Assembly: GCF_000759475.1 (NCBI RefSeq)
Contig: NZ_CP009454.1
Span: 992,001-1,056,000, forward strand
Length of the DNA: 64,000 bases
Direction of reading: 5' to 3'
Source of the DNA: Pantoea rwandensis
Lineage (GTDB): Bacteria > Pseudomonadota > Gammaproteobacteria > Enterobacterales > Enterobacteriaceae
The translations under genes and the position numbers were made by a program. Positions 1 to 64,000 of this stretch are shown one piece after another (within the stretch, counting starts at the first letter, position 1; each line of letters begins with the position of its first letter). Below the pieces are notes generated by a model, which worked only from the letters and a program-made list of their open reading frames with translations, was not told the DNA's origin and did not search any database.

Positions 1-1648
1 CGATGGAGGTGGCGATCAAGTTATCGATCTCTTTAGCCGCATTGGCACTGCGTTGCGCCAGCGCACGGACTTCCGCTGCGACCACGGCAAAGCCTTTGCC
101 ATGCTCACCGGCACGCGCCGCTTCCACCGCCGCGTTTAGCGCCAGAATATTGGTCTGGAATGCAATGGATTCAATCACATGGGTGATATCAGCGATGCTC
201 TGTGAAGCCACGCGGATCTCCGCCATAGTTTCGACCGAGCGCGCTACCGTACTGCCGCCATGATTGACGGTGCTGGCCGCTTCACCCACCAGCGCCATCG
301 CCTGGCGCACGTTGGCCGCGGTTTGCGCCACGGTGGCACCAAACTGCTCCATGCTGGCAGAGGTCTCTTCCACGCTACTCGCCTGACGATTGATCTGTTC
401 GCTGATGCTGGAGCTGCTGGCGGCGATAGTGTCAGTGCCACGACTGATATCGCGTGCCGCATGACGAACCTGACTCACCACTTTTTCCAGCCCATCGCCG
501 ATGCCGTTAATCGCCGCGACCAGTTGACCAATTTCATCACGGCGGGTGGAATCCAGATGCGCCTGCAAATTACCGGCCGCATACTGCTCTGCCAGATGAA
601 TCACCTGCTGCAACGGGCGCGTAATGGCGCGTCGGCTATACCAGATGAAGCCCACGGCGAAAGCGATGACCAGGGCAAGCCCAATGGCGATAAACAGGTT
701 ACGGCTCTGGGTAATCGGTGCCAGCAGGCTGGCGCGGCTGACTTCGCCAGCGATAATCCAGTTCCAGCCCGGCAGCTGCTGCCACGCCAGCAGCTTAGTC
801 TCGCCATCCAGTTGAATACTCAGCAATCCTTTGGATTGGGTTAACAGCTGTTGCTGGACAGACTGATCCCAGCTCGGCAGCTTGCCTTCGGATTGACGAT
901 CAAACAGATACTGTCCTTGCGTGCTGCCGGGGGCGCCGTTGAGTACAAAGAAGGTGCCGCTGTCGCCGAGATGGCGTGCCAGCACTTTGTCGCGCATCAG
1001 GGCATATTGCGCATCGATCTGCACGCCGACAAACAGAATGGCGATCACCGCGCCGCTCTCATCCTGTACCGGCTGATACTGAGTGATATAGCGATGGCCA
1101 AACAGCGTGGCCAGCCCGCGATAGACTTCGCCCTGATTAACGCTGCGCCAGGCTGCGCTGCTGCGGTCAAGTCGGGTGCCAATGGCGCGATTGCCATCCT
1201 CTTTTTTCAGCGAGGTGGCAATACGAACATAGTCTTCACCATCACGCACAAAGATGGTCGACACTGCACCGGTACGATCGAGAAAATCATCCACCGCGAT
1301 TTGATCCAGATTGAGGGTTTTCAGCCCCGCGCGCAGGGTTGGCGTGCTAAGTTCGCCGACCTGAATACGCTCATTCTCATCACGGCTAAAGCGCTTGGGC
1401 AGGAAACTCTGGAACAGTTTGGTGTAGTTCGCCACTTCTTCAGACAACGTGGCGTTAAACATGGTGGCCATTTCATTAATGCCCAGCACCTGATTCTGCA
1501 TATCATCGGTCGCCAGCTGTTCCAGTTGGCGAGCCGCGTTATGGCTCAGGGTTAAGGTCAGGGTAAACAGCACAATTGCCACGCTTAAAGACGTCAATAC
1601 AGACAGTTTAATGCCGAGACCCATGGCGCTGAGAGAGAGACGCTTCAT
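1..1648 (-). CDS. Methyl-accepting chemotaxis protein with Cache-type sensor, 3' end cut by the window
   Basis: The minus-strand frame opens at the ATG complementary to 1646-1648 and stays open to base 2, giving 549 visible residues with no stop. In order: an N-terminal membrane segment (about residues 10-30); a long periplasmic region of Cache_3/Cache_2 fusion type, with GEVYRGLA and [10 protein letters not shown]; a second membrane segment near 318-340; a HAMP segment; and the methyl-accepting signalling domain, including the hairpin tip [20 protein letters not shown]. Family role: it senses small molecules outside the inner membrane and controls CheA through CheW. The C-terminus, and so any CheR/CheB docking peptide, is outside the window. 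A sigma-28-like promoter lies just upstream. The ligand cannot be deduced. Confidence 0.93.
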
Positions 1649-1685
1649 AAAGTACCTATTTCAAGACTATTGGAGGGGTACAAGA

Positions 1686-1712
1686 TCAACGGCAATTGCG
1701 GCAAAAGGTTTA
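1686..1712 (-). promoter_or_regulatory. Sigma-28 (FliA)-like promoter of the chemoreceptor gene
   Basis: On the minus strand TAAACCTT is followed after exactly 11 bases by GCCGTTGA. The flagellar class 3 consensus is TAAAGTTT-N11-GCCGATAA, so each box matches 6 of 8 with the right spacing. It lies about 40 bases upstream of the receptor start codon, where a class 3 chemotaxis promoter is expected. Confidence 0.5.
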
Positions 1713-1782
1713 GTACAGAAATTATTCTGATTAAATGTGAAGTCGCTCGCGTTTTGCCGCTCAGCGCTTACACTGTGACGGG

Positions 1783-1797
1783 TGATAATCATTCTCA
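1783..1797. promoter_or_regulatory. Fur-box-like 7-1-7 inverted repeat before yjfP
   Basis: TGATAATCATTCTCA matches the 7-1-7 Fur core TGATAATNATTATCA at all positions but one. It lies directly in front of the ribosome-binding site of yjfP (GGAGGCGG), so bound Fur would block transcription or promoter clearance. Only one core is visible rather than overlapping repeats. Fur control of yjfP is inference. Confidence 0.4.
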
Positions 1798-1808
1798 ACG
1801 GAGGCGGT

Positions 1809-2558
1809 ATGATTGAGTTGGCAACGGAAAACCTGGCAGGTATTGAGTGTATTCATGCGGCTCCCGCAGGACAGCGGCAGGCACGTTTACCCACCATCCT
1901 GTTTTACCACGGATTTACCTCATCCAAAGAAGTCTACAGCTACTTCGCGGTGGCGCTAGCGCAGGCTGGGTTTCGCGTAGTGATGCCGGATGCCGATATG
2001 CACGGAGCGCGCTACAACGGGGATACCGAAACGCGTATGACGCACTTCTGGGAGATCCTCAAACAGAACATCGACGAAGTACCGCTGTTAGAAGCGGCGC
2101 TGCGTGAGAAAGATTTGATTGCCGATGAGCGCTTTGCGGTGGCTGGTGCTTCGATGGGCGGCATGACCGCATTGGGCGCGATGGTGCGCTATCCGCAGAT
2201 ACATAGCGTCGCTTGTATGATGGGCTCCGGTTACTTTATGCAGTTGAGTCAAACGCTGTTCCCGCCGCTGGTGGCGCGCACGCCAGAGCAGAAAGAGACG
2301 CTAGCTGCCCGCCTCGCGCCGCTGGCGCCTTACGATCCCAGCCAGCAACTGGATAAACTGGCCAATCGGCCGCTGCTGTTATGGCACGGCGAAGCCGATG
2401 AAGTGGTGCCGTTCGCTGAAACCGTCAGGCTGGAGAAAGCGCTGCGTGAAGCCGCGTTGAATGAAAAAATGACTTACCTGTCGGAAAAGCAAATCGGCCA
2501 CAAAATTACGCCTTCAGCCCTGACTGCACTGGTGAGTTTTTTCAAGCATCAGCTGTAG
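1809..2558 (+). CDS. yjfP: YjfP-like alpha/beta-hydrolase (esterase)
   Basis: A 249-residue cytoplasmic alpha/beta-hydrolase. Near the N-terminus it has FYHGFTSS (oxyanion-hole region). The nucleophile elbow is GASMGGMT (catalytic Ser), the acid is probably in HGEADEVVP, and the catalytic His is in GHKIT near the C-terminus. Length and sequence match E. coli YjfP, a carboxylesterase active on short acyl esters in vitro whose physiological substrate is unsettled. An in-frame ATG exists at 1782. I chose 1809 because it follows a strong GGAGGCGG Shine-Dalgarno and aligns with the E. coli start (MIE). In E. coli yjfP precedes the ula ascorbate genes and rpsF; the ula genes are absent here. Confidence 0.9.
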   Translation: MIELATENLAGIECIHAAPAGQRQARLPTILFYHGFTSSKEVYSYFAVALAQAGFRVVMPDADMHGARYNGDTETRMTHFWEILKQNIDEVPLLEAALREKDLIADERFAVAGASMGGMTALGAMVRYPQIHSVACMMGSGYFMQLSQTLFPPLVARTPEQKETLAARLAPLAPYDPSQQLDKLANRPLLLWHGEADEVVPFAETVRLEKALREAALNEKMTYLSEKQIGHKITPSALTALVSFFKHQL

Positions 2559-2566
2559 AAACAACT

Positions 2567-2590
2567 CGGGCTGGCAAAGATGCCAGCCCG
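2567..2590. terminator. Hairpin after yjfP
   Basis: Perfect 9 bp stem CGGGCTGGC / GCCAGCCCG with a 6-base loop, between the convergent yjfP and the small secreted-protein gene. The following T tract is weak (TTACG), so termination may be inefficient. Confidence 0.6.
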
Positions 2591-2605
2591 TTACGTCATC
2601 CGATT

Positions 2606-2812
2606 TTACAGCTGTGAAGACAGACGATCTGCTGCACTGGTATTCGCACTGACTGGGTTGCTGCCAGGCGTATCCAGCCGGTTGACATAGACATAGCCTG
2701 AAGCCGCATTGCTGCTGTTACTTCTCATCTGCTGCGCGTAGTCAGCGGAGCTGGCGAAAGCGGGTGGAGACAGGAAGAGACCCAGTAAAGTGGCGAAAAT
2801 GATGGTTTTCAT
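2606..2812 (-). CDS. Small putative secreted protein, unknown function
   Basis: A 68-residue protein with a clear Sec signal peptide: MKT, a hydrophobic core, then PPAFA-S as a likely cleavage site near residue 20. That leaves a mature peptide of about 48 residues rich in Ser, Asn and Ala (SSNAASGY, NTSAADRL) with no cysteines. A good ribosome-binding site (GTGAGGAG) precedes the ATG. It sits where E. coli has yjfY, a DUF1471 protein, but shows no DUF1471 features, so I do not assign it there. I do not recognise a family. The signal peptide and ribosome-binding site are the main evidence that it is real. Confidence 0.65.
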   Translation of the reverse strand: MKTIIFATLLGLFLSPPAFASSADYAQQMRSNSSNAASGYVYVNRLDTPGSNPVSANTSAADRLSSQL

Positions 2813-3036
2813 ATTCGACTCCTCACTCCAGGGATTGCACTCTCAGACGCCGCGAATAAGCCAAACCGTTGCGCCTGTAAATAGTTTAGTTCTTCGCCAC
2901 ATTGATGCCAGATCGCCCTGTTGAACGCCTCCATCAGCGATTTTGAACAAACCTTCGCTAACCTGCTGAATCTTAATCCTTAGCACAAAAGGTGCGCTTA
3001 ACTGGCATGACCCAAGGGATTTGATGAATTGTGCGC

Positions 3037-3065
3037 TTGAGTTTCCAGGGGGACGCCAGTATGAT
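3037..3065 (+). promoter_or_regulatory. Sigma-70 promoter of the rpsF operon
   Basis: TTGAGT (3037-3042), a 17-base spacer, then TATGAT (3060-3065), ideally spaced and about 130 bases before rpsF. The rest of the gene-free stretch 2813-3195 shows only this promoter and the leader described next. Confidence 0.65.
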
Positions 3066-3139
3066 TACGCGTCAATTTTTCAGCTGCATTCAGAGGTGTG
3101 TTTCATTTAAATGATTCACAACCTATAACGTTCCTTGCT

Positions 3140-3591
<452 letters not shown>

Positions 3592-3597
3592 TCCGAC

Positions 3598-4147
<550 letters not shown>

Positions 4148-4174
4148 TTGGTAGTTGTCCATTAACGACTTTAA

Positions 4175-4636
<462 letters not shown>

Positions 4637-4638
4637 TC

Positions 4639-4763
4639 TACTCTAAATAATTCAAGGTGCGGGAAGGCGGCAAGGGAATGAATCTCAGGAGCTTACTTAG
4701 GTAAGTGACTGAGGTGAATGAGCGAAGCCAACGCATCAGCAACTTGAAGTATGACGAGTATAC
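4639..4763 (+). repeat. ERIC element downstream of rplI
   Basis: About 125 bp containing the ERIC hallmarks: GGAATGAATCTCAGGAGCTT, GTAAGTGACTGAGGTGAATG, and an end of CTTGAAGTATGACGAGTATA. ERIC elements are non-coding, partly palindromic, transcribed intergenic repeats of Enterobacterales. It starts just after the rplI stop, so it would be in the 3' end of the operon mRNA before the terminator. Confidence 0.85.
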
Positions 4764-4774
4764 TCGGTAACGCG

Positions 4775-4802
4775 AAAACGCCGGCCCTGTGCCGGCGTTT
4801 TT
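4775..4802. terminator. Bidirectional intrinsic terminator, rplI / ytfB
   Basis: Eleven-bp stem AAAACGCCGGC / GCCGGCGTTTT with loop CCTGT. A T run follows on the plus strand and an A run precedes, so it can serve both the rplI operon and the convergent ytfB. Confidence 0.92.
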
Positions 4803-4813
4803 GTTTCTGCGAT

Positions 4814-5350
4814 TTACTGGGCGCGGATAAAGCTGCCGTCGGGCTGACGGGTAAACAGCACCGGGCCGTTGCTGCCATCCACCGTTAATCCTGTCACCAC
4901 GCCTTGCGCGTTCTGACGAATCTTCACCTGTTGTCCATTCTTCAGTGCGCTAAGAGGCTGATCGTCGCCCTCAACGCGTGCCATGGCGAACACATCATTG
5001 ACCGGCAGATTATTGTCGCGGAACAGCTGTGCCAGCGTCTGACCTGATGCCACGGTATAGTTGTGCCACTCACCCTGAGAATCGGTTTTCGGTTGGGTGT
5101 TCTGCGGCTGCTTGTTGTCGTAAATCTCCGCCTGCAACGGCACCTCTTTGCTGCTGTTATCTGCCGGGCGCTCAATCGGATATTGCGGCGTACTGCTCGG
5201 CCAGAGAAACGCCAATAGCAGAACCAACAAGGCAATCACAATGCCACGGCGATGGAAGGCCGGCAGTGGGTTCATCCAGCGCACATCATCCAGCAGATGC
5301 CAGACGCGCAGCAGCACGGCGGGAACGCGGGAAGGGGTATCAGAAGCCAT
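4814..5350 (-). CDS. ytfB: YtfB/OapA-family cell division and envelope protein
   Basis: 178 residues from the chosen start. A short cytoplasmic N-terminus leads into one membrane segment after HRRGIVIALL (about 36-52), then a linker rich in Gln, Pro and Lys, then a C-terminal LysM-like/OapA domain (GQTLAQLFRDNNLP, GQQVKIRQNAQG, VLFTRQPDGSFIRA). E. coli YtfB localises to the septum and affects division and adhesion. An earlier in-frame ATG at 5470 would add 40 basic residues. I prefer 5350 because GAGGAGG precedes it and the protein then aligns with the E. coli N-terminus through RVWHLLDD. The linker is shorter than in E. coli (212 residues). Confidence 0.88.
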   Translation of the reverse strand: MASDTPSRVPAVLLRVWHLLDDVRWMNPLPAFHRRGIVIALLVLLLAFLWPSSTPQYPIERPADNSSKEVPLQAEIYDNKQPQNTQPKTDSQGEWHNYTVASGQTLAQLFRDNNLPVNDVFAMARVEGDDQPLSALKNGQQVKIRQNAQGVVTGLTVDGSNGPVLFTRQPDGSFIRAQ

Positions 5351-5684
5351 TCGTGAATCCTCCTCGCTGGCGGCCTTGCGCGGAAATTGCGGCAGCCAAC
5401 GTTGCAACCTCGATAAAGTAAAAGCACGCGGTGCGCGCGTCCTGCGGCGTCGTGGGGCAATCTGGCCCATGTATTCTCTCTTTCTTAGCGCTGTACGACG
5501 AAAACGTTGCCACAGCTATAGTATGGGCAATGCGGGCACGAAGTGCCTGCCAGCATTGAAAAATTTGACCTGCGTATTGTTTCTCTTTCGCTGAGAAATG
5601 TCATCTGCGGCGCTGCAGATTTTACGCCAGCCGCCTGCGCTGTTATGCTGCCGTTTCTATTTTCTCCGGGATTAAGGAATCAAG
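5351..5684. other. Divergent intergenic region ytfB / fklB
   Basis: This 334-base space presumably holds both promoters. A short palindrome GGCACGAAGTGCC lies near 5535-5547. I saw no convincing -35/-10 pair and no additional gene. The frame that reads through it on the minus strand is the disfavoured longer form of ytfB. Confidence 0.4.
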
Positions 5685-6305
5685 ATGACCACCCCTTCAT
5701 TCGACAGCGTCGAATCACAAGCAAGTTACGGTATCGGTTTACAGGTCGGCCAGCAGCTGCAGGAATCTGGACTGCAGGGTCTGCAGCCGGAAGCACTGCT
5801 CGCGGGTCTGCGCGATGCGCTGGAAGGGAACTCACCGGCTGTGCCTGTTGATGTGGTACATCGCGCGCTGCGTGAAGTGCACGAACGTGCAGAAGGCGTA
5901 CGACGTGAGCGAGTGGAAGCCATGGCGGCTGAAGGCCATAAATTCCTGGAGCAGAATGCCCAGCGTGAAGGCGTGAGCAGCACGGAATCTGGTCTGCAGT
6001 TCAGCGTAATCGCTCAAGGCGATGGCCCGATTCCATCACGTCAGGATCGTGTCCGTGTGCACTACACAGGCAAACTGATCGACGGTACGGTGTTTGATAG
6101 CTCAGTGGCACGTGGCGAACCGGCTGAATTCCCGGTAAGCGGCGTTATCGCTGGCTGGATTGAAGCGCTGACCCTGATGCCAGTGGGTTCTAAGTGGGAA
6201 TTAGTGATTCCACAAAACCTCGCCTACGGCGAGCGCGGTGCAGGTGCATCCATCCCGCCATTCAGCACATTGGTGTTCGAAGTCGAGCTGCTGGAAATTC
6301 TGTAA
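5685..6305 (+). CDS. fklB: FKBP-type peptidyl-prolyl cis-trans isomerase FklB (FKBP22)
   Basis: 206 residues, identical in length to E. coli FklB. An N-terminal helical dimerisation domain (1-95, with [12 protein letters not shown]) is followed by the FKBP catalytic domain ([48 protein letters not shown]). It catalyses prolyl isomerisation in protein folding and is thought to be cytoplasmic, since no signal peptide is seen. AAGGAATCAAG precedes the ATG. A terminator follows. In E. coli cycA and the ytfEFGH genes come next; here a toxin-antitoxin pair does. Confidence 0.97.
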
Positions 6306-6324
6306 TCATTCAGCAATTCATTGA

Positions 6325-6349
6325 AACCGGCATAAATGCCGGTTTTTTT
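6325..6349 (+). terminator. Intrinsic terminator of fklB
   Basis: AAACCGGCAT / ATGCCGGTTT stem with a short loop and seven T residues. Confidence 0.9.
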
Positions 6350-6396
6350 GTTTGTAAATCTGGCTGATCTTTACCCGATTGGCTAATACAATGAGC

Positions 6397-6410
6397 GAAT
6401 CGAACGATTC
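6397..6410. promoter_or_regulatory. Palindromic operator candidate of the toxin-antitoxin operon
   Basis: Perfect inverted repeat GAATCG-AA-CGATTC, 16 bases before the antitoxin ATG. Phd/YefM antitoxins usually repress their own operon by binding palindromes at the promoter, so this is the likely site. Confidence 0.55.
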
Positions 6411-6426
6411 AAGCGGAAGGTGCGAA

Positions 6427-6675
6427 ATGTATTTACTCTCTGCCAACGAAGCTAAAACGCAATTTGGGGATATGCTTCTCAAAGCTCAGCGTGAACCGGT
6501 ACAAATCAGTCGGAACGGAAAACCTGTCGCCGTTGTCATATCTGCTGAAGAGTTTCAGGCAATTGAACTCATGAAGCAGCAGTTTTTACAGGAAAAAATT
6601 GCCCGAGCCAGAGAAGACGTTGCCAACGGACGACTGACCGATGGTGAAACATTTTTCAATCAATTACTGGATTAA
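6427..6675 (+). CDS. Phd/YefM-family antitoxin
   Basis: 82 residues. The N-terminal half is the Phd/YefM DNA-binding fold (SANEAKTQFGDMLLKAQ, VQISRNGKPVAVVISAEEF). The C-terminal half is charged (KIARAREDVANGRLTDGE) and would wrap around the toxin. A longer frame opens at 6379, but GGAAGG is placed correctly for the ATG at 6427 and family members start this way (MYLLSANEA). The stop codon abuts the toxin start, so the two are translationally coupled. The pair has no counterpart at this position in E. coli. Confidence 0.88.
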   Translation: MYLLSANEAKTQFGDMLLKAQREPVQISRNGKPVAVVISAEEFQAIELMKQQFLQEKIARAREDVANGRLTDGETFFNQLLD

Positions 6676-6981
6676 ATGGCCAAATTTCAGCTCACGGATG
6701 AAGCGCGGCAGGATCTTGTCGATATTCGTCAGTTCACCTTACAGCACTGGGGCGAAGCGCAGTCTCATCAATACTTGAGGCGTTTGCAGCGCACATTACA
6801 CACGCTGTCTGAACTCCCAGCCATGGGGATCAGCAGAACGTCCGATCTTGCCGAAGGCGTACTCAGTTTTCCCTTTGTTAGCCATATGATTTATTACCAG
6901 GTAATGCACCAGGGAATTATTGTGCTCGCTGTTGTGCATCAAAGCCGGGTGCCTTCCATTCATTTGGCAGCCCGGCTATAG
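6676..6981 (+). CDS. RelE/ParE-family toxin
   Basis: 101 residues with ParE features: two N-terminal helices (LTDEARQDLVDIRQFTLQHW), a basic helix (YLRRLQRTLHTLSELPAMG) and a C-terminal strand ending VVHQSRVP. The last resembles ParE (gyrase poison) more than the RelE ribonuclease active site, but the target cannot be settled from sequence. The ATG directly follows the antitoxin stop. The gene ends 4 bases before the convergent cpdB stop, with no terminator between. Confidence 0.87.
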   Translation: MAKFQLTDEARQDLVDIRQFTLQHWGEAQSHQYLRRLQRTLHTLSELPAMGISRTSDLAEGVLSFPFVSHMIYYQVMHQGIIVLAVVHQSRVPSIHLAARL

Positions 6982-6985
6982 CCTG

Positions 6986-8932
6986 TTACTGCTTCTGCAA
7001 ATCTACCTGCCAAATCGCAAAACCAATCTCGTCACTGCCCACCGCTTTCATCGGATAATCTGCGTACTTCTCAATAAACTGCGTGGCTTTCTCGCCTGGT
7101 GCGGTTTCAAAGCGAATATCCAGCGGCGTATCACTGTGAATCGGCGCTAAACGCCAGTTGTGATCGGCCTGCGGTTTCACTTCGCCGTGTGCTTTGGTTT
7201 CGCTACTGATATAAGCCGCGACCACTGAACGGTTCTCATCCGGTGAGGCAAATGCCACATATTTATCGCCGGTGCCGGCAAATTTACCGCCATAGGCGCG
7301 ATAGTTGTTGGTGGCGACCAGGAATACCGCGTTGGGATCGATGTGCTTACCTTGCCACGTCAAATCTTTAATGCGTGAAGCGTCTTTATTAATCAACGTA
7401 CATTCACCGTCGTAGCGCGCAGGTTGCGTGACATCAATTTGATAATCCACGCCGTCAATCACATCGAAATTGTAGGTACGAAAATCCCAGTTAATCAGTG
7501 CTTGCGGTTTTCGAGTGTGTGGATCGATCTGATTAAACTGCGCGGCCGAGCATTCCAGCCACTCCTTCACCTGCGCACCCGTCACTTTCATCACCACCAG
7601 CGTATTGGGATAGAGATAGAGATCGGCGGCATTACGGAAGGTGAGTTCACCTTTTTCCACTTCGGTATAACTGGCGGGATCGTTTTTACGACCACCGGCT
7701 TTAAACGGTGCGGCAGCGGAAAGTACCGGCAGGCGGCCGAGATCGGGATCGCCCTGAATGAAGTGCTCAACATAGGCGCGCTGCGCATTATTGACGATCT
7801 GCACGGTAGGATCGTCCTGCACCAGCGACAGATAGCTGTACATCACATCAGCCGATTTACCGATCGGCTTAGCAACGAACTCACGCGTGGCACGATGATC
7901 AGGCTCCAGCACTTTCACCAGATCGGCGTCTTCTGCTGCCAGTGCTTTTTTGGCAACCGGATCGTAAATGGGCCGCGCTTCAGTTTTACCCTGGGTGACC
8001 TGCCATTTCCCGCCTTCATTATTTAGCACCAAATCGACCACGCCGAGATGATCGCCCCACATGCCGGGCATCACTGCCGGAACACCGTTTAGCGTGCCCT
8101 GTGCGATGTCAGCGCCCTGAATGGCCGTGAACTCTTTACTGGGGAATACCGCATGCGCGTGACCAAACATAATGGCGCTAATGCCCGGCACCTGGCTGAG
8201 GTAGTAGACCGAATTCTCCGCCATGGCGTGATAAGGCTCACTGCTTAAACCTGAGTGCGGAATAGCGATGATTATTTCAGCACCTTTTGCGCGCATTTCC
8301 GGCACATAGCGCTTCGCTGTTTCCGTGATGTCATCAACACGCACCTTACCCTGCAGATTGTTGCGATCCCACACCATAATCTGTGGTGGAACGAAGCCGA
8401 TGTAGCCAATTTTTAAGCGGTGCGCGCTGCCGCTGCGGTCGGTAACGGTGGTTTCTTTGATTAAGTAGGGGGTAAACAGCGGTTTTCCGCTCTTTTCATC
8501 GATAATATTGGCATTCACATAGGGGAAACGCGCGCCGGCAATCGCCTTCTGCAGATAGGGTAAGCCATAATTGAATTCGTGATTGCCTAAGTTGCCCACT
8601 GCGTAATCCAGCGTGTTCATCGCTTTATAAACCGGATGCACATCCCCTTTTTTCAGCCCCTTAGCCGCCATGTAATCGCCCAGCGGGCTGCCCTGAATAA
8701 TGTCGCCGTTATCAACCAGCACACTGTTTTTCGCTTCCGCGCGCGCCTGCTGAATCAGCGTGGCGGTGCGCACCAGACCAAATTTCTCGGTTGGCGTATC
8801 TTTGTAGTAATCGAAATCCATCATATTACTGTGCAGATCGGTGGTTTCCAGAATGCGCAGATCCACGGTAGCAGCCTGTACCGTTGCAGCAGATACACAC
8901 AGCGCCAATAACGACATGCTCGCTTTGAACAT
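6986..8932 (-). CDS. cpdB: 2',3'-cyclic-nucleotide 2'-phosphodiesterase / 3'-nucleotidase
   Basis: 648 residues, close to the E. coli 647. A Sec signal peptide ends near residue 20 (ATVQA), so the enzyme is periplasmic. The calcineurin-like metallophosphatase domain shows [29 protein letters not shown] and PHSGL, followed by the C-terminal 5'-nucleotidase substrate domain ([16 protein letters not shown]). It hydrolyses 2',3'-cyclic nucleotides to 3'-nucleotides and then to nucleosides, for nucleotide scavenging. Divergent from cysQ, as in E. coli. Confidence 0.97.
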
Positions 8933-9225
8933 CGCTTGCTCCTTGTTCGTTCGAATGGGCCTCTCAAAATAATGTAAAACAATGACGAATTATCATTTCA
9001 ATTTGTGATGAAGCTCGGACTTTTAAGCCTTCGTTGCCGCAGTCGCGTGGTGAAAAGGGAATCAGCATCGCGCCATAGCCGCCATCTATGAACTATGGTA
9101 TTGATAATCATATAGATTGCCGTTTCAGACAGTTCAGCCGCAAAGCATGGGAACACAACTGCTAAAATGTGTTGAGGTGAGCTGTTGATGTCTGACAGGC
9201 AGAATCAGCGGAAAAGAGGTGAAGT
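8933..9225. other. Divergent intergenic region cpdB / cysQ
   Basis: No gene seen. Two AT-rich tracts (8970-9000 and 9100-9120) are the probable promoter areas. TGATAATCATATAGA near 9104 resembles half a Fur box, but with three mismatches I do not call it. Confidence 0.35.
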
Positions 9226-9972
9226 ATGTTAGATAAAATTAGCCAACTGGCGCGTGAAGCGGGTGATGCCATTATGCATGTCTATGCGGGTGAGCAGCCG
9301 ATGGATGTGACGAGCAAGTCGGATGATTCGCCGGTGACGGCTGCCGATCTCGCGGCACACAAAGTCATCGTGGAAGGGCTTGCCGCGCTCTCCCCAGAAG
9401 TGCCGGTATTATCAGAGGAAGATCCGCCGAGCTGGTCTGTGCGCCAGAACTGGAAAAAATATTGGCTGGTTGATCCACTGGATGGCACCAAAGAGTTTAT
9501 CAAGCGCAATGGCGAATTTACCGTCAATATTGCCTTGATTGAAAACGGCAAGCCGGTATTAGGTGTCGTCTATGCGCCCGCGCTGGGTGTGATGTATTCG
9601 GCAGCTGAAGGCAAAGCCTGGAAAGAAGAGGGCGGCCATAAAACGCAAATTCAGGTGCGCGAGGCGCGTCCACTGCTGGTGGTTGTCAGCCGTTCGCATG
9701 CAGATAAAGATGAAGAGCTGAAAGAGTATCTGACGCAGTTAGGCGAACATCAAACCACGGCGATTGGCTCTTCGCTGAAATTTTGTCTGGTGGCGGAAGG
9801 CAAAGCGCAACTGTATCCACGTTTTGGGCCAACGAACATTTGGGATACCGGAGCGGGTCACGCGGTGGCCATTGCGGCGGGTGCCCACGTACATGACTGG
9901 CAGGGCAAAACCCTGGACTACACGCCGCGCGAATCTTTCCTGAACCCGGGTTTCCGCGTTTCGCTGTTTTAA
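9226..9972 (+). CDS. cysQ: 3'(2'),5'-bisphosphate nucleotidase CysQ
   Basis: 248 residues (E. coli 246). Inositol-monophosphatase superfamily motifs are intact: SEED at 63-66, DPLDGTKEF from residue 83, and [10 protein letters not shown] toward the C-terminus, which together bind the catalytic Mg2+ ions. It removes the 3'-phosphate of PAP, the by-product of PAPS reduction, and so protects sulfate assimilation; in E. coli it is peripheral at the inner membrane. GAGGTGAAGT precedes the ATG. A strong hairpin follows. Confidence 0.97.
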
Positions 9973-9976
9973 TTGC

Positions 9977-9998
9977 GGGTGCGCATCACTGCGCACCC
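9977..9998 (+). terminator. Intrinsic terminator of cysQ
   Basis: GGGTGCGCA / TGCGCACCC with loop TCAC, followed by TTTAAAAA. The stem sequence belongs to the same GGTGCGCA family as the REP-like palindromes later in the window. Confidence 0.75.
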
Positions 9999-10026
9999 TT
10001 TAAAAATGCTACCCGGTATTTTCCCT

Positions 10027-10120
10027 GTAAAAGTCCGCGATGAGCAATGGAAGCTCATCCTGAATTTTCGTCGTTAAAAGATCTGCGATAAGTCCTGAAA
10101 ATGCATCCTGCATTTTCGCC
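10027..10120. repeat. Degenerate two-copy tandem repeat between cysQ and ytfJ
   Basis: Two imperfect copies of 46 and 48 bp share GTAAAAG, GCGATGAG/GCGATAAG, CATCCTG and ATTTTCG. A decayed GGTCG..CGACC palindrome at 10209-10229 lies between the repeat and ytfJ. No coding capacity is visible. Confidence 0.5.
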
Positions 10121-10236
10121 GTAAATATCCCAATCAGTTAACAAACCCCAGCCAGTCGTTGTGCTTTTAATATGCGGGATGAGGTGGACGTGTAGTCGGG
10201 CAACATAGGGTCGTACCTTGATGGCGACCACTGTTT

Positions 10237-10791
10237 TTACTGCAACAGCTCACGGATCAGCTTCATCGCCTGCTGCACTTCATCCTGCGTAAGTGCACCC
10301 TCTTTGGCGTAACGCACATGCCCGGTCTTATCCAGCACCACAATCGTTGAACCGCCTTTTTCCAGCTGCCAGACTTTACGCACGTTGCCATTGCTGTCGA
10401 CAATAAACTGCGACCACGGATATTGCTGCTTGTTGCTCTCAATACTGCTGCGCACAAACATCCCCGTGCCAGGAATCGCATCGTCAGTGTTCACAATGGT
10501 GGTGGTCTGGTAACGGTCATGCGGGAATTTTGCCGCTTTTATCGCTTCAATCAGCGCGGCATTCTGTTCTTTAGCCGAAGAACGCCCGGCAATATGTAAG
10601 ATGACACGCACTTTTCCACTCAGCTGCGCGCTATTCCACGGTTGGTAGCTAAACTTATCTTGTTGATAAAGCAGTTCGCCCCTGTCGCTCACGCCTACTG
10701 GCGGAACACGATCGCCGATCTTAAAAGCATGAGCTGAGACAAGGCTGGGAACCAGCAGTGCCAGTGCTAAGACTGAGTGTGCCAAACGCAT
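10237..10791 (-). CDS. ytfJ: YtfJ-family periplasmic protein
   Basis: 184 residues (the E. coli length). A Sec signal peptide (hydrophobic LALALLVPSLVSA) ends near residue 20. The mature part has a thioredoxin-like fold (KVRVILHIAGRSSAKEQNAA, STIVVLDKTGHVRYAKEGAL) without a CXXC redox pair, as is usual for YtfJ. Function is unknown in any detail. The terminal LTQDEVQQAMKLIRELL is conserved. It is divergent from ytfK, as in E. coli. Confidence 0.93.
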   Translation of the reverse strand: MRLAHSVLALALLVPSLVSAHAFKIGDRVPPVGVSDRGELLYQQDKFSYQPWNSAQLSGKVRVILHIAGRSSAKEQNAALIEAIKAAKFPHDRYQTTTIVNTDDAIPGTGMFVRSSIESNKQQYPWSQFIVDSNGNVRKVWQLEKGGSTIVVLDKTGHVRYAKEGALTQDEVQQAMKLIRELLQ

Positions 10792-10929
10792 GGTGATGCT
10801 CCTTAGTGATCCGACCAGTTATTCATGTTTTTGCAATATTAGGTGTGGATGATGCGCCTGTCGCGATGAGTTAACAGCTTTGCAACCCACGCCACAATTC
10901 CTTAATGAGTGAAGGTTTATACTGGGTTT

Positions 10930-10945
10930 TGTGAACGTCATAACA
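10930..10945 (+). promoter_or_regulatory. CRP-like site upstream of ytfK
   Basis: TGTGA-ACGTCA-TAACA matches the TGTGA-N6-TCACA consensus at 9 of 10 positions, about 160 bases before the ytfK start. cAMP-CRP control of ytfK has, from memory, been reported in E. coli. Apart from this and the promoters, the 313-base space 10792-11104 shows no gene. Confidence 0.45.
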
Positions 10946-11104
10946 GAGTGTTCTGTAATAATGTGTCAATTCAGTAAAAAATTCACCTTTTCGGAACATA
11001 CGTAACGTTTGGTGTTCTATAGTTATGCCTCATTTGCGCTTCATGGGTTCGTACCGGATTTGGCAACGACGAAGCGTAGTACATCTGTTCAGGAGTTAGA
11101 CAGT

Positions 11105-11311
11105 ATGAAAATCTTCCAGCGCTATAATCCGCTGCAAATTGCGAAATACGTAAAAACGCTTTTTAAAGGAAGGTTGTATATTAAGGATGTTGGCGCGTTT
11201 GAGTTCGATAAAGGCAAAGTGATGTTGCCCCGCGTCAAAGATAAACAGCACCTTAGCGTGATGTCCGAGATCAACCGCCAGGTCCTGCGTTTGCAAGCCG
11301 AGTACAACTAA
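11105..11311 (+). CDS. ytfK: YtfK, stimulator of the stringent response (DUF1107)
   Basis: 68 residues, the same as E. coli, starting [17 protein letters not shown] and containing [17 protein letters not shown]. coli YtfK promotes (p)ppGpp accumulation through SpoT during phosphate and fatty-acid starvation. A longer frame begins at 11009, but the ATG at 11105 with GGAG ahead matches the family start exactly. Two GC-rich hairpins follow. Confidence 0.95.
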
Positions 11312-11325
11312 GCAGTAAAAAGAAA

Positions 11326-11384
11326 GGGCGCCATGCAATCAGGCGCCCTCAGTAGCGGCGCGAGAAATCGCGCCTTGTTTTTTT
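11326..11384. terminator. Tandem hairpins ending in a T tract, ytfK / ytfL
   Basis: First hairpin GGGCGCC / GGCGCCC (11326-11349). Second hairpin GGCGCG-AGAAAT-CGCGCC (11357-11374), followed by TTG and seven T, an intrinsic terminator for ytfK. It lies in the convergent ytfK/ytfL space. Confidence 0.8.
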
Positions 11385-11397
11385 CTGCCGCCCGGTA

Positions 11398-12735
11398 CTA
11401 TGGCGACTCCAGCTCATCAGTGGCGCTCTTCGTCACACTCAGCACCGGCGGACGATCGTCTATACGCGTCACCAGCAGCTGGTCGATGCGATAACTGTCG
11501 ATATCCACCACTTCAAACTTGTAACCTGAGAACTTGACGAAATCGGTGCGTTTCGGGATTTTGCGCAGCATGTACATCATGAAACCACCAATGGTTTCAT
11601 AGTTGCCGGACTGTGGGAAATCATCGATATCCAGCACGCGCATCACGTCATCAATCGGTGTGCCGCCTTCAACCAGCCATGAGTTCTCATCACGCGCCAC
11701 AATCTGCTCTTCCTGACCCTGGCCGACCAAATCACCCATCAGCGTGGTCATCACGTCGTTGAGGGTAATAATCCCCACCACCAACGCGTATTCGTTCATG
11801 ATGACCGCGAAGTCTTCGCCCGCGGTTTTAAAGCTTTCCAGCGCTTCAGAGAGCGTTAACGTGTCCGGCACAATCAGCGCAGAGCGAATCTGCACGCCGC
11901 TGCTCAGGGTCAGGCTCTGATTGCCCAGCACGCGCAGCAGCAGCTCTTTGGAATCGACATAGCCGACGATATGGTCAATGTCGCCATCACACACCAGGAA
12001 TTTAGAGTGCGGATGCTGGGCGATTTTGGTTTTGAGGCTGTTTTCATCTTCGTGCAGATCAAACCACACCACGTTCTCGCGTGACGTCATCGAAGACGGC
12101 ACGGTACGCGATTCCAGCTCAAACACGTTTTCGATCAGTTCGTGTTCCTGTTTACGCAGCACGCCAGCCAGCGCACCGGCTTCCACCACCGCGTAAATAT
12201 CGTCGGAGGTGATGTCGTCTTTACGCACCATCGGCAGCTTGAAGATGCGGAAAAACACGTTGGCCAGCCCGTTAAACAGCCACACCAGCGGGCGCATCAC
12301 CAGCAAGCAGAAGCGCATCGGATTGATGATGCGCAGCGCCACCGCTTCTGGCGCAATCATCCCCACGCGCTTCGGCGTTAAATCGGCAAACAAAATAAAC
12401 AGGCTGGTGACGACGGTGAAGGAACAGATAAAGCTGAGCTGATCGGCCAGTTCAGGGGCCATAAAGCGGCTAAATAAACTGCTGAAGGCGGGGGAAAACG
12501 CGGCATCACCGACAATACCGCCGAGGATGGCCACGGCATTGAGGCCAATCTGCACCACGGTGAAGAACATGCCAGGCTGTTCCTGCATTTTCAGCACGCG
12601 CTGCGCATTGATGTTGCCTTCATCGGCGAGCAGTTTAAGTTTGATCTTACGGGCAGCCGCCAGCGAGATCTCCGAAAGAGAAAAGAATGAACTGATCACA
12701 ATCAGTAAAAGAATGACAAGTAAGCTATCGAGCAT
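11398..12735 (-). CDS. ytfL: YtfL, CNNM/CorC-type inner-membrane protein
   Basis: 445 residues. The N-terminal DUF21 transmembrane domain (about 1-190, starting MLDSLLVILLLIVISSFFSL and including SEISLAAARKIKL) is followed by a CBS-domain pair (about 200-335) and a C-terminal CorC/HlyC transporter-associated domain (QSGNYETIGGFMMYML). Relatives are CNNM/MgpA-type cation transport proteins. E. coli YtfL has been linked to cytoplasmic pH control and cadaverine or putrescine homeostasis; that function is less certain than the family. In E. coli msrA follows upstream; it is missing here. Confidence 0.93.
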   Translation of the reverse strand: MLDSLLVILLLIVISSFFSLSEISLAAARKIKLKLLADEGNINAQRVLKMQEQPGMFFTVVQIGLNAVAILGGIVGDAAFSPAFSSLFSRFMAPELADQLSFICSFTVVTSLFILFADLTPKRVGMIAPEAVALRIINPMRFCLLVMRPLVWLFNGLANVFFRIFKLPMVRKDDITSDDIYAVVEAGALAGVLRKQEHELIENVFELESRTVPSSMTSRENVVWFDLHEDENSLKTKIAQHPHSKFLVCDGDIDHIVGYVDSKELLLRVLGNQSLTLSSGVQIRSALIVPDTLTLSEALESFKTAGEDFAVIMNEYALVVGIITLNDVMTTLMGDLVGQGQEEQIVARDENSWLVEGGTPIDDVMRVLDIDDFPQSGNYETIGGFMMYMLRKIPKRTDFVKFSGYKFEVVDIDSYRIDQLLVTRIDDRPPVLSVTKSATDELESP

Positions 12736-13183
12736 AAAAGATCCGTTGGGTTAATCACTTGTCATTTTTGGCCTGGGCAGCGCAGGGGAACATCCAGTAT
12801 TCACCTGTCATACAGAGCTATCCGTGCCAAAAATGTCTGCGCCATTTCGACAAGGAACGTTAACGTCGGGGCAGAAAGGAAAGCAGGTCATGCCTGCTGG
12901 GTGCTGATTATAGCAGCAGCGCTTATGCCGCCGCCAGAGGCGCGCACAAGGAGGTCGGAATAATCCGAGTGCGCCCCTCTCTATCGCAGAAGTGCGGCTT
13001 CGGTGTTGTATCGATCCCCCCATTTACCGACAATAGGAAATGATTTGGCTTAGTGACCATTTTCCTCAGCCATCCGCCAAAAAGAGCGGCTATGCTGATG
13101 GGTAAGCGAGTGGTGGTGATAGCCTCCGATGAGAAATAACGCCCCTGCGGAATAAGGGGCAGGCATTATTAACAGGAGTACGC
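12736..13183. other. Gene-free divergent space where E. coli carries msrA
   Basis: This 448-base space separates the divergent ytfL and tamA. A short minus-strand frame (12808-13023, 71 codons) has no ribosome-binding site and no resemblance to MsrA (no GCFWG motif). A GCCCCT / AGGGGC hairpin at 13142-13162 lies about 22 bases before the tamA start and would be in its leader. Nothing else is supported. Confidence 0.6.
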
Positions 13184-14923
13184 GTGCCGCGATTGCATAT
13201 TTATTGTTTGGCCAGCCTGTTGCTTGCTGCACCTGCCGTTGAGGCAGCGAAAGTGCGCTTGCAGCTTGAAGGGCTAACCGGGGATTTACAAAAGAACGTC
13301 AGGGCACGCTTGTCCACCATTGGTACTGACGAAGTGTCGAGCGATGGGCGCTTCCAGGCGCGTGTTTCACAGGCGATCAAAGAAGGGTTGCGGGCACTCG
13401 GTTATTACGAACCCGAAATCGATTTCGAATCGCGTCCTGCACCGCCGCAGGGTGGCAGACCGGTGCTGATCGCCCACGTCAAACCCGGTGAGCCGGTGAA
13501 AATTGGTGGCAGCCACATCGTGGTCGAAGGGGCGGCGAAAAACGATGATGATTATAAAGCCTGGGTGAAGCAGGGCACGCCGAAAGTTGGCACCCAACTC
13601 AATCACGGCGAGTACGACAAATTTAAAAATGGCTTCTCCAGCCTGGCACTGCGTAATGGTTACTTCGACGGTGACTTTAAGCAAAGCCAGCTTGGCGTTT
13701 CGGTCGAAAGACGCGAAGCATTCTGGGATATCGACTACGACAGTGGCCCGCGCTACCGTTTTGGCGATGTCAGTTTCCAGGGCTCGCAAATCAACGAAGC
13801 CTATCTGCGTAATCTGGTGCCGTTCAAAAAGGGCGACCCTTACAGCTCGCGCGATCTGGCGGAATTAAACCGTCGTTTATCCGCCACGGGTTGGTTTAAC
13901 TCGGTGGTCGTCGCTCCTGAATTCGACAAGGGCCGTCAAACCAAAGTGCTGCCGCTCAATGCGGCGGTATCGCCACGGGTTGAGAACACCATCGAAGCCG
14001 GTGTGGGCTATTCCACCGACGTCGGCCCGCGCCTGAAAGGCACGTGGAAAAAACCGTGGATTAACAGCAGCGGTCATAGCCTGACGGCCAGTTCCTATAT
14101 TTCCGCGCCTGAACAACAGCTTGATCTCAGCTATAAAGTGCCCTTGCTGAAAAGCCCGCTGGAGCAGTATTACACCTTCTCGGGTGGTTTGAAGCGTACC
14201 GATCTCAACGACACCAAAGCGGACACCACCACGCTGGGCGTTTCGCGTAACTGGGACAGCAGCTCCGGCTGGCAGCGCGCGGTTAACCTGAAGTGGAGTC
14301 TCGACCACTTCACCCAAGGCAGTGTCACCAACACCACCATGCTGCTCTATCCAGGCGTGAGTTTGAGCCGCACGCGTTCGCGCGGTGGCTTGATGCCAAC
14401 CTGGGGCGACTCGCAGCGTTATTCCGTCGATGTCTCCGATACTACCTGGGGATCGGATGTCGACTTCCTGATCCTGCAGGCGCAAAACGTCTGGATCCGC
14501 ATGCTGGGCGAGAAAAATCGCTTTGTGGTACGCGGTAACCTTGGCTGGATCGAAACCAACGATTTCGACAAAGTTCCGCCTGACCTGCGCTTCTTCGCCG
14601 GGGGCGACCGCAGTATTCGCGGCTATAAATACAAAGATGTCTCGCCGCGCGACAGTGACGGCAAGCTGACCGGTGCCTCCAAAATGGCCACCGGCTCGCT
14701 GGAGTATCAATATAACGTGACCGGCAAGTGGTGGGGCGCGGTGTTTGTTGATTCTGGTGAAGCGGTAAATGACATCAAACAGAGTGATTTTAAAACTGGT
14801 GCCGGTGTTGGCGTGCGCTGGGCTTCTCCGGTCGGGCCAATCAAATTTGATATCGCGCGGCCGATTGGCGATGACAAGGAACATGGTTTGCAATTCTATG
14901 TAGGACTGGGGCCTGAACTATGA
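13184..14923 (+). CDS. tamA: TamA, outer-membrane subunit of the translocation and assembly module
   Basis: 579 residues (E. coli 577). The start is GTG with CAGGAG ahead. A signal peptide ends near residue 22 (APAVEAA). Three POTRA domains span roughly 23-265, followed by a 16-strand BamA-type barrel, with the conserved RSIRGYKYK element in strand-6 loop style and a C-terminal strand ending in GLGPEL. TamA works with TamB in envelope biogenesis and autotransporter assembly; TamB is now also tied to lipid transport. The stop overlaps the tamB start by 4 bases. Confidence 0.97.
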
Positions 14924-17900
14924 AGCTGTGGAAAAAGGTCCTGATTGGATTCGGTATTTTTCTGGTGGTGCTGTTTGGCAGTGTGGCGTTTCTGATTGGC
15001 ACCACACCCGGATTGCATCTGGTGCTGAAAGGTGCCGATCGCTGGGTACCCGGTTTATCGATCAACAAAGTCGAAGGCGGCTGGCGCGATCTGACGCTGA
15101 GTGGTGTGAAGTATGAGATGCCGGGCGTGAGCGTGGATGCTGGACGCTTCCATCTGGCGCTCAATCTTAACTGCTTGCTGCACTCGTCGGTGTGCGTGAA
15201 TGACATCGGTTTGCAGGATGTGAGTGTGGTGGTCGACAGCAAGAAAATGGCCCCGGCCGCTGCGCCCCCGCCGCAGGAAGAGAGCGGTAGCACCAACCTG
15301 ACCACGCCGTATCCGATTACGCTCAGCAAGATCGGCCTGCATAACATCAATGTCAAAGTGGATGACACGTCCATCTCGCTGCTGGACTTCACCACCGGCC
15401 TTAACTGGCAGGGGCGCGCGTTGACGTTAACCCCAACGCATATTCAAAGTCTGCTGATTGCGCTGCCGAAGGCGGCGAAAGTGGTTGATGAGCAAGTGGT
15501 GCAGCCGAAAGTGCAACAGCCGCAGCCGGATGAGAAACCCTTGGGTGAAACGCTGCAAGAGATGTTCGCTAAACCGCTGTTACCCGAACTGCCTGACTTC
15601 CAGCTGCCTTTGGATATCACCGTACAGGAACTGCTCGGCGAACAGCTGCGCTTGACCGGCGATACCGATGTGTCGATTACCCGTCTGTTGCTGAAAGCCA
15701 AAACCGCTGACCGCCATCTTCAGTTAGAAACCTTTGACATCGATTCACCGCAAGGGCAGTTGAACGCCAGCGGTGATGCGCAGCTGGCGGATAACTGGCC
15801 GGTGAATTTCGCGCTCAGCGGATCGTTAAATCTCGAACCGATCAAGGGCGAGAAGATCAAAATGAATCTCAGCGGGGCGATGCGTGAAGAGCTGAAGCTG
15901 GGGCTGAATCTCTCTGGCCCGGTCCGCGCACAGCTGGATGCCGCTGCACAACCGGCGGTGGCGGGTCTGCCACTGTCACTGAAACTCACCAGCCCGGAGT
16001 TGCGCTGGCCGCTTACCGGCCCGGTGCAGTATCAGGCGGATAACCTCGATTATCAGTTCAAAGGCAAAGCCACTGATTATGTGATGTCACTGCGCACCGC
16101 GGTGAAAGGCGAAGCCGTGCCGCCGGCGACCATTTCACTTGATGGCAAAGGCAACGTGCAGCAGTTCAGCCTGGACAAGCTGCGCGTGGCAGCACTGCAG
16201 GGTAACGTTGATTTAACCGCGCTGGTGGACTGGAGCAAAGCCATTAGCTGGCGCAGCGAATTGACGCTCTCCGGCATCAACACTGCCAAACAGTACCCGG
16301 ACTGGCCAGCCAAACTCGACGGCAAAATTGCCACGCGTGGCAGCCTGTACGGCGGCAGCTGGCAGCTGAGCGTGCCGCAGCTGGAGCTGAAAGGGAACGT
16401 GAAGCAGAACGCCGTCAGCGCCAATGGCTCACTGACCGGCAACAGCTATAACCAGTGGAAAATCCCGGGTATCAACCTCGCGTTGGGCCGTAACCATCTG
16501 GACGTGAAAGGTGAACTGGGCGACACGCTCAACCTGGATGCCAATATCGATGCACCGCATCTGGATAACGCACTGCCAGGACTCGGCGGTGTGGCGAAAG
16601 GCACGGTAAAAGCGCGCGGCACCTTACAGGCACCGCAGCTGCTGGCCGATCTCACCGCAACCGGCTTGCGCTGGCAGCAATTGCAGATCCGTCGCGTGGC
16701 GCTGGAAGGCGATGTGAAATCCAGCGATCAGATCGCCGGTAAGCTGCAATTGCGCGTCGAGCAACTGCAACAGGACGCACTGAAAATCAATCTGCTGAAG
16801 CTGAACGCTGATGGCAATGAGAAGCAGCATCAGCTCAAGCTGAACGTGGAAGGCGAACCGGTCTCCGGTCAGTTGGCACTCAACGGCAGCTTCGATCGCA
16901 AAACCGAACGCTGGCAGGGCAATCTCAACAACACGCACTTTGATACCCCGGTCGGCGAATGGCGTCTGACGCGTGCGATGGCGATTGATTACCTCAACAC
17001 TAAGCAGACCGCCACCATCGGTCCGCACTGCTGGCAGAACCCGAATGCGCAACTGTGTGTACCGGAACCGATTGAAGCCGGGGCCAGCGGTCATGCCCAT
17101 GTGGTGCTGAACCGCTTCGATTTGGCGATGATCAAACCTTTCCTCACCGATGCGACCAAGCTTAATGGCGTATTCAGTGGCGATGCGCGGGTGAACTGGA
17201 CCGCCGATGGCGCGCTGCCAACCGGTACCGTATCGCTGAAAGGAAACGGCGTGAAAGTCGAACAAGACGTGCAGGGCAACACGCTGCCGATCGCCTTTGA
17301 CACGCTTAACCTGAATGCCGCGATGCGCAACGGTCGTGCCCAACTCGACTGGCTGATTCACATCGTCAACAACGGCCAGCTGAGCGGTAACGTGCAGATT
17401 GCCGATCCGCAAACCCGTCGTCAGCTCTCGGGCAACATCGGTATCAGCAATCTGTCGCTGGCGATGTTCAACCCGGCGTTGATGCAGGGCGAGAAGATCA
17501 AAGGCAATCTCAACAGTAACCTGCGTCTGGGCGGCACACTGCAACAGCCGCAGGTGTTTGGCCAGTTGGGGTTGAGCGATGTCAACGTGCAGGCCAGCTT
17601 TATGCCGGTCACACTCACCTCCGCCAATCTGAACATGGTGTTCAATGGCATGAGTTCGACGCTTAACGGTTTGTTGCAGACGACGCAGGGCAACCTCAAT
17701 CTGGGCGGCAATGCCGACTGGAGCCAGCTGGATAACTGGCGAGCGCGTATCACTGCGCAGGGCAACCGTATTCGCGTCACCGTGCCGCCGATGGTGCGTA
17801 TGGATGTTTCGCCAGACCTGGTGTTTGAAGCCACGCCAGCCGCGTTTAATCTGGATGGTAAGGTCGATATTCCGTGGGCGCGTATTACGGTGCAGGAAGT

Positions 17901-18690
17901 GCCAGAAAGCGCCACTGGCGTCTCCTCGGATGAGGTGATGCTGGATAAAGATCTCAAGCCGATTCAGCCGAAGACCGCCGCCATCCCGATCAATAGCAAC
18001 CTGGTGATCCACGTCGGTAACGATGTGCGGCTGTCAGCCTTTGGTCTGAAAGCCAAGCTGAATGGCGATCTTAAACTGGTGCAGGATAAAACCGGTCTGG
18101 GCTTAAACGGACAGATCAATATTCCTGATGGCCGCTTCCACGCTTACGGGCAGGATTTGATTGTGCGTAAAGGCGAGCTACAGTTTGCCGGGCCGCCAGA
18201 TCAGCCGTACGTCAACCTTGAAGCGATACGTAACCCGGAAGCCACCGAAGATGATGTCACCGCCGGTATTCGCGTCACCGGCCTGGCCGATGAGCCGAAA
18301 GTCGAGGTGTTCTCTGACCCCGCCATGTCGCAGCAGGAAGCGCTTTCTTACTTATTACGCGGTCAGGGACTCAGCAGCGATGGCGACAGTAATGCATTAA
18401 CTTCAGCACTTGTGGGGTTAGGGGTTGCACAAAGTGGTCAGGTTATGGGTAAAATCGGCGAGACATTCGGCGTCAGTAACCTCGCACTTGATACCACCGG
18501 TGTGGGCGACAGCCAGCAGGTGCAGGTGAGCGGTTATGTGCTGCCGGGTCTACAAGTAAAATACGGTGTTGGCATATTTGATTCACTGGCGACGTTAACC
18601 TTGCGTTACCGCCTGATGCCCAAACTCTATTTGGAAGCCGTGTCCGGTCTCGATCAGGCACTGGATTTGCTCTATCAGTTTGAGTTTTAG
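14920..18690 (+). CDS. tamB: TamB, inner-membrane AsmA-like partner of TamA
   Basis: 1256 residues (E. coli 1259). One N-terminal membrane anchor ([19 protein letters not shown]) is followed by a very long periplasmic beta-helical groove. The C-terminal DUF490/TamB domain (about 900-1256) ends in a beta-strand with aromatic terminal residues (LLYQFEF), which docks on TamA. TamB-like proteins form bridge-like hydrophobic channels for phospholipids between the membranes. Translation is coupled to tamA by an ATGA overlap. ytfP follows 2 bases after the stop. Confidence 0.97.
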
Positions 18691-18692
18691 CA

Positions 18693-19046
18693 ATGCGAAT
18701 AATTGTCTACGGCAGTTTACGGCGCAAACAGGGAAACAGTCACTGGATGACGAATGCGCAATGGCTCGGCGACCATCAGATTGAGGGGTTTGCGCTCTAC
18801 AATCTGGGTCACTATCCGGGCGTCGTTGAAGATGAGGGAACCGTCTTCTGCGAAGTGTATCGCATCGACGTCAGCACGCTTGGCGAACTTGATGCCTTGC
18901 GCACCAAGAATGGCGAATACAAACGCCAACTCATCCAGACGCCTTACGGCAGTGCCTGGCTGTATGTCTATCAGCGTTCGATTGCGGGTCGTACCCGCAT
19001 TGCGAGCGGTGACTGGCTAAAGCGCGACGACGCACCCGAGGCATAA
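18693..19046 (+). CDS. ytfP: YtfP, gamma-glutamylcyclotransferase-fold protein
   Basis: 117 residues (E. coli 113). It starts MRIIVYGSLRRKQGNSHWM, the GGCT nucleotide-like loop of this fold (YGSL), followed by GFALYNLGHYPGVV and a Glu-containing active-site region (RIDVSTLGELDALR). The family includes gamma-glutamylamine cyclotransferases; the E. coli substrate is not established. Last gene of the tamAB-ytfP operon. Its terminator has been split by the IS4 element 11 bases downstream. Confidence 0.93.
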   Translation: MRIIVYGSLRRKQGNSHWMTNAQWLGDHQIEGFALYNLGHYPGVVEDEGTVFCEVYRIDVSTLGELDALRTKNGEYKRQLIQTPYGSAWLYVYQRSIAGRTRIASGDWLKRDDAPEA

Positions 19047-19056
19047 ATAAAAACAC

Positions 19057-19069
19057 CGTCCATTGGACG
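19057..19069. repeat. Left target-site duplication of IS4-like copy A
   Basis: CGTCCATTGGACG, repeated at 20491-20503. It is itself palindromic and formed the stem and loop of the original terminator shared by ytfP and ppa. Confidence 0.93.
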
Positions 19070-19126
19070 TAATGCCGATCAGTTAAGACAAAAATGATCG
19101 GTTGAACGATCCGGCAGTTCTGCAAG

Positions 19127-19160
19127 AATCCGTAATCTCTCAGGGATTACGGATTTTTTT
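19127..19160 (+). terminator. Terminator-like hairpin abutting the transposase start
   Basis: Perfect 11 bp stem AATCCGTAATC / GATTACGGATT with loop TCTCAGG, followed by T residues that run straight into the ATG at 19161. It would stop readthrough transcription from outside, or hide the start codon, limiting transposase made from external promoters. The same structure is present in copy B at 28488-28521. Confidence 0.85.
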
Positions 19161-20477
19161 ATGCTTCTCAGTCAGGCTCTCGATATTGTTCATAACTTTA
19201 CTCCTCAGGAGTTCTCGACGCTTTCTGATCTCCTTTCTCCTGAACTTATTGACGAGTGTCTCGCGGATACCGGGACAGTAACGTTACGAAAGCGCCGGTT
19301 ATCGATGGAAATGATGGTCTGGGCAGTGACCGGCATGGCACTTTTTCGCTCCCATTCGATGACTCAGCTCGTCTCTCACCTGGATATTCTTCTGCCGGGA
19401 AAAAGGCCCTTTGTTGCGCCCAGCGCGGTTGTGCAGGCCCGGCAGCGATTTGGCGAAGATGTTATCCGATTAATGTTTGAGAAAACGCAGCGCCTGTGGT
19501 TTGAAAAGACACCGTTGTCGCACTGGAACGGACTGACTCTGATGGCGGTGGATGGCACCGTATGGCGTACCCCTGACACACCAGAGAATGATGCCGCCTT
19601 CGGGCGAACGGCCAATATTAATAAGTGCTCTGAGTGGCCGCAGGTGCGAATGGTCTGTCAGATGGAAGTCACCAGTCACCTGCTGTCAGCAGCAGCGTTC
19701 GACAGCGTCTCAGCTGTCGGCGAAGCCGATCTTGCCGCTCAGCTTATCCCACAGACCCCCGACCACTCTCTGACCCTCTTTGATAAAGGTTTTTATGCGC
19801 TGGGTCTGCTGCACGCCTGGCAGTCAGCGGGAACGGAAAGACACTGGATGCTGCCGCTGCGCAAAGGAGCACAGTACCGTGTAATCCGTAGCTTAGGGGC
19901 CGGGCAGGCGTTGGTGGAATTACAGCTGTCGCCGCAGGCGAAGAAAAAATGGCAGGGTGCTGCGGACACGCTGACGGCAAGGCTTATCAGCAAAGAACTC
20001 AACGGAAAAACGGTTCAAATCCTGACATCCATGTGCGACCCCCTGAGGTATCCCAAAGCAGATGTCGTGGATTTATACGGCCATCGCTGGGAAATAGAGC
20101 ATGGGTTCCGCGAGATGAAACAACACCTGCTGAATAATGAGCTGACGCTGAGAAGCAAAAAGCCAGAACTTGTGCGTCAGGAGCTGTGGGGCGTGGTCCT
20201 GGCCTATAACCTTCTGAGGTTCATGATGGCGCAGATGGCGTACAGCCTGAAAGGCGTGGAACCTTATCAGATGAGTTTTAAGCAGTCCGCACTGTATCTG
20301 AGAAGTCATCTGAGCCTGCTACCGGGCATCTCACCGGGAAAAATACCGCGGATAATGGAAGAGATAATGGCGATGGCGCCAGGGCTGGTGCTGCCGGAAA
20401 GAAGAGTGCGGCATTACCCAAGGGCGGTAAAAAAGAAGCCGCAACGTTATCCGTTGCGGCCTCCATTAAGATCTTAA
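19161..20477 (+). CDS. IS4-family transposase (copy A)
   Basis: 438 residues. An N-terminal DUF4372-like segment ([29 protein letters not shown]) is followed by a DDE nuclease domain: first Asp in [10 protein letters not shown], second in LFDKGFY, and the Glu in the IS4 signature Y-(2)-R-(3)-E-(6)-K, seen here as [15 protein letters not shown]. The frame is intact, so the protein may be active. There is no Shine-Dalgarno; a terminator T tract touches the ATG. This start aligns with E. coli IS4 InsG, which begins the same way. Confidence 0.96.
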
Positions 20478-20490
20478 CTGACAAGCATTA

Positions 20491-20503
20491 CGTCCATTGG
20501 ACG
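20491..20503. repeat. Right target-site duplication of IS4-like copy A
   Basis: CGTCCATTGGACG, identical to 19057-19069. It is followed by GTG and seven T residues, the remaining tail of the interrupted terminator. Confidence 0.93.
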
Positions 20504-20534
20504 GTGTTTTTTTATGCTTGCGAGGCAGAGAAGA

Positions 20535-21065
20535 TTATTTCTTCTGTGCGCGCTCGTAAGAAGAGATGATTTCAGCTTTGGCCGCTTCAGCGTTATCCCA
20601 GCCATCAACTTTAACCCATTTGCCTTTTTCCAGATCTTTGTAGTGCTCAAAGAAGTGGGTGATCTGCGCTTTCAGCAGTTCTGGCAGGTCGTTCACATCT
20701 TTGATGTGATCGTATTCTTTGCTCAGTTTGGTGTGCGGAACCGCAACCAGCTTGGCATCTTCGCCAGACTCGTCGGTCATTTTCAGCACGCCAACTGGAC
20801 GGCAGCGAATCACTGAGCCCGGCACCAGCGGATACGGGGTTGGTACCAGCACGTCAACCGGATCACCATCCAGAGACAGGGTGTGGTTGATGTAACCGTA
20901 GTTGCACGGATAGAACATGGCGGTAGACATGAAACGGTCTACAAACAGGGCGCCAGACTCTTTGTCCACTTCATATTTGATCGGATCGGCATTCGCTGGG
21001 ATCTCGATAACGACATAGATATCTTCTGGCAGTTCTTTACCTGCAGGCACCTGGTTCAAACTCAT
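20535..21065 (-). CDS. ppa: Inorganic pyrophosphatase (family I)
   Basis: 176 residues, as in E. coli. The metal-binding signature [14 protein letters not shown] is intact, together with YGYINHTLS and [20 protein letters not shown]. This cytoplasmic Mg2+-dependent hexamer hydrolyses pyrophosphate and drives biosynthetic reactions. An upstream in-frame ATG exists (21080), but [15 protein letters not shown] matches the family start and AAGGAAAG lies just ahead. Its 3' terminator is the one split by IS4 copy A. Confidence 0.98.
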
Positions 21066-21165
21066 CTGGCTTTCCTTCATTGGTCATATGTTGAGTGACG
21101 GCTATTATAGCCAACTGACTCTGAAAGTATGCCCCCTTTTTGGCGTTTCGGAATGCTCCAACGGC

Positions 21166-21615
21166 CTACTTCGCGGTGACAAACAGCGAGACAATCCCTG
21201 CAGCAATCAGTGGTCCGACCGGCACACCACGGAAAAACGCCACGCCAATCACGGTACCGATCAACAATCCACCAATCACTGAAGGCTGCACGCTCATAAA
21301 ACTGACGCCGCGCCCGCCCAGCCAGGCAACAAACACCCCGACGATAATCGCCACGATCGATTGCCAGTTAGCAAATGACTTCAGCAAGGATGAAGCGGGC
21401 AACGTCCCACTCGCCAGTGGCGCCATCACCGCAACGGTTAGAATAATAATACCGATCTGAATGCCCTGTTTTTCCACATACGGGAAGAACTGCGACAGCG
21501 GTGTCAGCTTGATGGCGAGCAGGATCAGAATGGAAATGGTAACGGCACTGTTATGAACGAAATAGCTCAGGACGGCGAGGCAGACCAGAATGATGGTAGA
21601 GGCATAAGCAGCCAT
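21166..21615 (-). CDS. yeaL: UPF0756 (DUF441) inner-membrane protein, YeaL-like
   Basis: 149 residues, four to five hydrophobic segments. The conserved DUF441 blocks are [49 protein letters not shown] and [20 protein letters not shown]. It closely resembles E. coli YeaL, whose function is unknown. The reading frame extends upstream to 21693, but GGGAGAAATC precedes the ATG at 21615 and the family begins there. In E. coli yeaL is elsewhere, so this copy is out of its E. coli context. Confidence 0.88.
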
Positions 21616-21686
21616 GATTTCTCCCTGAAGATGGATGGGTGCGCAGGTCAGTGCCTGCGCTGACGTTTTTTTAACGCCACCATTTA

Positions 21687-22103
21687 TCAACAATCATCGG
21701 GATTGGCGCAACTGCCTTTGTTCATTGATTGCAACATCAGTGCCTGATTCCGCACCAGATTTACCCCCTGCGCCCCAACAGAAAGCGCTGCCATGCTGCC
21801 CTGGCTGCTGAGGAAGTAGCTGCGGCTGGCTTCCATCCAACTGTCGCGATAGGCCAGCCACGCGCGTTGGGCAGCTCGTAATTTGTCTTTAGGTTCGCCA
21901 GTTAATTTTTTCATCACCTGGTTGTACTGCGTATTCATCTCTTTATCCCAGGCTTTATTGGCGCTGCCGTAGCACTGGGACATGCCTGCGGAGCTGGATT
22001 CCTTGTCCAGACACTGCTGCAGCTGCTGGTCGAGCGGATGCGTCTGTGCCATAGCCATACTACTGGCTAACAAACAGGCAATCGGGAGCCACTTTTTCAT
22101 CAT
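21687..22103 (-). CDS. LprI-like periplasmic protein (DUF1311)
   Basis: 138 residues. A signal peptide ([20 protein letters not shown]) is followed by a DUF1311/LprI domain: Cys-containing [36 protein letters not shown], and [18 protein letters not shown], the family hallmark. Some relatives inhibit lysozyme; whether this one does is unknown. Four cysteines in the mature part could form disulfides in the periplasm. The start could be the second Met (22100). Confidence 0.8.
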
Positions 22104-22185
22104 TTCATTCCTTCATTTTTGCGCAGCGGACTTCAGAAAAGCTGAAGGGTAAGCGAACGTCGGCAGATTGACCATCAACATTGGA

Positions 22186-22213
22186 TAAAGTTTCTGCGAT
22201 CAGCTGCCGATAA
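22186..22213 (+). promoter_or_regulatory. Sigma-28 (FliA) promoter of the chemoreceptor gene
   Basis: TAAAGTTT and GCCGATAA match both flagellar class 3 boxes perfectly. The spacer is 12 bases instead of the usual 11. It lies 55 bases upstream of the receptor start codon. Confidence 0.72.
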
Positions 22214-22268
22214 TCTCTCCGTTTTAGGGCCAGTGGAGTTCTGCCTTTTCATACACACGGGAATGATC

Positions 22269-23831
22269 ATGATCAGACAACTATCAATACGTACCGCTTT
22301 ACTTGCGTTGTTGGCCATCATGACGGTGATGCTGTTAGCCGTCAGCGCCATGGGCATCTATGCCATTAATGCTGGAAATCAATCTCTGGACGCGCTGAAC
22401 CGCATTCAGGGGATTGAGCTGAACAAGTTGTATCAGAGCCGCTCTGAGCTGATGCGCGCACGTGCTAACGCGGCATTGGCGGTGCGCAAAATCGAGATTG
22501 GCCTATTGGATGATGGCGCCAAAGTCACACAGCAGGCGCAGGCTGCAGTGGACAGCTCACACAAATTGCTGCAGGCGTTTGTCGATGCGGGCACTGTAAC
22601 AGCGCATGGTAAAACTCTGGCCGATGCGATTGTGGCGACCTACAACGTCTACGATAAAGAAGGCATCACGCCCATGATGGATGCCTTAAAAAAACAGTAC
22701 ACCGATGAGTACTATCAGGTGCTGGAAGGCAAACAATCACAGCTGGCAGCAAACTATTCGAAGGCGGTAAATGATTTCAGTATTTACGCCGATGAAGTCT
22801 CTGCGGCACGCCTCAAGCAGGCGGCTGACAACGAAGTCCGGATGAAGGTGATGATTGGCGTGGTGATGGTACTGACACTGGTGCTGATTGTACTGGCCTG
22901 GCAGTTGTTGCGTCGCTCGCTGCTGCGTCCTCTGGACAACGCAATCGTACATCTGGAACAGATTGCGGCGGGCGATCTCTCGCAGCCTTTACCTGCCGCA
23001 GGTAAAAATGAAATTGGTCGCCTGAATCAGGCCCTTTCCGATATGCAGCTGGCGCTGCGTGATTCGGTAAGCCAGGTGCGTGAAGCCAGCATGCAGATTG
23101 ATGTGGGCAGCCGTGAACTGGCGGCGGGCACGGTGCATCTGTCGCAGCGTACCGAAGAGTCTGCCGCTTCGCTGGAGCAAACTGCCGCCAGCATGGAGCA
23201 GCTGACCGCCACCGTCCGTCTTAACGCCAGTAACGCTCAGCAGGCCAATCAGTTGGCCAGCAATGTGTCGACCAGCGCCGACCGTGGTGCAGAGGTGGTG
23301 GGTTACGTGATGGAGAAGATGCAGGAGATCACCCAAAGCTCTAACCGCATCGGCGACATCCTCAGCGTGATTGATGGTATCGCCTTCCAGACTAATATCC
23401 TCGCGCTGAACGCCTCAGTGGAAGCCGCGCGTGCTGGCGAGCAGGGCCGTGGCTTTGCTGTGGTCGCCAACGAAGTGCGTACGCTGGCCGGCCGCAGTGC
23501 GACCGCCGCTAAAGAGATTCGTGAGTTGATCAGCGAATCACAAACGCGCGTCAAAGAGGGCAGCGACATGGCGACACGCGCCGGTGAAACCATGGATGAA
23601 ATCTCCAGCGAAGTGATGCGTGTCACCTCACTGATGAAAGAGATCTCTATTGCCTCGGAAGAGCAGAGCCGCGGGATTGAGCAGGTGAATCAGGCGGTGA
23701 CGCAGATGGATGAAGCCGCACAGCAAAACGCCGCGCTGGTGGAAGAAGCCAGTGCCGCCACGCAGTCACTGGAAGCGCAGTCACAGCAGTTGCAGGAATC
23801 GATGGCGCAATTCCGCGTGGCCACCGCGTAA
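22269..23831 (+). CDS. Methyl-accepting chemotaxis protein (Tar/Tsr type)
   Basis: 520 residues from the chosen ATG. Membrane segment 1 is at about 8-30. A TarH-like four-helix periplasmic ligand domain follows (about 35-185), then membrane segment 2 ([20 protein letters not shown]), HAMP, and a full signalling domain with [20 protein letters not shown]. The C-terminus ends [10 protein letters not shown] and lacks an NWETF-type CheR/CheB tether, so adaptation would depend on other receptors. ATGs at 22233 and 22263 are alternatives; 22269 gives the usual short cytoplasmic start. It is transcribed from the sigma-28 promoter just upstream. Ligand unknown. Confidence 0.94.
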
Positions 23832-23838
23832 ACCGGGT

Positions 23839-23862
23839 GCAACGTGCGTTATTGCACGTTGC
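23839..23862. terminator. Hairpin between the chemoreceptor and xre genes
   Basis: Nine-bp perfect stem GCAACGTGC / GCACGTTGC with loop GTTATT in a convergent space, partly inside the last codons of the xre gene. There is no T tract, so termination is uncertain. Confidence 0.45.
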
Positions 23863-24139
23863 CACTCACCTCTTCAGCAAAGCGCAGAATCATCTCGGCT
23901 AACTGGTCATCTTCTGCAAGAAAGTAGGCCGCAGGAATCTCCAGCGCTTTCGCCAGCAGTTGCAGCGTCAGTAAATCGGGCTGATGCACACCGACTTCAT
24001 AACGATTGATGCGCGCACTGGCGGAAAACTCTTCAATACCAGCGGCAATCCCTAACCCTTTTTGCGAAAAACCCTTCACCAGACGCGCCTGTTTCAGGCG
24101 TCGGCAGAAGGTATTTTGCAGGGAAGAGGTTGGTTTCAT
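23849..24139 (-). CDS. XRE-family helix-turn-helix regulator
   Basis: 96 residues. A cro/C1-type helix-turn-helix occupies about 10-66: FCRRLKQARLVKGFSQKGLG for helices 1 and 2, then SASARINRYEVGVHQPDLLTL as the recognition region, and LAKALEIPAAYFLAEDD as the typical ending. The tail is short and acidic. Two CTACG-N5-CGTAG palindromes lie in the divergent promoter space to its right, probably its own operators. It is the expected partner of the Ner-like gene. Such pairs resemble minimal phage-type switches, but no phage genes are near. Confidence 0.85.
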   Translation of the reverse strand: MKPTSSLQNTFCRRLKQARLVKGFSQKGLGIAAGIEEFSASARINRYEVGVHQPDLLTLQLLAKALEIPAAYFLAEDDQLAEMILRFAEEVSGNVQ

Positions 24140-24141
24140 AG

Positions 24142-24156
24142 CTACGAGAATCGTAG
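24142..24156. promoter_or_regulatory. Operator candidate 1 of the xre/ner divergent pair
   Basis: CTACG-AGAAT-CGTAG, an inverted repeat with a 5-base spacer (CTACGA / TCGTAG with spacer 3 when extended), 3 bases upstream of the xre ATG. Confidence 0.65.
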
Positions 24157-24172
24157 ATTTACTGCTTGTCAG

Positions 24173-24193
24173 ATACTACGAGTAACGTAGTAT
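24173..24193. promoter_or_regulatory. Operator candidate 2 of the xre/ner divergent pair
   Basis: ATACTACG-AGTAA-CGTAGTAT, an 8 bp inverted repeat sharing the CTACG-N5-CGTAG core with operator 1. The centres are 34 bp apart, close to three helical turns, which suits cooperative binding. Confidence 0.68.
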
Positions 24194-24231
24194 CGTTATG
24201 GCAACCTATAACGAGAACTAAGGAGAGTGAC

Positions 24232-24489
24232 GTGGGTGAAAGCAAACAGGACTGGCATCAGGCCGATATTATTGCTGCCTTACGCAAGAGAGGGACGTCA
24301 TTAGCCGCCGTATCCCGTGCGGCGGGCTTGTGTTCCACTACGTTGGGGAATGCGTTAATTCGCCCCTGGCCTAAGGGCGAATGGCTGATTGCTGAAGCGA
24401 TTGGCGTTACACCGGATGAAATCTGGCCCAGCCGCTACTACTCCCTGCAGGGGGAGCTTATCGATCGGCAGGCAAAGCGCCGAAAATAA
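24232..24489 (+). CDS. Ner-like (SfsB/Nlp) DNA-binding protein
   Basis: 85 residues from GTG 24232, which has AAGGAG six bases ahead. It has the Mu Ner/SfsB winged helix-turn-helix: DWHQADIIAALRKRGTSLAA, VSRAAGLCSTTLGNAL, WPKGEWLIAEAIGVTPDEIW PSRY. An ATG at 24166 in the same frame lies inside the operator region and has no ribosome-binding site, so I reject it. Ner proteins repress phage early promoters; chromosomal SfsB affects sugar-fermentation genes. It is divergent from the XRE gene, and the two operators lie between. Confidence 0.82.
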   Translation: MGESKQDWHQADIIAALRKRGTSLAAVSRAAGLCSTTLGNALIRPWPKGEWLIAEAIGVTPDEIWPSRYYSLQGELIDRQAKRRK

Positions 24490-24495
24490 GCCAAT

Positions 24496-24529
24496 AAAAA
24501 AGCCCGCTGACAAAGTCGCGGGCTTTTTT
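24496..24529. terminator. Bidirectional intrinsic terminator, ner-like gene / fbp
   Basis: AAAAAAGCCCGC / GCGGGCTTTTTT with a 10-base loop, between convergent genes. Confidence 0.92.
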
Positions 24530-24543
24530 CACATCACATCAGC

Positions 24544-25548
24544 TTATTCGTGGCTGTCCGGGAACTCACGGATAAAGCGCTCAACGTCATCCACCATCGC
24601 ATCGTTGCCGCAGAAGAACGGGCAGCGCTGGTGCAGCGTTTCTGGCTGGATATCGAGGATACGATGCTCGCCATCGCTGGCTTTACCGCCGGCTTGTTCA
24701 GCCAGGAATGCCATCGGGTTGCATTCGTACAGCAGACGCAGCTTGCCTTTCGGGTGGCTTGCAGTGCTTGGATACAGATAGATGCCGCCTTTCAGCAGGT
24801 TACGGTGGAAGTCTGCCACCAGTGAACCGATATAGCGCGAGGTGTATGGGCGCTTGGTGGCGATATCTTCTTCCTGACAGAACTTCAGGTACTTCTTCAC
24901 GCCCTGAGGGAAGCGAATGTAGTTACCTTCGTTGATGGAGTAGGTGTAGCCTTTCTCCGGGAAGGTCATGCGCTCATGGCTCAGGCAGAATACGCCCAGT
25001 GACGGATCGTAAGTAAACGCATGCACGCCCACGCCGGTGGTGTAGACCATCATGGTGGAAGAACCGTAAACCACATAGCCTGCCGCAACTTGCTTGTTGC
25101 CTGGCTGCATAAAGTCAGCTTCGGTGATTGGCGTACCCGGCTCACTGATGCGGTGGTAGATAGAGAAAATGGTACCGACGGAAACGTTCACGTCGATGTT
25201 GGAAGAGCCGTCCAGCGGATCCATCAACACCACATATTTACCGTCTTCTGAGCCTTCAAAGATCACGAACTCATCTTCTTCTTCGGAAGCGATACCGGCA
25301 ACCACACCACGCGCTTTCAGAGCAGCTTTCAATTTTTCATTCGCGAAGAGGTCCAGCTTCATCTGCTGTTCGCCCTGCACGTTTTCCACACCGCTGGCAC
25401 CGAGAATATCCACCAGACCCGCTTTGTTGATGTCGCGGTGGATAATCTTAGCTCCGAGCTTAATGGAGGAAATCAGCGCCGTCAGTTCACCTGTGGCGTG
25501 TGGAAAGTCGTGTTGCTTCTCGACGATGAATTCGCCTAACGTTTTCAT
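24544..25548 (-). CDS. fbp: Fructose-1,6-bisphosphatase class I
   Basis: 334 residues (E. coli 332). It has the metal-binding [17 protein letters not shown] and the substrate loop [19 protein letters not shown]. It dephosphorylates fructose-1,6-bisphosphate in gluconeogenesis; the cytoplasmic enzyme is AMP-inhibited. The frame extends upstream to 25641, but the ATG at 25548 gives the family start [12 protein letters not shown]. The gene is divergent from mpl, as in E. coli. Gluconeogenic growth on uronates or sugar acids, both encoded in this window, would need it. Confidence 0.98.
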
Positions 25549-25714
25549 AACACATTCCCTGAATCTACGGTGGAGTGGCAGCAGATGTAACACGCTACCA
25601 ACGTATGAGCGCAGTTTAGCCGATTGAACTTTAAAAACCATAGTCCTAATCCGTTTCTTCCCACTCTGCTCGGGGTTACACTGTGCGCCGAACTTTTGAG
25701 TAATGGATCTCTAT

Positions 25715-27070
25715 ATGCGCATTCACATCCTTGGGATTTGTGGCACCTTCATGGGCGGACTGGCAATGCTGGCCCGTTCGCTAGGGCATGAAGTGACCGG
25801 CTCTGACGCCAATGTCTATCCGCCGATGAGCACCTTGCTGGAACAGCAAGGCATTGAATTGACAGAAGGTTACGATGCCAGTCAGCTCGATCCGCAGCCG
25901 GATCTGGTGATCATTGGCAATGCCATGACGCGCGGAAATCCGTGTGTGGAAGCGGTTCTGGAACGCAACATTCCGTACCTCTCTGGCCCGCAGTGGCTGC
26001 ATGATTTCGTGCTGCGTGACCGTTGGGTGCTAGCCGTGGCCGGAACCCATGGCAAAACGACCACCGCAGGCATGGCAGCGTGGATTCTGGAGGCCTGTGG
26101 CCTTGAACCGGGCTTCATCATTGGTGGTGTGCCCGGAAACTTCGAGGTTTCGGCAAAATTAGGAAAAAGTCCATTCTTCGTGATTGAGGCGGATGAATAC
26201 GACAGCGCGTTCTTCGACAAACGTTCCAAATTTGTCCATTACTGCCCGCGCACGCTGATCCTTAACAATCTCGAATTCGATCACGCCGATATCTTTGACG
26301 ATCTGCGCGCGATCCAGAAGCAGTTCCATCACCTGATTCGCATCGTGCCGGGTCAGGGCAAAATTCTGCTGCCGGAACACGATAACAACCTCAAGCAGGT
26401 GATGGCGATGGGTTGCTGGAGCGAACAGGAAACGGTTGGCGATAACGGCCACTGGCAGGCGAAAAAGCTGACACCGGACTCCTCCCACTGGGAAATCTGG
26501 CTGGATGGCGAGAAAGTCGGTGAAGTGAACTGGGCGCTGGTCGGCGAGCACAACATGCACAATGGCCTGATGGCGATTGCGGCCGCACGGCACGTCGGCG
26601 TGAAGCCGGTGGATGCCGGTGAGGCGCTCAGCAGCTTTATCAATGCTCGCCGTCGTCTTGAGCTGCGTGGTGAAGTGAATGCCATCAAGGTGTATGACGA
26701 TTTTGCCCATCACCCCACTGCAATCCTGGCGACGCTGGCTGCGCTGCGCAGCAAAGTGGGCGGCACCGCGCGTATTCTGGCAGTGCTGGAGCCGCGCTCC
26801 AACACCATGAAAATGGGCGTAAGCAAAAACGAGCTGGCGCCGTCACTGGGTCGCGCCGATAACGTGTTCCTGTTCCAGCCGCACCACATTCCCTGGCAGG
26901 TATCTGATGTCGCGGAAGCCTGCATCCAGCCGGCGAAGTGGAGCGCGGATATCGATACGCTGGTGGAAATGGTGGCAAAAGAAGCCCAGCCAAGTGATTC
27001 CATTCTGGTGATGAGTAACGGCGGCTTTGGTGGCATTCACCAGAAACTGCTGGAGAGATTGGGACGTTGA
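25715..27070 (+). CDS. mpl: UDP-N-acetylmuramate:L-Ala-gamma-D-Glu-meso-DAP ligase
   Basis: 451 residues (E. coli 457). It belongs to the Mur ligase family: an N-terminal Rossmann-like domain (MRIHILGICGTFMGGLAMLA), the ATP loop AGTHGKTTTAG, the central-domain NNLEFDHADIFDD, and the C-terminal DFAHHPTAILATL. It reattaches recycled murein tripeptide to UDP-MurNAc. An in-frame ATG four codons earlier is less like the family start. The C-terminus is slightly shorter than E. coli, ending LERLGR. Its terminator is split by IS4 copy B. Confidence 0.97.
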   Translation: MRIHILGICGTFMGGLAMLARSLGHEVTGSDANVYPPMSTLLEQQGIELTEGYDASQLDPQPDLVIIGNAMTRGNPCVEAVLERNIPYLSGPQWLHDFVLRDRWVLAVAGTHGKTTTAGMAAWILEACGLEPGFIIGGVPGNFEVSAKLGKSPFFVIEADEYDSAFFDKRSKFVHYCPRTLILNNLEFDHADIFDDLRAIQKQFHHLIRIVPGQGKILLPEHDNNLKQVMAMGCWSEQETVGDNGHWQAKKLTPDSSHWEIWLDGEKVGEVNWALVGEHNMHNGLMAIAAARHVGVKPVDAGEALSSFINARRRLELRGEVNAIKVYDDFAHHPTAILATLAALRSKVGGTARILAVLEPRSNTMKMGVSKNELAPSLGRADNVFLFQPHHIPWQVSDVAEACIQPAKWSADIDTLVEMVAKEAQPSDSILVMSNGGFGGIHQKLLERLGR

Positions 27071-27145
27071 TGGCGTGGCGCCCCTTAAATCGGGGTTGCC
27101 ACTGGGTTTGAAGACACTCTGTTAACCGCCCAAATTAAAAAGGGT

Positions 27146-27157
27146 CGCCTGTTGGCG
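27146..27157. repeat. Left target-site duplication of IS4-like copy B
   Basis: CGCCTGTTGGCG, repeated at 28579-28590. It was the upper stem and loop of the original mpl/darP terminator (GGGTCGCC-TGTT-GGCGACCC with flanking A and T runs). Confidence 0.93.
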
Positions 27158-28578
27158 TAATGCTTGTCAGTTAAGATCTTAATGGAGGCCGCAACGGATA
27201 ACGTTGCGGCTTCTTTTTTACCGCCCTTGGGTAATGCCGCACTCTTCTTTCTGGCAGCACCAGCCCTGGCGCCATCGCCATTACCTCTTCCATTATCCGC
27301 GGTATTTTTCCCGGTGAGATGCCCGGTAGCAGGCTCAGATGACTTCTCAGATACAGTGCGGACTGCTTAAAACTCATCTGATAAGGTTCCACGCCTTTCA
27401 GGCTGTACGCCATCTGCGCCATCATGAACCTCAGAAGGTTATAGGCTAGGACCACGCCCCACAGCTCCTGACGCACAAGTTCTGGCTTTTTGCTTCTCAG
27501 CGTCAGCTCATTATTCAGCAGGTGTTGTTTCATCTCGCGGAACCCATGCTCTATTTCCCAGCGATGGCCGTATAAATCCACGACATCTGCTTTGGGATAC
27601 CTCAGGGGATCGCACATGGATGTCAGGATTTGAACCGTTTTTCCGTTGAGTTCTTTGCTGATAAGCCTTGCCGTCAGCGTGTCCGCAGCACCCTGCCATT
27701 TTTTCTTCGCCTGCGGCGACAGCTGTAATTCCACCAACGCCTGCCCGGCCCCTAAGCTACGGATTACACGGTACTGTGCTCCTTTGCGCAGCGGCAGCAT
27801 CCAGTGTCTTTCCGTTCCCGCTGACTGCCAGGCGTGCAGCAGACCCAGCGCATAAAAACCTTTATCAAAGAGGGTCAGAGAGTGGTCGGGGGTCTGTGGG
27901 ATAAGCTGAGCGGCAAGATCGGCTTCGCCGACAGCTGAGACGCTGTCGAACGCTGCTGCTGACAGCAGGTGACTGGTGACTTCCATCTGACAGACCATTC
28001 GCACCTGCGGCCACTCAGAGCACTTATTAATATTGGCCGTTCGCCCGAAGGCGGCATCATTCTCTGGTGTGTCAGGGGTACGCCATACGGTGCCATCCAC
28101 CGCCATCAGAGTCAGTCCGTTCCAGTGCGACAGCGGTGTCTTTTCAAACCACAGGCGCTGCGTTTTCTCAAACATTAACCGGATAACATCTTCTCCAAAT
28201 CGCTGCCGGGCCTGCACAACCGCGCTGGGCGCAACAAAGGGCCTTTTCCCCGGCAGAAGGATATCCAGGTGTGAGACGAGCTGAGTCATCGAATGGGAGC
28301 GAAAAAGTGCCATGCCCGTCACTGCCCAGACCATCATTTCCATCGACAACCTGCGCTTACGTAACGTTACTGTCCCGGTATCCGCGAGACACTCGTCAAT
28401 AAGTTCAGGAGAAAGGAGATCAGAAAGCGTCGAGAACTCCTGAGGAGTAAAGTTATGAACAATATCGAGAGCCTGACTGAGAAGCATAAAAAAATCCGTA
28501 ATCCCTGAGAGATTACGGATTCTTGCAGAACTGTTGGATCGTTCAACCGATCATTTTTGTCTTAACTGATCGGCATTA
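27158..28578 (-). mobile_element. IS4-family insertion sequence, copy B (1421 bp)
   Basis: Same length and 18-bp terminal repeats as copy A but inverted, with a 12 bp direct repeat. The two copies differ at several positions: two near the transposase-start end, several silent changes in the coding region, and one Ile/Val change (MEEIMAM in A, MEEVMAM in B). It is inserted in the loop of the terminator between convergent mpl and darP. The matching repeats on each side show that no recombination between the two IS copies has exchanged flanks. Confidence 0.95.
27171..28487 (-). CDS. IS4-family transposase (copy B)
   Basis: 438 residues, nearly identical to the copy A protein, with the same intact DDE residues and Y-(2)-R-(3)-E-(6)-K signature. 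The start codon again touches the T tract of a perfect hairpin (28488-28521) with no Shine-Dalgarno. The intact frame suggests that it could still be functional. Confidence 0.96.
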
Positions 28579-28590
28579 CGCCTGTTGGCG
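28579..28590. repeat. Right target-site duplication of IS4-like copy B
   Basis: CGCCTGTTGGCG, identical to 27146-27157, followed by ACCCTTTTT, the remaining half of the original terminator. Confidence 0.93.
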
Positions 28591-28614
28591 ACCCTTTTTA
28601 TGCACGCGGTAAAC

Positions 28615-29163
28615 TCACGCCTCGGCCAGTTCGCGCAGATACTGGAAGATCTGACGGGTGGCTTTCGGGGGCTTGTTAGCGGCTTTCTCTTTCTGCGCAT
28701 TACGAATCATGGTGCGCAGCTGCTGGCGATCGGCCTGCGGATAGAGGTTAATCACTTCCGCGATCGCGTCATCGCCTTTCTCGATCATGCGATCGCGCAG
28801 TTGCTCGAGTTTATGGAACAGCGCCACCTGCTGGTTATGGCGGTTCTTCAGCTTATCCAGTGCCTGACGAATCGGATCTTCATCGCGCGCGCGCAACATC
28901 TTACCGATCAGCTGCAACTGGCGGCGACGGCCTTCCTTTTTAATACGCTGTGCCAGCTCAATAGCGGCACGCAGATCATCGTCGAGTGGAATTTTGTCGA
29001 GGGAGTTTTTCCCCAGATCCACTAACTCGGCGCCCAGGCGTTTCAGCTCTTCGGCGTCGCGTTTAATTTCGCTTTTGCTGACCCAGATAATCTCTTCGTC
29101 TTCATCTTCTTCGTTTTGATTATCTGGCACATCGTCGAGCCAGTCATCGGGCTGCTTGGTCAT
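28615..29163 (-). CDS. darP: Dual-action ribosomal maturation protein DarP (YjgA)
   Basis: 182 residues (E. coli 183), a highly charged helical protein: acidic N-terminus ([19 protein letters not shown]) followed by [20 protein letters not shown] and ending in [11 protein letters not shown]. DarP associates with pre-50S particles and helps maturation of the peptidyl-transferase centre. Divergent from pmbA, as in E. coli. Its terminator, shared with mpl, is split by IS4 copy B. Confidence 0.96.
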
Positions 29164-29280
29164 CTCTTGGCTCCCTAAAAAAAAAGAGGCTAATCCTACC
29201 AGTTTATCGGGCGACTGCGAAATTGTTCTCTGAGTCTGATAGACTCAATAAATTCATACTTAAGATTAGACGGCAGGTCG

Positions 29281-30621
29281 ATGAACGTATCTACTCAGGT
29301 TGCAGAACAACGTAAAGTGTTAGAACAGGCTGTCGCGCAGGCGCTGGAACTGGCGAAAGCCAGCACCGATGGAGCAGAAGTTGCGGTGACCAAAACCACC
29401 GGCATCGGCGTCAGTACCCGCTATGGCGAAGTGGAAAACGTCGAATTCAACAGCGATGGTGCGCTTGGCATCACCGTCTATCATCAGAACCGCAAAGGCA
29501 GTGCTTCTTCAACCGACCTCAGCCCGGATGCCATCAAACGCACCGTGCAGGCGGCGATCGACATTGCGCGCTACACCTCGGTTGATCCTTTTGGTGCCCC
29601 GGCCGATCCCGATCTGCTGGCATTTGAAGCGCCGGATCTCGATCTTTACCATCCGTGGGAGATCGATGCCGATCACGCTATCGAATGGGCCGCACAGGCA
29701 GAACAGGCGTCGTTGCAGGCTGACAAGCGCATTACCAATACCGAAGGCGGTAGCTTCAACAGTCACGTCGGCATCAAAGTATTCGGTAACAGCCACGGCA
29801 TGTTGCAGAGCTACTGCTCCAGCCGCCATTCGCTCTCCAGCTGCGTGATTGCCGAGCAGGATGGCAACATGGAGCGTGATTACGCCTACACCATTGGCCG
29901 TTCCATTGACGATCTGCAAACTGCGGATTGGGTGGGCCAGGAGTGCGCGCGTCGCGTGCTATCCCGTTTAGCGCCGCGCAAGTTGCCGACCATGAAAGCG
30001 CCGGTGATCTTCGCGCCGGAAGTGGCGACGGGTCTATTTGGTCATCTGGTCGGCATGATCAGCGGCGGCAGCGTCTATCGCAAAGCGACCTTCCTGCTGG
30101 ATTCACTCGGCAAGCAGATCCTGCCTGAGTGGCTGACGATTGAAGAGAAGCCGCACCTGCTGAAAGGGCTGGCGTCTACGCCGTTCGACAGCGAAGGCGT
30201 GCGCACCCAGGCGCGCGACATCATCAAAGATGGCGTGCTGCAAAACTGGCTGCTGACCAGCTATTCGGCACGCAAGCTTGGCCTGCAGAGCACTGGCCAT
30301 GCGGGCGGTATTCACAACTGGCGCATTGCGGGCCAGGGGCATAGCTTTGAAGATATGCTGAAGCAGATGGGCCGTGGTTTAGTGGTCACCGAAATGATGG
30401 GCTCCAGCGTCAGCGCCATGACCGGTGACTATTCGCGCGGTGCCTCAGGCTTCTGGGTTGAAAACGGTGAAATCCAATATCCTGTGAGCGAGATCACAAT
30501 TGCGGGCAACCTCAAGGATATGTGGCTCAATATGGTAACGCTCGGTAACGACATTGAAACGCGCAGCAATATACAATGCGGGTCGGTGCTGCTGCCGGAG
30601 ATGAAAATCGCCGGACAATAA
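29281..30621 (+). CDS. pmbA: Metalloprotease subunit TldE (PmbA)
   Basis: 446 residues (E. coli 450), TldD/PmbA family. Conserved blocks include [20 protein letters not shown], the C-terminal [14 protein letters not shown] GHAGGIHNW and [20 protein letters not shown]. TldE lacks catalytic metal ligands and forms a heterodimer with the zinc protease TldD. The pair degrades unstructured peptides and matures microcin B17. tldD is not in this window, as in other enterobacteria. Confidence 0.96.
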
Positions 30622-30635
30622 AGACATCGCTTCAT

Positions 30636-30665
30636 GAAAGCAGCCCGCAAGGCTGCTTTTTTTTT
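30636..30665 (+). terminator. Intrinsic terminator of pmbA
   Basis: AAAGCAGCC / GGCTGCTTT stem with a CGCAA-type loop and nine T residues. Confidence 0.92.
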
Positions 30666-30676
30666 AGCCCGACAAT

Positions 30677-30803
30677 AAAACCCCCAAAATTATTCGCGTG
30701 ACAGAAAGGCGGCAAGTGAATGAATCCTCAGGATATGACATCAGTAAGTGACTGGGGTGAGTGAGCGTAGCCAACGTGTCTGGAACCTGAAATATGACGG
30801 GAA
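30677..30803 (+). repeat. ERIC element in front of cybC
   Basis: About 127 bp including GGCGGCAAGTGAATGAATCC, AGTAAGTGACTGGGGTGAGT and CCTGAAATATGACGGG. The central part is altered relative to the rplI-side ERIC (GATATGACATC where the palindrome centre should be). It ends 13 bases before the cybC ATG, so it occupies the position of the cybC 5' leader or promoter. Confidence 0.83.
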
Positions 30804-30816
30804 ATAAGGAATATTT

Positions 30817-31203
30817 ATGCGTAAGCATGTGATTGCAATGTTGTCTCTCTCGCTGTTGTTCTCTTCAGCTAGCGTATTCGCTGCTGACCTGAAGAGTGAT
30901 ATGGATACCCTGAAAGATGGCCTGAGCGTGGTGAAGAAAACCTCTGATGCTCAGGAAATGCAAACCGCGCTCGGCAAGATGCGCCAGGCGGCGGAGGATG
31001 CTAAAAAATCCACGCCGGAAAAACTGGAAGGTCAGGCTGCCGATAGCGCCCAGATTAAGGATTATCACGCCGGTCTTGATTCTCTGATTGCGCAGATTGA
31101 TGTCGTCGATCAGTTGGCGAAAGCCAACAAGCTCGACGAAGCCAAAACTGAAGCGAAGAAGTTGGAAGATATTCGTAACGCCAACCATAAGAAATTCCGC
31201 TGA
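30817..31203 (+). CDS. cybC: Soluble cytochrome b562
   Basis: 128 residues. The signal peptide ends at residue 22 (SVFA-ADLKSDM), giving a 106-residue mature four-helix bundle. Both haem ligands are present in mature numbering: Met7 in ADLKSDM and His102 in NHKKFR. It is a periplasmic electron carrier with no firmly established physiological partner. AAGGA precedes the ATG just after the ERIC element. A hairpin follows. Confidence 0.97.
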   Translation: MRKHVIAMLSLSLLFSSASVFAADLKSDMDTLKDGLSVVKKTSDAQEMQTALGKMRQAAEDAKKSTPEKLEGQAADSAQIKDYHAGLDSLIAQIDVVDQLAKANKLDEAKTEAKKLEDIRNANHKKFR

Positions 31204-31209
31204 TAACCC

Positions 31210-31229
31210 GGCCAGCCCTGTGGCTGGCC
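31210..31229 (+). terminator. Hairpin terminator of cybC
   Basis: GGCCAGCC-CTGT-GGCTGGCC followed by TTATCT, a strong stem with a modest T tract. Confidence 0.7.
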
Positions 31230-31289
31230 TTATCTCCCCTCGCATTTCCTCCGTTTAAACGCATAGATTCCCGGCATAACCCGCATTTT

Positions 31290-31305
31290 TGTGACCTGTT
31301 TCGCA
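31290..31305 (+). promoter_or_regulatory. CRP-like site upstream of the SFCGS/DUF4310 operon
   Basis: TGTGA-CCTGTT-TCGCA matches TGTGA-N6-TCACA at 9 of 10 positions, with the same TCGCA variant as the site before uxaC. It lies 153 bases before the first gene and suggests carbon catabolite control of the operon. Confidence 0.55.
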
Positions 31306-31348
31306 CACTTCATGCGTAGTGCGATCTGGCGCACACACGCCCGTGGGA

Positions 31349-31368
31349 TTTCCACTTTGAGGTGGAAA
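31349..31368. promoter_or_regulatory. Palindrome, candidate operator of the island regulator
   Basis: TTTCCAC-TTTGAG-GTGGAAA, a perfect 7 bp inverted repeat about 90 bases before the first gene of the operon and downstream of the CRP-like site. This suits an activator or repressor site; the PRD regulator encoded at the operon end is the natural candidate. It could also be a leader hairpin. Confidence 0.45.
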
Positions 31369-31457
31369 AGATGCGTCTCCACAGCCTGAAGCGGAAAGCG
31401 TAATTTCTTTTCAACGCGAATTATCTCTAATTGTCCGCAGTAAACAGGAGTAGCAAG

Positions 31458-31796
31458 GTGAGGAGTGAAGCTGTCCCACTGAAACAGAGCACGCCGGAAG
31501 CCATTCAGGCGCTGGCGGATAACGTGATGAAGCAAATTGCGGCGATCTACGCTGCGCACCACATCGAAGCCAACGCCGTGCAGCAGCAGATGCTGGCCTC
31601 GCATGTGCGGGCGATGGCAGCGCGTTCGCTCACGGGTGAAGCCTTGCCGGAAGTGGAAGCCGAACTGTTTGAAGACATCTCGCCAGAAACCATGGCGCTG
31701 GCACAGCAGGTGGTCGATCTGTTTGGCAATCTGCCAAAAGAAGAAGCCTGGCTGCTATCGGTGCATATCGAAGTGGCGAAATCCAACGAAGCATAA
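31458..31796 (+). CDS. Stand-alone PRD-domain protein
   Basis: 112 residues from the GTG with AGGAG seven bases ahead; a TTG at 31431 in the same frame is less likely. The whole protein resembles a single PTS regulation domain, with His49 (SHVRAM) and His103 (SVHIEVA) at the positions where PRDs are phosphorylated by HPr or EIIB. No helix-turn-helix is present, so it is not itself a transcription factor. It opens the operon 17 bases before the SFCGS gene. I infer that it passes PTS phosphorylation state to the transporter or to the regulator at 37172. No function has been shown, to my knowledge. Confidence 0.78.
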   Translation: MRSEAVPLKQSTPEAIQALADNVMKQIAAIYAAHHIEANAVQQQMLASHVRAMAARSLTGEALPEVEAELFEDISPETMALAQQVVDLFGNLPKEEAWLLSVHIEVAKSNEA

Positions 31797-31813
31797 ATCG
31801 AGAGGAATTGAAC

Positions 31814-32170
31814 ATGGTAACAGTCGTGATTGGTGATCGTCTGGGTAAAGGTCAGAAAGTCGCAGCAGGGATTGAGAAAGCAGGCGGCCGTGCTGTTGTG
31901 GTGCCGGGCGTTGCAGCGGACATGAAGCTGGGCGATGTGATGAAAGCGGAAAACGCTGACTTCGGCATCTCTTTCTGCGGCAGCGGCGGTGCCGGTGCCA
32001 TCACTGCGCAAAACAAATATGGCTACAAAGCCAAACACGGTATGCGTTCGATTGATGAAGGCGTGACCGCCATCAACGAAGGCGCCACCGTGCTGGGCTT
32101 TGGCTTTATGGATAAAGAAGAGCTGGGTGAACGTCTGGTGCAGGCCTGGAATAAAAAACACGGCAGCTAA
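31814..32170 (+). CDS. Glycine-rich SFCGS-family protein (DUF2620-like)
   Basis: 118 residues starting MVTVVIGDRLGKGQKVAAG. The family signature is intact: ADFGISFCGSGGAGA with Cys55, then NKYGYKAKHGMRS. It is soluble and has no signal peptide. The Cys followed by a Gly/Ser-rich loop right after a beta strand resembles the phospho-Cys loop of PTS EIIB domains; this likeness is inference, not a recognised homology. It is related to YhfU of the E. coli yhf cluster. Two bases separate it from the DUF4312 gene. Confidence 0.85.
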   Translation: MVTVVIGDRLGKGQKVAAGIEKAGGRAVVVPGVAADMKLGDVMKAENADFGISFCGSGGAGAITAQNKYGYKAKHGMRSIDEGVTAINEGATVLGFGFMDKEELGERLVQAWNKKHGS

Positions 32171-32172
32171 GC

Positions 32173-32472
32173 ATGAAACAGCAATACGAGACGCAGGTTA
32201 CGGTGCAGGGCAAAGGCGATAGCAAAGCGAAAGCCTTTTCCGATGCACTGAGCAAGGTGCAGCAGCAAGTGCTGCGCACCAGCCAAAAGATTCTGTTGCG
32301 CATTGAACCCATAGATGTGCGGGTGCTGCGCGCGCAGGAGAGCGTACGCACAGAGAAGTTCTTGTTCTTCTTTCTGGCGCGCGAACGACGGAATTACAGC
32401 GTCGAGCTGGAAATCACCGTCAGCGTCACCGTGATCGACACCGACAAGGTGGATTTCATCGCGACGAAATAA
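32173..32472 (+). CDS. DUF4312-family protein
   Basis: 99 residues, soluble. It starts MKQQYETQVTVQGKGDSKAK and has alternating beta strands (ILLRIEPIDVRVL, YSVELEITVSVTVID) around a short hydrophobic stretch (FLFFFLARE). The fold looks like a small alpha/beta sandwich of dodecin or translocation-subunit type, but I recognise it only as DUF4312 by sequence and context. It always travels with the SFCGS, DUF4311 and DUF4310 genes. Function unknown. Confidence 0.82.
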   Translation: MKQQYETQVTVQGKGDSKAKAFSDALSKVQQQVLRTSQKILLRIEPIDVRVLRAQESVRTEKFLFFFLARERRNYSVELEITVSVTVIDTDKVDFIATK

Positions 32473-32497
32473 AAACGACAACAAAGGGTACAACAAC

Positions 32498-33274
32498 ATG
32501 TTTTTAATCATTTTGTTTAAGTCGTTGATCATTGGTGGATTGGTTGGCGTTGGGGTAGGAGCGGGCGCAGCGCGCATGTTCCATGCACCGACCACGCAAG
32601 GTATGGGCGCGTTTCGTACCTTGGGTGAACTCAATTCCTGTGAGGGCGATCCCGCTTCGCACTTCTCCTTTGGTCTTGGCTTCTTCTTTAACGCCTGGGC
32701 ATCGTCTGTGGCTGCAGGTTCCTTCACTCAGGACGTTGATCACCGCATTCTGCCTAACTGGGGCGCAGCCGCGTTGATGGTGAAAAACCGCAACGTCGCC
32801 GAAACCCTGCATAACCCAAAACGCATGGCGATTGCCTGCGGCATCATCGGCATGATCGTGGTGGCGTTCCTCAACAGCACGGCTTCTGCGGTGCCTGCAG
32901 CGTTGCAGGTTACGGCGGTTAAAGTGCTGGTGCCGGCGGCCAACCTGCTGGTGAACACCGTGATGCCGGTGATCTTCTGGCTGGCAGCGATTGATGCCGG
33001 TAAGAAATCCGGTTTCTGGGCGACCATCTTTGGTGGTCTGGCGCAGTTGATCATGGGCAATGCCGTACCGGGTCTGGTGCTGGGTATCCTGATTGGTAAA
33101 GGCGTGGAAGAGAGCGGCTGGAACAAAGTCACCAAAGTGATGATGTTCGCGATTGTGCTGCTGTTCGCTCTGAGCGGCTTCTTCCGTGGCTTCGATATGA
33201 AGCTGCTGCAATCCTTCCAACTTGGCATTCCTGGCTGGCTGGACATGATTCACAACAGCCTGAGCGGCAAATAA
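32498..33274 (+). CDS. DUF4311-family membrane protein
   Basis: 258 residues. An N-terminal membrane segment is very rich in Gly and Val (IIGGLVGVGVGAGAARMF). A soluble loop follows with the conserved GELNSCEGDPASHFSFGLGF and VDHRILPNWGAA, then about four more membrane segments (about 108-130, 140-165, 175-200, 213-232). Probably half of a two-subunit transporter with the DUF4310 protein 12 bases downstream. No recognisable transporter motif and no PTS EIIC signature. Confidence 0.82.
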   Translation: MFLIILFKSLIIGGLVGVGVGAGAARMFHAPTTQGMGAFRTLGELNSCEGDPASHFSFGLGFFFNAWASSVAAGSFTQDVDHRILPNWGAAALMVKNRNVAETLHNPKRMAIACGIIGMIVVAFLNSTASAVPAALQVTAVKVLVPAANLLVNTVMPVIFWLAAIDAGKKSGFWATIFGGLAQLIMGNAVPGLVLGILIGKGVEESGWNKVTKVMMFAIVLLFALSGFFRGFDMKLLQSFQLGIPGWLDMIHNSLSGK

Positions 33275-33286
33275 GGAGCCTTGAGA

Positions 33287-33934
33287 ATGAACGAGACCGA
33301 AAACAAAGGGTTCTGGTACGCCGACTGGTCTTTCCCGATCTTTGTTGGCCTGCTGTCCGCCGGGGTGTTTGCCGGTACGCACATGTACTACCTGTACGGC
33401 ATCGGCGCATTTAACGAAGTGGCGTTTGTTTCAATGCTGCGTTCCGGCATGGAAACCGGCGTGTATGGCGCCGTGGCGGCGTTTGGTGCCAGCTTCCTGT
33501 TTGCTCGCATCATCGAAGGTTCGCTGGTCGGGATTCTGGATATCGGCGGCGCGATTCAAACCGGTGTCGGGCTGGGCGTTCCCGCTTTACTGCTGGGCGC
33601 GGGCATCGTGTTCCCGGTGGCGAACTTTGCGGCATCACTGGCAACGGGCCTGGTGGTGGGTTTAGCCATTGGCTATCTGATTATCCTGGCGCGTAAGTTC
33701 ACCATCAATCAGAGCGACTCCACTTACGGTGCGGACGTGATGATGGGTGCAGGTAATGCTTCCGGCCGCTTCCTTGGGCCGTTGATTATCCTGTCTGCGA
33801 TGGCGGCATCGATTCCCATCGGCCTCGGTTCGCTGGTGGGTGCGCTGTTGTTTTATCTGTGGAACAAACCGATCACCGGTGGCGCGATTTTAGGTGCCAT
33901 GGCGTTAGGCGCGATGTTCCCGGTTTCTCTCTGA
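33287..33934 (+). CDS. DUF4310-family membrane protein
   Basis: 215 residues from ATG 33287, which has AAGGAG eight bases ahead; a TTG at 33281 is possible but too close. It has about six hydrophobic segments, Gly-rich, with HMYYLYGIGAFNEVAFVSML, DIGGAIQTGVGLGVPALLLG and a C-terminal GAILGAMALGAMFPVSL. With DUF4311 it probably forms the membrane channel or carrier of the system. The transported compound is unknown; the downstream enzymes suggest an acylated amino-sugar acid. Confidence 0.82.
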   Translation: MNETENKGFWYADWSFPIFVGLLSAGVFAGTHMYYLYGIGAFNEVAFVSMLRSGMETGVYGAVAAFGASFLFARIIEGSLVGILDIGGAIQTGVGLGVPALLLGAGIVFPVANFAASLATGLVVGLAIGYLIILARKFTINQSDSTYGADVMMGAGNASGRFLGPLIILSAMAASIPIGLGSLVGALLFYLWNKPITGGAILGAMALGAMFPVSL

Positions 33935-33950
33935 TTTTTTTGTGTTACCA

Positions 33951-34147
33951 GGTCGCCATTAATGGCGACCCTACAACTGTTCGACATGTTTTGAAGGGCG
34001 AGAGCCGATTGTGGCTAGTCGTTTTTAGGGTCTGCAGTCGGTTGTGGCTAGTGGTTTGTGGGGCCGGCAGTTGATTGTGAATAATGGTTTGTAGGGTCTG
34101 CAATCAATCGTGGCTAGTGTTTTGTAGGGTGCGCATTTATGCGCACC
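33951..34147. repeat. 33-bp tandem repeats between two REP-like palindromes, inside the operon
   Basis: Left border: palindrome GGTCGCCAT-TA-ATGGCGACC plus CTAC (33951-33974). Then four degenerate 33-bp units begin at 34009, 34042, 34075 and 34108, each starting TTGTGGCTAGT or a close variant and ending in a (G)TAGGGTCTGCA-like block. Right border: GTAG plus palindrome GGTGCGCAT-TT-ATGCGCACC (34124-34147). It separates the transporter genes from the enzyme genes, 28 bases before the amidohydrolase start. Inside an mRNA these structures could block exonucleases or attenuate transcription. Confidence 0.75.
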
Positions 34148-34174
34148 TCGCAGAATGCACGTTAAGGAGTAAAT

Positions 34175-35308
34175 ATGTTTGATTTGATTCTGCGCCGCGC
34201 GCGTTTGTGCGACGAACAGCTGGTGGATATCGCCATCCAGCAGGGCAAAATTGTCGCGGTCGGCGACGTCAGCGGTTCAGCTCAGCAGGAGCGCGATTTA
34301 GAGGGGCGCTATTACGTCAGCGCAGGCTGGATTGACAGCCACGTGCACTGCTATCCCAAATCCCCCATTTATCACGATGAAGCCGATGCGATTGGCATGG
34401 CGCAGGGCGTCACTACCGTGGTTGATGCAGGCAGCACCGGCGCGGATCATATCGACGATTTCTATCAGCTCACCCGTTCCGCCATCACCGAAGTGCGCGC
34501 GCTGATCAACATCTCACGCACCGGCATCATCACCCAGAACGAGCTGGCCGATATGGCGCAGATTGACGGTGAGGCCGTGGTGCAGGCGGTGAAACGTCGC
34601 CCGGACTTTATCGTGGGGCTGAAAGCGCGCATGAGCAGCAGCGTGGTGGGTGAGAATGGCATTCAGCCGCTGATTCGCGCCAAAGCTATTCAGCAGGCGG
34701 CGGGAAATCTGCCACTGATGGTGCATATCGGCAACAATCCGCCGGTGCTGGAAGAGATTGCCGATCTGCTCACTTCCGGCGACATCATTACTCACTGCTT
34801 TAACGGCAAACCAAACCGCATTCTTTCACCACAGGGTGAGTTGAAAGCGGCAGTGAAAAACGCCATCGCGCGTGGCGTAAAACTGGATATCGGCCACGGC
34901 AGTGCCAGCTTCAGCTTTGAAGTGGCCCGTCAGGCCATCGCGCAGGGCATTCTGCCCGACACCATCAGTTCGGACATTTATTGTCGCAACCGCATCAACG
35001 GCCCGGTACATAGCCTGGCGCACGTGATGTCGAAATTCTTCAGCATTGGCATGACGCTGCCGCAGGTTATCGACTGCGTCACCGGCAATGCCGCGGCTGG
35101 CCTGCGCTTAGCGGGCAAAGGGCGCTTAACAGAAGGTTATGACGCCGACCTGACCATTTTTACCGTCAAAGAGGAAGCCCGCCCGTTCGTCGATGCTGAA
35201 GGCGAACGGATTTTGGGTGAGCAACATTTGCTGCCGCTGGCCGTGGTTATCACGGGTAAGTGGCATCTGACTGATGAAGGGAAAGCTAATCATGTCTTCG
35301 ATTTATGA
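34175..35308 (+). CDS. Amidohydrolase/deacetylase-family metallohydrolase
   Basis: 377 residues of the dihydroorotase-like amidohydrolase superfamily (EF_0837/AHA_3915 group). The metal ligands are all visible: His56 and His58 (DSHVH), carbamylated-Lys candidate Lys150 (VGLKARMS), His184 (MVHIG), His207 (ITHCF) and Asp267 (SSDIY). This predicts a binuclear zinc-type hydrolase of an amide bond. In this operon it probably removes an acyl group from the nitrogen of the imported compound before DgaE acts. AAGGAG precedes the ATG. It overlaps the dgaE-like gene by 17 bases. Confidence 0.9.
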   Translation: MFDLILRRARLCDEQLVDIAIQQGKIVAVGDVSGSAQQERDLEGRYYVSAGWIDSHVHCYPKSPIYHDEADAIGMAQGVTTVVDAGSTGADHIDDFYQLTRSAITEVRALINISRTGIITQNELADMAQIDGEAVVQAVKRRPDFIVGLKARMSSSVVGENGIQPLIRAKAIQQAAGNLPLMVHIGNNPPVLEEIADLLTSGDIITHCFNGKPNRILSPQGELKAAVKNAIARGVKLDIGHGSASFSFEVARQAIAQGILPDTISSDIYCRNRINGPVHSLAHVMSKFFSIGMTLPQVIDCVTGNAAAGLRLAGKGRLTEGYDADLTIFTVKEEARPFVDAEGERILGEQHLLPLAVVITGKWHLTDEGKANHVFDL

Positions 35309-36413
35309 AAAATATGACCTGAAACAGGTCATCAATGCCTCCGGTCGTATGACCATTCTGGGTGTTTCAACGCCGTCTGCCGATGTGGTGGAGACCGTCA
35401 GCTACGGTTTGAATCACTATTTCGAGATCAAAGATCTGGTCAACAAAACCGGCGCCTACATCGCTAAATTGCTGGATGTGGAAAATGCGGTGGTGGTTTC
35501 CTGCGCCTCTGCGGGCATCGCACAGAGCGTGGCGGCGGTGATCGTCAAAGATAACGACTGGCTGCTGGACAACCTGCATGCCGCGCCGCTGACGGTGCCG
35601 CACGATATCGTGGTGCCGAAAGGCCATAACGTGAACTTCGGTGCGCCGGTAGGTGCGATGGTGGCGCTGGGCGGCGGACGTCTGGTGGAGGCTGGTTACA
35701 GCAACGAATGTTCGCCTGAACAGCTGGCTGCCGCCATCACGCCCACCACGGCGGCGCTGCTGTACATCAAATCACACCACTGTGTGCAGAAGAGCCACCT
35801 GAGTGTGGAGCAGGCGGCGGTGGTCGCGCGTCAACACGGTATCCCGTTAATCGTGGATGCGGCGGCAGAAGAAGATCTGCAGTGCTACTACCAAATGGGC
35901 GCGGACCTGGTGATCTACAGCGGCGCCAAGGCGATCGAAGGGCCGACCAGCGGTCTGGTGATTGGCCGCACTCAGTACGTTGAGTGGGTCAAACGTCAAA
36001 GCAACGGTATAGGCCGCGCGATGAAAGTCGGTAAAGAGGGCATTCTTGGTCTGACGCAGGCGATTGAAAACTATCTGGTGCAGCCGAAAACCACCGGTGC
36101 AGAGATGGTGGCCAACATGACGCCGTTTATCGACAACCTCAATACGCTGAATGGTGTGTCCGCACGCGTAGTGTGGGATGCGGCAGGCCGCGATATCGCC
36201 CGTGCTGAGATCAAGTTCGATGAAGCCGTCACACAATGGCCAACTGGCGAGCTGGTGCAGGCGTTGAAAACCGGCGACATCGCGATCTACTTCCGTGGCT
36301 ACAAGGCCAATGAAGGCATTATCGAAGCCGACGTGCGCAGCGTCAGCGCCGATCAGTTGCATATTATCTTTAGCCGTATCCAGGCGTTACTCAGCGGAGG
36401 AAAACGCGCATGA
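35292..36413 (+). CDS. dgaE: DgaE-family ammonia-lyase (SelA-like PLP enzyme)
   Basis: 373 residues. A fold-type I PLP enzyme of the selenocysteine synthase-like group, with Schiff-base Lys213 (YSGAKAIEGP), cofactor-binding Asp in PLIVDAAAEED, and CASAGIAQSVAA. Salmonella DgaE converts D-glucosaminate-6-phosphate to 2-keto-3-deoxygluconate-6-phosphate and ammonia. The pairing with DgaF supports the same chemistry here, although the exact stereoisomer may differ. The ATG at 35292 is chosen for the family start MSSIYEKYDLKQVINASG. A 4-base overlap with dgaF couples translation. Confidence 0.87.
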   Translation: MSSIYEKYDLKQVINASGRMTILGVSTPSADVVETVSYGLNHYFEIKDLVNKTGAYIAKLLDVENAVVVSCASAGIAQSVAAVIVKDNDWLLDNLHAAPLTVPHDIVVPKGHNVNFGAPVGAMVALGGGRLVEAGYSNECSPEQLAAAITPTTAALLYIKSHHCVQKSHLSVEQAAVVARQHGIPLIVDAAAEEDLQCYYQMGADLVIYSGAKAIEGPTSGLVIGRTQYVEWVKRQSNGIGRAMKVGKEGILGLTQAIENYLVQPKTTGAEMVANMTPFIDNLNTLNGVSARVVWDAAGRDIARAEIKFDEAVTQWPTGELVQALKTGDIAIYFRGYKANEGIIEADVRSVSADQLHIIFSRIQALLSGGKRA

Positions 36414-37147
36414 GTCTGAACCCGAATTTTTATCAGGGCCGTCTGTGCCTCAACGTGCTGGCCGGTTCTAAGCAGAACGCCAAAGAGATCTGGCAGGCCG
36501 CAGAAGGCCACGTGCTGGTGGGCGTGTTATCAAAAAATTACGCGAGCAATGAAGAAGCGATTGCTGATATGCGCGAGTACGCGGCGCTGATCGACAACGC
36601 GCTGTCCGTCGGACTGGGCGCGGGCGATCCTAATCAGTCGGCGATGGTGAGTGAGATCTCAGCGGTGCTGCAACCGCAGCATGTGAACCAGGTGTTTACC
36701 GGTGTGGCGACCAGCCGCGCGCTGCTCGGGCAGAATCACACCGTGGTCAACGGTCTGATTTCGCCAACCGGCACGCCGGGCCTGGTGAAAATTTCCACCG
36801 GACCGCGCAGCTCACAGCTGGAAGATGCGATCGTGCCGATCGACAGCGCCATCGCCATGCTGCAGGACATGGGTGGCAGTTCGGTGAAATACTTCCCGAT
36901 GGGCGGCTTAAAAGCGGTGAATGAGTACCGTGCCGTTGCTGAAGCCTGTGCGCGTCACGACTTCTGGCTGGAACCGACCGGCGGCATCGATCTCAATAAC
37001 TTCGAAGCCATTGTGCAGATTGCACTCGATGCGGGCGTCAGCAAAGTGATTCCACACGTCTATAGTTCGATCATCGACAGTGCCACTGGCGACACGCGCA
37101 TTGACGATGTGCGTCAGCTTCTAGCAACGTGCAAGAAACTGCTGTAA
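36410..37147 (+). CDS. dgaF: DgaF-family 2-dehydro-3-deoxy-phosphogluconate aldolase
   Basis: 245 residues, KDGP aldolase of the DgaF (DUF4072) type, with a TIM-barrel pattern: FYQGRLCLNVLAGS, GVLSKNYASN, TPGLVKISTGPRSS (Lys candidate for the Schiff base), VKYFPMGGLKAVNEY (a second candidate Lys) and LEPTGGIDL. It would split 2-keto-3-deoxy-6-phosphogluconate to pyruvate and glyceraldehyde-3-phosphate. The ATGA overlap with dgaE and the regulator starting 24 bases later place it at the end of the catabolic block. Confidence 0.88.
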   Translation: MSLNPNFYQGRLCLNVLAGSKQNAKEIWQAAEGHVLVGVLSKNYASNEEAIADMREYAALIDNALSVGLGAGDPNQSAMVSEISAVLQPQHVNQVFTGVATSRALLGQNHTVVNGLISPTGTPGLVKISTGPRSSQLEDAIVPIDSAIAMLQDMGGSSVKYFPMGGLKAVNEYRAVAEACARHDFWLEPTGGIDLNNFEAIVQIALDAGVSKVIPHVYSSIIDSATGDTRIDDVRQLLATCKKLL

Positions 37148-37171
37148 CAAACGAGTCACAGGTGAAGCTCC

Positions 37172-39082
37172 GTGAGATTTCCCAATCAGCGTCTGGCCCA
37201 ACTTTTCGCTGCGCTGCAAAACGAAACGCTGCCGCAGGATGAGCTGGCGCGCCGCTTTTCTGTTTCAACGCGCACGGTGCGCACCGATATCACCGCACTG
37301 AATGCACTGCTGGAGCAACACGGCGCACAGTTCGTACTGGCGCGCGGCGCGGGATATCAGCTGAAGATCGACGATGTGGCGCTTTTTGACCGTCTGCAGG
37401 AAGAGAGTGCCGCGCCGCTGCGCGTGCCGCGCACTTCTCAGGATCGCGTGCGCTATTTGCTCACGCGTTTTCTCACCGCCGCCTATTCTCTCAAGCTGGA
37501 AGACCTGTCGGAAGAGTGGTTTGTCAGCCGCGCCACCCTGCAAAGCGATATGGCGGAAGTGCGCGAGTGGCTGGGCCGCTATCATCTGAATATCGAAACC
37601 AAACCGCATTACGGCATGAAGTTGTTCGGCAGCGAAGCGGCGATCCGCACCTGCCTGACGGATTTGCTGTGGCAGATTGATCAGGAGATGCCTGATAGCC
37701 CGCTGTTGACGGTGGAAGCGCTGCACAGCGGCATCCTGGCACAGCTGGAACCGCTGTTGCAGCACTGTTTTAATCAGTATGCGATTCGCCTGAGCGATGA
37801 GGGTGAGCGCTATCTGCAAATTTACTGTGCGGTGGCGGTGCGACGCATCAGCGAAGGTTTCCCGCTCAACGATCCCGGCGCGGAAGATGTCGGTGAAGAG
37901 GTGCGCGAAGCCGCGCATCATCTGGTGAATCTGATGCAGCCGCTGGTCGGCAAACCGATCTCGCAGGCGGAAGAGAACTGGCTGCGCGTCAATATCGCCG
38001 CCCGGCAGATTCAGGCGCTGTCGCCCAGCACCATTAATGCTGATGATGCCGATGCGCTGGTCGACTACCTGCTGAACTACATCAACACCCATTACAACTA
38101 CCGCTTGCAGCAGGATGAGCAGCTGCGAGCCGATCTGCTCACCCATATCAAAACTATGATTACCCGGGTGCGCTACCAGATTCACATCCCCAATCCGCTG
38201 CTGAGTAACATCAAACAGCACTATCCGATGGCTTATGACGTGACGCTGGCGGCGGTGACCAGCTGGGGAAAATACACGCCCTATAGCATCAGCGAGAACG
38301 AAATCGGTTTTCTGGTGCTGCACATCGGTGTCGGGCTGGAGCGGCATTACGATGTCGGCTATCAACGCCATCCGCAGGTGCTGCTGGTGTGCGACAGCGG
38401 CAACTCCACACTGCGCATGATTGAAGCGCTGCTGCTGCGTAAATATCCGCAGTTGGTGGTCACGGCGCGTTTGTCGCAGCGTGATTACGAGATGCGCAAA
38501 CACATCGACGAAGATTTCGTGATTTCCACCGTGCGTTTGAGTGAGAAGAATAAGCCAATTGCGGTGATGTCACCGTTCCCGACCGAGTTCCAGCTGGAGC
38601 AGTTGGGCAAGCTGGTGCTGGTGGATCGCACGCGGCCTTACATGCTGGAAAAATATTTCGATGCACAGCACTTTATGGTGCTGGATAAGCCAATGACGCA
38701 ATCCGCGCTGTTCCGCGTGTTGTGCGATCAGCTGGAGTCAGAAGGCTGTGTGGATGCGGACTTTTATCCCTCCGTTGAAGAGCGAGAAGCGATTGTCAGC
38801 ACCCTGCTTGGCGAAGGCATTGCGCTGCCACACTCACTGGGATTGCTGGCGAAGAAAACCGTGGTGTATACCGTACTGGCGCCGCATGGCGTGAGCTGGG
38901 GTGATGAAACCGCTTCGGTGATTTTCCTGCTAGCGATCAGCAAAAGCGAATACGAAGAGGCGATGGCGATTTACGATCTGTTCGTCACCTTCCTGCGGGA
39001 GAGGGCGATGACCCGATTGCGCGATTGCGCGGATTTCGTCAGCTTTAAAGCGGTGGCGATCGATTGTCTCAGCCGGATGTGA
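37172..39082 (+). CDS. MtlR/LicR-type activator: HTH, PRD, EIIB and EIIA domains
   Basis: 636 residues from a GTG with AGGTGA ahead. In order: an N-terminal HTH_11 (DELARRFSVSTRTVRTDITA), a second Mga-like HTH (EWFVSRATLQSDMAEVREWL), two PRDs (about 190-390), a Gat-type EIIB domain with Cys407 (VLLVCDSGNSTLRM), and a C-terminal EIIA domain with His554 (GIALPHSLG). Such DNA-binding activators are switched by PTS phosphorylation. It is therefore the likely regulator of this operon. It is unlike DgaR, the LevR-type sigma-54 activator of the Salmonella dga genes, so the control differs. No PTS permease is encoded nearby. Confidence 0.9.
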   Translation: MRFPNQRLAQLFAALQNETLPQDELARRFSVSTRTVRTDITALNALLEQHGAQFVLARGAGYQLKIDDVALFDRLQEESAAPLRVPRTSQDRVRYLLTRFLTAAYSLKLEDLSEEWFVSRATLQSDMAEVREWLGRYHLNIETKPHYGMKLFGSEAAIRTCLTDLLWQIDQEMPDSPLLTVEALHSGILAQLEPLLQHCFNQYAIRLSDEGERYLQIYCAVAVRRISEGFPLNDPGAEDVGEEVREAAHHLVNLMQPLVGKPISQAEENWLRVNIAARQIQALSPSTINADDADALVDYLLNYINTHYNYRLQQDEQLRADLLTHIKTMITRVRYQIHIPNPLLSNIKQHYPMAYDVTLAAVTSWGKYTPYSISENEIGFLVLHIGVGLERHYDVGYQRHPQVLLVCDSGNSTLRMIEALLLRKYPQLVVTARLSQRDYEMRKHIDEDFVISTVRLSEKNKPIAVMSPFPTEFQLEQLGKLVLVDRTRPYMLEKYFDAQHFMVLDKPMTQSALFRVLCDQLESEGCVDADFYPSVEEREAIVSTLLGEGIALPHSLGLLAKKTVVYTVLAPHGVSWGDETASVIFLLAISKSEYEEAMAIYDLFVTFLRERAMTRLRDCADFVSFKAVAIDCLSRM

Positions 39083-39085
39083 GGG

Positions 39086-39245
39086 TAAACCTGGGTGGGA
39101 TGAAGCCAGCACGACAATGTCCGGCATGCATCCGGGCTGACGAGGTTTGAGATGAATGCCAACACGACAACGTCCGGCATGCACCCGGCTTACGAGGTTT
39201 GGGATGAATGCCAACACGACAACGTCCGGCATGCATCCCGCCCCA
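39086..39245. repeat. Tandem array of 52-bp units
   Basis: Three units (about 39086-39140, 39141-39192, 39193-39245) share CGAGGTTTGRGATGAATGCC followed by AACACGACAACGTCCGGCAT and GCATCC/GCACCC. Units 2 and 3 are nearly identical; unit 1 is more diverged. It lies between the island regulator and yhaJ, at the end of the island. Frames running through it give repeated nonsense peptides and are not genes. Confidence 0.8.
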
Positions 39246-39339
39246 GGATGTTTGGGAAGCATGTCGACGCTTTACTATTCGGGCTGGGTGCCGGGCTGTG
39301 ATGATTGGGATGAATCTCCCGCTACACTTTTAGGGGAGA

Positions 39340-39357
39340 GTCGGCATTTATGCCGAC
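39340..39357. repeat. REP-like palindrome at the yhaJ 3' end
   Basis: GTCGGCAT-TT-ATGCCGAC, same architecture as the palindromes at 33951 and 34128 but with a different stem sequence. It may also act as the yhaJ terminator hairpin; its stop codon is 10 bases away. Confidence 0.65.
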
Positions 39358-39367
39358 CAGATCTTAA

Positions 39368-40270
39368 TCAGCTACGCTGCTTCGCCAGCAATCGCGGGAT
39401 CTCACGCAAGCACCACGCTTTGGCTTCACCCATGCTATCGCGGCGCCACGCCATAATAATATCCACTTCACGGGTGTATTCGGCACTCACCACACGCAGA
39501 CGGCCTTCGGCGATATCCTGTTCCACCATCGGATAAGGCATGGTGGCGACACCCAATCCTGCCAGCAGGGCGCGACGTTTATCGTCCATGCTGCTCACCG
39601 TCAGACGCTGCTGTTTGTCCAGTAATTGCACCGTTAACACCGGGCGTTCGCGCGCGGTATCCGCCACCGCGATACCGCGATACTTCACGCGCGTCACTTC
39701 AGACAGCGGTTCGGCTTCCTGATGAATCGGGTGATCCGGACTGGCCACGTAGACGCTCATAATGCTGTAGAGCTTACGGGTGTTAATCTCGGTTGATGCA
39801 CGGAAATGCATATCAGGCGCAATCACGATGTCCGCGCGGCCCTGTTCAAGACGCTCCCAGGCACCGGCCAGCACTTCCGTCACCAGCGAAATCTGCGTGT
39901 TGGCTTTCTCCGCCAGCTTTTCAACGACAGGAAACAGCAGATTAGTGGGGATCAGTGCTTCGGCCACGATGGTGAGATGGGTTTCCCAACCGCGTGCCAG
40001 CGCTTCGGCATCGGTGGTGAGTTTATCGGCCGCTTCCAGCAGCACGCGCCCACGCTCCAGCAGCATACGCCCGACATTGGTGAACTTGGTGCGATGGCCG
40101 GAGCGGTCAAACAGCACCACGTCCAGTTCCTCTTCCAGCTTCTGCATGGTGTAGCTCAATGCAGAGGGAACGCGGCCCAGTTCATCGGCTGCCGCAGCAA
40201 AGCTACCACGACGATCAATAGCATCCATCACACGTAAAGCTTCGAGTGTTAACGCGCGGTCTTTTGCCAT
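39368..40270 (-). CDS. yhaJ: LysR-family regulator YhaJ
   Basis: 300 residues. The LysR winged helix-turn-helix is at about 8-65 (LEALRVMDAIDRRGSFAAAA, LGRVPSALSYTMQKLEEEL), followed by an effector domain (VTEVLAGAWERLEQGRADIV, VATMPYPMVEQDIAEGRLRV). It is almost collinear with E. coli YhaJ, a regulator that responds to aromatic compounds such as 2,4-dinitrotoluene by-products and affects virulence genes in pathogenic strains. Divergent from yhaK, as in E. coli, where YhaJ is thought to act on the shared space. Confidence 0.95.
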   Translation of the reverse strand: MAKDRALTLEALRVMDAIDRRGSFAAAADELGRVPSALSYTMQKLEEELDVVLFDRSGHRTKFTNVGRMLLERGRVLLEAADKLTTDAEALARGWETHLTIVAEALIPTNLLFPVVEKLAEKANTQISLVTEVLAGAWERLEQGRADIVIAPDMHFRASTEINTRKLYSIMSVYVASPDHPIHQEAEPLSEVTRVKYRGIAVADTARERPVLTVQLLDKQQRLTVSSMDDKRRALLAGLGVATMPYPMVEQDIAEGRLRVVSAEYTREVDIIMAWRRDSMGEAKAWCLREIPRLLAKQRS

Positions 40271-40399
40271 GCCGGTTCTCTGTCAGTAAATTTGAATATG
40301 CCAGGCAGATTAACTGGCTAACAATCCGGCGTCCAGCCTTTTACCATTAACGTATAAAGCCTGTGGTCGAATCTCACCGCAGTGCGTCGGAGGTAAATC

Positions 40400-41101
40400 A
40401 TGATGACAACCCGCTGCGCGTCAGCATGTGGCCAGGCCGATTTCGGTTGGTTGCAGGCGCGATACAGCTTCTCTTTTGGCCACTATTTTGACCCGAAATT
40501 AATGGGCTACGCTTCATTGCGTGTGCTTAATCAGGAAGTGCTGGCACCTGGTGCGGCGTTCCAGCCACGCAGCTATCCGCAGGTTGATGTGCTGAATCTG
40601 GTGTTGCAGGGCGAAGCAGAGTACCGCGATAGCGAAGGTAACCACCTGATCGCGCGGGAAGGCGAAGCCATGCTGCTGTCGGCGCGGCAGGGCGTGAACT
40701 ACAGTGAAATCAATATCAGCAAAGATCACCCGTTAACACGTATGCAGCTGTGGCTGGCGGCCTGCCCGGATCGAGAGAATCCGCTGCTGCAGAAAATCGC
40801 TGTGCCGCAGCAGACCCGCTTCTTGCTGGCCTCGCCAGACGGCGTGGATGGCAGCCTGCAACTGCGTCAGCAAGTTTGGGTCCATCAGGTGATACTGGCA
40901 CCCGGTGAGCAGCATACGGTGAAACTGAACGGTCCGCGTGCCTATCTGCAATCCATCCACGGTTCGTTGGATCTGCAGGCAAGTAGCGCCAATCAGGAGT
41001 TACTGAGCTGCGGTGACGGCGCGTTCTTGAGTGAAGAACAGCAGATTACGTTGCAGGCGAAAACGCCGCTGCGTGCCCTCGTCATCGATTTACCGGCATA
41101 A
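40400..41101 (+). CDS. yhaK: Pirin-like bicupin YhaK
   Basis: 233 residues (the E. coli length). Two cupin domains: the first is in 40-125 (RSYPQVDVLNLVLQGEAEYR, LIAREGEAMLLSARQGV), the second in 150-230 (LAPGEQHTVKLNGPRAYLQS). The usual pirin metal-binding His cluster is reduced: HPLTRMQLW is present but the HxH of canonical pirins is not. E. coli YhaK is reported as redox or nitrosative-stress responsive. The start may be the second Met. A hairpin follows. Confidence 0.93.
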   Translation: MMTTRCASACGQADFGWLQARYSFSFGHYFDPKLMGYASLRVLNQEVLAPGAAFQPRSYPQVDVLNLVLQGEAEYRDSEGNHLIAREGEAMLLSARQGVNYSEINISKDHPLTRMQLWLAACPDRENPLLQKIAVPQQTRFLLASPDGVDGSLQLRQQVWVHQVILAPGEQHTVKLNGPRAYLQSIHGSLDLQASSANQELLSCGDGAFLSEEQQITLQAKTPLRALVIDLPA

Positions 41102-41126
41102 AAAAAGGCAGCCCGCTGAGGCTGCC
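41101..41126. terminator. Hairpin between yhaK and dolP
   Basis: AAAAAA then GGCAGCC / GGCTGCC with loop CGCTGA. The A run gives a U tract on the minus strand, so it terminates dolP transcription and shares the convergent space with yhaK. Confidence 0.8.
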
Positions 41127-41172
41127 CTTGTCTGTGGTCGGGGCGCAACTGACTGCGCCCGTCAGATGCAGA

Positions 41173-41745
41173 TTACTTCAGGATGGTGAACGCGGTCGTT
41201 ACGTGTTTCACACCGCTCACACGACTGGCCACATCGGCCGCCGCAGTGGCTTCCTGTTGTGTCACCAGACCCAGCAGGAACACTTCACCGTTTTCCGTGG
41301 TCACTTTCACGTTCGACGATTTCACCTGATCGCTACCCAGCAGCTGCGAGCGGATTTTGGTGGTGATCCAGGTATCGGATGATGACGTTCCGAGGCTCAC
41401 TTTCTGGCCGGTACGGATTTCGTTATACACTTCGGTGGCACCATCTACGCCCATCGCAATCTGCTTGGCGCGGCTCGCCAAATCAGCCGATGGTGATTGG
41501 CCGGTCAGCAGTACTTTGCCCTGATAAGCGGTGACCACGACGCGCGCCTGGTTTTTAATTTGTTCATCTTTAGCCAGTGCGTTAGTGACACGCAGTTCCA
41601 GCGTACCATCATCCACTTGCGTACCCACAGTGCGCGGGTCCGTTGCCGTTTTGGTCGCCACAGCGGCGCCGCCTGCCACAACGGCAACACAGCCCTGCAG
41701 CATCATGGCAGTTAAAAGAATGGCGACAGCGTTCAATGCTTTCAT
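41173..41745 (-). CDS. dolP: Outer-membrane lipoprotein DolP (YraP)
   Basis: 190 residues. The lipoprotein signal peptide ends MMLQGC, so Cys19 is lipidated and the Val after it favours the outer membrane. Two BON domains follow (about 45-115 and 125-190: GTLELRVTNALAKDEQ, AYQGKVLLTGQSP, TWITTKIRSQLL, TENGEVFLLGLV). DolP binds anionic phospholipid at the division site and supports the Bam complex. The start chosen gives the E. coli MKAL N-terminus with GGAGCT ahead. It lies 14 bases after diaA. Confidence 0.96.
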   Translation of the reverse strand: MKALNAVAILLTAMMLQGCVAVVAGGAAVATKTATDPRTVGTQVDDGTLELRVTNALAKDEQIKNQARVVVTAYQGKVLLTGQSPSADLASRAKQIAMGVDGATEVYNEIRTGQKVSLGTSSSDTWITTKIRSQLLGSDQVKSSNVKVTTENGEVFLLGLVTQQEATAAADVASRVSGVKHVTTAFTILK

Positions 41746-41759
41746 TTGAGCTCCTTCAG

Positions 41760-42347
41760 TCATTCCTGGTGTGGGAACAAAGTGTTATCAATCAAATCAC
41801 ACAGGCAGTTCAGCGTCAGCATATGCATTTCCTGAATGCGTGCACTGCGATGTGACGGAATGCGAATTTCCACATCGTGCGGACCCAACAGGCCCGCCAG
41901 CTCACCGCCATCATGGCCGGTCAGCGCAACGATAGTCATATCGCGAGTCACCGCAGCTTCAACCGCTTTAACAATATCGCGGGTGTTGCCACGGGTTGAA
42001 ATAGCCAGCAGCACATCACCGGCCTGACCAAGCGCGCGAACCTGCTTGGCATAAACTTCATCGTGGAGACGATCGTTGCCGATTGCCGTCAGCATGACAT
42101 TGTCGGCGCTCAGTGCCAGCGCAGGCAGGCTGGGGCGCTCGGTCTCAAAACGGTTAATCATACTGGCGGCAAAATGCTGAGCATTGGCCGATGAGGCACC
42201 GTTACCACAACTCAGGATTTTGTTACCGTTCAGCAGCGACTGCACCAGCGTCATAGCGGCGCGAGAAATCGCGTCCGGCAGTGCCTCCGCAGCGGCGATT
42301 TGAGTCTGAATACTTTCGGTAAAACACGCTTTAATTCTGTCCTGCAC
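41760..42347 (-). CDS. diaA: DnaA initiator-associating protein DiaA
   Basis: 195 residues, start codon GTG with AGGTGG ahead. A SIS (sugar isomerase) domain fills the protein: [58 protein letters not shown]. DiaA forms a tetramer that stimulates DnaA assembly at oriC for timely initiation. Position between yraN and dolP is as in E. coli. Confidence 0.96.
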
Positions 42348-42361
42348 AAGACCACCTGGTT

Positions 42362-42757
42362 CTATCCATCGGCATTAAAGGCATCGGGCAGCCATTCCAG
42401 CTCACGCCCGGTAATGGCAATGATGTCAAAACGGCAATTCACCGTATCAAAACTGCCGCCGCGTGCCAGCAACCACCATGCAGCGGTACGCAGCAGCTTT
42501 TGTTGTTTCTTGCGCGTCACGCTGGCGGCGGCACCGCCGTAGCGCGCATCGCGTCGATAGCGCACTTCGACAAACACCCAGCAATCGGCGTCTCGCATAA
42601 TGAGGTCAATTTCCCCACTGCGGCAACGCACGTTGCTGGCAATCCATCGCAGCCCGGCGCGCTCCAGATAGCCACGCGCCTGCTGCTCTTGCTCAGCGCC
42701 AATGCGCTGGCGGTTTATTGCACCGGAACGATTTGTCCCTGACGATACTGGTTCCAT
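42362..42757 (-). CDS. yraN: UPF0102 nuclease-fold protein YraN
   Basis: 131 residues from the ATG at 42757 (AGGAAG ahead), matching the E. coli length; a longer frame starts at 42781. It has the restriction-endonuclease-like core [20 protein letters not shown], with the E-x-D and E-V-R residues of PD-(D/E)XK enzymes, and [16 protein letters not shown]. Function not established; a role in DNA metabolism is suspected. The gene overlaps the 3' end of lpoA by 43 bases, so translation is coupled. Confidence 0.93.
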
Positions 42758-44790
42758 GCCAACTTCCTGTTGATCACGCAATCCGTGTCGGCGCTCAGTT
42801 TGCCGGTGTTGCCGTCAATGGCAAAGCCAGGCACCTGGCGCATCTGGTTAAAGTGATTCGCCAGCGTCCAGGCATCAATGCCCATCGCGTAGAGGCGAAC
42901 CAGCGAATAATCGTTGTTAAACGACTTCGCCGCCTGCTGCATCAGACCCGGATTGTTACCGGAGAGCAGCGGAATATCACTGAACTGCAGGCCATCCATT
43001 TCCAGACGGAAGTCTGGACCGGCACCCGCCTGCGCACTGCGGGAGCTGGCATACAGTGCGATATTGTTGCGGCTGCTGGTGCGCATCGCAATCATCGGTT
43101 TGATCAGTTGCAGCTCGTCCTGGCTGGCCACGATATACACTGCATCCACACTGCCGCCGCTGGCATCGGTCGTTGGCGCTGGCGGGGTGGTTTGCGGCGC
43201 CGGAATGGTCAGGCCCGCAACAGCCACGCCGGCAGACTGCGGCTGTTCAACCGTCAGCGGCGTGCCACTCAATGCGATACCGGCCCCGCTATTAATACCT
43301 TGTTTCAGCTCAGAAACGCCACCGAAACGCTGTTGCAGTACGGTTGAACCGCCGAGTTTCTGCCACTCCTGTGCGAACGCCTTGCTGACGCGATCGCCAT
43401 AGCTGCTACGCGGTACCAGCAGTAATGGCTGGCGTTTGCCTTGCTCGTAGATATGGTGCGCGGCATCGCGCGCTTCGTCTTCAGGAGAAAGCGCAAAATA
43501 ACAAATATTCGGATGGTTCTGGATCTGTTCTGGCTCATTCAGCGCCAGCACGTTAAGGGGTGTCTGGCTATTCACCACCGACTCGACGTCGTTTTTCAAC
43601 AGTGGACCCACCACGATGGTCGCGCCATCCTGCTGTGCCTGCTGCATCACCTGAGCAATCGGCTGGCTGCTGGTGTCATAAACTTTAACCTGAGCGCTGC
43701 TGTCCGGCTGAGCAGCCGTTGTCGCCGGTTGTGCGGCGGGCTGCGGCTGTTCGGTCTGTGGCGGCATATTACCTGCCATGGCCGGGCTGACAACCGTGTT
43801 AGCGGCAGCGTTAGCATCGGCAGGCTGTTGTGCATTGGCATCGCCAGTCTGTTGTGCTGACGGCTGACCATTGGCATCGGTTGCCGCTGGCGCAGCAGGG
43901 GCAGGTTGCGGGGCTGGGGCAGTTAACACGCCATTTTTGGCATCGTTAAAACCTTTCTGAATCGCATTGGCAAAAACCTGTGCCTGGCCATTCAGTGGCA
44001 GCAGAAGCGCGATGGTGCTGGTCGAGGCTTTGGTGAAGTTTTGCACCTGGCTAAGCTGCGTCGGCAGCGTTTTCGCGCCCGGATTCTGCGGATAGCGCGT
44101 CTGCCAGTCTTTGATCGCGGCTTTCAGCATCTGCGGGTCCTGGCTATTGGTGTGCCAGGTGTTGAGCAGATCCAGCCAGCCTTGCAGGGTGTTCTCATTG
44201 GCGTTAATCACCAGGCTGTTCAGCTGATCCTGCGTCATTTGCGTCAGAGCTTGCCAGGTGGCGTCAATATTGCTCTGGTGGTCGGCGCCTTGCAGCAGCG
44301 GTTCCTGAGCAATATAGGCGCGTAAGAGCGCGAGTGAAGGGCGATTCTGTGCCGCAGCGATTTGCAGTGCGTAGTAGCGTACCTGCTGATCCTGAGACAG
44401 GCCATCAGTCTTCACCTGACCCAGCGTCTGCTGAGCGCCGCCGAAATCCTGCTGACCAATCTGCATCTGCGCGCGCAATAATTGCAGTTCCTGCTGCTGC
44501 ACTGCAGAGAGCTGCTGTGGCAGTTGCGAGATCTGATCGTTAGCCTGCGGATACTTTCCTTCCTTCAACAGGGCACGGATGGCAAGTAATTGCCAGTCGG
44601 TCTTGCTATCATCGCTGCTTTGCTGCACCTGCTGCAGATAATAGTCAGACCGGCCAGTAGCAGGCCCCTGAATATTGACGTTGGAGGTTTGCTGCGGTCC
44701 CTGGCCGCTACAGGCGGCTAAAATCAGTCCAGCGAGAAGAACAGGTACAAAGCGTCCTGCTTTATGACGTACGACTTTTGAAGGAAGCAT
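42715..44790 (-). CDS. lpoA: Outer-membrane lipoprotein LpoA, activator of PBP1a
   Basis: 691 residues (E. coli 678). The lipobox LILAAC puts the lipidated Cys at residue 26. The N-terminal helical TPR-like domain (about 40-260) is followed by a low-complexity linker rich in Gln, Ala and Pro (about 290-380), longer than in E. coli, and a C-terminal domain with a periplasmic-binding-protein fold (STIALLPL earlier; [20 protein letters not shown] later). It stimulates MrcA peptidoglycan synthesis from the outer membrane. An in-frame ATG at 44853 overlaps rsmI, so I chose 44790. Divergent from rsmI. Confidence 0.95.
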
Positions 44791-44852
44791 ACTGTATCCA
44801 GTGATGTTTTTTTCTAGATGCTCAATATTAAATCGGCAATTCGGATGAAACA

Positions 44853-45716
44853 ATGAAACAACTCGATCGGGCAGAGATTTCTGCCAGCACGCTCTATATC
44901 GTTCCTACCCCGATCGGTAACCTGGGTGATATCACGCAGCGTGCGCTGACGGTGCTTGCGAGCGTCGATCTGGTCGCAGCGGAAGATACACGTCATACCG
45001 GGCTGTTGCTACAACATTTCGCCATCAATGCGCGACTGTTCGCACTTCACGACCACAACGAACAACAGAAAGCAGAAGTGTTGTTAGCCAGGCTGCAAGA
45101 AGGCCAGAGCATTGCGCTGGTCTCGGATGCGGGCACGCCATTAATCAACGATCCTGGCTATCATCTGGTACGTCGCTGCCGTGAAGCAGGTGTGCGCGTG
45201 GTTCCGTTGCCGGGTGCCTGCGCGGCGATTACAGCATTAAGTGCGGCGGGGTTACCGTCAGATCGTTTCTGTTACGAAGGATTTCTGCCCGCCAAGAGTA
45301 AAGGCCGCTGCGATGTGCTGCGCTCCCTCGAGAATGAACCACGTACCCTCATTTTTTATGAATCCACTCACCGTTTGATCGATAGCCTGCAAGATATGGT
45401 GAGCGTATGGGGTGCCGATCGCTATGTGGTGCTGGCGCGCGAAATTACCAAAACCTGGGAAACCATCCAGGGCGCGCCGGTGGGCGAGCTGCTGGCCTGG
45501 GTATTGGAAGATGAAAACCGTCGCAAAGGCGAGATGGTGCTGATTGTTGAAGGGCACAAGGCCGATGAAGAAGCGCTGCCTGCCGAAGCGTTGCGCACCC
45601 TGGCGTTGCTGCAAACTGAGCTGCCGCTGAAAAAAGCCGCTGCGTTAACGGCGGAAATTCATGGCGTTAAGAAGAACGCCCTGTATAAGTACGCGCTGGA
45701 GCAGCAAGAGGCGTGA
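44853..45716 (+). CDS. rsmI: 16S rRNA 2'-O-ribose C1402 methyltransferase RsmI
   Basis: 287 residues (E. coli 286), tetrapyrrole methylase fold. It has the SAM-binding motifs [47 protein letters not shown] and the C-terminal [19 protein letters not shown]. It methylates the ribose of C1402 in the decoding centre, together with RsmH on the base. The stop is 33 bases before the RNase P RNA gene; a shared transcription unit is possible, but rnpB usually has its own promoter. Confidence 0.97.
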
Positions 45717-45749
45717 CAAACGCGGGCGGATCGCCTATTATCCCGCGCC

Positions 45750-46126
<377 letters not shown>

Positions 46127-46135
46127 TCTTTATGG

Positions 46136-46161
46136 AAAAACCCCGCTCCGGCGGGGTTTTT
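46136..46161 (+). terminator. Intrinsic terminator of rnpB
   Basis: AAAAACCCCGC / GCGGGGTTTTT with a TCCG-type loop. Confidence 0.93.
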
Positions 46162-46182
46162 GCTATCTGACGTCCAGCGGCA

Positions 46183-46200
46183 AGATGAATGACTGTCCAC
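46183..46200 (+). repeat. Partial duplication of the rnpB 3' end
   Basis: AGATGAATGACTGTCCAC is an exact copy of 46077-46094 inside rnpB. In E. coli, longer duplications of this same 3' segment lie downstream of rnpB; here only this 18 bp is left. Confidence 0.85.
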
Positions 46201-46404
46201 TCCACTCTCTATGAAAAGAACGCGGCATACCAATAATTAAAATAAATTATCGTTTGCAGAGAATAAAAAATGCCAAAGCGTAAAGAAATGAAAATCCCGC
46301 ATAATAAACTAGACCTTATGCCAGAATAGGCGTGTGTTTAATTACCGAGGACAATTATTCATCCACATCGACGAAAAGCAACAACGTGGATAAGTTGTAA
46401 AATT

Positions 46405-46503
46405 ATGGACAAAATGCTCGCCCCAATGATGGCAACCTCTATTTATCTCTCCGAACACTTCCACTGCTCGATCTGCGACCAGCACTGGCGTTTCGCGCTG
46501 TAG
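46405..46503 (+). CDS. Upstream ORF of mdtJI (MdtU-like regulatory peptide candidate)
   Basis: 32 codons, [16 protein letters not shown] up to a Cys/His cluster [11 protein letters not shown] and ending RFAL. It lies 91 bases upstream of mdtJ on the same strand. In E. coli a spermidine-responsive small ORF, mdtU, precedes mdtJI (from memory). The position and the compact composition support a homologous role, but I cannot compare the sequence directly. No strong Shine-Dalgarno is seen. C21-x2-C24 with flanking His may bind metal or be the sensing part. A hairpin lies between it and mdtJ. Confidence 0.5.
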
Positions 46504-46543
46504 CGCCACACTCTCCTTATTTAAAAATATTCTTAAAATTTTT

Positions 46544-46562
46544 CACGCGTCTATTCCGCGTG
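46544..46562 (+). promoter_or_regulatory. Hairpin in the mdtJ leader, attenuator candidate
   Basis: CACGCG-TCTATTC-CGCGTG, 6 bp stem, between the upstream ORF and the mdtJ ribosome-binding site (AAGGAGAG). The following ATGGCTCTTTATTTCTCTT is T-rich but interrupted. The remainder of 46201-46594 shows AT-rich sequence and no other gene. Confidence 0.4.
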
Positions 46563-46594
46563 ATGGCTCTTTATTTCTCTTAAGGAGAGAAAAT

Positions 46595-46945
46595 ATGCGC
46601 TATTGGTTTTTGTTAGCTCTCGCTATCCTGGCAGAAATAACCGGCACGCTCTCAATGAAATGGGCTAGCGTCAATGACGACAACGCGGGTTTTATTTTTA
46701 TGCTGGTGATGATCGCGCTCTCTTATATTTTCCTGTCTTTCGCCGTAAAACGTATCGCTTTAGGCGTGGCCTATGCGATGTGGGAAGGTATCGGCATTCT
46801 GTTTATCACCCTGTTCAGTGTCACACTGTTCGATGAAACCCTATCGCTGATGAAAGTGGCTGGCTTAATCACGCTGGTGGCGGGAATTGCGCTGATCAAA
46901 TCTGGCACGCTGACACGCAAGGAGCTGCACCATGGCCACGTTTAA
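46595..46945 (+). CDS. mdtJ: Spermidine export protein MdtJ (SMR family)
   Basis: 116 residues, four membrane helices. The family-defining Glu14 lies in the first helix ([15 protein letters not shown]). It closely resembles E. coli MdtJ ([29 protein letters not shown]), differing mainly in a shorter C-terminal tail. MdtJ and MdtI form a heteromeric spermidine exporter in the inner membrane. TTAAGGAG lies ahead of the ATG, and mdtI starts 14 bases inside its 3' end. Confidence 0.95.
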
Positions 46946-47261
46946 TGCGATACACGTTGCCTGGCTGGCACTGGCGATTGGGCTGGAGATCGTCGCTAAT
47001 ATCTTTCTCAAATACTCCGATGGTTTCCGCCGTGTAATTTACGGCGTGCTCTCACTGGTCGCGGTGCTGGGGGCATTCAGCGCCTTGTCACAGGCGGTTA
47101 AAGGGATCGAACTCTCAGTCGCTTATGCGCTGTGGGGCGGTTTTGGTCTGGTGGCAACGGTGGCAGCCGGATGGGTGCTATTTGGTCAACGTCTGAACCG
47201 TCTCGGCTGGCTTGGTGTTGGGTTGCTGATTGCGGGGATGCTGTTGATCAAGTTCGCTTAA
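46932..47261 (+). CDS. mdtI: Spermidine export protein MdtI (SMR family)
   Basis: 109 residues as in E. coli, four membrane helices, with the essential Glu19 in [36 protein letters not shown] is the conserved third-helix region. It needs MdtJ for activity. Here mdtJI lies next to rnpB; in E. coli it is far away (36 min), so the pair has moved in one lineage. Confidence 0.95.
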
Positions 47262-47352
47262 ACCTGGCTTTAGCGGCACGAGCTGTCCCGGGTTGTGCAC
47301 AACAGAAATGGTCAATCGGGTGTTTTTACACCTCGCATTCAATCGGTAATCC

Positions 47353-47393
47353 GCGCTCAACGCACTCCTTCAGGAAAAGAGTGTGTTGAGCGC
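47353..47393. terminator. Long hairpin between mdtI and yqjG
   Basis: Fifteen-bp stem GCGCTCAACGCACTC / GAGTGTGTTGAGCGC with one G-T pair and an 11-base loop, in the convergent space. There is no T tract. It may stop transcription from both sides or protect the mRNA ends. Confidence 0.5.
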
Positions 47394-47400
47394 AACGTGC

Positions 47401-48375
47401 TTAACCTCGGCCGTGTGGCTCATCCCAGTCAAACGCCGGGCCCAGCGAAATCACGCCGCTCGGGTTGATGGTCTTGTGGCTACAGTAATAGTGATGGCGA
47501 ATATGCGGCAGATTCACCGTGTCGGCGATGCCCGGCATCTGATAGATATCACGCAGGAAGCCGCTCAAATTGCGGTAATCACTGATGCGGTGACGATCGC
47601 ATTTGAAATGCGTTACATACACCGGGTCGAAGCGGACTAAGGTGGTCCATAAACGCAAATCCGCTTCTGTCAGGCGATCGCCAGCCAGATAGCGATGCTG
47701 GCCGAGGATCTGCTCAAGTCGTGCCAGCGAATGGAACAGCGCGGTGACTGATTCATCATACGCCGCCTGCGAGGTCGCGAATCCGCTCTTATACACGCCA
47801 TTGTTCACCGTGTTGTAAATCCAACCATTCAGCTCATCAATCTTATCGCGCAACGCCGGCGGATAATAATCTCCGGCGCGGGCACCCTGTGCATCAAAGG
47901 CCGTGTTGAGCATACGGATGATGTCAGCCGATTCATTACTGACGATGGTGTGCTGAGTTTTATCCCACAGCACCGGAACGGTCACGCGGCCGGTGTATTG
48001 CGGGTCGGCGTGCAGATAGAGCTGATAAAGGTATTCGTTTTGATACAGCGAGTCGCCAGTTGCGTCCGGGAAATCGTCGTCGAAGGTCCATCCGTTTTCC
48101 AGCATCAATGGATGCACCACTGAGACGGAAATCATCTCTTCCAGCCCTTTAAGCTGGCGCATCAGCAGCGTGCGGTGTGCCCACGGACAGGCAAGAGAAA
48201 CATAAAGATGATAGCGATCGCGCTCGGCAGCGAAACCCGCCTTGCCAGTTGGGCCTGCACTGCCATCTGCGGTGACCCAGTTGCGCCAGACTGCTTCTGT
48301 GCGTTTGAAGCGGCCACCGGTTGACTTCGTATCGTACCAGGTGTCATGCCAGACACCGTCAATCAGTTGTCCCAT
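47401..48375 (-). CDS. yqjG: Glutathionyl-hydroquinone reductase YqjG
   Basis: 324 residues, xi-class glutathione transferase. The N-terminal thioredoxin-like domain holds the catalytic Cys63 (SLACPWAHRTL), followed by an all-helical C-terminal domain (LEQILGQHRYLAGDRLTEAD, HFKCDRHRISDYRNL). It reduces glutathionyl-hydroquinones to hydroquinones. It lies next to yqjF as in E. coli, with a terminator between, so the genes are separately transcribed. Confidence 0.96.
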   Translation of the reverse strand: MGQLIDGVWHDTWYDTKSTGGRFKRTEAVWRNWVTADGSAGPTGKAGFAAERDRYHLYVSLACPWAHRTLLMRQLKGLEEMISVSVVHPLMLENGWTFDDDFPDATGDSLYQNEYLYQLYLHADPQYTGRVTVPVLWDKTQHTIVSNESADIIRMLNTAFDAQGARAGDYYPPALRDKIDELNGWIYNTVNNGVYKSGFATSQAAYDESVTALFHSLARLEQILGQHRYLAGDRLTEADLRLWTTLVRFDPVYVTHFKCDRHRISDYRNLSGFLRDIYQMPGIADTVNLPHIRHHYYCSHKTINPSGVISLGPAFDWDEPHGRG

Positions 48376-48390
48376 AAGCCCTCCATAAAG

Positions 48391-48415
48391 AAAAAAGGCG
48401 GGGAAAATCCCCGCC
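48391..48415 (-). terminator. Intrinsic terminator of yqjF
   Basis: On the minus strand GGCGGGGA / TCCCCGCC, followed by six T residues. Confidence 0.9.
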
Positions 48416-48455
48416 CCTGCAAATCAGTATATGTGTTCTGGCAGCGCTTGTGTGC

Positions 48456-48866
48456 TTAGCGTGCGGCTGCTGGTGCGAAACGAGCACGAATCAGACGGTC
48501 GATGCTGTAAGCACCTGGACCTACCAGACCCAGCACCAGGAAACCACCGGCGATGGACAGGTTTTTCATGAACATCAGCTGGTTAACGCCTTCAGCAAAG
48601 TTGCTGTGGAACAGGAAGGCAGTCAGCAGAGTGAAGCCCGCAGTGAACAGTGCGGTAAAACGAGTCAGGAAACCGAACAGAATTGCCAGACCGCCGCCGA
48701 ACTCCAGCAGAATAACCAGCGGCAATAAGAAGCCCGGGACGCCCATCGCCTGCATGTATTGTGCGGTACCGGCATAACCGGTGATTTTGCCCCAGCCCGC
48801 AGTGATGAACAGAATGGTCATTAATACACGTGCCAGCAGCAGGCCTGAGTCTTCGAATTTTTTCAT
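48456..48866 (-). CDS. yqjF: DoxX-family inner-membrane protein YqjF
   Basis: 136 residues, four hydrophobic segments of the DoxX fold, beginning MKKFEDSGLLLARVLMTILF and with GWGKITGYAGTAQYMQAMGV, LEFGGGLAILFGFLTRFTAL and FHSNFAEGVNQLMFMKNL. It may take part in quinone or thiosulfate redox at the membrane, as other DoxX proteins do; the E. coli gene is induced by nitroaromatic products. The frame starts one Met earlier. The start is about 200 bases after the yqjK end. Confidence 0.93.
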   Translation of the reverse strand: MKKFEDSGLLLARVLMTILFITAGWGKITGYAGTAQYMQAMGVPGFLLPLVILLEFGGGLAILFGFLTRFTALFTAGFTLLTAFLFHSNFAEGVNQLMFMKNLSIAGGFLVLGLVGPGAYSIDRLIRARFAPAAAR

Positions 48867-49033
48867 CATTTACTCCAACAAGAATTAAGAAGCAGGTTGA
48901 TGGCCTGCAAGGTTTTGATCCCGCTGAATCGCAGGTCGCAATTCGTTGGGCTGATGGAGGAAGATGATAGTCGCAGGTTGCAACAGTTGTAAGCGAGTTA
49001 AACTGTCAATGTTGTTCAGGGATTTTGATAAAG

Positions 49034-49060
49034 AAAAACCGAATCTTTTAGATCCGGTTT
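49034..49060 (-). terminator. Intrinsic terminator of yqjCDEK
   Basis: On the minus strand AACCGGATC-TAAAA-GATTCGGTT (one G-T pair), followed by T residues. Confidence 0.85.
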
Positions 49061-49072
49061 CAAATGAAGGCG

Positions 49073-49357
49073 TTAGCGAGGTTCGAGCGTGGATTTAATC
49101 ATGCGCCAGGTACTCCAAAGACCAAAACCGCGTTTTGCCCAACGCAAAATACGGTTAGGACTGCGGATTGACCAGATGGCCAGCGCGCTGCTGCCAATCG
49201 CCAGATAGCGGCGTAAGCTGAGAAACGTTAGCCAGCCGCGATCGTAGTGAGCGGTGCCATCCAGCCAGTCACGGCGTGCAGCACTGAGATCCAATCGCTG
49301 CTGCTGAACCTGATTCAACAGTTCATGAATGCGTGCTTCACGTTCACGACGGCTCAT
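49073..49357 (-). CDS. yqjK: YqjK-like protein
   Basis: 94 residues (E. coli 99). A charged helical N-terminus (SRREREARIHELLNQVQQQR) is followed by SLRRYLAIGSSALAIWSIRS, a weak membrane segment, and a basic C-terminus (RWAKRGFGLWSTWRMIK). It ends the yqjC-D-E-K group and overlaps yqjE by 4 bases. The family is uncharacterised. It probably associates with the membrane and the YqjD/E proteins. Confidence 0.9.
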   Translation of the reverse strand: MSRREREARIHELLNQVQQQRLDLSAARRDWLDGTAHYDRGWLTFLSLRRYLAIGSSALAIWSIRSPNRILRWAKRGFGLWSTWRMIKSTLEPR

Positions 49358-49749
49358 GAGCGATGCTCCTCCAGCAAGCTGCGATCGGTTTCCAGCTCCT
49401 TGCGGGTATGACGCAGCAACGTTGACTGGCGTGACTTATACAGTGTCCACACACCAAAAATCAGCGCCAGCGCAAACAGCACGGCGGTGGTAATGGCAAT
49501 CGCCATTAACCGATACTGCGCATCCACCGCCCAGATGATCAGCACCATCAGGCTCATTAAACCAAAAGCGGTAAACAGCATCGTCAGTCCAACCATCATC
49601 AGCATCTGAATCAGATTGGCTTTCTCCTCCTCTAGCTCGACAATCGCCAGACGGACGCGCGTTTCCACCATACTCACTAAGGTAGTGATGACGCGCTGAC
49701 CGATGTTGAAGACCCCTTTGCCTGGGCCGTGGCTCTGACTATCGCTCAT
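49354..49749 (-). CDS. yqjE: YqjE, holin-superfamily-like inner-membrane protein
   Basis: 131 residues with two membrane helices (MLMMVGLTMLFTAFGLMSL and MAIAITTAVLFALALIFGVW), a soluble N-terminus (GVFNIGQRVITTLVSMVETR) and a charged tail. It matches the Phage_holin_3_6/YqjE domain and E. coli YqjE. It has no proven function; with YqjD it may anchor factors to the membrane in stationary phase. It starts 1 base after the yqjD stop. Confidence 0.92.
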   Translation of the reverse strand: MSDSQSHGPGKGVFNIGQRVITTLVSMVETRVRLAIVELEEEKANLIQMLMMVGLTMLFTAFGLMSLMVLIIWAVDAQYRLMAIAITTAVLFALALIFGVWTLYKSRQSTLLRHTRKELETDRSLLEEHRS

Positions 49750-49750
49750 A

Positions 49751-50056
49751 TCAACGACGTGAGATCAGGATGCCGATCAGTACACCGACAGCTGCACCGA
49801 TGCCTACGCCGTGCCACGGATTATCGCGCACATACTCGTCGGCCTTCTCTGCCGCTTCACGCGTGGATTGCGCGATGCGTTCACCGGAATCGCCCAGGCG
49901 CTCACGCGAACTTTCAATCGCGCCGCGCGCTTTGCTGCGCAGTTTGTCCAGCTCGGTTTTCGATTTATCCGCCGAGCTGCTCAGTACTTCTTCCAGGGTG
50001 TCAGCAAGGTTTTTCAGTTCCGCACGCAGATGTTCAGATGTGGTGTCTTTAGACAT
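49751..50056 (-). CDS. yqjD: YqjD, membrane-anchored ribosome-binding protein (DUF883)
   Basis: 101 residues, as in E. coli. A long amphipathic helical region (HLRAELKNLADTLEEVLSSS, KLRSKARGAIESSRERL) is followed by a C-terminal membrane helix (GVGIGAAVGVLIGILISRR). E. coli YqjD, like ElaB and YgaM, tethers 70S and 100S ribosomes at the inner membrane in stationary phase. The ATG at 50056 gives the E. coli start MSKDTTSEHLR, although the frame runs back to 50068. Confidence 0.95.
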   Translation of the reverse strand: MSKDTTSEHLRAELKNLADTLEEVLSSSADKSKTELDKLRSKARGAIESSRERLGDSGERIAQSTREAAEKADEYVRDNPWHGVGIGAAVGVLIGILISRR

Positions 50057-50090
50057 GAAGTTCTCCATTACATCATTTATTTAAGTCCGA

Positions 50091-50462
50091 TTAGTAAGGC
50101 TCAGCTTCAAGCTTTTTCAGCTCGTGCTGTGCCTCTTCCAGCTTACGTTCGCGCTTCTCAATCTTATCTTTGTCGCCATCCTGACGCTCTTCCTTCAACT
50201 CACGCTCACGTTCCGCAATTTTGTGTTTTTGCTCTGCAATGCGTTCGCTGTGGGCTGACTTCAGTCTTTCATCAGTACAATTCGCACGTACTTCAGTGAG
50301 CGCGCGCTCCAGCCCGGTCACACGGCGCTGGTTATCGTGCTGTTTAGCCATGTCGATTTCACGCTGAATATCGTGTTCTTTCTGCTGACACAGCGATTCA
50401 GCTGCCATCAGAGATCCCGAGAGAGAGAACAGAATAGCACCCAGCAGTAATTGATGTTTCAT
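50091..50462 (-). CDS. yqjC: YqjC, periplasmic DUF1090 protein
   Basis: 123 residues. A Sec signal peptide ends GSLMAAE (about 21-22), followed by DUF1090 with Cys in SLCQQKEHDIQ and RANCTDERL, and a long charged helix (KEERQDGDKDKIEKRERKLE). Function unknown; E. coli yqjC is upstream of yqjD in the same order. It is likely the first gene of the yqjCDEK group, which then ends in the terminator at 49034-49060. Confidence 0.92.
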   Translation of the reverse strand: MKHQLLLGAILFSLSGSLMAAESLCQQKEHDIQREIDMAKQHDNQRRVTGLERALTEVRANCTDERLKSAHSERIAEQKHKIAERERELKEERQDGDKDKIEKRERKLEEAQHELKKLEAEPY

Positions 50463-50601
50463 CAGGTTTTACCTTCCATTGTTGATGACCTGCCGCAAAC
50501 CGGGCAGGAGAAGCGTCCCAGCTTGTCTTAACTCGCGCTACCTTTAAGCATAGACAGCAGACGAAAAAATTCAACGAAGACGCGGGGATAGCGAGGATTG
50601 A

Positions 50602-50632
50602 TTCACCGTCTGGCTTATCGCCAGACGGTGAA
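50602..50632. terminator. Hairpin after mzrA
   Basis: Thirteen-bp perfect stem TTCACCGTCTGGC / GCCAGACGGTGAA with loop TTATC, 2 bases after the mzrA stop on its strand. No clear T tract. Confidence 0.6.
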
Positions 50633-50634
50633 AA

Positions 50635-51003
50635 TCAGCTATAAGTTGGGCGGTTGCTGTCAGATACTTGCTGCGAAGCTTGCGGTCCGCTTGCGACGAC
50701 AAAGCCCTGTGGTAGCAAGCGTTTCAGCACTTTTTGGGCGGCAAGGCTTTGTTCTTCATTTTCGAAATGAATCACCAGCGCATCGCCCGCAGGTGTAATG
50801 CTTTTGATACGCACACCTTGCGCACTGAGCTGCTGATACAGATAAAAGCCATCCGGCAAGTTGGTACCATTGTGTGCGACGCGAATCTGTACCACGGTAT
50901 CGTGCTGCAACATCGAAGGTACAAAGATCACTGCCAGCAGCGCCAGCGCAGCGCCAAGTGCCCAGGGCACAAAGCGCCTGGGGAACCCACGGAATCTGAT
51001 CAT
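50635..51003 (-). CDS. mzrA: EnvZ/OmpR modulator MzrA
   Basis: 122 residues (E. coli 127). One N-terminal membrane segment ([20 protein letters not shown]) and a periplasmic domain with [20 protein letters not shown] and the conserved [19 protein letters not shown]. It interacts with EnvZ in the inner membrane and couples the Cpx response to OmpR targets. It overlaps yqjA by 4 bases, as in E. coli, so the two form an operon. Confidence 0.94.
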
Positions 51004-51677
51004 GGCTGTGAATTCCCGTTGCGTGAAGACTGACGTTTACGCCACAGCACCACCAGAGAGCCCACCAGACCAATCACCAGCAACACTAGCGGTAACAGCA
51101 TCAGGCAGAACATCAGTTCATCTTCATAGCGGCGGAAAATCGGCGTTTTACCCAGCGCGAAGCCCAGTACCGTCAGAATCACCACCCACAGGAAACCGCT
51201 CATCCAGTTGAAGAACTGGAAGCGTGCATTACTCAGACCAGAAAGCCCGGCAATGGTCGGCAGCAGGGTGCGCACAAAGGCAATAAATCGACCGATCAGC
51301 AAGGCCGAAAGCCCATGGCGATGGAATAAGCTATGCGCGCGTTGATGATATTGCGCCGGAAGGTGCGAGAGCCACTTCTGTACCGTAGGCGTATTCCCCA
51401 GCCATCGGCCCTGAATGTAACTTACCCAACAGCCCAGACTGGCGCCGGTGGTCAAAATCAGGATGGTCAGCGGGAAACCCATGGTGCCTTTGGCAATCAA
51501 AACACCGACTAAAATCAATAGACTATCGCCGGGCAGAAACGCGGCGGGTAGCAGGCCATTCTCGAGAAACAGGATCAAGAACAGCACGCCATAAATGGCC
51601 CAAACCAGTGTCGGGTCGGAGAGCATTTCGTAATCCTGCTGCCACAAGGCATGCAGCAATGCTTTCAAAATATCCAT
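51000..51677 (-). CDS. yqjA: DedA-family membrane protein YqjA
   Basis: 225 residues (E. coli 220), four to five membrane helices. The DedA signature is intact: [20 protein letters not shown], with the essential Glu and Asp, and [20 protein letters not shown], with the essential Arg. E. coli YqjA with YghB supports proton-motive-force homeostasis, alkaline tolerance and division-protein export. I chose the second of two adjacent ATGs ([12 protein letters not shown]) by alignment. Divided from exuR by 321 bases. Confidence 0.95.
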
Positions 51678-51998
51678 CAATCATTCCTGAACATCATTGT
51701 TAAACGTGCCCGTAAGGGACTGAGGCGCAGGCTGGCTTGGTTATACATTTTTGGTATGCAGCCGTTGCGGGATTTCCGGATCCATCCAGAATTGATTGTT
51801 AAATCAGCGACTTTTTAAAGCCCTGTCGCAAAGGGTAAGAAAAGGGCGATAACTGTAACAAAAATCATGCAGGTCAGACAGTGTAAAGTGGCGCTCGCAC
51901 AGGAGTTTTACCTTTTGACGCAGATGCTCAAAAGGAGCTTTACATGAGCTGACACTATTGCAGATTAACTGACTTATTCGCCTGGAAATGCAGCAGAA
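51678..51998. other. Intergenic region yqjA / exuR
   Basis: Between the start of yqjA and the end of exuR. It must hold the yqjA promoter; no clear -35/-10 pair stands out. A CCTTTTGA-N9-TCAAAAGG inverted repeat at 51911-51935 includes a Shine-Dalgarno-like AAAGGAG followed by ATG AGC TGA, a two-codon frame. I saw no gene. Confidence 0.45.
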
Positions 51999-52772
51999 TC
52001 AATAAGAATTGTCACTACCTTCCGGCAGGATGACGGGATTTTCCGCAAACATGTAACGGTCGACATTAAATTCAAAATCGTCGGCGGTGGCGTTAAACAG
52101 CATCTGTTTAGTATTTTCCAGGTGCTGCCACATTGCCAGCTTACTGGCGGCGGGATCTTTGCGCATGAGTGCTTTCAGAATCTGGTCATGATCGTCGCAC
52201 CAACTGGTGATGTTGCGCGCATCAATATGTTCGTGCAGTTTGAGCCAATAAGGGTTATGCAGGCGATGCAACCACATCTTCTCGACAATCGCGGCGAGCG
52301 CGCTGTTTTGCGTGGATTGCGCGATGCGGACGTGGAAATGCATATCCCATTCTGAATCACGTGAATGGTCTTCCTGGCGGGCTTTTGCCTGAATCGCCAT
52401 CAACGCCATGATGTCCTGACGCGTGACCTGGGTGGCGGCAAACTCGGCCACGTTGCTTTCAATTAACTGGCGCGCCTGCAACAGCTCAAACGGTCCGAAG
52501 CTGGCAAATTCCAGCTGGCTGGGGGTGGTCTCACGGTTTTGCTGCTGATTGCTGATGACGTGGATGCCGGAGCCCTTACGCACTTCAACATACCCTTCCA
52601 CTTCCAGCATAATGATGGCTTCGCGAACCACGGTGCGGCTGACTTCCATCTCCTCAGCTATCAGGCGTTCAGCAGGCAGCTTATCGCCCACGCGATAATC
52701 ATCCGCCTCGATACGACGTTTGAGTTCACTGGCGAGTTTTTGGTAAAGACGACGGGATTCGTTCAGATCCAT
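51999..52772 (-). CDS. exuR: ExuR, GntR-family repressor of hexuronate genes
   Basis: 257 residues (E. coli 258), FadR subgroup. The winged helix-turn-helix is at about 10-75 ([40 protein letters not shown]), followed by the FCD ligand domain with the metal-binding His residues ([23 protein letters not shown]). It represses exuT and the uxa genes; galacturonate or tagaturonate relieves repression. An operator-like palindrome lies 32 bases upstream of the ATG, which suggests autoregulation. Confidence 0.96.
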
Positions 52773-52803
52773 TGCGCGGTTCGCTGTGGCAGGGAAGGAT
52801 GAG

Positions 52804-52818
52804 TTGTTATACCACTTT
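52804..52818. promoter_or_regulatory. ExuR operator candidate upstream of exuR
   Basis: TTGTTATACCACTTT matches the UxuR/ExuR-type palindrome TTGGTATACCAATTT at 13 of 15 positions. It lies between exuT and exuR. Confidence 0.6.
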
Positions 52819-52867
52819 GACCGGGTGGAGGAAATGGGCTGACGTGCGCCAGCCCAAAGCGTGGAGA

Positions 52868-54169
52868 TTAAGTGCGGGCTGTCGCCGGTTGTGCCACGTG
52901 CTGAACGTCCAGCTCAGATACCGGCTGATTTTTCAGCACGGTCCAGATCACACAGGCACCGAGCAGGTCGAACACCGCCAGCGCAGCAAACAGCGGGCTG
53001 AAGCCCAGCGTATCAGCCAATGCACCCACCACCAGCGCAAACAGGGTGCTGGCAGTCCACGCGGCCATGCCGGTCAGGCCATTCGCCGTGGCCACTTCAT
53101 TACGGCCAAATACATCCGAGGAGAGGGTGATCAACGCACCGGACAGTGCCTGATGGGCGAAGCCACCGACGCACAGCAAACCAATTGCCACATAAGGGCT
53201 GGTAAACAAGCCGATGGTGCCCGGTGCAATCATTAACACCGCGCCCATGGTGACCACCAGTTTGCGCGACACAATCAGGTTAACGCCAAACCAGCGCTGG
53301 AACAGCGGTGGCAGGTAACCGCCGACGATACAGCCGAGGTCGGCAAACAGCATCGGCATCCAGGCGAACATGGCGATCTCTTTAAGGTTGAAGCCGTAGA
53401 CCTTGAACATGAACAGCGGGATCCACGCGTTAAAGGTGCCCCATGCCGGTTCCGCGAGGAAACGTGGCAGGGCAATGCCCCAGAACTGGCGATTACGCAG
53501 GATCTGGCGGGCTGACATTTTGCTGTTATTGCCGGTCTGATGCTGTACTTCCTGACCGGAAATAATGTAGTGACGCTCTTCTTCGCTGAGTTTAGTTTGC
53601 TGTTTAGGATGTTTATAAAATATTAACCAGCACAACGCCCACGCCATGCTCAGCACGCCAGTGATGATAAAGGCCAGCTGCCAGCTGTGTGCCAGAATCG
53701 CCCATACCACCAGCGGTGGTGCCAGCATCGCACCAATCGATGAACCCACGTTGAAATAGCCTACCGCGACGGAACGCTCTTTGGCCGGGAACCATTCGCT
53801 ACTGGCTTTCAGGCCAGCAGGAATCATTGCCGCTTCTGCCGCGCCCACCGCGCCACGTGCCAGCGCAAAACCACCCCAGCTGCCGGCCATGGCGGTGGCG
53901 GCACAGAAGATCGCCCAAAGGATGGCAAACACGGCGTAGCCAATTTTGGTGCCCAGTAAATCGAGCACATAACCCGCCACAGGTTGCATCACGGTGTAGC
54001 ACGCCGAATAAGCGGCGACGATATAGGAGTACTGTTGTGTGGTAATGCCCAGCTGCGTTTCCAGCGTCGGCGCGGCCACGGCAATGGTATTACGTGTCAG
54101 GTAACCGAGAATGGTGCCCAACGTCACCAGCCCAATCATGTACCAGCGTAGCCCTTTGATCTTACGCAT
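52868..54169 (-). CDS. exuT: Hexuronate transporter ExuT (MFS)
   Basis: 433 residues (E. coli 432), twelve membrane helices. Conserved parts include [60 protein letters not shown] and [20 protein letters not shown]. It imports D-galacturonate and D-glucuronate by proton symport. I chose the second of two adjacent ATGs, which has a better-spaced GAGGT and aligns with E. coli. Divergent from uxaC, with operator-like and CRP-like sites between. Confidence 0.97.
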
Positions 54170-54320
54170 CATTTACCTCTTCCAGTCTGTCGTAACACTT
54201 GCCATTAAAGGTAGGGGAGCACTTGAGTACTCCCGCTGGCGGCGATGACGAATCAGACCTGCCGCCTTGTTGTTATGAGATGTGCCATGAGGTTCGGCAT
54301 CAACGAGGTGAGAGATTAAC

Positions 54321-54335
54321 TTGTTATACAACTTT
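54321..54335. promoter_or_regulatory. ExuR operator candidate at the exuT promoter side
   Basis: TTGTTATACAACTTT matches TTGGTATACCAATTT at 12 of 15 positions. It overlaps a perfect CAACTTT-A-AAAGTTG palindrome (54329-54343), so two factors or two dimers may bind. Confidence 0.55.
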
Positions 54336-54462
54336 AAAAGTTGAATGCCATCACAAAAACCCTGCATGTGCTGTGTGATCCACTAAACAGGCGTTATAAC
54401 AGCAAGTTAGTGCAATATAGCTGACTATTTTGTCCATATACCCACAGGGAAACTGTCATTAT

Positions 54463-54478
54463 TGTGAGGTCTATCGCA
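54463..54478 (+). promoter_or_regulatory. CRP-like site between exuT and uxaC
   Basis: TGTGA-GGTCTA-TCGCA matches the CRP consensus at 9 of 10 positions. It lies 80 bases before the uxaC start, within the divergent control region, as expected for catabolite-controlled uronate genes. Confidence 0.65.
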
Positions 54479-54501
54479 AACAATTTTGCCGATCGTCAAA
54501 A

Positions 54502-54517
54502 TTGGTATGATAACTTT
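54502..54517. promoter_or_regulatory. ExuR operator candidate at the uxaC promoter side
   Basis: TTGGTATGATAACTTT carries the perfect left half (AAATTGGTAT) of the ExuR palindrome. The right half is one base displaced, so this is weaker than the other two sites. It is 41 bases upstream of the uxaC ATG. Confidence 0.45.
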
Positions 54518-54557
54518 GAATCAGAAGCCAATTGGCCCCAAACATGAGGAAGCAGGT

Positions 54558-55973
54558 ATGTCGCGTTTTATGAGTGAGGATTTTCTACTCGATAGCGAGT
54601 TCGCCCGTCGTCTGTACCATGACTACGCCAAAGACCAGCCGATTTTCGACTATCACTGCCATTTACCGCCGCAGCAGATTGCCGAAAATTACCGCTTCAC
54701 CAATCTCTATGACATCTGGCTGAAAGGCGATCACTACAAATGGCGTGCGATGCGTGCTAATGGCGTACCCGAAGCGCTGTGCACCGGCGACGCCAGCGAT
54801 CGCGATAAATTCAACGCCTGGGCGCGCACGGTGCCGCATACCATCGGCAATCCGCTGTATCACTGGACGCACCTTGAGCTGCGCCGCCCGTTTGGCATCA
54901 CCGATGTATTGCTGAATGAGCAGAGCGCGGACCGCATCTGGCAGCAGTGCAATGAACTGCTGGCGCAGGATGCCTTTAGCGCACGTGGCATCATGCAGCA
55001 GATGAAGGTGAAAATGGTCGGTACCACTGACGATCCGCTTGATGATCTGCAGCACCATCGCACGCTGGCGGACGATGCCAGCTTCAGCGTGAAAGTGCTG
55101 CCAAGCTGGCGTCCGGATAAAGCCTTCAACATTGAGCTGGATACCTTCCTGCCGTGGATTCAGCGTCTGGAGCAGGTCGCCGATGTCAGCGTGCAACGTT
55201 TTGATGATCTGCGCCGCGCGTTGAGCCTGCGTCTCGATCATTTTGCCGCACACGGCTGCAAAATCTCCGACCATGCGCTGGATGTGGTGCTGTTTGCCGA
55301 GGCCGATGAAAGCACGCTGGATGGTATTCTGGCGCGTCGCCTGCAAGGTATTGCACCGTCGCAAGAGGAGGTGGCACAGTTTAAAACGGCGGTGCTGGTG
55401 TGGCTGGGCAGCGAATATGCGCGTCGCGGCTGGGCGCAGCAATATCACATTGGTGCGCTGCGTAATGCGAATCGTCGGCAGTTCGATATTCTCGGCCCGG
55501 ATGTGGGCTTTGACTCCATTAATGATGCGCCGATGGCGATCCCTTTGGGTCGTTTGCTGGATGCGCAGAACCGTAACAACGCACTGCCGAAAACTATCCT
55601 TTACTGCGTTAACCCACGCGACAACGAAGTGCTGGCGACCATGGCGGGCAACTTCCAGGGCGAAGGTGAACCAGGCAAGATGCAGTTTGGTTCCGCCTGG
55701 TGGTTTAACGATCAGCTCGATGGCATGCACCGTCAGATGACGCAGCTGGCGCAGATCGGCCTGTTGAGTCGCTTTGTCGGTATGCTCACCGACAGCCGTA
55801 GTTTCCTCTCCTATACCCGCCACGAGTATTTCCGCCGCCTGCTGTGCCAGATGATCGGCAACTGGGTTGAGCGCGGTGAAGCGCCAGCCGACGAAGCACT
55901 GCTGGGACAGATGGTGCAAAACATCTGCTTCAACAACGCGCGCGATTACTTCGGCATTGAGTTGGGAGCCTGA
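54558..55973 (+). CDS. uxaC: Glucuronate/galacturonate isomerase UxaC
   Basis: 471 residues (E. coli 470), urease-superfamily isomerase. Key parts: [18 protein letters not shown] (first metal-binding HxH), [30 protein letters not shown] and [20 protein letters not shown]. It converts D-galacturonate to tagaturonate and D-glucuronate to fructuronate. The start at 54558 has AGGA upstream and aligns with E. coli; the frame extends back to 54486 over an operator. The stop overlaps the uxaB start region, so the operon is tight. Confidence 0.97.
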
Positions 55974-55975
55974 TG

Positions 55976-57424
55976 ATGCAGCGGCTAAACCGTCACGATT
56001 TCCCCGGCGCAAGCTATAGCGAGCGCGTGATCCAGTTTGGGGAAGGCAACTTCCTGCGGGCGTTTATTGACTGGCAGCTCGACTGGCTCAATGAGCATCA
56101 GGGCACCGATGCGGGCGTGGTGGTGGTGCGGCCGCGCAATCGCGTGGTGGATGACACTCTGAATCAGCAGGACGGTTTGTACACCACGCTGATCCGTGGA
56201 TTGAACGGCGAAGGTGAGCCGGTGAGTGAAACCCGGCTGATTCGTAGCCTCAATCGCGAGATCCAGCCCTATCAGCAGTTTGAGGATTTTCTCGCACTGG
56301 CCCGTGCGCCGCAGATGCGCTTTGTGTTCTCCAATACCACCGAAGCAGGCATTGCCTTTGCTGAGCAGGATCGGCTGGAGGATGCGCCAGCCTCTTCCTT
56401 CCCAGGCAAGTTGACACAGCTGCTGTGGACGCGCTTCCGCCACTTTGCCGGTGCGGCAGAGAAAGGCTGGCTGATTGTGCCGTGCGAGTTAATCGATCAC
56501 AACGGCGATGCACTGCGTGAGCTGGTGCTGCGCTATATCAAGCACTGGCAGCTCCCGCCAGAATTTGCCCGCTGGGTGCTGGACCACTGTGCATTCTATA
56601 ACACGCTGGTGGATCGCATCGTTACCGGCTATCCAGCCGAGGGTACCGACATCGCTGCACAGTTGGGTTACGAGGATCGCTATCTGGTGGCAGGCGAAGT
56701 CTATTACCAGTTTGTGATTCAGGGGCCGGATGCGCTGGCACAGGAACTGAAACTCGCCGCGCTGGCACCGGAAGTGAAGTTCGTTGATGACATCACGCCC
56801 TACAAAGCGCAGAAGGTGGCGATCCTCAACGGTGCGCACACTGCGATGGTGCCGGTGGCATTTCAGGCCGGACTGGAGAGCGTCGGTGAAGCGATGGATG
56901 ACGCCGCCATTACGGCTTATGTCGATGCGCTGTTGCGTGAGGAAGTGATCCCGACGCTGGATCTGCCTCGCGATGAACTGCACGTCTTTGCCGATGCGGT
57001 ACAACGCCGCTTCCGCAATCCGTTTATCCGCCATGCGCTGCTCTCGATTGCGCTCAACGGCATGACCAAATTCCGCACCCGTTTGCTGCCGCAGCTGTTG
57101 CTGTCTCAGCAACAAACCGGCCAATGGCCACCGCGCCTGACCTTTGCCTTTGCCGCGCTGCTGGCATTTTATCGCGGTGAACAGGGCGACCAGCAGTGGC
57201 CATTACAGGATGACAGCCACTGGCTACAGCAGTTCGCAGAACTGTGGCCGGCGGTAAATCAGGACACGTTGACCCCGGAACAGCTGGTGCAAGCGGTACT
57301 CAGCAACAGCTCACACTGGGGCGAAGATCTTACTCAGCGGCCCGGATTAGTGACCGCAGTCAGCCAACACCTGCAAAACATCGTTGTCCACGGGATGCGG
57401 ACGGCGCTGGTACAACTGAGATAA
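55976..57424 (+). CDS. uxaB: Tagaturonate reductase (altronate oxidoreductase) UxaB
   Basis: 482 residues (E. coli 483), long-chain mannitol dehydrogenase family. It has the N-terminal NAD-binding [19 protein letters not shown] and NTTEAGIAF, and the catalytic region [20 protein letters not shown] followed by [20 protein letters not shown]. It reduces tagaturonate to altronate with NADH. ATGs at 55973 and 55976 adjoin; I chose the second for spacing to GGGAG and alignment. In E. coli uxaB is away from uxaCA, whereas here it sits between uxaC and uxaA. Confidence 0.96.
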
Positions 57425-57428
57425 CGCT

Positions 57429-58919
57429 ATGCAAGATGCGATAAGAATCCATTCGCGCGACAACGTGGCGGTAGCGCTGCGCGATTTACCTGCCGAAGCC
57501 AAAGTCGAAATTGATCGCCAGTTTATTACCTTGCAGCAAGAGGTTGGGCGGGGCCATAAGTTCGCGCTGACGCCGCTGGCAACGGATGCGCTGGTGATTA
57601 AATACGGCTTGCCGATTGCCCATGCCACGCGCCCGATTGCAATGGGGGAAATCATCCACTCCAGCAACGCACGCACAAATCTGAGCGATGTGGATGAGTA
57701 CGACTACCAGCCGGAGTTTCTCGATATCCCCGCTCAGGCCGGCGATCGCGAGGTGCAGATTTACCGCCGCGCCAGTGGTGAAGTCGGTATTCGCAATGAG
57801 CTGTGGATTCTGCCAACGGTGGGCTGTGTGAACGGTATCGCCCGGCAAATTCTGTCGCGCTTCCTTAAAGAGACCAATGAAGCGGAAGGGATTGATGGTG
57901 TGCATCTGTTCAGCCACCCGTTTGGCTGTTCTCAGCTCGGCCAGGATCATGAAAACACCCGCACCATGCTGCAAAACATGGTGCGCCATCCCAATGCCGG
58001 TGCGGTGCTGGTGATTGGTCTGGGCTGCGAGAACAATCAGGTAGATGTGTTCCGCGAGACGCTCGGTGGTTTCGACAGTGACCGCGTGCAGTTTATGGAG
58101 TGCCAGAAGCAAGACGACGAGGTAGAAGCGGGATTGGAGCGGCTGCATGCACTGTACAACGTGATGCGCGGCGATCTGCGCCAGCCGGGCAAACTCAGCG
58201 AACTGAAGTTTGGACTGGAGTGCGGCGGTTCTGACGGTTTCTCTGGCATTACCGCCAATCCGATGCTGGGCTGCTTCTCCGATCAGATGATTGCCAACGG
58301 CGGCACCACGGTGCTGACCGAAGTACCGGAAATGTTTGGCGCAGAGCGCATTTTGATGAGCCGCTGCCGGGATGAAGCCACCTTTGATAAAACGGTGGCG
58401 ATGATTAACGACTTCAAGCGTTACTTTATCGACCATCAGCAGCCGATCTATGAGAACCCTTCTCCGGGTAACAAGGCGGGCGGTATTACCACGCTGGAGG
58501 AGAAATCCCTTGGCTGCACGCAGAAAGCCGGACAGAGCCAGGTGGTGGATGTACTGAAATATGGCGAGCGTCTGATCACGCCTGGACTCAATCTGCTGAG
58601 CGCACCAGGTAATGATGCGGTGGCCACCAGCGCACTGGCAGGGGCAGGTTGTCATATGGTGTTGTTTACCACCGGACGCGGCACCCCCTATGGCGGATTC
58701 GTTCCAACCGTGAAGATTGCCACCAACTCGCAGTTGGCAGAGAAGAAGCCGCACTGGATTGATTTTAATGCCGGGCGTTTGATTGAGGGCATGAGCATGC
58801 CGGAGATGCTGGAGGATTTTGTTGATATGATTGTGGCGATTGCCAACGGTAAACCCGCGCGTAATGAAGCTAATGATTTCCGCGAGTTAGCGATATTTAA
58901 GAGCGGAGTAACGTTGTAA
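57429..58919 (+). CDS. uxaA: Altronate dehydratase UxaA
   Basis: 496 residues (E. coli 495). An N-terminal SAF domain (about 1-100: HKFALTPLATDALVIKYGLP, IAHATRPIAMGEIIHSSNAR) is joined to the UxaA dehydratase domain, with the Cys-containing LPTVGCVNGIARQIL, FSHPFGCSQLGQDHEN, FGLECGGSDGFSGITANPML and FTTGRGTPYGGFVPTVKIAT. It dehydrates altronate to 2-keto-3-deoxygluconate, an iron-dependent step. Third and last gene of uxaCBA, four bases after uxaB. It joins KDG metabolism, where the DgaF product also enters. Confidence 0.97.
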   Translation: MQDAIRIHSRDNVAVALRDLPAEAKVEIDRQFITLQQEVGRGHKFALTPLATDALVIKYGLPIAHATRPIAMGEIIHSSNARTNLSDVDEYDYQPEFLDIPAQAGDREVQIYRRASGEVGIRNELWILPTVGCVNGIARQILSRFLKETNEAEGIDGVHLFSHPFGCSQLGQDHENTRTMLQNMVRHPNAGAVLVIGLGCENNQVDVFRETLGGFDSDRVQFMECQKQDDEVEAGLERLHALYNVMRGDLRQPGKLSELKFGLECGGSDGFSGITANPMLGCFSDQMIANGGTTVLTEVPEMFGAERILMSRCRDEATFDKTVAMINDFKRYFIDHQQPIYENPSPGNKAGGITTLEEKSLGCTQKAGQSQVVDVLKYGERLITPGLNLLSAPGNDAVATSALAGAGCHMVLFTTGRGTPYGGFVPTVKIATNSQLAEKKPHWIDFNAGRLIEGMSMPEMLEDFVDMIVAIANGKPARNEANDFRELAIFKSGVTL

Positions 58920-58926
58920 ATCGCCA

Positions 58927-59093
58927 GGCGCGCATAAATGCGCACCCTACGAAAACCGTGCCAGATTGTTGTGGGGGCGGCAAATGCGCACCTTAAAAAG
59001 CCGTGCCAGATTAGCGTGGGGGGCGGCAAATGCGCACCTTACAAAACCGTGGCAGATTGACCAGGGCGGCATTTATGCCGCCCCGGTCAATCT
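58927..59093. repeat. 46-bp tandem array bordered by REP-like palindromes, uxaA / sstT
   Basis: The left palindrome is GGCGCGCAT-AA-ATGCGCACC plus CTAC (58927-58950). Three units begin at 58936, 58982 and 59028 with an exact 46-base period, sharing AAATGCGCACC, ACCGTGCCAGATT (or close) and GGGGGCGGC. At the right end a large hairpin, AGATTGACC A GGGCGGCAT / ATGCCGCCC C GGTCAATCT (59054-59093), lies just before the sstT stop codon and probably terminates both convergent genes. Confidence 0.8.
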
Positions 59094-59097
59094 CAGT

Positions 59098-60342
59098 TTA
59101 CTCTGCTTCAGACACCGTGCGCGGTTCGCGCTCGGCTTCAGCCTGACACACCGCCGCAGTAAACAGAATATCGGTTGAGGAGTTCAGTGCAGTCTCGGCG
59201 GAATCCTGCAATACGCCAATAATAAAGCCAACCGCCACTACCTGCATCGCCAGATCGTTCGGGATACCAAACATATTGCATGCCACCGGAATCAGCAGCA
59301 ATGAACCGCCCGCCACGCCGGATGCTCCACAAGCACACAGCGAAGCCACCAGACTCAACAGAATCGCCGTAGGCACATCCACTGAAATCCCCAGCGTATG
59401 CACTGCCGCCAGCGTTAGCACGGTGATGGTAATCGAAGCACCTGCCATACTGATGGTGGCACCCAGCGGGATAGAAACAGAATAGGTGTCTTCGTCAAGG
59501 TTCAGGCGTTTCGCCAGCGCCATATTCACCGGAATATTTGCCGCTGAACTGCGGGTAAAGAACGCGGTCACGCCGCTTTCGCGCATGCAGGTGAACACCA
59601 GCGGATACGGGTTGCGGCGGATTTTCTGGAACACTAACATCGGGTTGACCACCAGCGCCATAATCAGCATGCAGCCGAGCAGCAACGCCAGCAGATTGGC
59701 GTATTCCCACAGCGCATCAAAGCCGGTTGAAGCCAGAATGGAGGCGACCAGACCGAAAATCCCTAACGGCGCGCAGCGAATCACACAACGCACCACCCAG
59801 GTTGCCGCGTTAGAGGCATCGTTCAGAAAGGCTTTGCTACTTGGGCTGGCATGGCGAAACGCCAAACCGAGACCCAACGCCCACACTAAAATGCCGATGT
59901 AGTTGGCATTCATCAATGCATCAATTGGGTTTGCCACCATGCTAAGCAGCAGACCATGCAGCACTTCGGTGATGCCTGAAGGCGGAGTGATTTGCGTCGC
60001 ACCGACGTTCATCGACAACGTTTGCGGGAAAAGGTGACTGAAAATAACCGCGACCACCGCCGCGAAGAAGGTGCTGAGTAAATACAGCATGATGATCGGC
60101 CGGATGTTGGTTTTCTGCCCTTGTTGATGATTAGCAATCGACGAAATCACCAATACCAAGACCAGCAGCGGGGCCACCGCCTTCAGGGCGCGAACGAACA
60201 GTTCGCCCAGCAGACCTACGGCCAGAGCGGCATCACGTGAGAACCACGCCAGCGCCACACCGGCAATCAGGCCAATCATGATTTGTTTTACCAGGCTTCC
60301 TGCGAACAGCGCGCCCAGACGTCCAATAAAGTTATTTAGCAT
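59098..60342 (-). CDS. sstT: Serine/threonine:sodium symporter SstT
   Basis: 414 residues (E. coli 414), DAACS family. Membrane helices lead to the re-entrant hairpins, with [40 protein letters not shown] and [20 protein letters not shown]. It imports L-serine and L-threonine with Na+. In E. coli it lies next to alx and ygjR, as here. The 3' end is directly at the hairpin shared with uxaA. Confidence 0.97.
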
Positions 60343-60541
60343 AGTTCGGTCTTTTTATAGCGGTATGAGTGTTGTGCGCGGTTCCTCCGCGCCAAACGGT
60401 TTGCCCGGCGGAGTATAAGGAAAAGTCCTGGTGAGGAAAGAGATAATTCTGTGCGTGCGGCGCAGATCGGTTTTTTGATCTGCTGACGATGTGAAATGTG
60501 ACAGAGCTATGAAAGGTGAAATTTGCAGCTGGCGAAACAAA

Positions 60542-60564
60542 GCAGGGGCGATTACCGCCCCTGC
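60542..60564 (-). terminator. Intrinsic terminator of alx
   Basis: On the minus strand GCAGGGGCG-GTAAT-CGCCCCTGC, followed by TTTGTTT. Confidence 0.85.
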
Positions 60565-60570
60565 AGAAGA

Positions 60571-61542
60571 TTATGGTGAGATGCGCTTCTGGTCGTTTCT
60601 GTGGTTCACCCAGGCGTTGATCAGCAGCGTACCGCCCAAAATCACGCCCACTACCGACAGTGAGATGCCCACCGGGATATGGTAGAACTCGACGATCAGC
60701 ATCTTGATACCGATAAACACCAGCACAATCGCCAGGCCATATTTCAGCATCGAGAAGCGTTCTGCCACGTTCGCCAGCAGGAAGTACATGGCGCGCAGAC
60801 CGAGGATCGCAAACAGGTTCGAGGTCAGGACGATGAAGGGATCGGTCGTCACCGCGAAGATCGCCGGGATACTGTCAACCGCGAAGATCACATCGCTCAG
60901 CTCCACCATGATCAGCACCAGCAGCAGCGGGGTGGCAAACAGCACACCATTTTTGCGGGTGAAGAATTTCTCGCCTTCGAGATTATAGGTCATGCGCAGA
61001 TGTTTACGCAGCCAGCGCACCACCGGTTTGTCGCCGACCGCCGCGTCATCGCCCTCTTTGGCAAACGCCATTTTCAGGCCGGTGAACAGCAGGAAAGCCC
61101 CGAACACATAGAGGATCCAGCTGAACTGCGTTACCAGATAGCTACCGGCGAAGATCATGATGGTACGCAATACGATCGCGCCCAGCACGCCATACACCAG
61201 CACGCGGCGTTGCAGGTTTGCCGGAATAGCGAAGTAGCTGAACAGCATCAGCCAGACGAAGACGTTATCCACCGCCAGCGCTTTTTCCAGCACGTAGCCG
61301 GTGAGGAAGGCGAGGGTTTGTGCGGTCGCCACTTCACGACCGGCGGTGCCTTCGAGGTACCACCAGAAAGCGGCGCTGAACAGCAGGGAAACGGAGATCC
61401 ACACCAGCGACCAAACGGCGGCCTGCCTAAATGACATGGTTTGCGCGCCCCGACGTCCCTGTAAGAAGAGGTCGATCGCCAGCATGATGAGCACAACAAC
61501 AGCGAAGCTGCCCCAGAGTAACGGTGTGCCTACAGTGTGCAT
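60571..61542 (-). CDS. alx: TerC-family manganese exporter Alx
   Basis: 323 residues (E. coli 321), nine membrane helices. The TerC motifs are present: [40 protein letters not shown], and [20 protein letters not shown], whose acidic residues bind metal. In E. coli alx expression rises in alkaline pH and high Mn2+ through the upstream PRE/yybP-ykoY RNA, and Alx exports Mn2+. The same RNA element is present here directly upstream. Confidence 0.96.
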
Positions 61543-61570
61543 AGTTGTAATCCTGTCCGGAAAATAAAAA

Positions 61571-61734
61571 AGCGGCTAAGTCAGAAGACGTTAGCCGCTT
61601 TGATCAAGCTGCAAGCAAACCTCGCCTTCCGGCAAGGTCTCACTTACAACTCAGAATAGATTCCGGGTTGCCTGATGACCGGATGCATTCAGCATCGTAA
61701 TGACGATCAATCAGCTTACAAGTTACTCCCCTTT
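61571..61734 (-). ncRNA. yybP-ykoY manganese riboswitch (alx leader)
   Basis: On the minus strand the element starts with AAAGGGGAGTAACT (61721-61734) and contains the conserved GTGAGACCTTGCCGGAAGGC and GCGAGGTTTGC core, which is where Mn2+ binds. It ends in the hairpin AGCGGCTAA / TTAGCCGCT followed by T residues (61566-61599), an intrinsic terminator-like expression platform. In E. coli the same element responds to Mn2+ and pH. It lies about 25-190 bases before the alx start. Confidence 0.92.
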
Positions 61735-61805
61735 GCAGTGACCAAGATACGTCCAACCGCTGAGGTATTCAATGGGGTGTTTGAAATATTCTGCAATATT
61801 TACAC

Positions 61806-62804
61806 TTAAGCCTGGTCTGCCGGGAATACCACGCCAGTCTGGCGGCGGATTTCCGTCAACAGTTTTGCCGTGATACGCGAGGTTTCAAGAGCCGGGTGCT
61901 CGACCTGACGCTGCTCAACCAGTTGGGCAAAAGTCTCGGCTTCATACAGCATGGTGTTGATGTGCTGCGGCTGCGTCAGATTCTGACTCTCACCACCGCG
62001 CGGGATAAAGCGCAACTGCTGGCATTCAGAGATTTTCTCAATCACCAGGGAACCGGCCTCACCCTGAATTTCGCTCGGGATCAGTGAATCACTGACCTTA
62101 GAGTGCAGCAGCGTGACATCAAAATCGCCGTAGCCTAGCACCACCACACCGTGCGCATCGACACCACTCTCCAGCAGCGAAGCCTGCGCTTGCACCTGCT
62201 TCGGCTCACCCCACAATGTGACGGCAGCGGCCAGGCAGTAAAAGCCAATGTCCATTATCGAGCCGTTCGACCAGCGCGGATTAAAGGTATTGGGATTTTC
62301 ACCGTCAAGATAACGCTGATAGCGTGATGAATACTGGCAGTAATTGATCAACGCTTTGCGCAGCTTGCCAAGTTGCGGCAGGGTGTTCTGCAGTTGCAGG
62401 AACGTCGGCAGGCTGGCGGTTTTAAACGCTTCAAACAGCACCACCTGATGCTGGCGTGCGCAGGCAATCATTGCTTCGGCTTCACGCAGGTTTGACGCCA
62501 TCGGCTTTTCGCAAATCACATGTTTGCCGTGCGACATAAACAGCATCGCTTGCTCAGCGTGGAGTGCATTCGGGCTGGCGATGTACACCGCATCGATTTC
62601 CGGACTGGCTGCCAAATCGTCGAGTGAAGTAAAAGTGAGTTTACAGGGATAGTCAGCGATAAAGGCATCAGCTTGCGACTGCTGACGCGAATAGACACCG
62701 CTTAACTTCATTTTACCGGTCTCATGCGCGGCGTCGATAAACTGGCGGGTTATCCAGTTGGTTCCCACAATGGCAAAACGAATCACGGGCTTGTTCTCCT
62801 GCAA
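61806..62804 (-). CDS. ygjR: Gfo/Idh/MocA-family oxidoreductase YgjR
   Basis: 332 residues (E. coli about 328). The N-terminal Rossmann domain has RFAIVGTNWITRQFIDAAHE and the catalytic region HVICEKPMASN; the C-terminal domain has YCQYSSRYQRYLDGENPNTF and SNGSIMDIGFYCLAAAVTLW. The family uses NAD(P) on sugars, inositols or related compounds; YgjR's substrate is unknown. It follows alx in the E. coli order. Its start is 121 bases from the divergent ClC gene. Confidence 0.95.
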   Translation of the reverse strand: MQENKPVIRFAIVGTNWITRQFIDAAHETGKMKLSGVYSRQQSQADAFIADYPCKLTFTSLDDLAASPEIDAVYIASPNALHAEQAMLFMSHGKHVICEKPMASNLREAEAMIACARQHQVVLFEAFKTASLPTFLQLQNTLPQLGKLRKALINYCQYSSRYQRYLDGENPNTFNPRWSNGSIMDIGFYCLAAAVTLWGEPKQVQAQASLLESGVDAHGVVVLGYGDFDVTLLHSKVSDSLIPSEIQGEAGSLVIEKISECQQLRFIPRGGESQNLTQPQHINTMLYEAETFAQLVEQRQVEHPALETSRITAKLLTEIRRQTGVVFPADQA

Positions 62805-62925
62805 CAGTAAAGCGGCAGAGTAGCATGTTCAGCGAGTGGTTCGTCAGACGAAATTTGATCATGCGATCCGCATTCCAATATGATGATGCGGCACATTTTT
62901 TTAACCAGCTAGCGGGGACGCGCGG

Positions 62926-64000
62926 GTGAGTGGAAGTAAACATGCATTGAACTGGACCACACTGCTGATTGCTATCCCCGTGGGATTCGTCGCGTCGCTG
63001 GTGACCTTAGCTTTTCGCGGCGTCATTGATCTGATTAACCGCCTGCTGTTTAACAGCGACAGCGAAATCACCGTGGCGATGCACGTCTGGCCGTGGATTT
63101 TCTGGCCGCTGCTGGTGGGCGCGGGCGGCGTACTGGCGGGTTTCTTCCTGCGCTATGCGGTGGCGATAGAGAAACAGGAAACGGTCAAAACCGATTACCT
63201 CGAAGTGATCAACGCGCGCCTGGATGCCGTGCCGACCAAAACTTCGCTGTTTCGTGCACTCTCCTCGATTGCCAGTATCGGCAGCGGTGCCTCGATTGGT
63301 AAAGAGGGCCCGATGGTGCAACTCTCCGCGCTGAGTGGCAGCCTGATGGGCCGCTGGTTCCCGCAGATGCGTAACAGCGATATTGTCGCCATGGCCGCTG
63401 CGGCTGGCCTCTCTTCGGTGTACCACGCACCACTGGCCTCGGCGATATTTGTCGCTGAAATTGCCTTTGGTATCTCGGCGCTACAGCGGCTGATCCCGTT
63501 AATTGTCGCCTCGGCGGTGGCGGTGATGACCATGTGGTCACTTGGCTTTCGTAGTGCGCTCTATCCGCTCTCCGAAGCCTTGTTCCAGATGGATATCAGC
63601 AGTTTGTTGATGACCATCGTGATTGGTTTGGTGGCCGGTTTAGCCGGTTGGTTGCTGATCAAGTTGATTGCCCGCAGCAAAATGCTATTTGGTCGTGTTA
63701 AGTCATTGCCTGCACGCCTGGGGCTTGGCGGATTAGCCGTCGGTTTTCTGGCATTGATCTCCACCGATATTCTGGGCAACGGCTACGAAGTGATCGTGAA
63801 GATCATCGATGGTCACTATGTACTGGCCGGATTGATTGGCCTGCTGGTGCTCAAAACCCTGGCCACCACGCTGTCGGTGGGATCGAACGCGGTGGGTGGT
63901 CTGTTTACGCCTTCGCTGCTGATTGGTGCGCTGCTTGGCGTGGCGCTGGCGCAGATGGGCGTGGCACTTCATCTGCCGGTTGGCGATACCCTGCTTTACG
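62926..64000 (+). CDS. clcB: ClC-family chloride channel (ClcB-like), 3' end cut by the window
   Basis: The visible 358 residues run off the right end. The only possible start is GTG 62926, because an in-frame stop lies at 62902 and no other start codon follows before the first helix. The ClC signatures are GSGASIGKEGPMVQL (Glu gate in GKEGP) and VGGLFTPSLLIGALLG; the first selectivity loop is weak, as in ClcB. It probably passes Cl-, perhaps as a proton antiporter, and helps acid resistance in E. coli. In E. coli clcB is at a different locus, so the neighbourhood is not conserved. Confidence 0.88.
   Translation, partial: MSGSKHALNWTTLLIAIPVGFVASLVTLAFRGVIDLINRLLFNSDSEITVAMHVWPWIFWPLLVGAGGVLAGFFLRYAVAIEKQETVKTDYLEVINARLDAVPTKTSLFRALSSIASIGSGASIGKEGPMVQLSALSGSLMGRWFPQMRNSDIVAMAAAAGLSSVYHAPLASAIFVAEIAFGISALQRLIPLIVASAVAVMTMWSLGFRSALYPLSEALFQMDISSLLMTIVIGLVAGLAGWLLIKLIARSKMLFGRVKSLPARLGLGGLAVGFLALISTDILGNGYEVIVKIIDGHYVLAGLIGLLVLKTLATTLSVGSNAVGGLFTPSLLIGALLGVALAQMGVALHLPVGDTLLY

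Follow-up and report, generated by a model that had tools for sequence, protein, structure and literature searches.

A widely conserved nine-gene operon that probably serves import and degradation of an acylated amino-sugar acid, with a putative transporter module that seems tied to the phosphotransferase system

In Salmonella, DgaE and DgaF convert D-glucosaminate-6-phosphate to pyruvate and glyceraldehyde-3-phosphate, and uptake is by a mannose-type phosphotransferase system (PTS), DgaABCD. HPr and EI are the energy-coupling proteins of the PTS. A nine-gene operon in a 64-kb stretch of Pantoea rwandensis DNA (the window; Table 1) resembles the dga system in its link to the PTS, in a DgaE-family lyase that retains the second active-site histidine and the arginine cluster, and in a DgaF-type KDPG aldolase. 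It differs in that a DUF4310/4311 module takes the place of the DgaABCD permease, a deacylase is added, and the DgaE-like protein scores below the equivalog cut-off.

The closest described cluster is the set of NCBI families named EF_0829-EF_0839 / AHA_3910-3917, hypothetical equivalogs with no function assigned, of which the window is a member. Eight of the nine proteins exceed the cut-off of an NCBIfam family: TIGR01437, plus seven that are encoded together here (TIGR03582, 03577, 03578, 03580, 03579, 03583 and 03581). The regulator matched no NCBIfam family above cut-off. Because most of the genes match these named, functionally blank families, the cluster is already known as conserved. A literature search covering few subscription journals turned up no functional work on the module, in line with an earlier reading of the sequence alone that had called it uncharacterised. 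A report on E. faecalis V583 mentions its duplicated dgaEF genes (PMC7396535).

Table 1. Features of the operon, in window coordinates.
Feature	Position	Strand	Basis
Palindrome TTTCCACTTTGAGGTGGAAA, putative operator	31349..31368	.	conserved upstream of first gene
Small stand-alone PRD protein, GTG start, EF_0829/AHA_3910 family	31458..31796	+	TIGR03582 125 bits, cut-off 69
SFCGS glycine-rich protein, possibly RpiB-like	31814..32170	+	TIGR03577 221 bits, PF14272
DUF4312, small soluble protein	32173..32472	+	TIGR03578 130 bits, PF14189
DUF4311 membrane protein, presumed permease subunit	32498..33274	+	TIGR03580 505 bits, PF14188
DUF4310 membrane protein, presumed second permease subunit	33287..33934	+	TIGR03579 384 bits, PF14187
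EF_0837-type amidohydrolase/deacetylase, likely N-deacylase	34175..35308	+	TIGR03583 553 bits, cut-off 432
DgaE-family PLP-dependent ammonia lyase	35292..36413	+	TIGR01437 584 bits, cut-off 385
DgaF-type KDPG aldolase	36410..37147	+	NF047796 388 bits, cut-off 300; TIGR03581 402 bits
Regulator with HTH, PRD, EIIB-like and EIIA parts, GTG start	37172..39082	+	Pfam HTH_11, Mga, PRD, PTS_EIIA_2

The nine genes (31458-39082, + strand) are all present and intact in the order and orientation first described, and assignment to Pfam and NCBIfam families confirmed that no kinase or PTS permease is among the nine proteins. The intergenic gaps are, in order, 17, 2, 25, 12, 240, -17, -4 and 24 nt. The description of the genes as tightly packed thus holds for gaps of -17 to 25 nt and fails for the widest, where 240 nt separate DUF4310 from the amidohydrolase.

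The operon is real and widely conserved in bacteria. Among the 80 related loci examined (out of 501 genome loci), 78 carry all nine genes in the same order and on the same strand, so the arrangement is not due to chance. The two exceptions, L004 and L080, matched no more than the first five genes; their sequence stretches reach the contig end ~0.8 and 0.3 kb past DUF4311. Across the 78 loci, the first eight genes are never separated by more than 400 bp, and all 26 gaps above 400 bp fall between DgaF and the regulator; where a lactonase gene is absent, none of these gaps contains an open reading frame with hydrophobic segments. No second permease was found inside the run in these 78 loci. The DUF4310/4311 module is therefore the only transport candidate within the run. 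Bartonella has the same gene set, as does Enterococcus with insertions. Of 8000 candidates scored for each family, 1426 passed as DUF4311 and 1269 as DUF4310, and the carriers among the names listed include Enterobacterales, Vibrio, Aeromonas, Chromobacterium and many Lactobacillales, besides Bartonella. A class-wide sample gave one positive in 369, the window's own genome; blastn found no relative in E. coli genomes, and 316 stretches of viral contigs matched a search pattern, none encoding a relative. A DUF4311 signal was seen in E. coli, with weak second matches in two other genomes (loci L090 and L091). The one at L090 was judged by eye to be a chance match to a Gly-rich membrane helix, in DNA resembling what we take to be a DjlA/J-domain gene; at E 1e-20 no control genome matched DUF4311.

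The enzymes encoded downstream fit the route proposed in the sequence-only reading, in which deacylation precedes DgaE/DgaF-type breakdown. The amidohydrolase, COG3964 / EF_0837-type by score, has a complete binuclear metal site, as had been claimed: ligands H56, H58, K150, H184, H207 and D267 are kept in 82/82 rows (His184 in 81/82). Its PDB relatives are 8wzy, 2ics and 2ogj. The group of 2ogj was reportedly found, by Ornelas in 2013, to act on acetyl-(R)-mandelate, whose R centre would correspond to C2 of D-glucosaminate. In the DgaE-like protein, the PLP lysine and R304, R335 and R349 are invariant (81/81 rows). These arginines align with Arg301, Arg332 and Arg346 of Salmonella DGL, which dock the substrate phosphate (PMC9529869). 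The cluster is not exclusive, as PDB 8t7j has the same residues, which counts against reading it as a mark of this substrate. PDB relatives of the aldolase are 3m0z and 3lm7. The invariant arginine cluster and an aldolase score above the KDPG-aldolase cut-off count for a phosphorylated substrate; a lyase score of 371 bits against the D-glucosaminate-6-phosphate lyase equivalog NF047797 (cut-off 600) counts against the D-glucosaminate-6-phosphate route.

We conclude that the operon probably imports and degrades an acylated amino-sugar acid, with N-acetyl-D-glucosaminate as the leading candidate. A lactonase gene is added to the operon in 23 of the 78 listed loci; its product has a signal-like start (by eye), consistent with a sugar-acid lactone located outside the cytoplasm, and it thereby favours an aldonic acid formed there. 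The P. rwandensis genome encodes two PF10282 proteins; both lie outside this operon, and neither was accepted as an operon-type lactonase. One of the two has a signal-like start and lies beside a gene that is presumably enolase-type dehydratase-like. It is improbable that the substrate is instead another acylated amino-sugar derivative, for example muramate-type or glycoside-linked, with the acid arising intracellularly. Such a substrate would explain the E. faecalis plasmid cluster, which contains a MupG-type 6-phospho-N-acetylmuramidase and a lactose/cellobiose-type EIIC; neither insertion is found in the run at the 78 listed loci or in the Bartonella cassettes, and the added lactonase argues for an acid made outside the cell interior.

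The membrane module seems tied to the PTS. On both Bartonella plasmids that carry the cassette (2/2), a gene for an HPr-EI fusion lies directly after the regulator. Among plasmids, Caballeronia and Paraburkholderia carry the nearest relatives of this fusion, and in one annotated record from these the relative adjoins a ptsG EIIBC gene. Candidate phosphorylation sites are also conserved: His49 and His103 of the small PRD protein are invariant (91/91 rows), as is Cys55, the cysteine of the SFCGSGGAG motif in SFCGS (80/80), and the EIIA histidine of the regulator, His554, is kept in 81/82 rows. These residues count in favour of PTS-supplied phosphate. Counting against a PTS-driven module, the Bartonella HPr-EI could serve the PTS-type regulator only. 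No PTS family was matched in module genes 2-5; gene 1 encodes the PRD protein, and EIIA is confined to the regulator.

In the regulator, PRD His384 is kept in 82/82 rows and Cys407 of the EIIB-like part in 80/82. Its earlier description as a PRD/EIIB/EIIA protein stands for the PRD and EIIA parts, which Pfam assigns; no family matched the EIIB part, whose assignment depends on a cysteine motif read by eye. Upstream of the first gene lies a palindrome, TTTCCACTTYGAAGTGGAAA, found with at most 4 mismatches in 94 of 98 loci, 87-239 bp before the first gene (the exceptions are L018, L030, L051 and L092). Elsewhere in the same 98 loci it was matched only 7 times in total at up to 3 mismatches. The window contains 2 matches (one palindrome on both strands) against 0.03 expected, and 1 of 100 shuffles reached 2. 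The palindrome is likely the operator of the operon's own regulator. The sole other place in the P. rwandensis genome is a match with 3 mismatches within an aldolase-like open reading frame; it was rejected as a regulon site, a reversed control giving one match per strand.

While the earlier reading held that, without a kinase, the substrate must arrive phosphorylated or be phosphorylated by the DUF module, this dichotomy does not hold. A true KdgK is encoded outside the operon in P. rwandensis (525 bits, cut-off 400), and in the E. faecalis plasmid cluster a PfkB kinase gene follows DgaF directly, its best matches being KDG-kinase-like and all below cut-off. The absence of an operon kinase is therefore no obstacle, and these kinases, together with the E. 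faecalis EIIC, indicate that phosphorylation may come later. The E. faecalis copy also differs in a small hydrophobic protein and in having the regulator first. Import of the same substrate without phosphorylation, by an ion-coupled secondary transporter, is accordingly a possibility we take seriously, though we doubt it. In that case DgaE would act on free D-glucosaminate to give 2-keto-3-deoxygluconate, KdgK would form KDPG for cleavage by DgaF, and the PTS would only regulate. Both kinases fit this route, as does a lyase far below the 6-phosphate lyase cut-off; retention of the phosphate-docking arginines in every row argues against it, as do the Bartonella cassettes, which add HPr-EI and have no kinase annotated in either cassette stretch (plasmid sequence only) or on the HY406 plasmid, where no EII gene is annotated either (PLSDB gene tables being incomplete). 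The source and order of phosphorylation would thus involve the PTS or KdgK as candidates.

DUF4311 and DUF4310, with 5 hydrophobic segments each (simple window), form a putative transporter. Paralogy of the two was rejected: a first fusion alignment placed most DUF4310 rows on DUF4311, and profile comparison was unsupportive. Against the PDB, DUF4311 had no match and DUF4312 none to E 1. SFCGS appears, if anything, RpiB-like rather than EIIB-like. Of 35 SFCGS members, 30 match LacAB_rpiB (PF02502), all below cut-off (best E 0.0012), and hhalign of SFCGS with RpiB gave a single-pair E of 0.0036 at 9% probability, compared with E 0.18-0.54 for six unrelated controls; no RpiB was among the PDB matches of the SFCGS profile. 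The Cys-Gly-Thr-Gly loop of RpiB/LacAB isomerases aligns with the cysteine of SFCGS and of E. coli YhfU; around this cysteine YhfU is similar to RpiB-type isomerases, SFCGS less strongly so.

YhfU belongs to the operon yhfZ-yhfY-yhfX-yhfW-php-yhfU-yhfT-yhfS, which shows further parallels to the locus: YhfY as a possible counterpart of the small PRD protein, the membrane protein YhfT, a PLP-dependent enzyme and a member of the phosphotriesterase family. YhfY matches TIGR03582 below cut-off (E=1.6e-6, 28 bits against 69), and with our own small-PRD profile three of five YhfY proteins scored E<0.001, the other two 0.07 and 4.6. The yhf operon differs in having one membrane protein of ~12 hydrophobic segments rather than two of 5, in lacking DUF4312, and in a YhfS dissimilar to DgaE by blastp. 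YhfT showed no sequence similarity to DUF4311 or DUF4310 (hhalign probability 0.5% and 4.9%), and profile comparison did not support it as a fusion of the two. Because YhfU and, more faintly, SFCGS show the RpiB likeness and YhfY is weakly related to the small PRD protein, yhf may be a sister system.

The likeness to sugar-phosphate isomerases also bears on whether the module transports at all. That DUF4310/4311/4312/SFCGS/PRD instead form a membrane sensor or a substrate-handling membrane enzyme, with entry through another permease, is quite unlikely. A separate EIIC in E. faecalis and the missing PDB match for DUF4311 would suit such a role; a layout of two membrane and several small soluble proteins is permease-like, and neither the run at the 78 listed loci nor the Bartonella cassette genes include another transporter. 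On the HY406 plasmid, MFS and ABC genes do occur outside the cassette.

Taken together, these results lead us to a tentative model, which we rate somewhat short of an even chance, in which a self-regulated operon serves the catabolism of an N-acylated 2-amino-2-deoxy-aldonic acid, with a permease module and phosphoryl groups supplied by the PTS. DUF4311 and DUF4310 would form the inner-membrane permease, with SFCGS, DUF4312 and the small PRD protein as soluble partners. The amidohydrolase would remove the acyl group, the DgaE-type lyase would eliminate water and ammonia to yield a 2-keto-3-deoxy acid, whose phosphorylated form the DgaF-type aldolase would cleave to pyruvate and glyceraldehyde-3-phosphate. 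The general PTS (PEP, EI, HPr) would donate the phosphoryl group, with the module as the most likely point of entry, and the HTH/PRD/EIIB-like/EIIA protein would activate the operon from the palindrome. A bolder version, which we consider unlikely, makes the module a new class of PTS permease. Phosphate would pass from PEP through EI and HPr to the PRD histidine, the SFCGS cysteine and the sugar acid as it crosses DUF4311/DUF4310; SFCGS would derive from RpiB, the PRD protein would be a phosphocarrier rather than a regulator, and yhf (YhfY, YhfU, YhfT) would represent another branch of the class.

The Bartonella HPr-EI gene, the palindrome and the yhf parallel had all been missed in the sequence-only reading. 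These, with the invariant histidines and cysteine, the RpiB likeness and the lactonase in 23 of the 78 listed loci, are what is new here; the invariant residues, the palindrome and the linked HPr-EI gene open the readings to direct testing. The module is common across bacteria. Should it prove to be a transporter, amino-sugar acids would gain a permease family; a module driven by the PTS would represent a new PTS class and give the E. coli yhf operon a testable function.

The sequence-only reading had described a nine-gene catabolic operon, and all nine genes were confirmed (table), while its functional interpretation is supported in part. The cluster had already been recognised as conserved, since NCBIfam names it (EF_0829-EF_0839 / AHA_3910-3917) with the function left blank; the operon is a member of this known, uncharacterised conserved cluster. 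Between the DUF4310 and amidohydrolase genes lie 240 nt in which a 33-nt unit recurs, imperfectly, three to four times. Elsewhere in the window lies an inverted pair of transposase-like genes, named by reading (438 aa each; arms of 1446 nt, 98% complementary, 6.7 kb between).

Coordinates and family assignments of the operon and of other features (G000, own genome; L-numbers, related loci)
Feature	Location	Strand	Assignment or score
Window	G000:C1:992001-1056000		within 4.33 Mb single-contig genome
Nine-gene operon	window 31458-39082	+	Pfam and NCBIfam
Gene 1, small PRD protein		+	TIGR03582
Gene 2, SFCGS		+	TIGR03577, PF14272
Gene 3, DUF4312		+	TIGR03578
Gene 4, DUF4311		+	TIGR03580
Gene 5, DUF4310		+	TIGR03579
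Gene 6, amidohydrolase		+	TIGR03583
Gene 7, DgaE family		+	TIGR01437
Gene 8, DgaF		+	NF047796, TIGR03581
Gene 9, regulator		+	HTH, Mga, PRD, EIIA domains
33-nt unit	window 33996-34127		
Transposase-like pair	window 19047-20492 and 27156-28601		
KdgK	G000 C1:358582-359499		525 bits, cut-off 400
Split DgaF, E. faecalis plasmid	L092:18573-19315		
Hybrid ORF, A. caviae	L096:9789-10346		
YhfT relative	L121:7000-8355		

DUF4311 relatives are encoded at 501 places in the GTDB species genomes scanned. The best 80 formed our locus sample, which is skewed toward close kin because all 80 names are ones we take to be Enterobacterales. All nine genes keep the same order and strand in 78 of the 80 loci; at L004 and L080 only the first five were matched, and both stretches end at a contig end. 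No gap above 400 bp occurs among the first eight genes in the 78 loci. Between DgaF and the regulator such a gap is present in 26, of which 23 carry a PF10282-type lactonase there (23/78); the gap at L049 contains ORFs (587 and 151 aa) that lack hydrophobic segments, that at L052 no ORF of 100 aa and that at L064 only an antisense ORF. Whole-genome searches found DUF4311 in 7/299 and 12/398 genomes of overlapping phylum samples (own genome counted) and in 1/369 of a class sample, the own genome, while SFCGS was found in 22/24 genomes of the own genus versus 0/16 others of the order. The best 120 per protein search with DUF4311 and DUF4310 include Enterococcus, Vagococcus, Carnobacterium and lactobacilli, and also Vibrio, Photobacterium, Chromobacterium and Microvirga. 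A Lactococcus lactis control genome gave one SFCGS-family match, below cut-off. In Aeromonas caviae KAM479 (L096) the amidohydrolase and DgaE genes have no match, and a single ORF, counted as one row of the DUF4310 set, joins the start of a DUF4310 match to a partial DgaF match, as if by deletion.

Residues were compared across distinct ORFs passing length and identity filters, window included and loci failing the filters left out. The amidohydrolase metal ligands H56, H58, K150, H207 and D267 are present in 82/82 rows and H184 in 81/82; in the DgaE-type enzyme the PLP lysine is conserved in 81/81. For the Salmonella D-glucosaminate-6-phosphate lyase, PMC9529869 describes a substrate phosphate hand-docked near Arg301, 332 and 346, with His163 as proton donor. 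These arginines align with R304, R335 and R349 of the DgaE-type enzyme (81/81 rows), and His163 aligns with the second histidine of its SHH motif (81/81; first histidine, 79/81). PDB 8t7j carries the same three arginines, so the conserved cluster is no proof of a phosphorylated substrate. Against the lyase equivalog (cut-off 600), the window DgaE scores 371 bits and those of Enterococcus and Bartonella 370 and 359; since all score alike below cut-off, these enzymes form a separate branch.

The lactonase starts, where inspected, look signal-peptide-like by eye, and with the enzyme putatively outside the cytoplasm an aldonic acid arriving as a lactone would fit. The deacylase is related to PDB 2ogj, whose group was reportedly found active on acetyl-(R)-mandelate (by Ornelas, in 2013). 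The R centre of that compound would correspond to C2 of D-glucosaminate, and the comparison thereby supports, without proving, the N-acyl-glucosaminate substrate proposed from the sequence.

While that reading had reported no kinase, the genome encodes the KDG kinase KdgK outside the operon. The E. faecalis plasmid cluster has a PfkB kinase after DgaF (best families KDG-kinase-like, all below cut-off) and adds a lactose/cellobiose-type EIIC, a MupG-type protein and a small hydrophobic protein that matches no family; in this record two ORFs that overlap make up DgaF. Set against a kinase as the phosphate source are two Bartonella plasmids (55.7 and 55.9 kb), where the nine genes are followed, directly 3' of the regulator, by a 671-residue HPr-EI fusion; their gene tables, which are incomplete, show neither a kinase nor an EII gene in either cassette stretch or in the rest of the HY406 plasmid. 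Among the best 25 of 193 records, the plasmid-borne proteins nearest to the fusion come from Caballeronia and Paraburkholderia (54-55% identity); of two such records examined, one is annotated and places the relative next to a ptsG EIIBC gene. In Bartonella, the fusion may act on the regulator, on the module of the first five genes, or on both. The cassettes (L093, L094, L141; sp. HY406, HY761) adjoin type VI secretion genes, and both plasmids have duplicated replication and partition genes in inverted order.

Of 98 loci, a set that includes repeats of some genomes (the own genome among them), 94 have a palindrome with consensus TTTCCACTTYGAAGTGGAAA 87-239 bp upstream of gene 1 when up to 4 mismatches are allowed, and 84 when up to 3 are. 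Outside this position, the 98 loci contain 7 matches with no more than 3 mismatches. At the limit of 4, the palindrome was missing in L018, L030, L051 and E. faecalis L092; in Bartonella it reads TTTCCGTTTTGTAGCGGAAA, with 4 mismatches. The own genome holds it once, plus a 3-mismatch site inside an ORF. We take it as the putative operator of the operon's regulator. Visual inspection of 21 aligned upstream regions showed a weak -35/-10-like pattern downstream of the palindrome, where a sigma-70 scan gave no promoter.

His49 and His103 of the small PRD protein are present in 91/91 rows, the SFCGS cysteine in 80/80, and PRD His384, EIIA His554 and Cys407 of the EIIB-like part of the regulator in 82/82, 81/82 and 80/82. 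For DUF4311, a PDB search with E values up to 10 gave no match. DUF4311-DUF4310 fusions in the protein collection (P0035, P0073, P0088, P0094) have junctions that look like assembly deletions.

The E. coli yhf operon encodes a small PRD protein (YhfY), a DUF2620 protein (YhfU) and a membrane protein (YhfT), together with a PLP enzyme and a member of the phosphotriesterase family. YhfY matched TIGR03582 below cut-off (E 1.6e-6, 28 bits); our own small-PRD profile matched three of five YhfY at E <0.001, the other two at 0.07 and 4.6 and the window regulator at 7.2. YhfT occurs in 9/247 genomes of the order, and the yhf genes stand together in four of the five places read (of nine), the fifth yhfT having no other yhf gene nearby. 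The YhfT relative at L121 has no other yhf match within the 15 kb read. In PMC7513527, on Lactobacillus rhamnosus, accession numbers run consecutively through a membrane protein, a DUF2620 protein and a PRD protein, which hints at the same trio in that species. Profile comparison found no similarity of YhfT to DUF4311 or DUF4310.

Below-cut-off matches to the RpiB/LacAB family were found in 30/35 SFCGS members and to DUF2620 in 13/35, and 17/35 also matched the unrelated DUF1685. In single-pair profile comparisons, SFCGS matched RpiB-type proteins (11 loci, one without sequence left out) at E 0.0036 (probability 9%) and YhfU at 0.0057 or 0.02 by direction (6% and 2%; E 0.012 under an earlier setting), versus 0.18-0.54 for six unrelated profiles. 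YhfU matched RpiB at E 4.6e-6 (87%), versus 0.25-0.78 for unrelated profiles. RpiB was not among the PDB matches of the SFCGS profile, and two of 15 weak PDB matches listed for YhfU are named ribose/galactose isomerase. By these comparisons, a resemblance to RpiB is probable for YhfU and possible for SFCGS. The module may be an ion-coupled permease or represent a new class of PTS, or it may not be a transporter at all; the yhf operon is a possible sister system.
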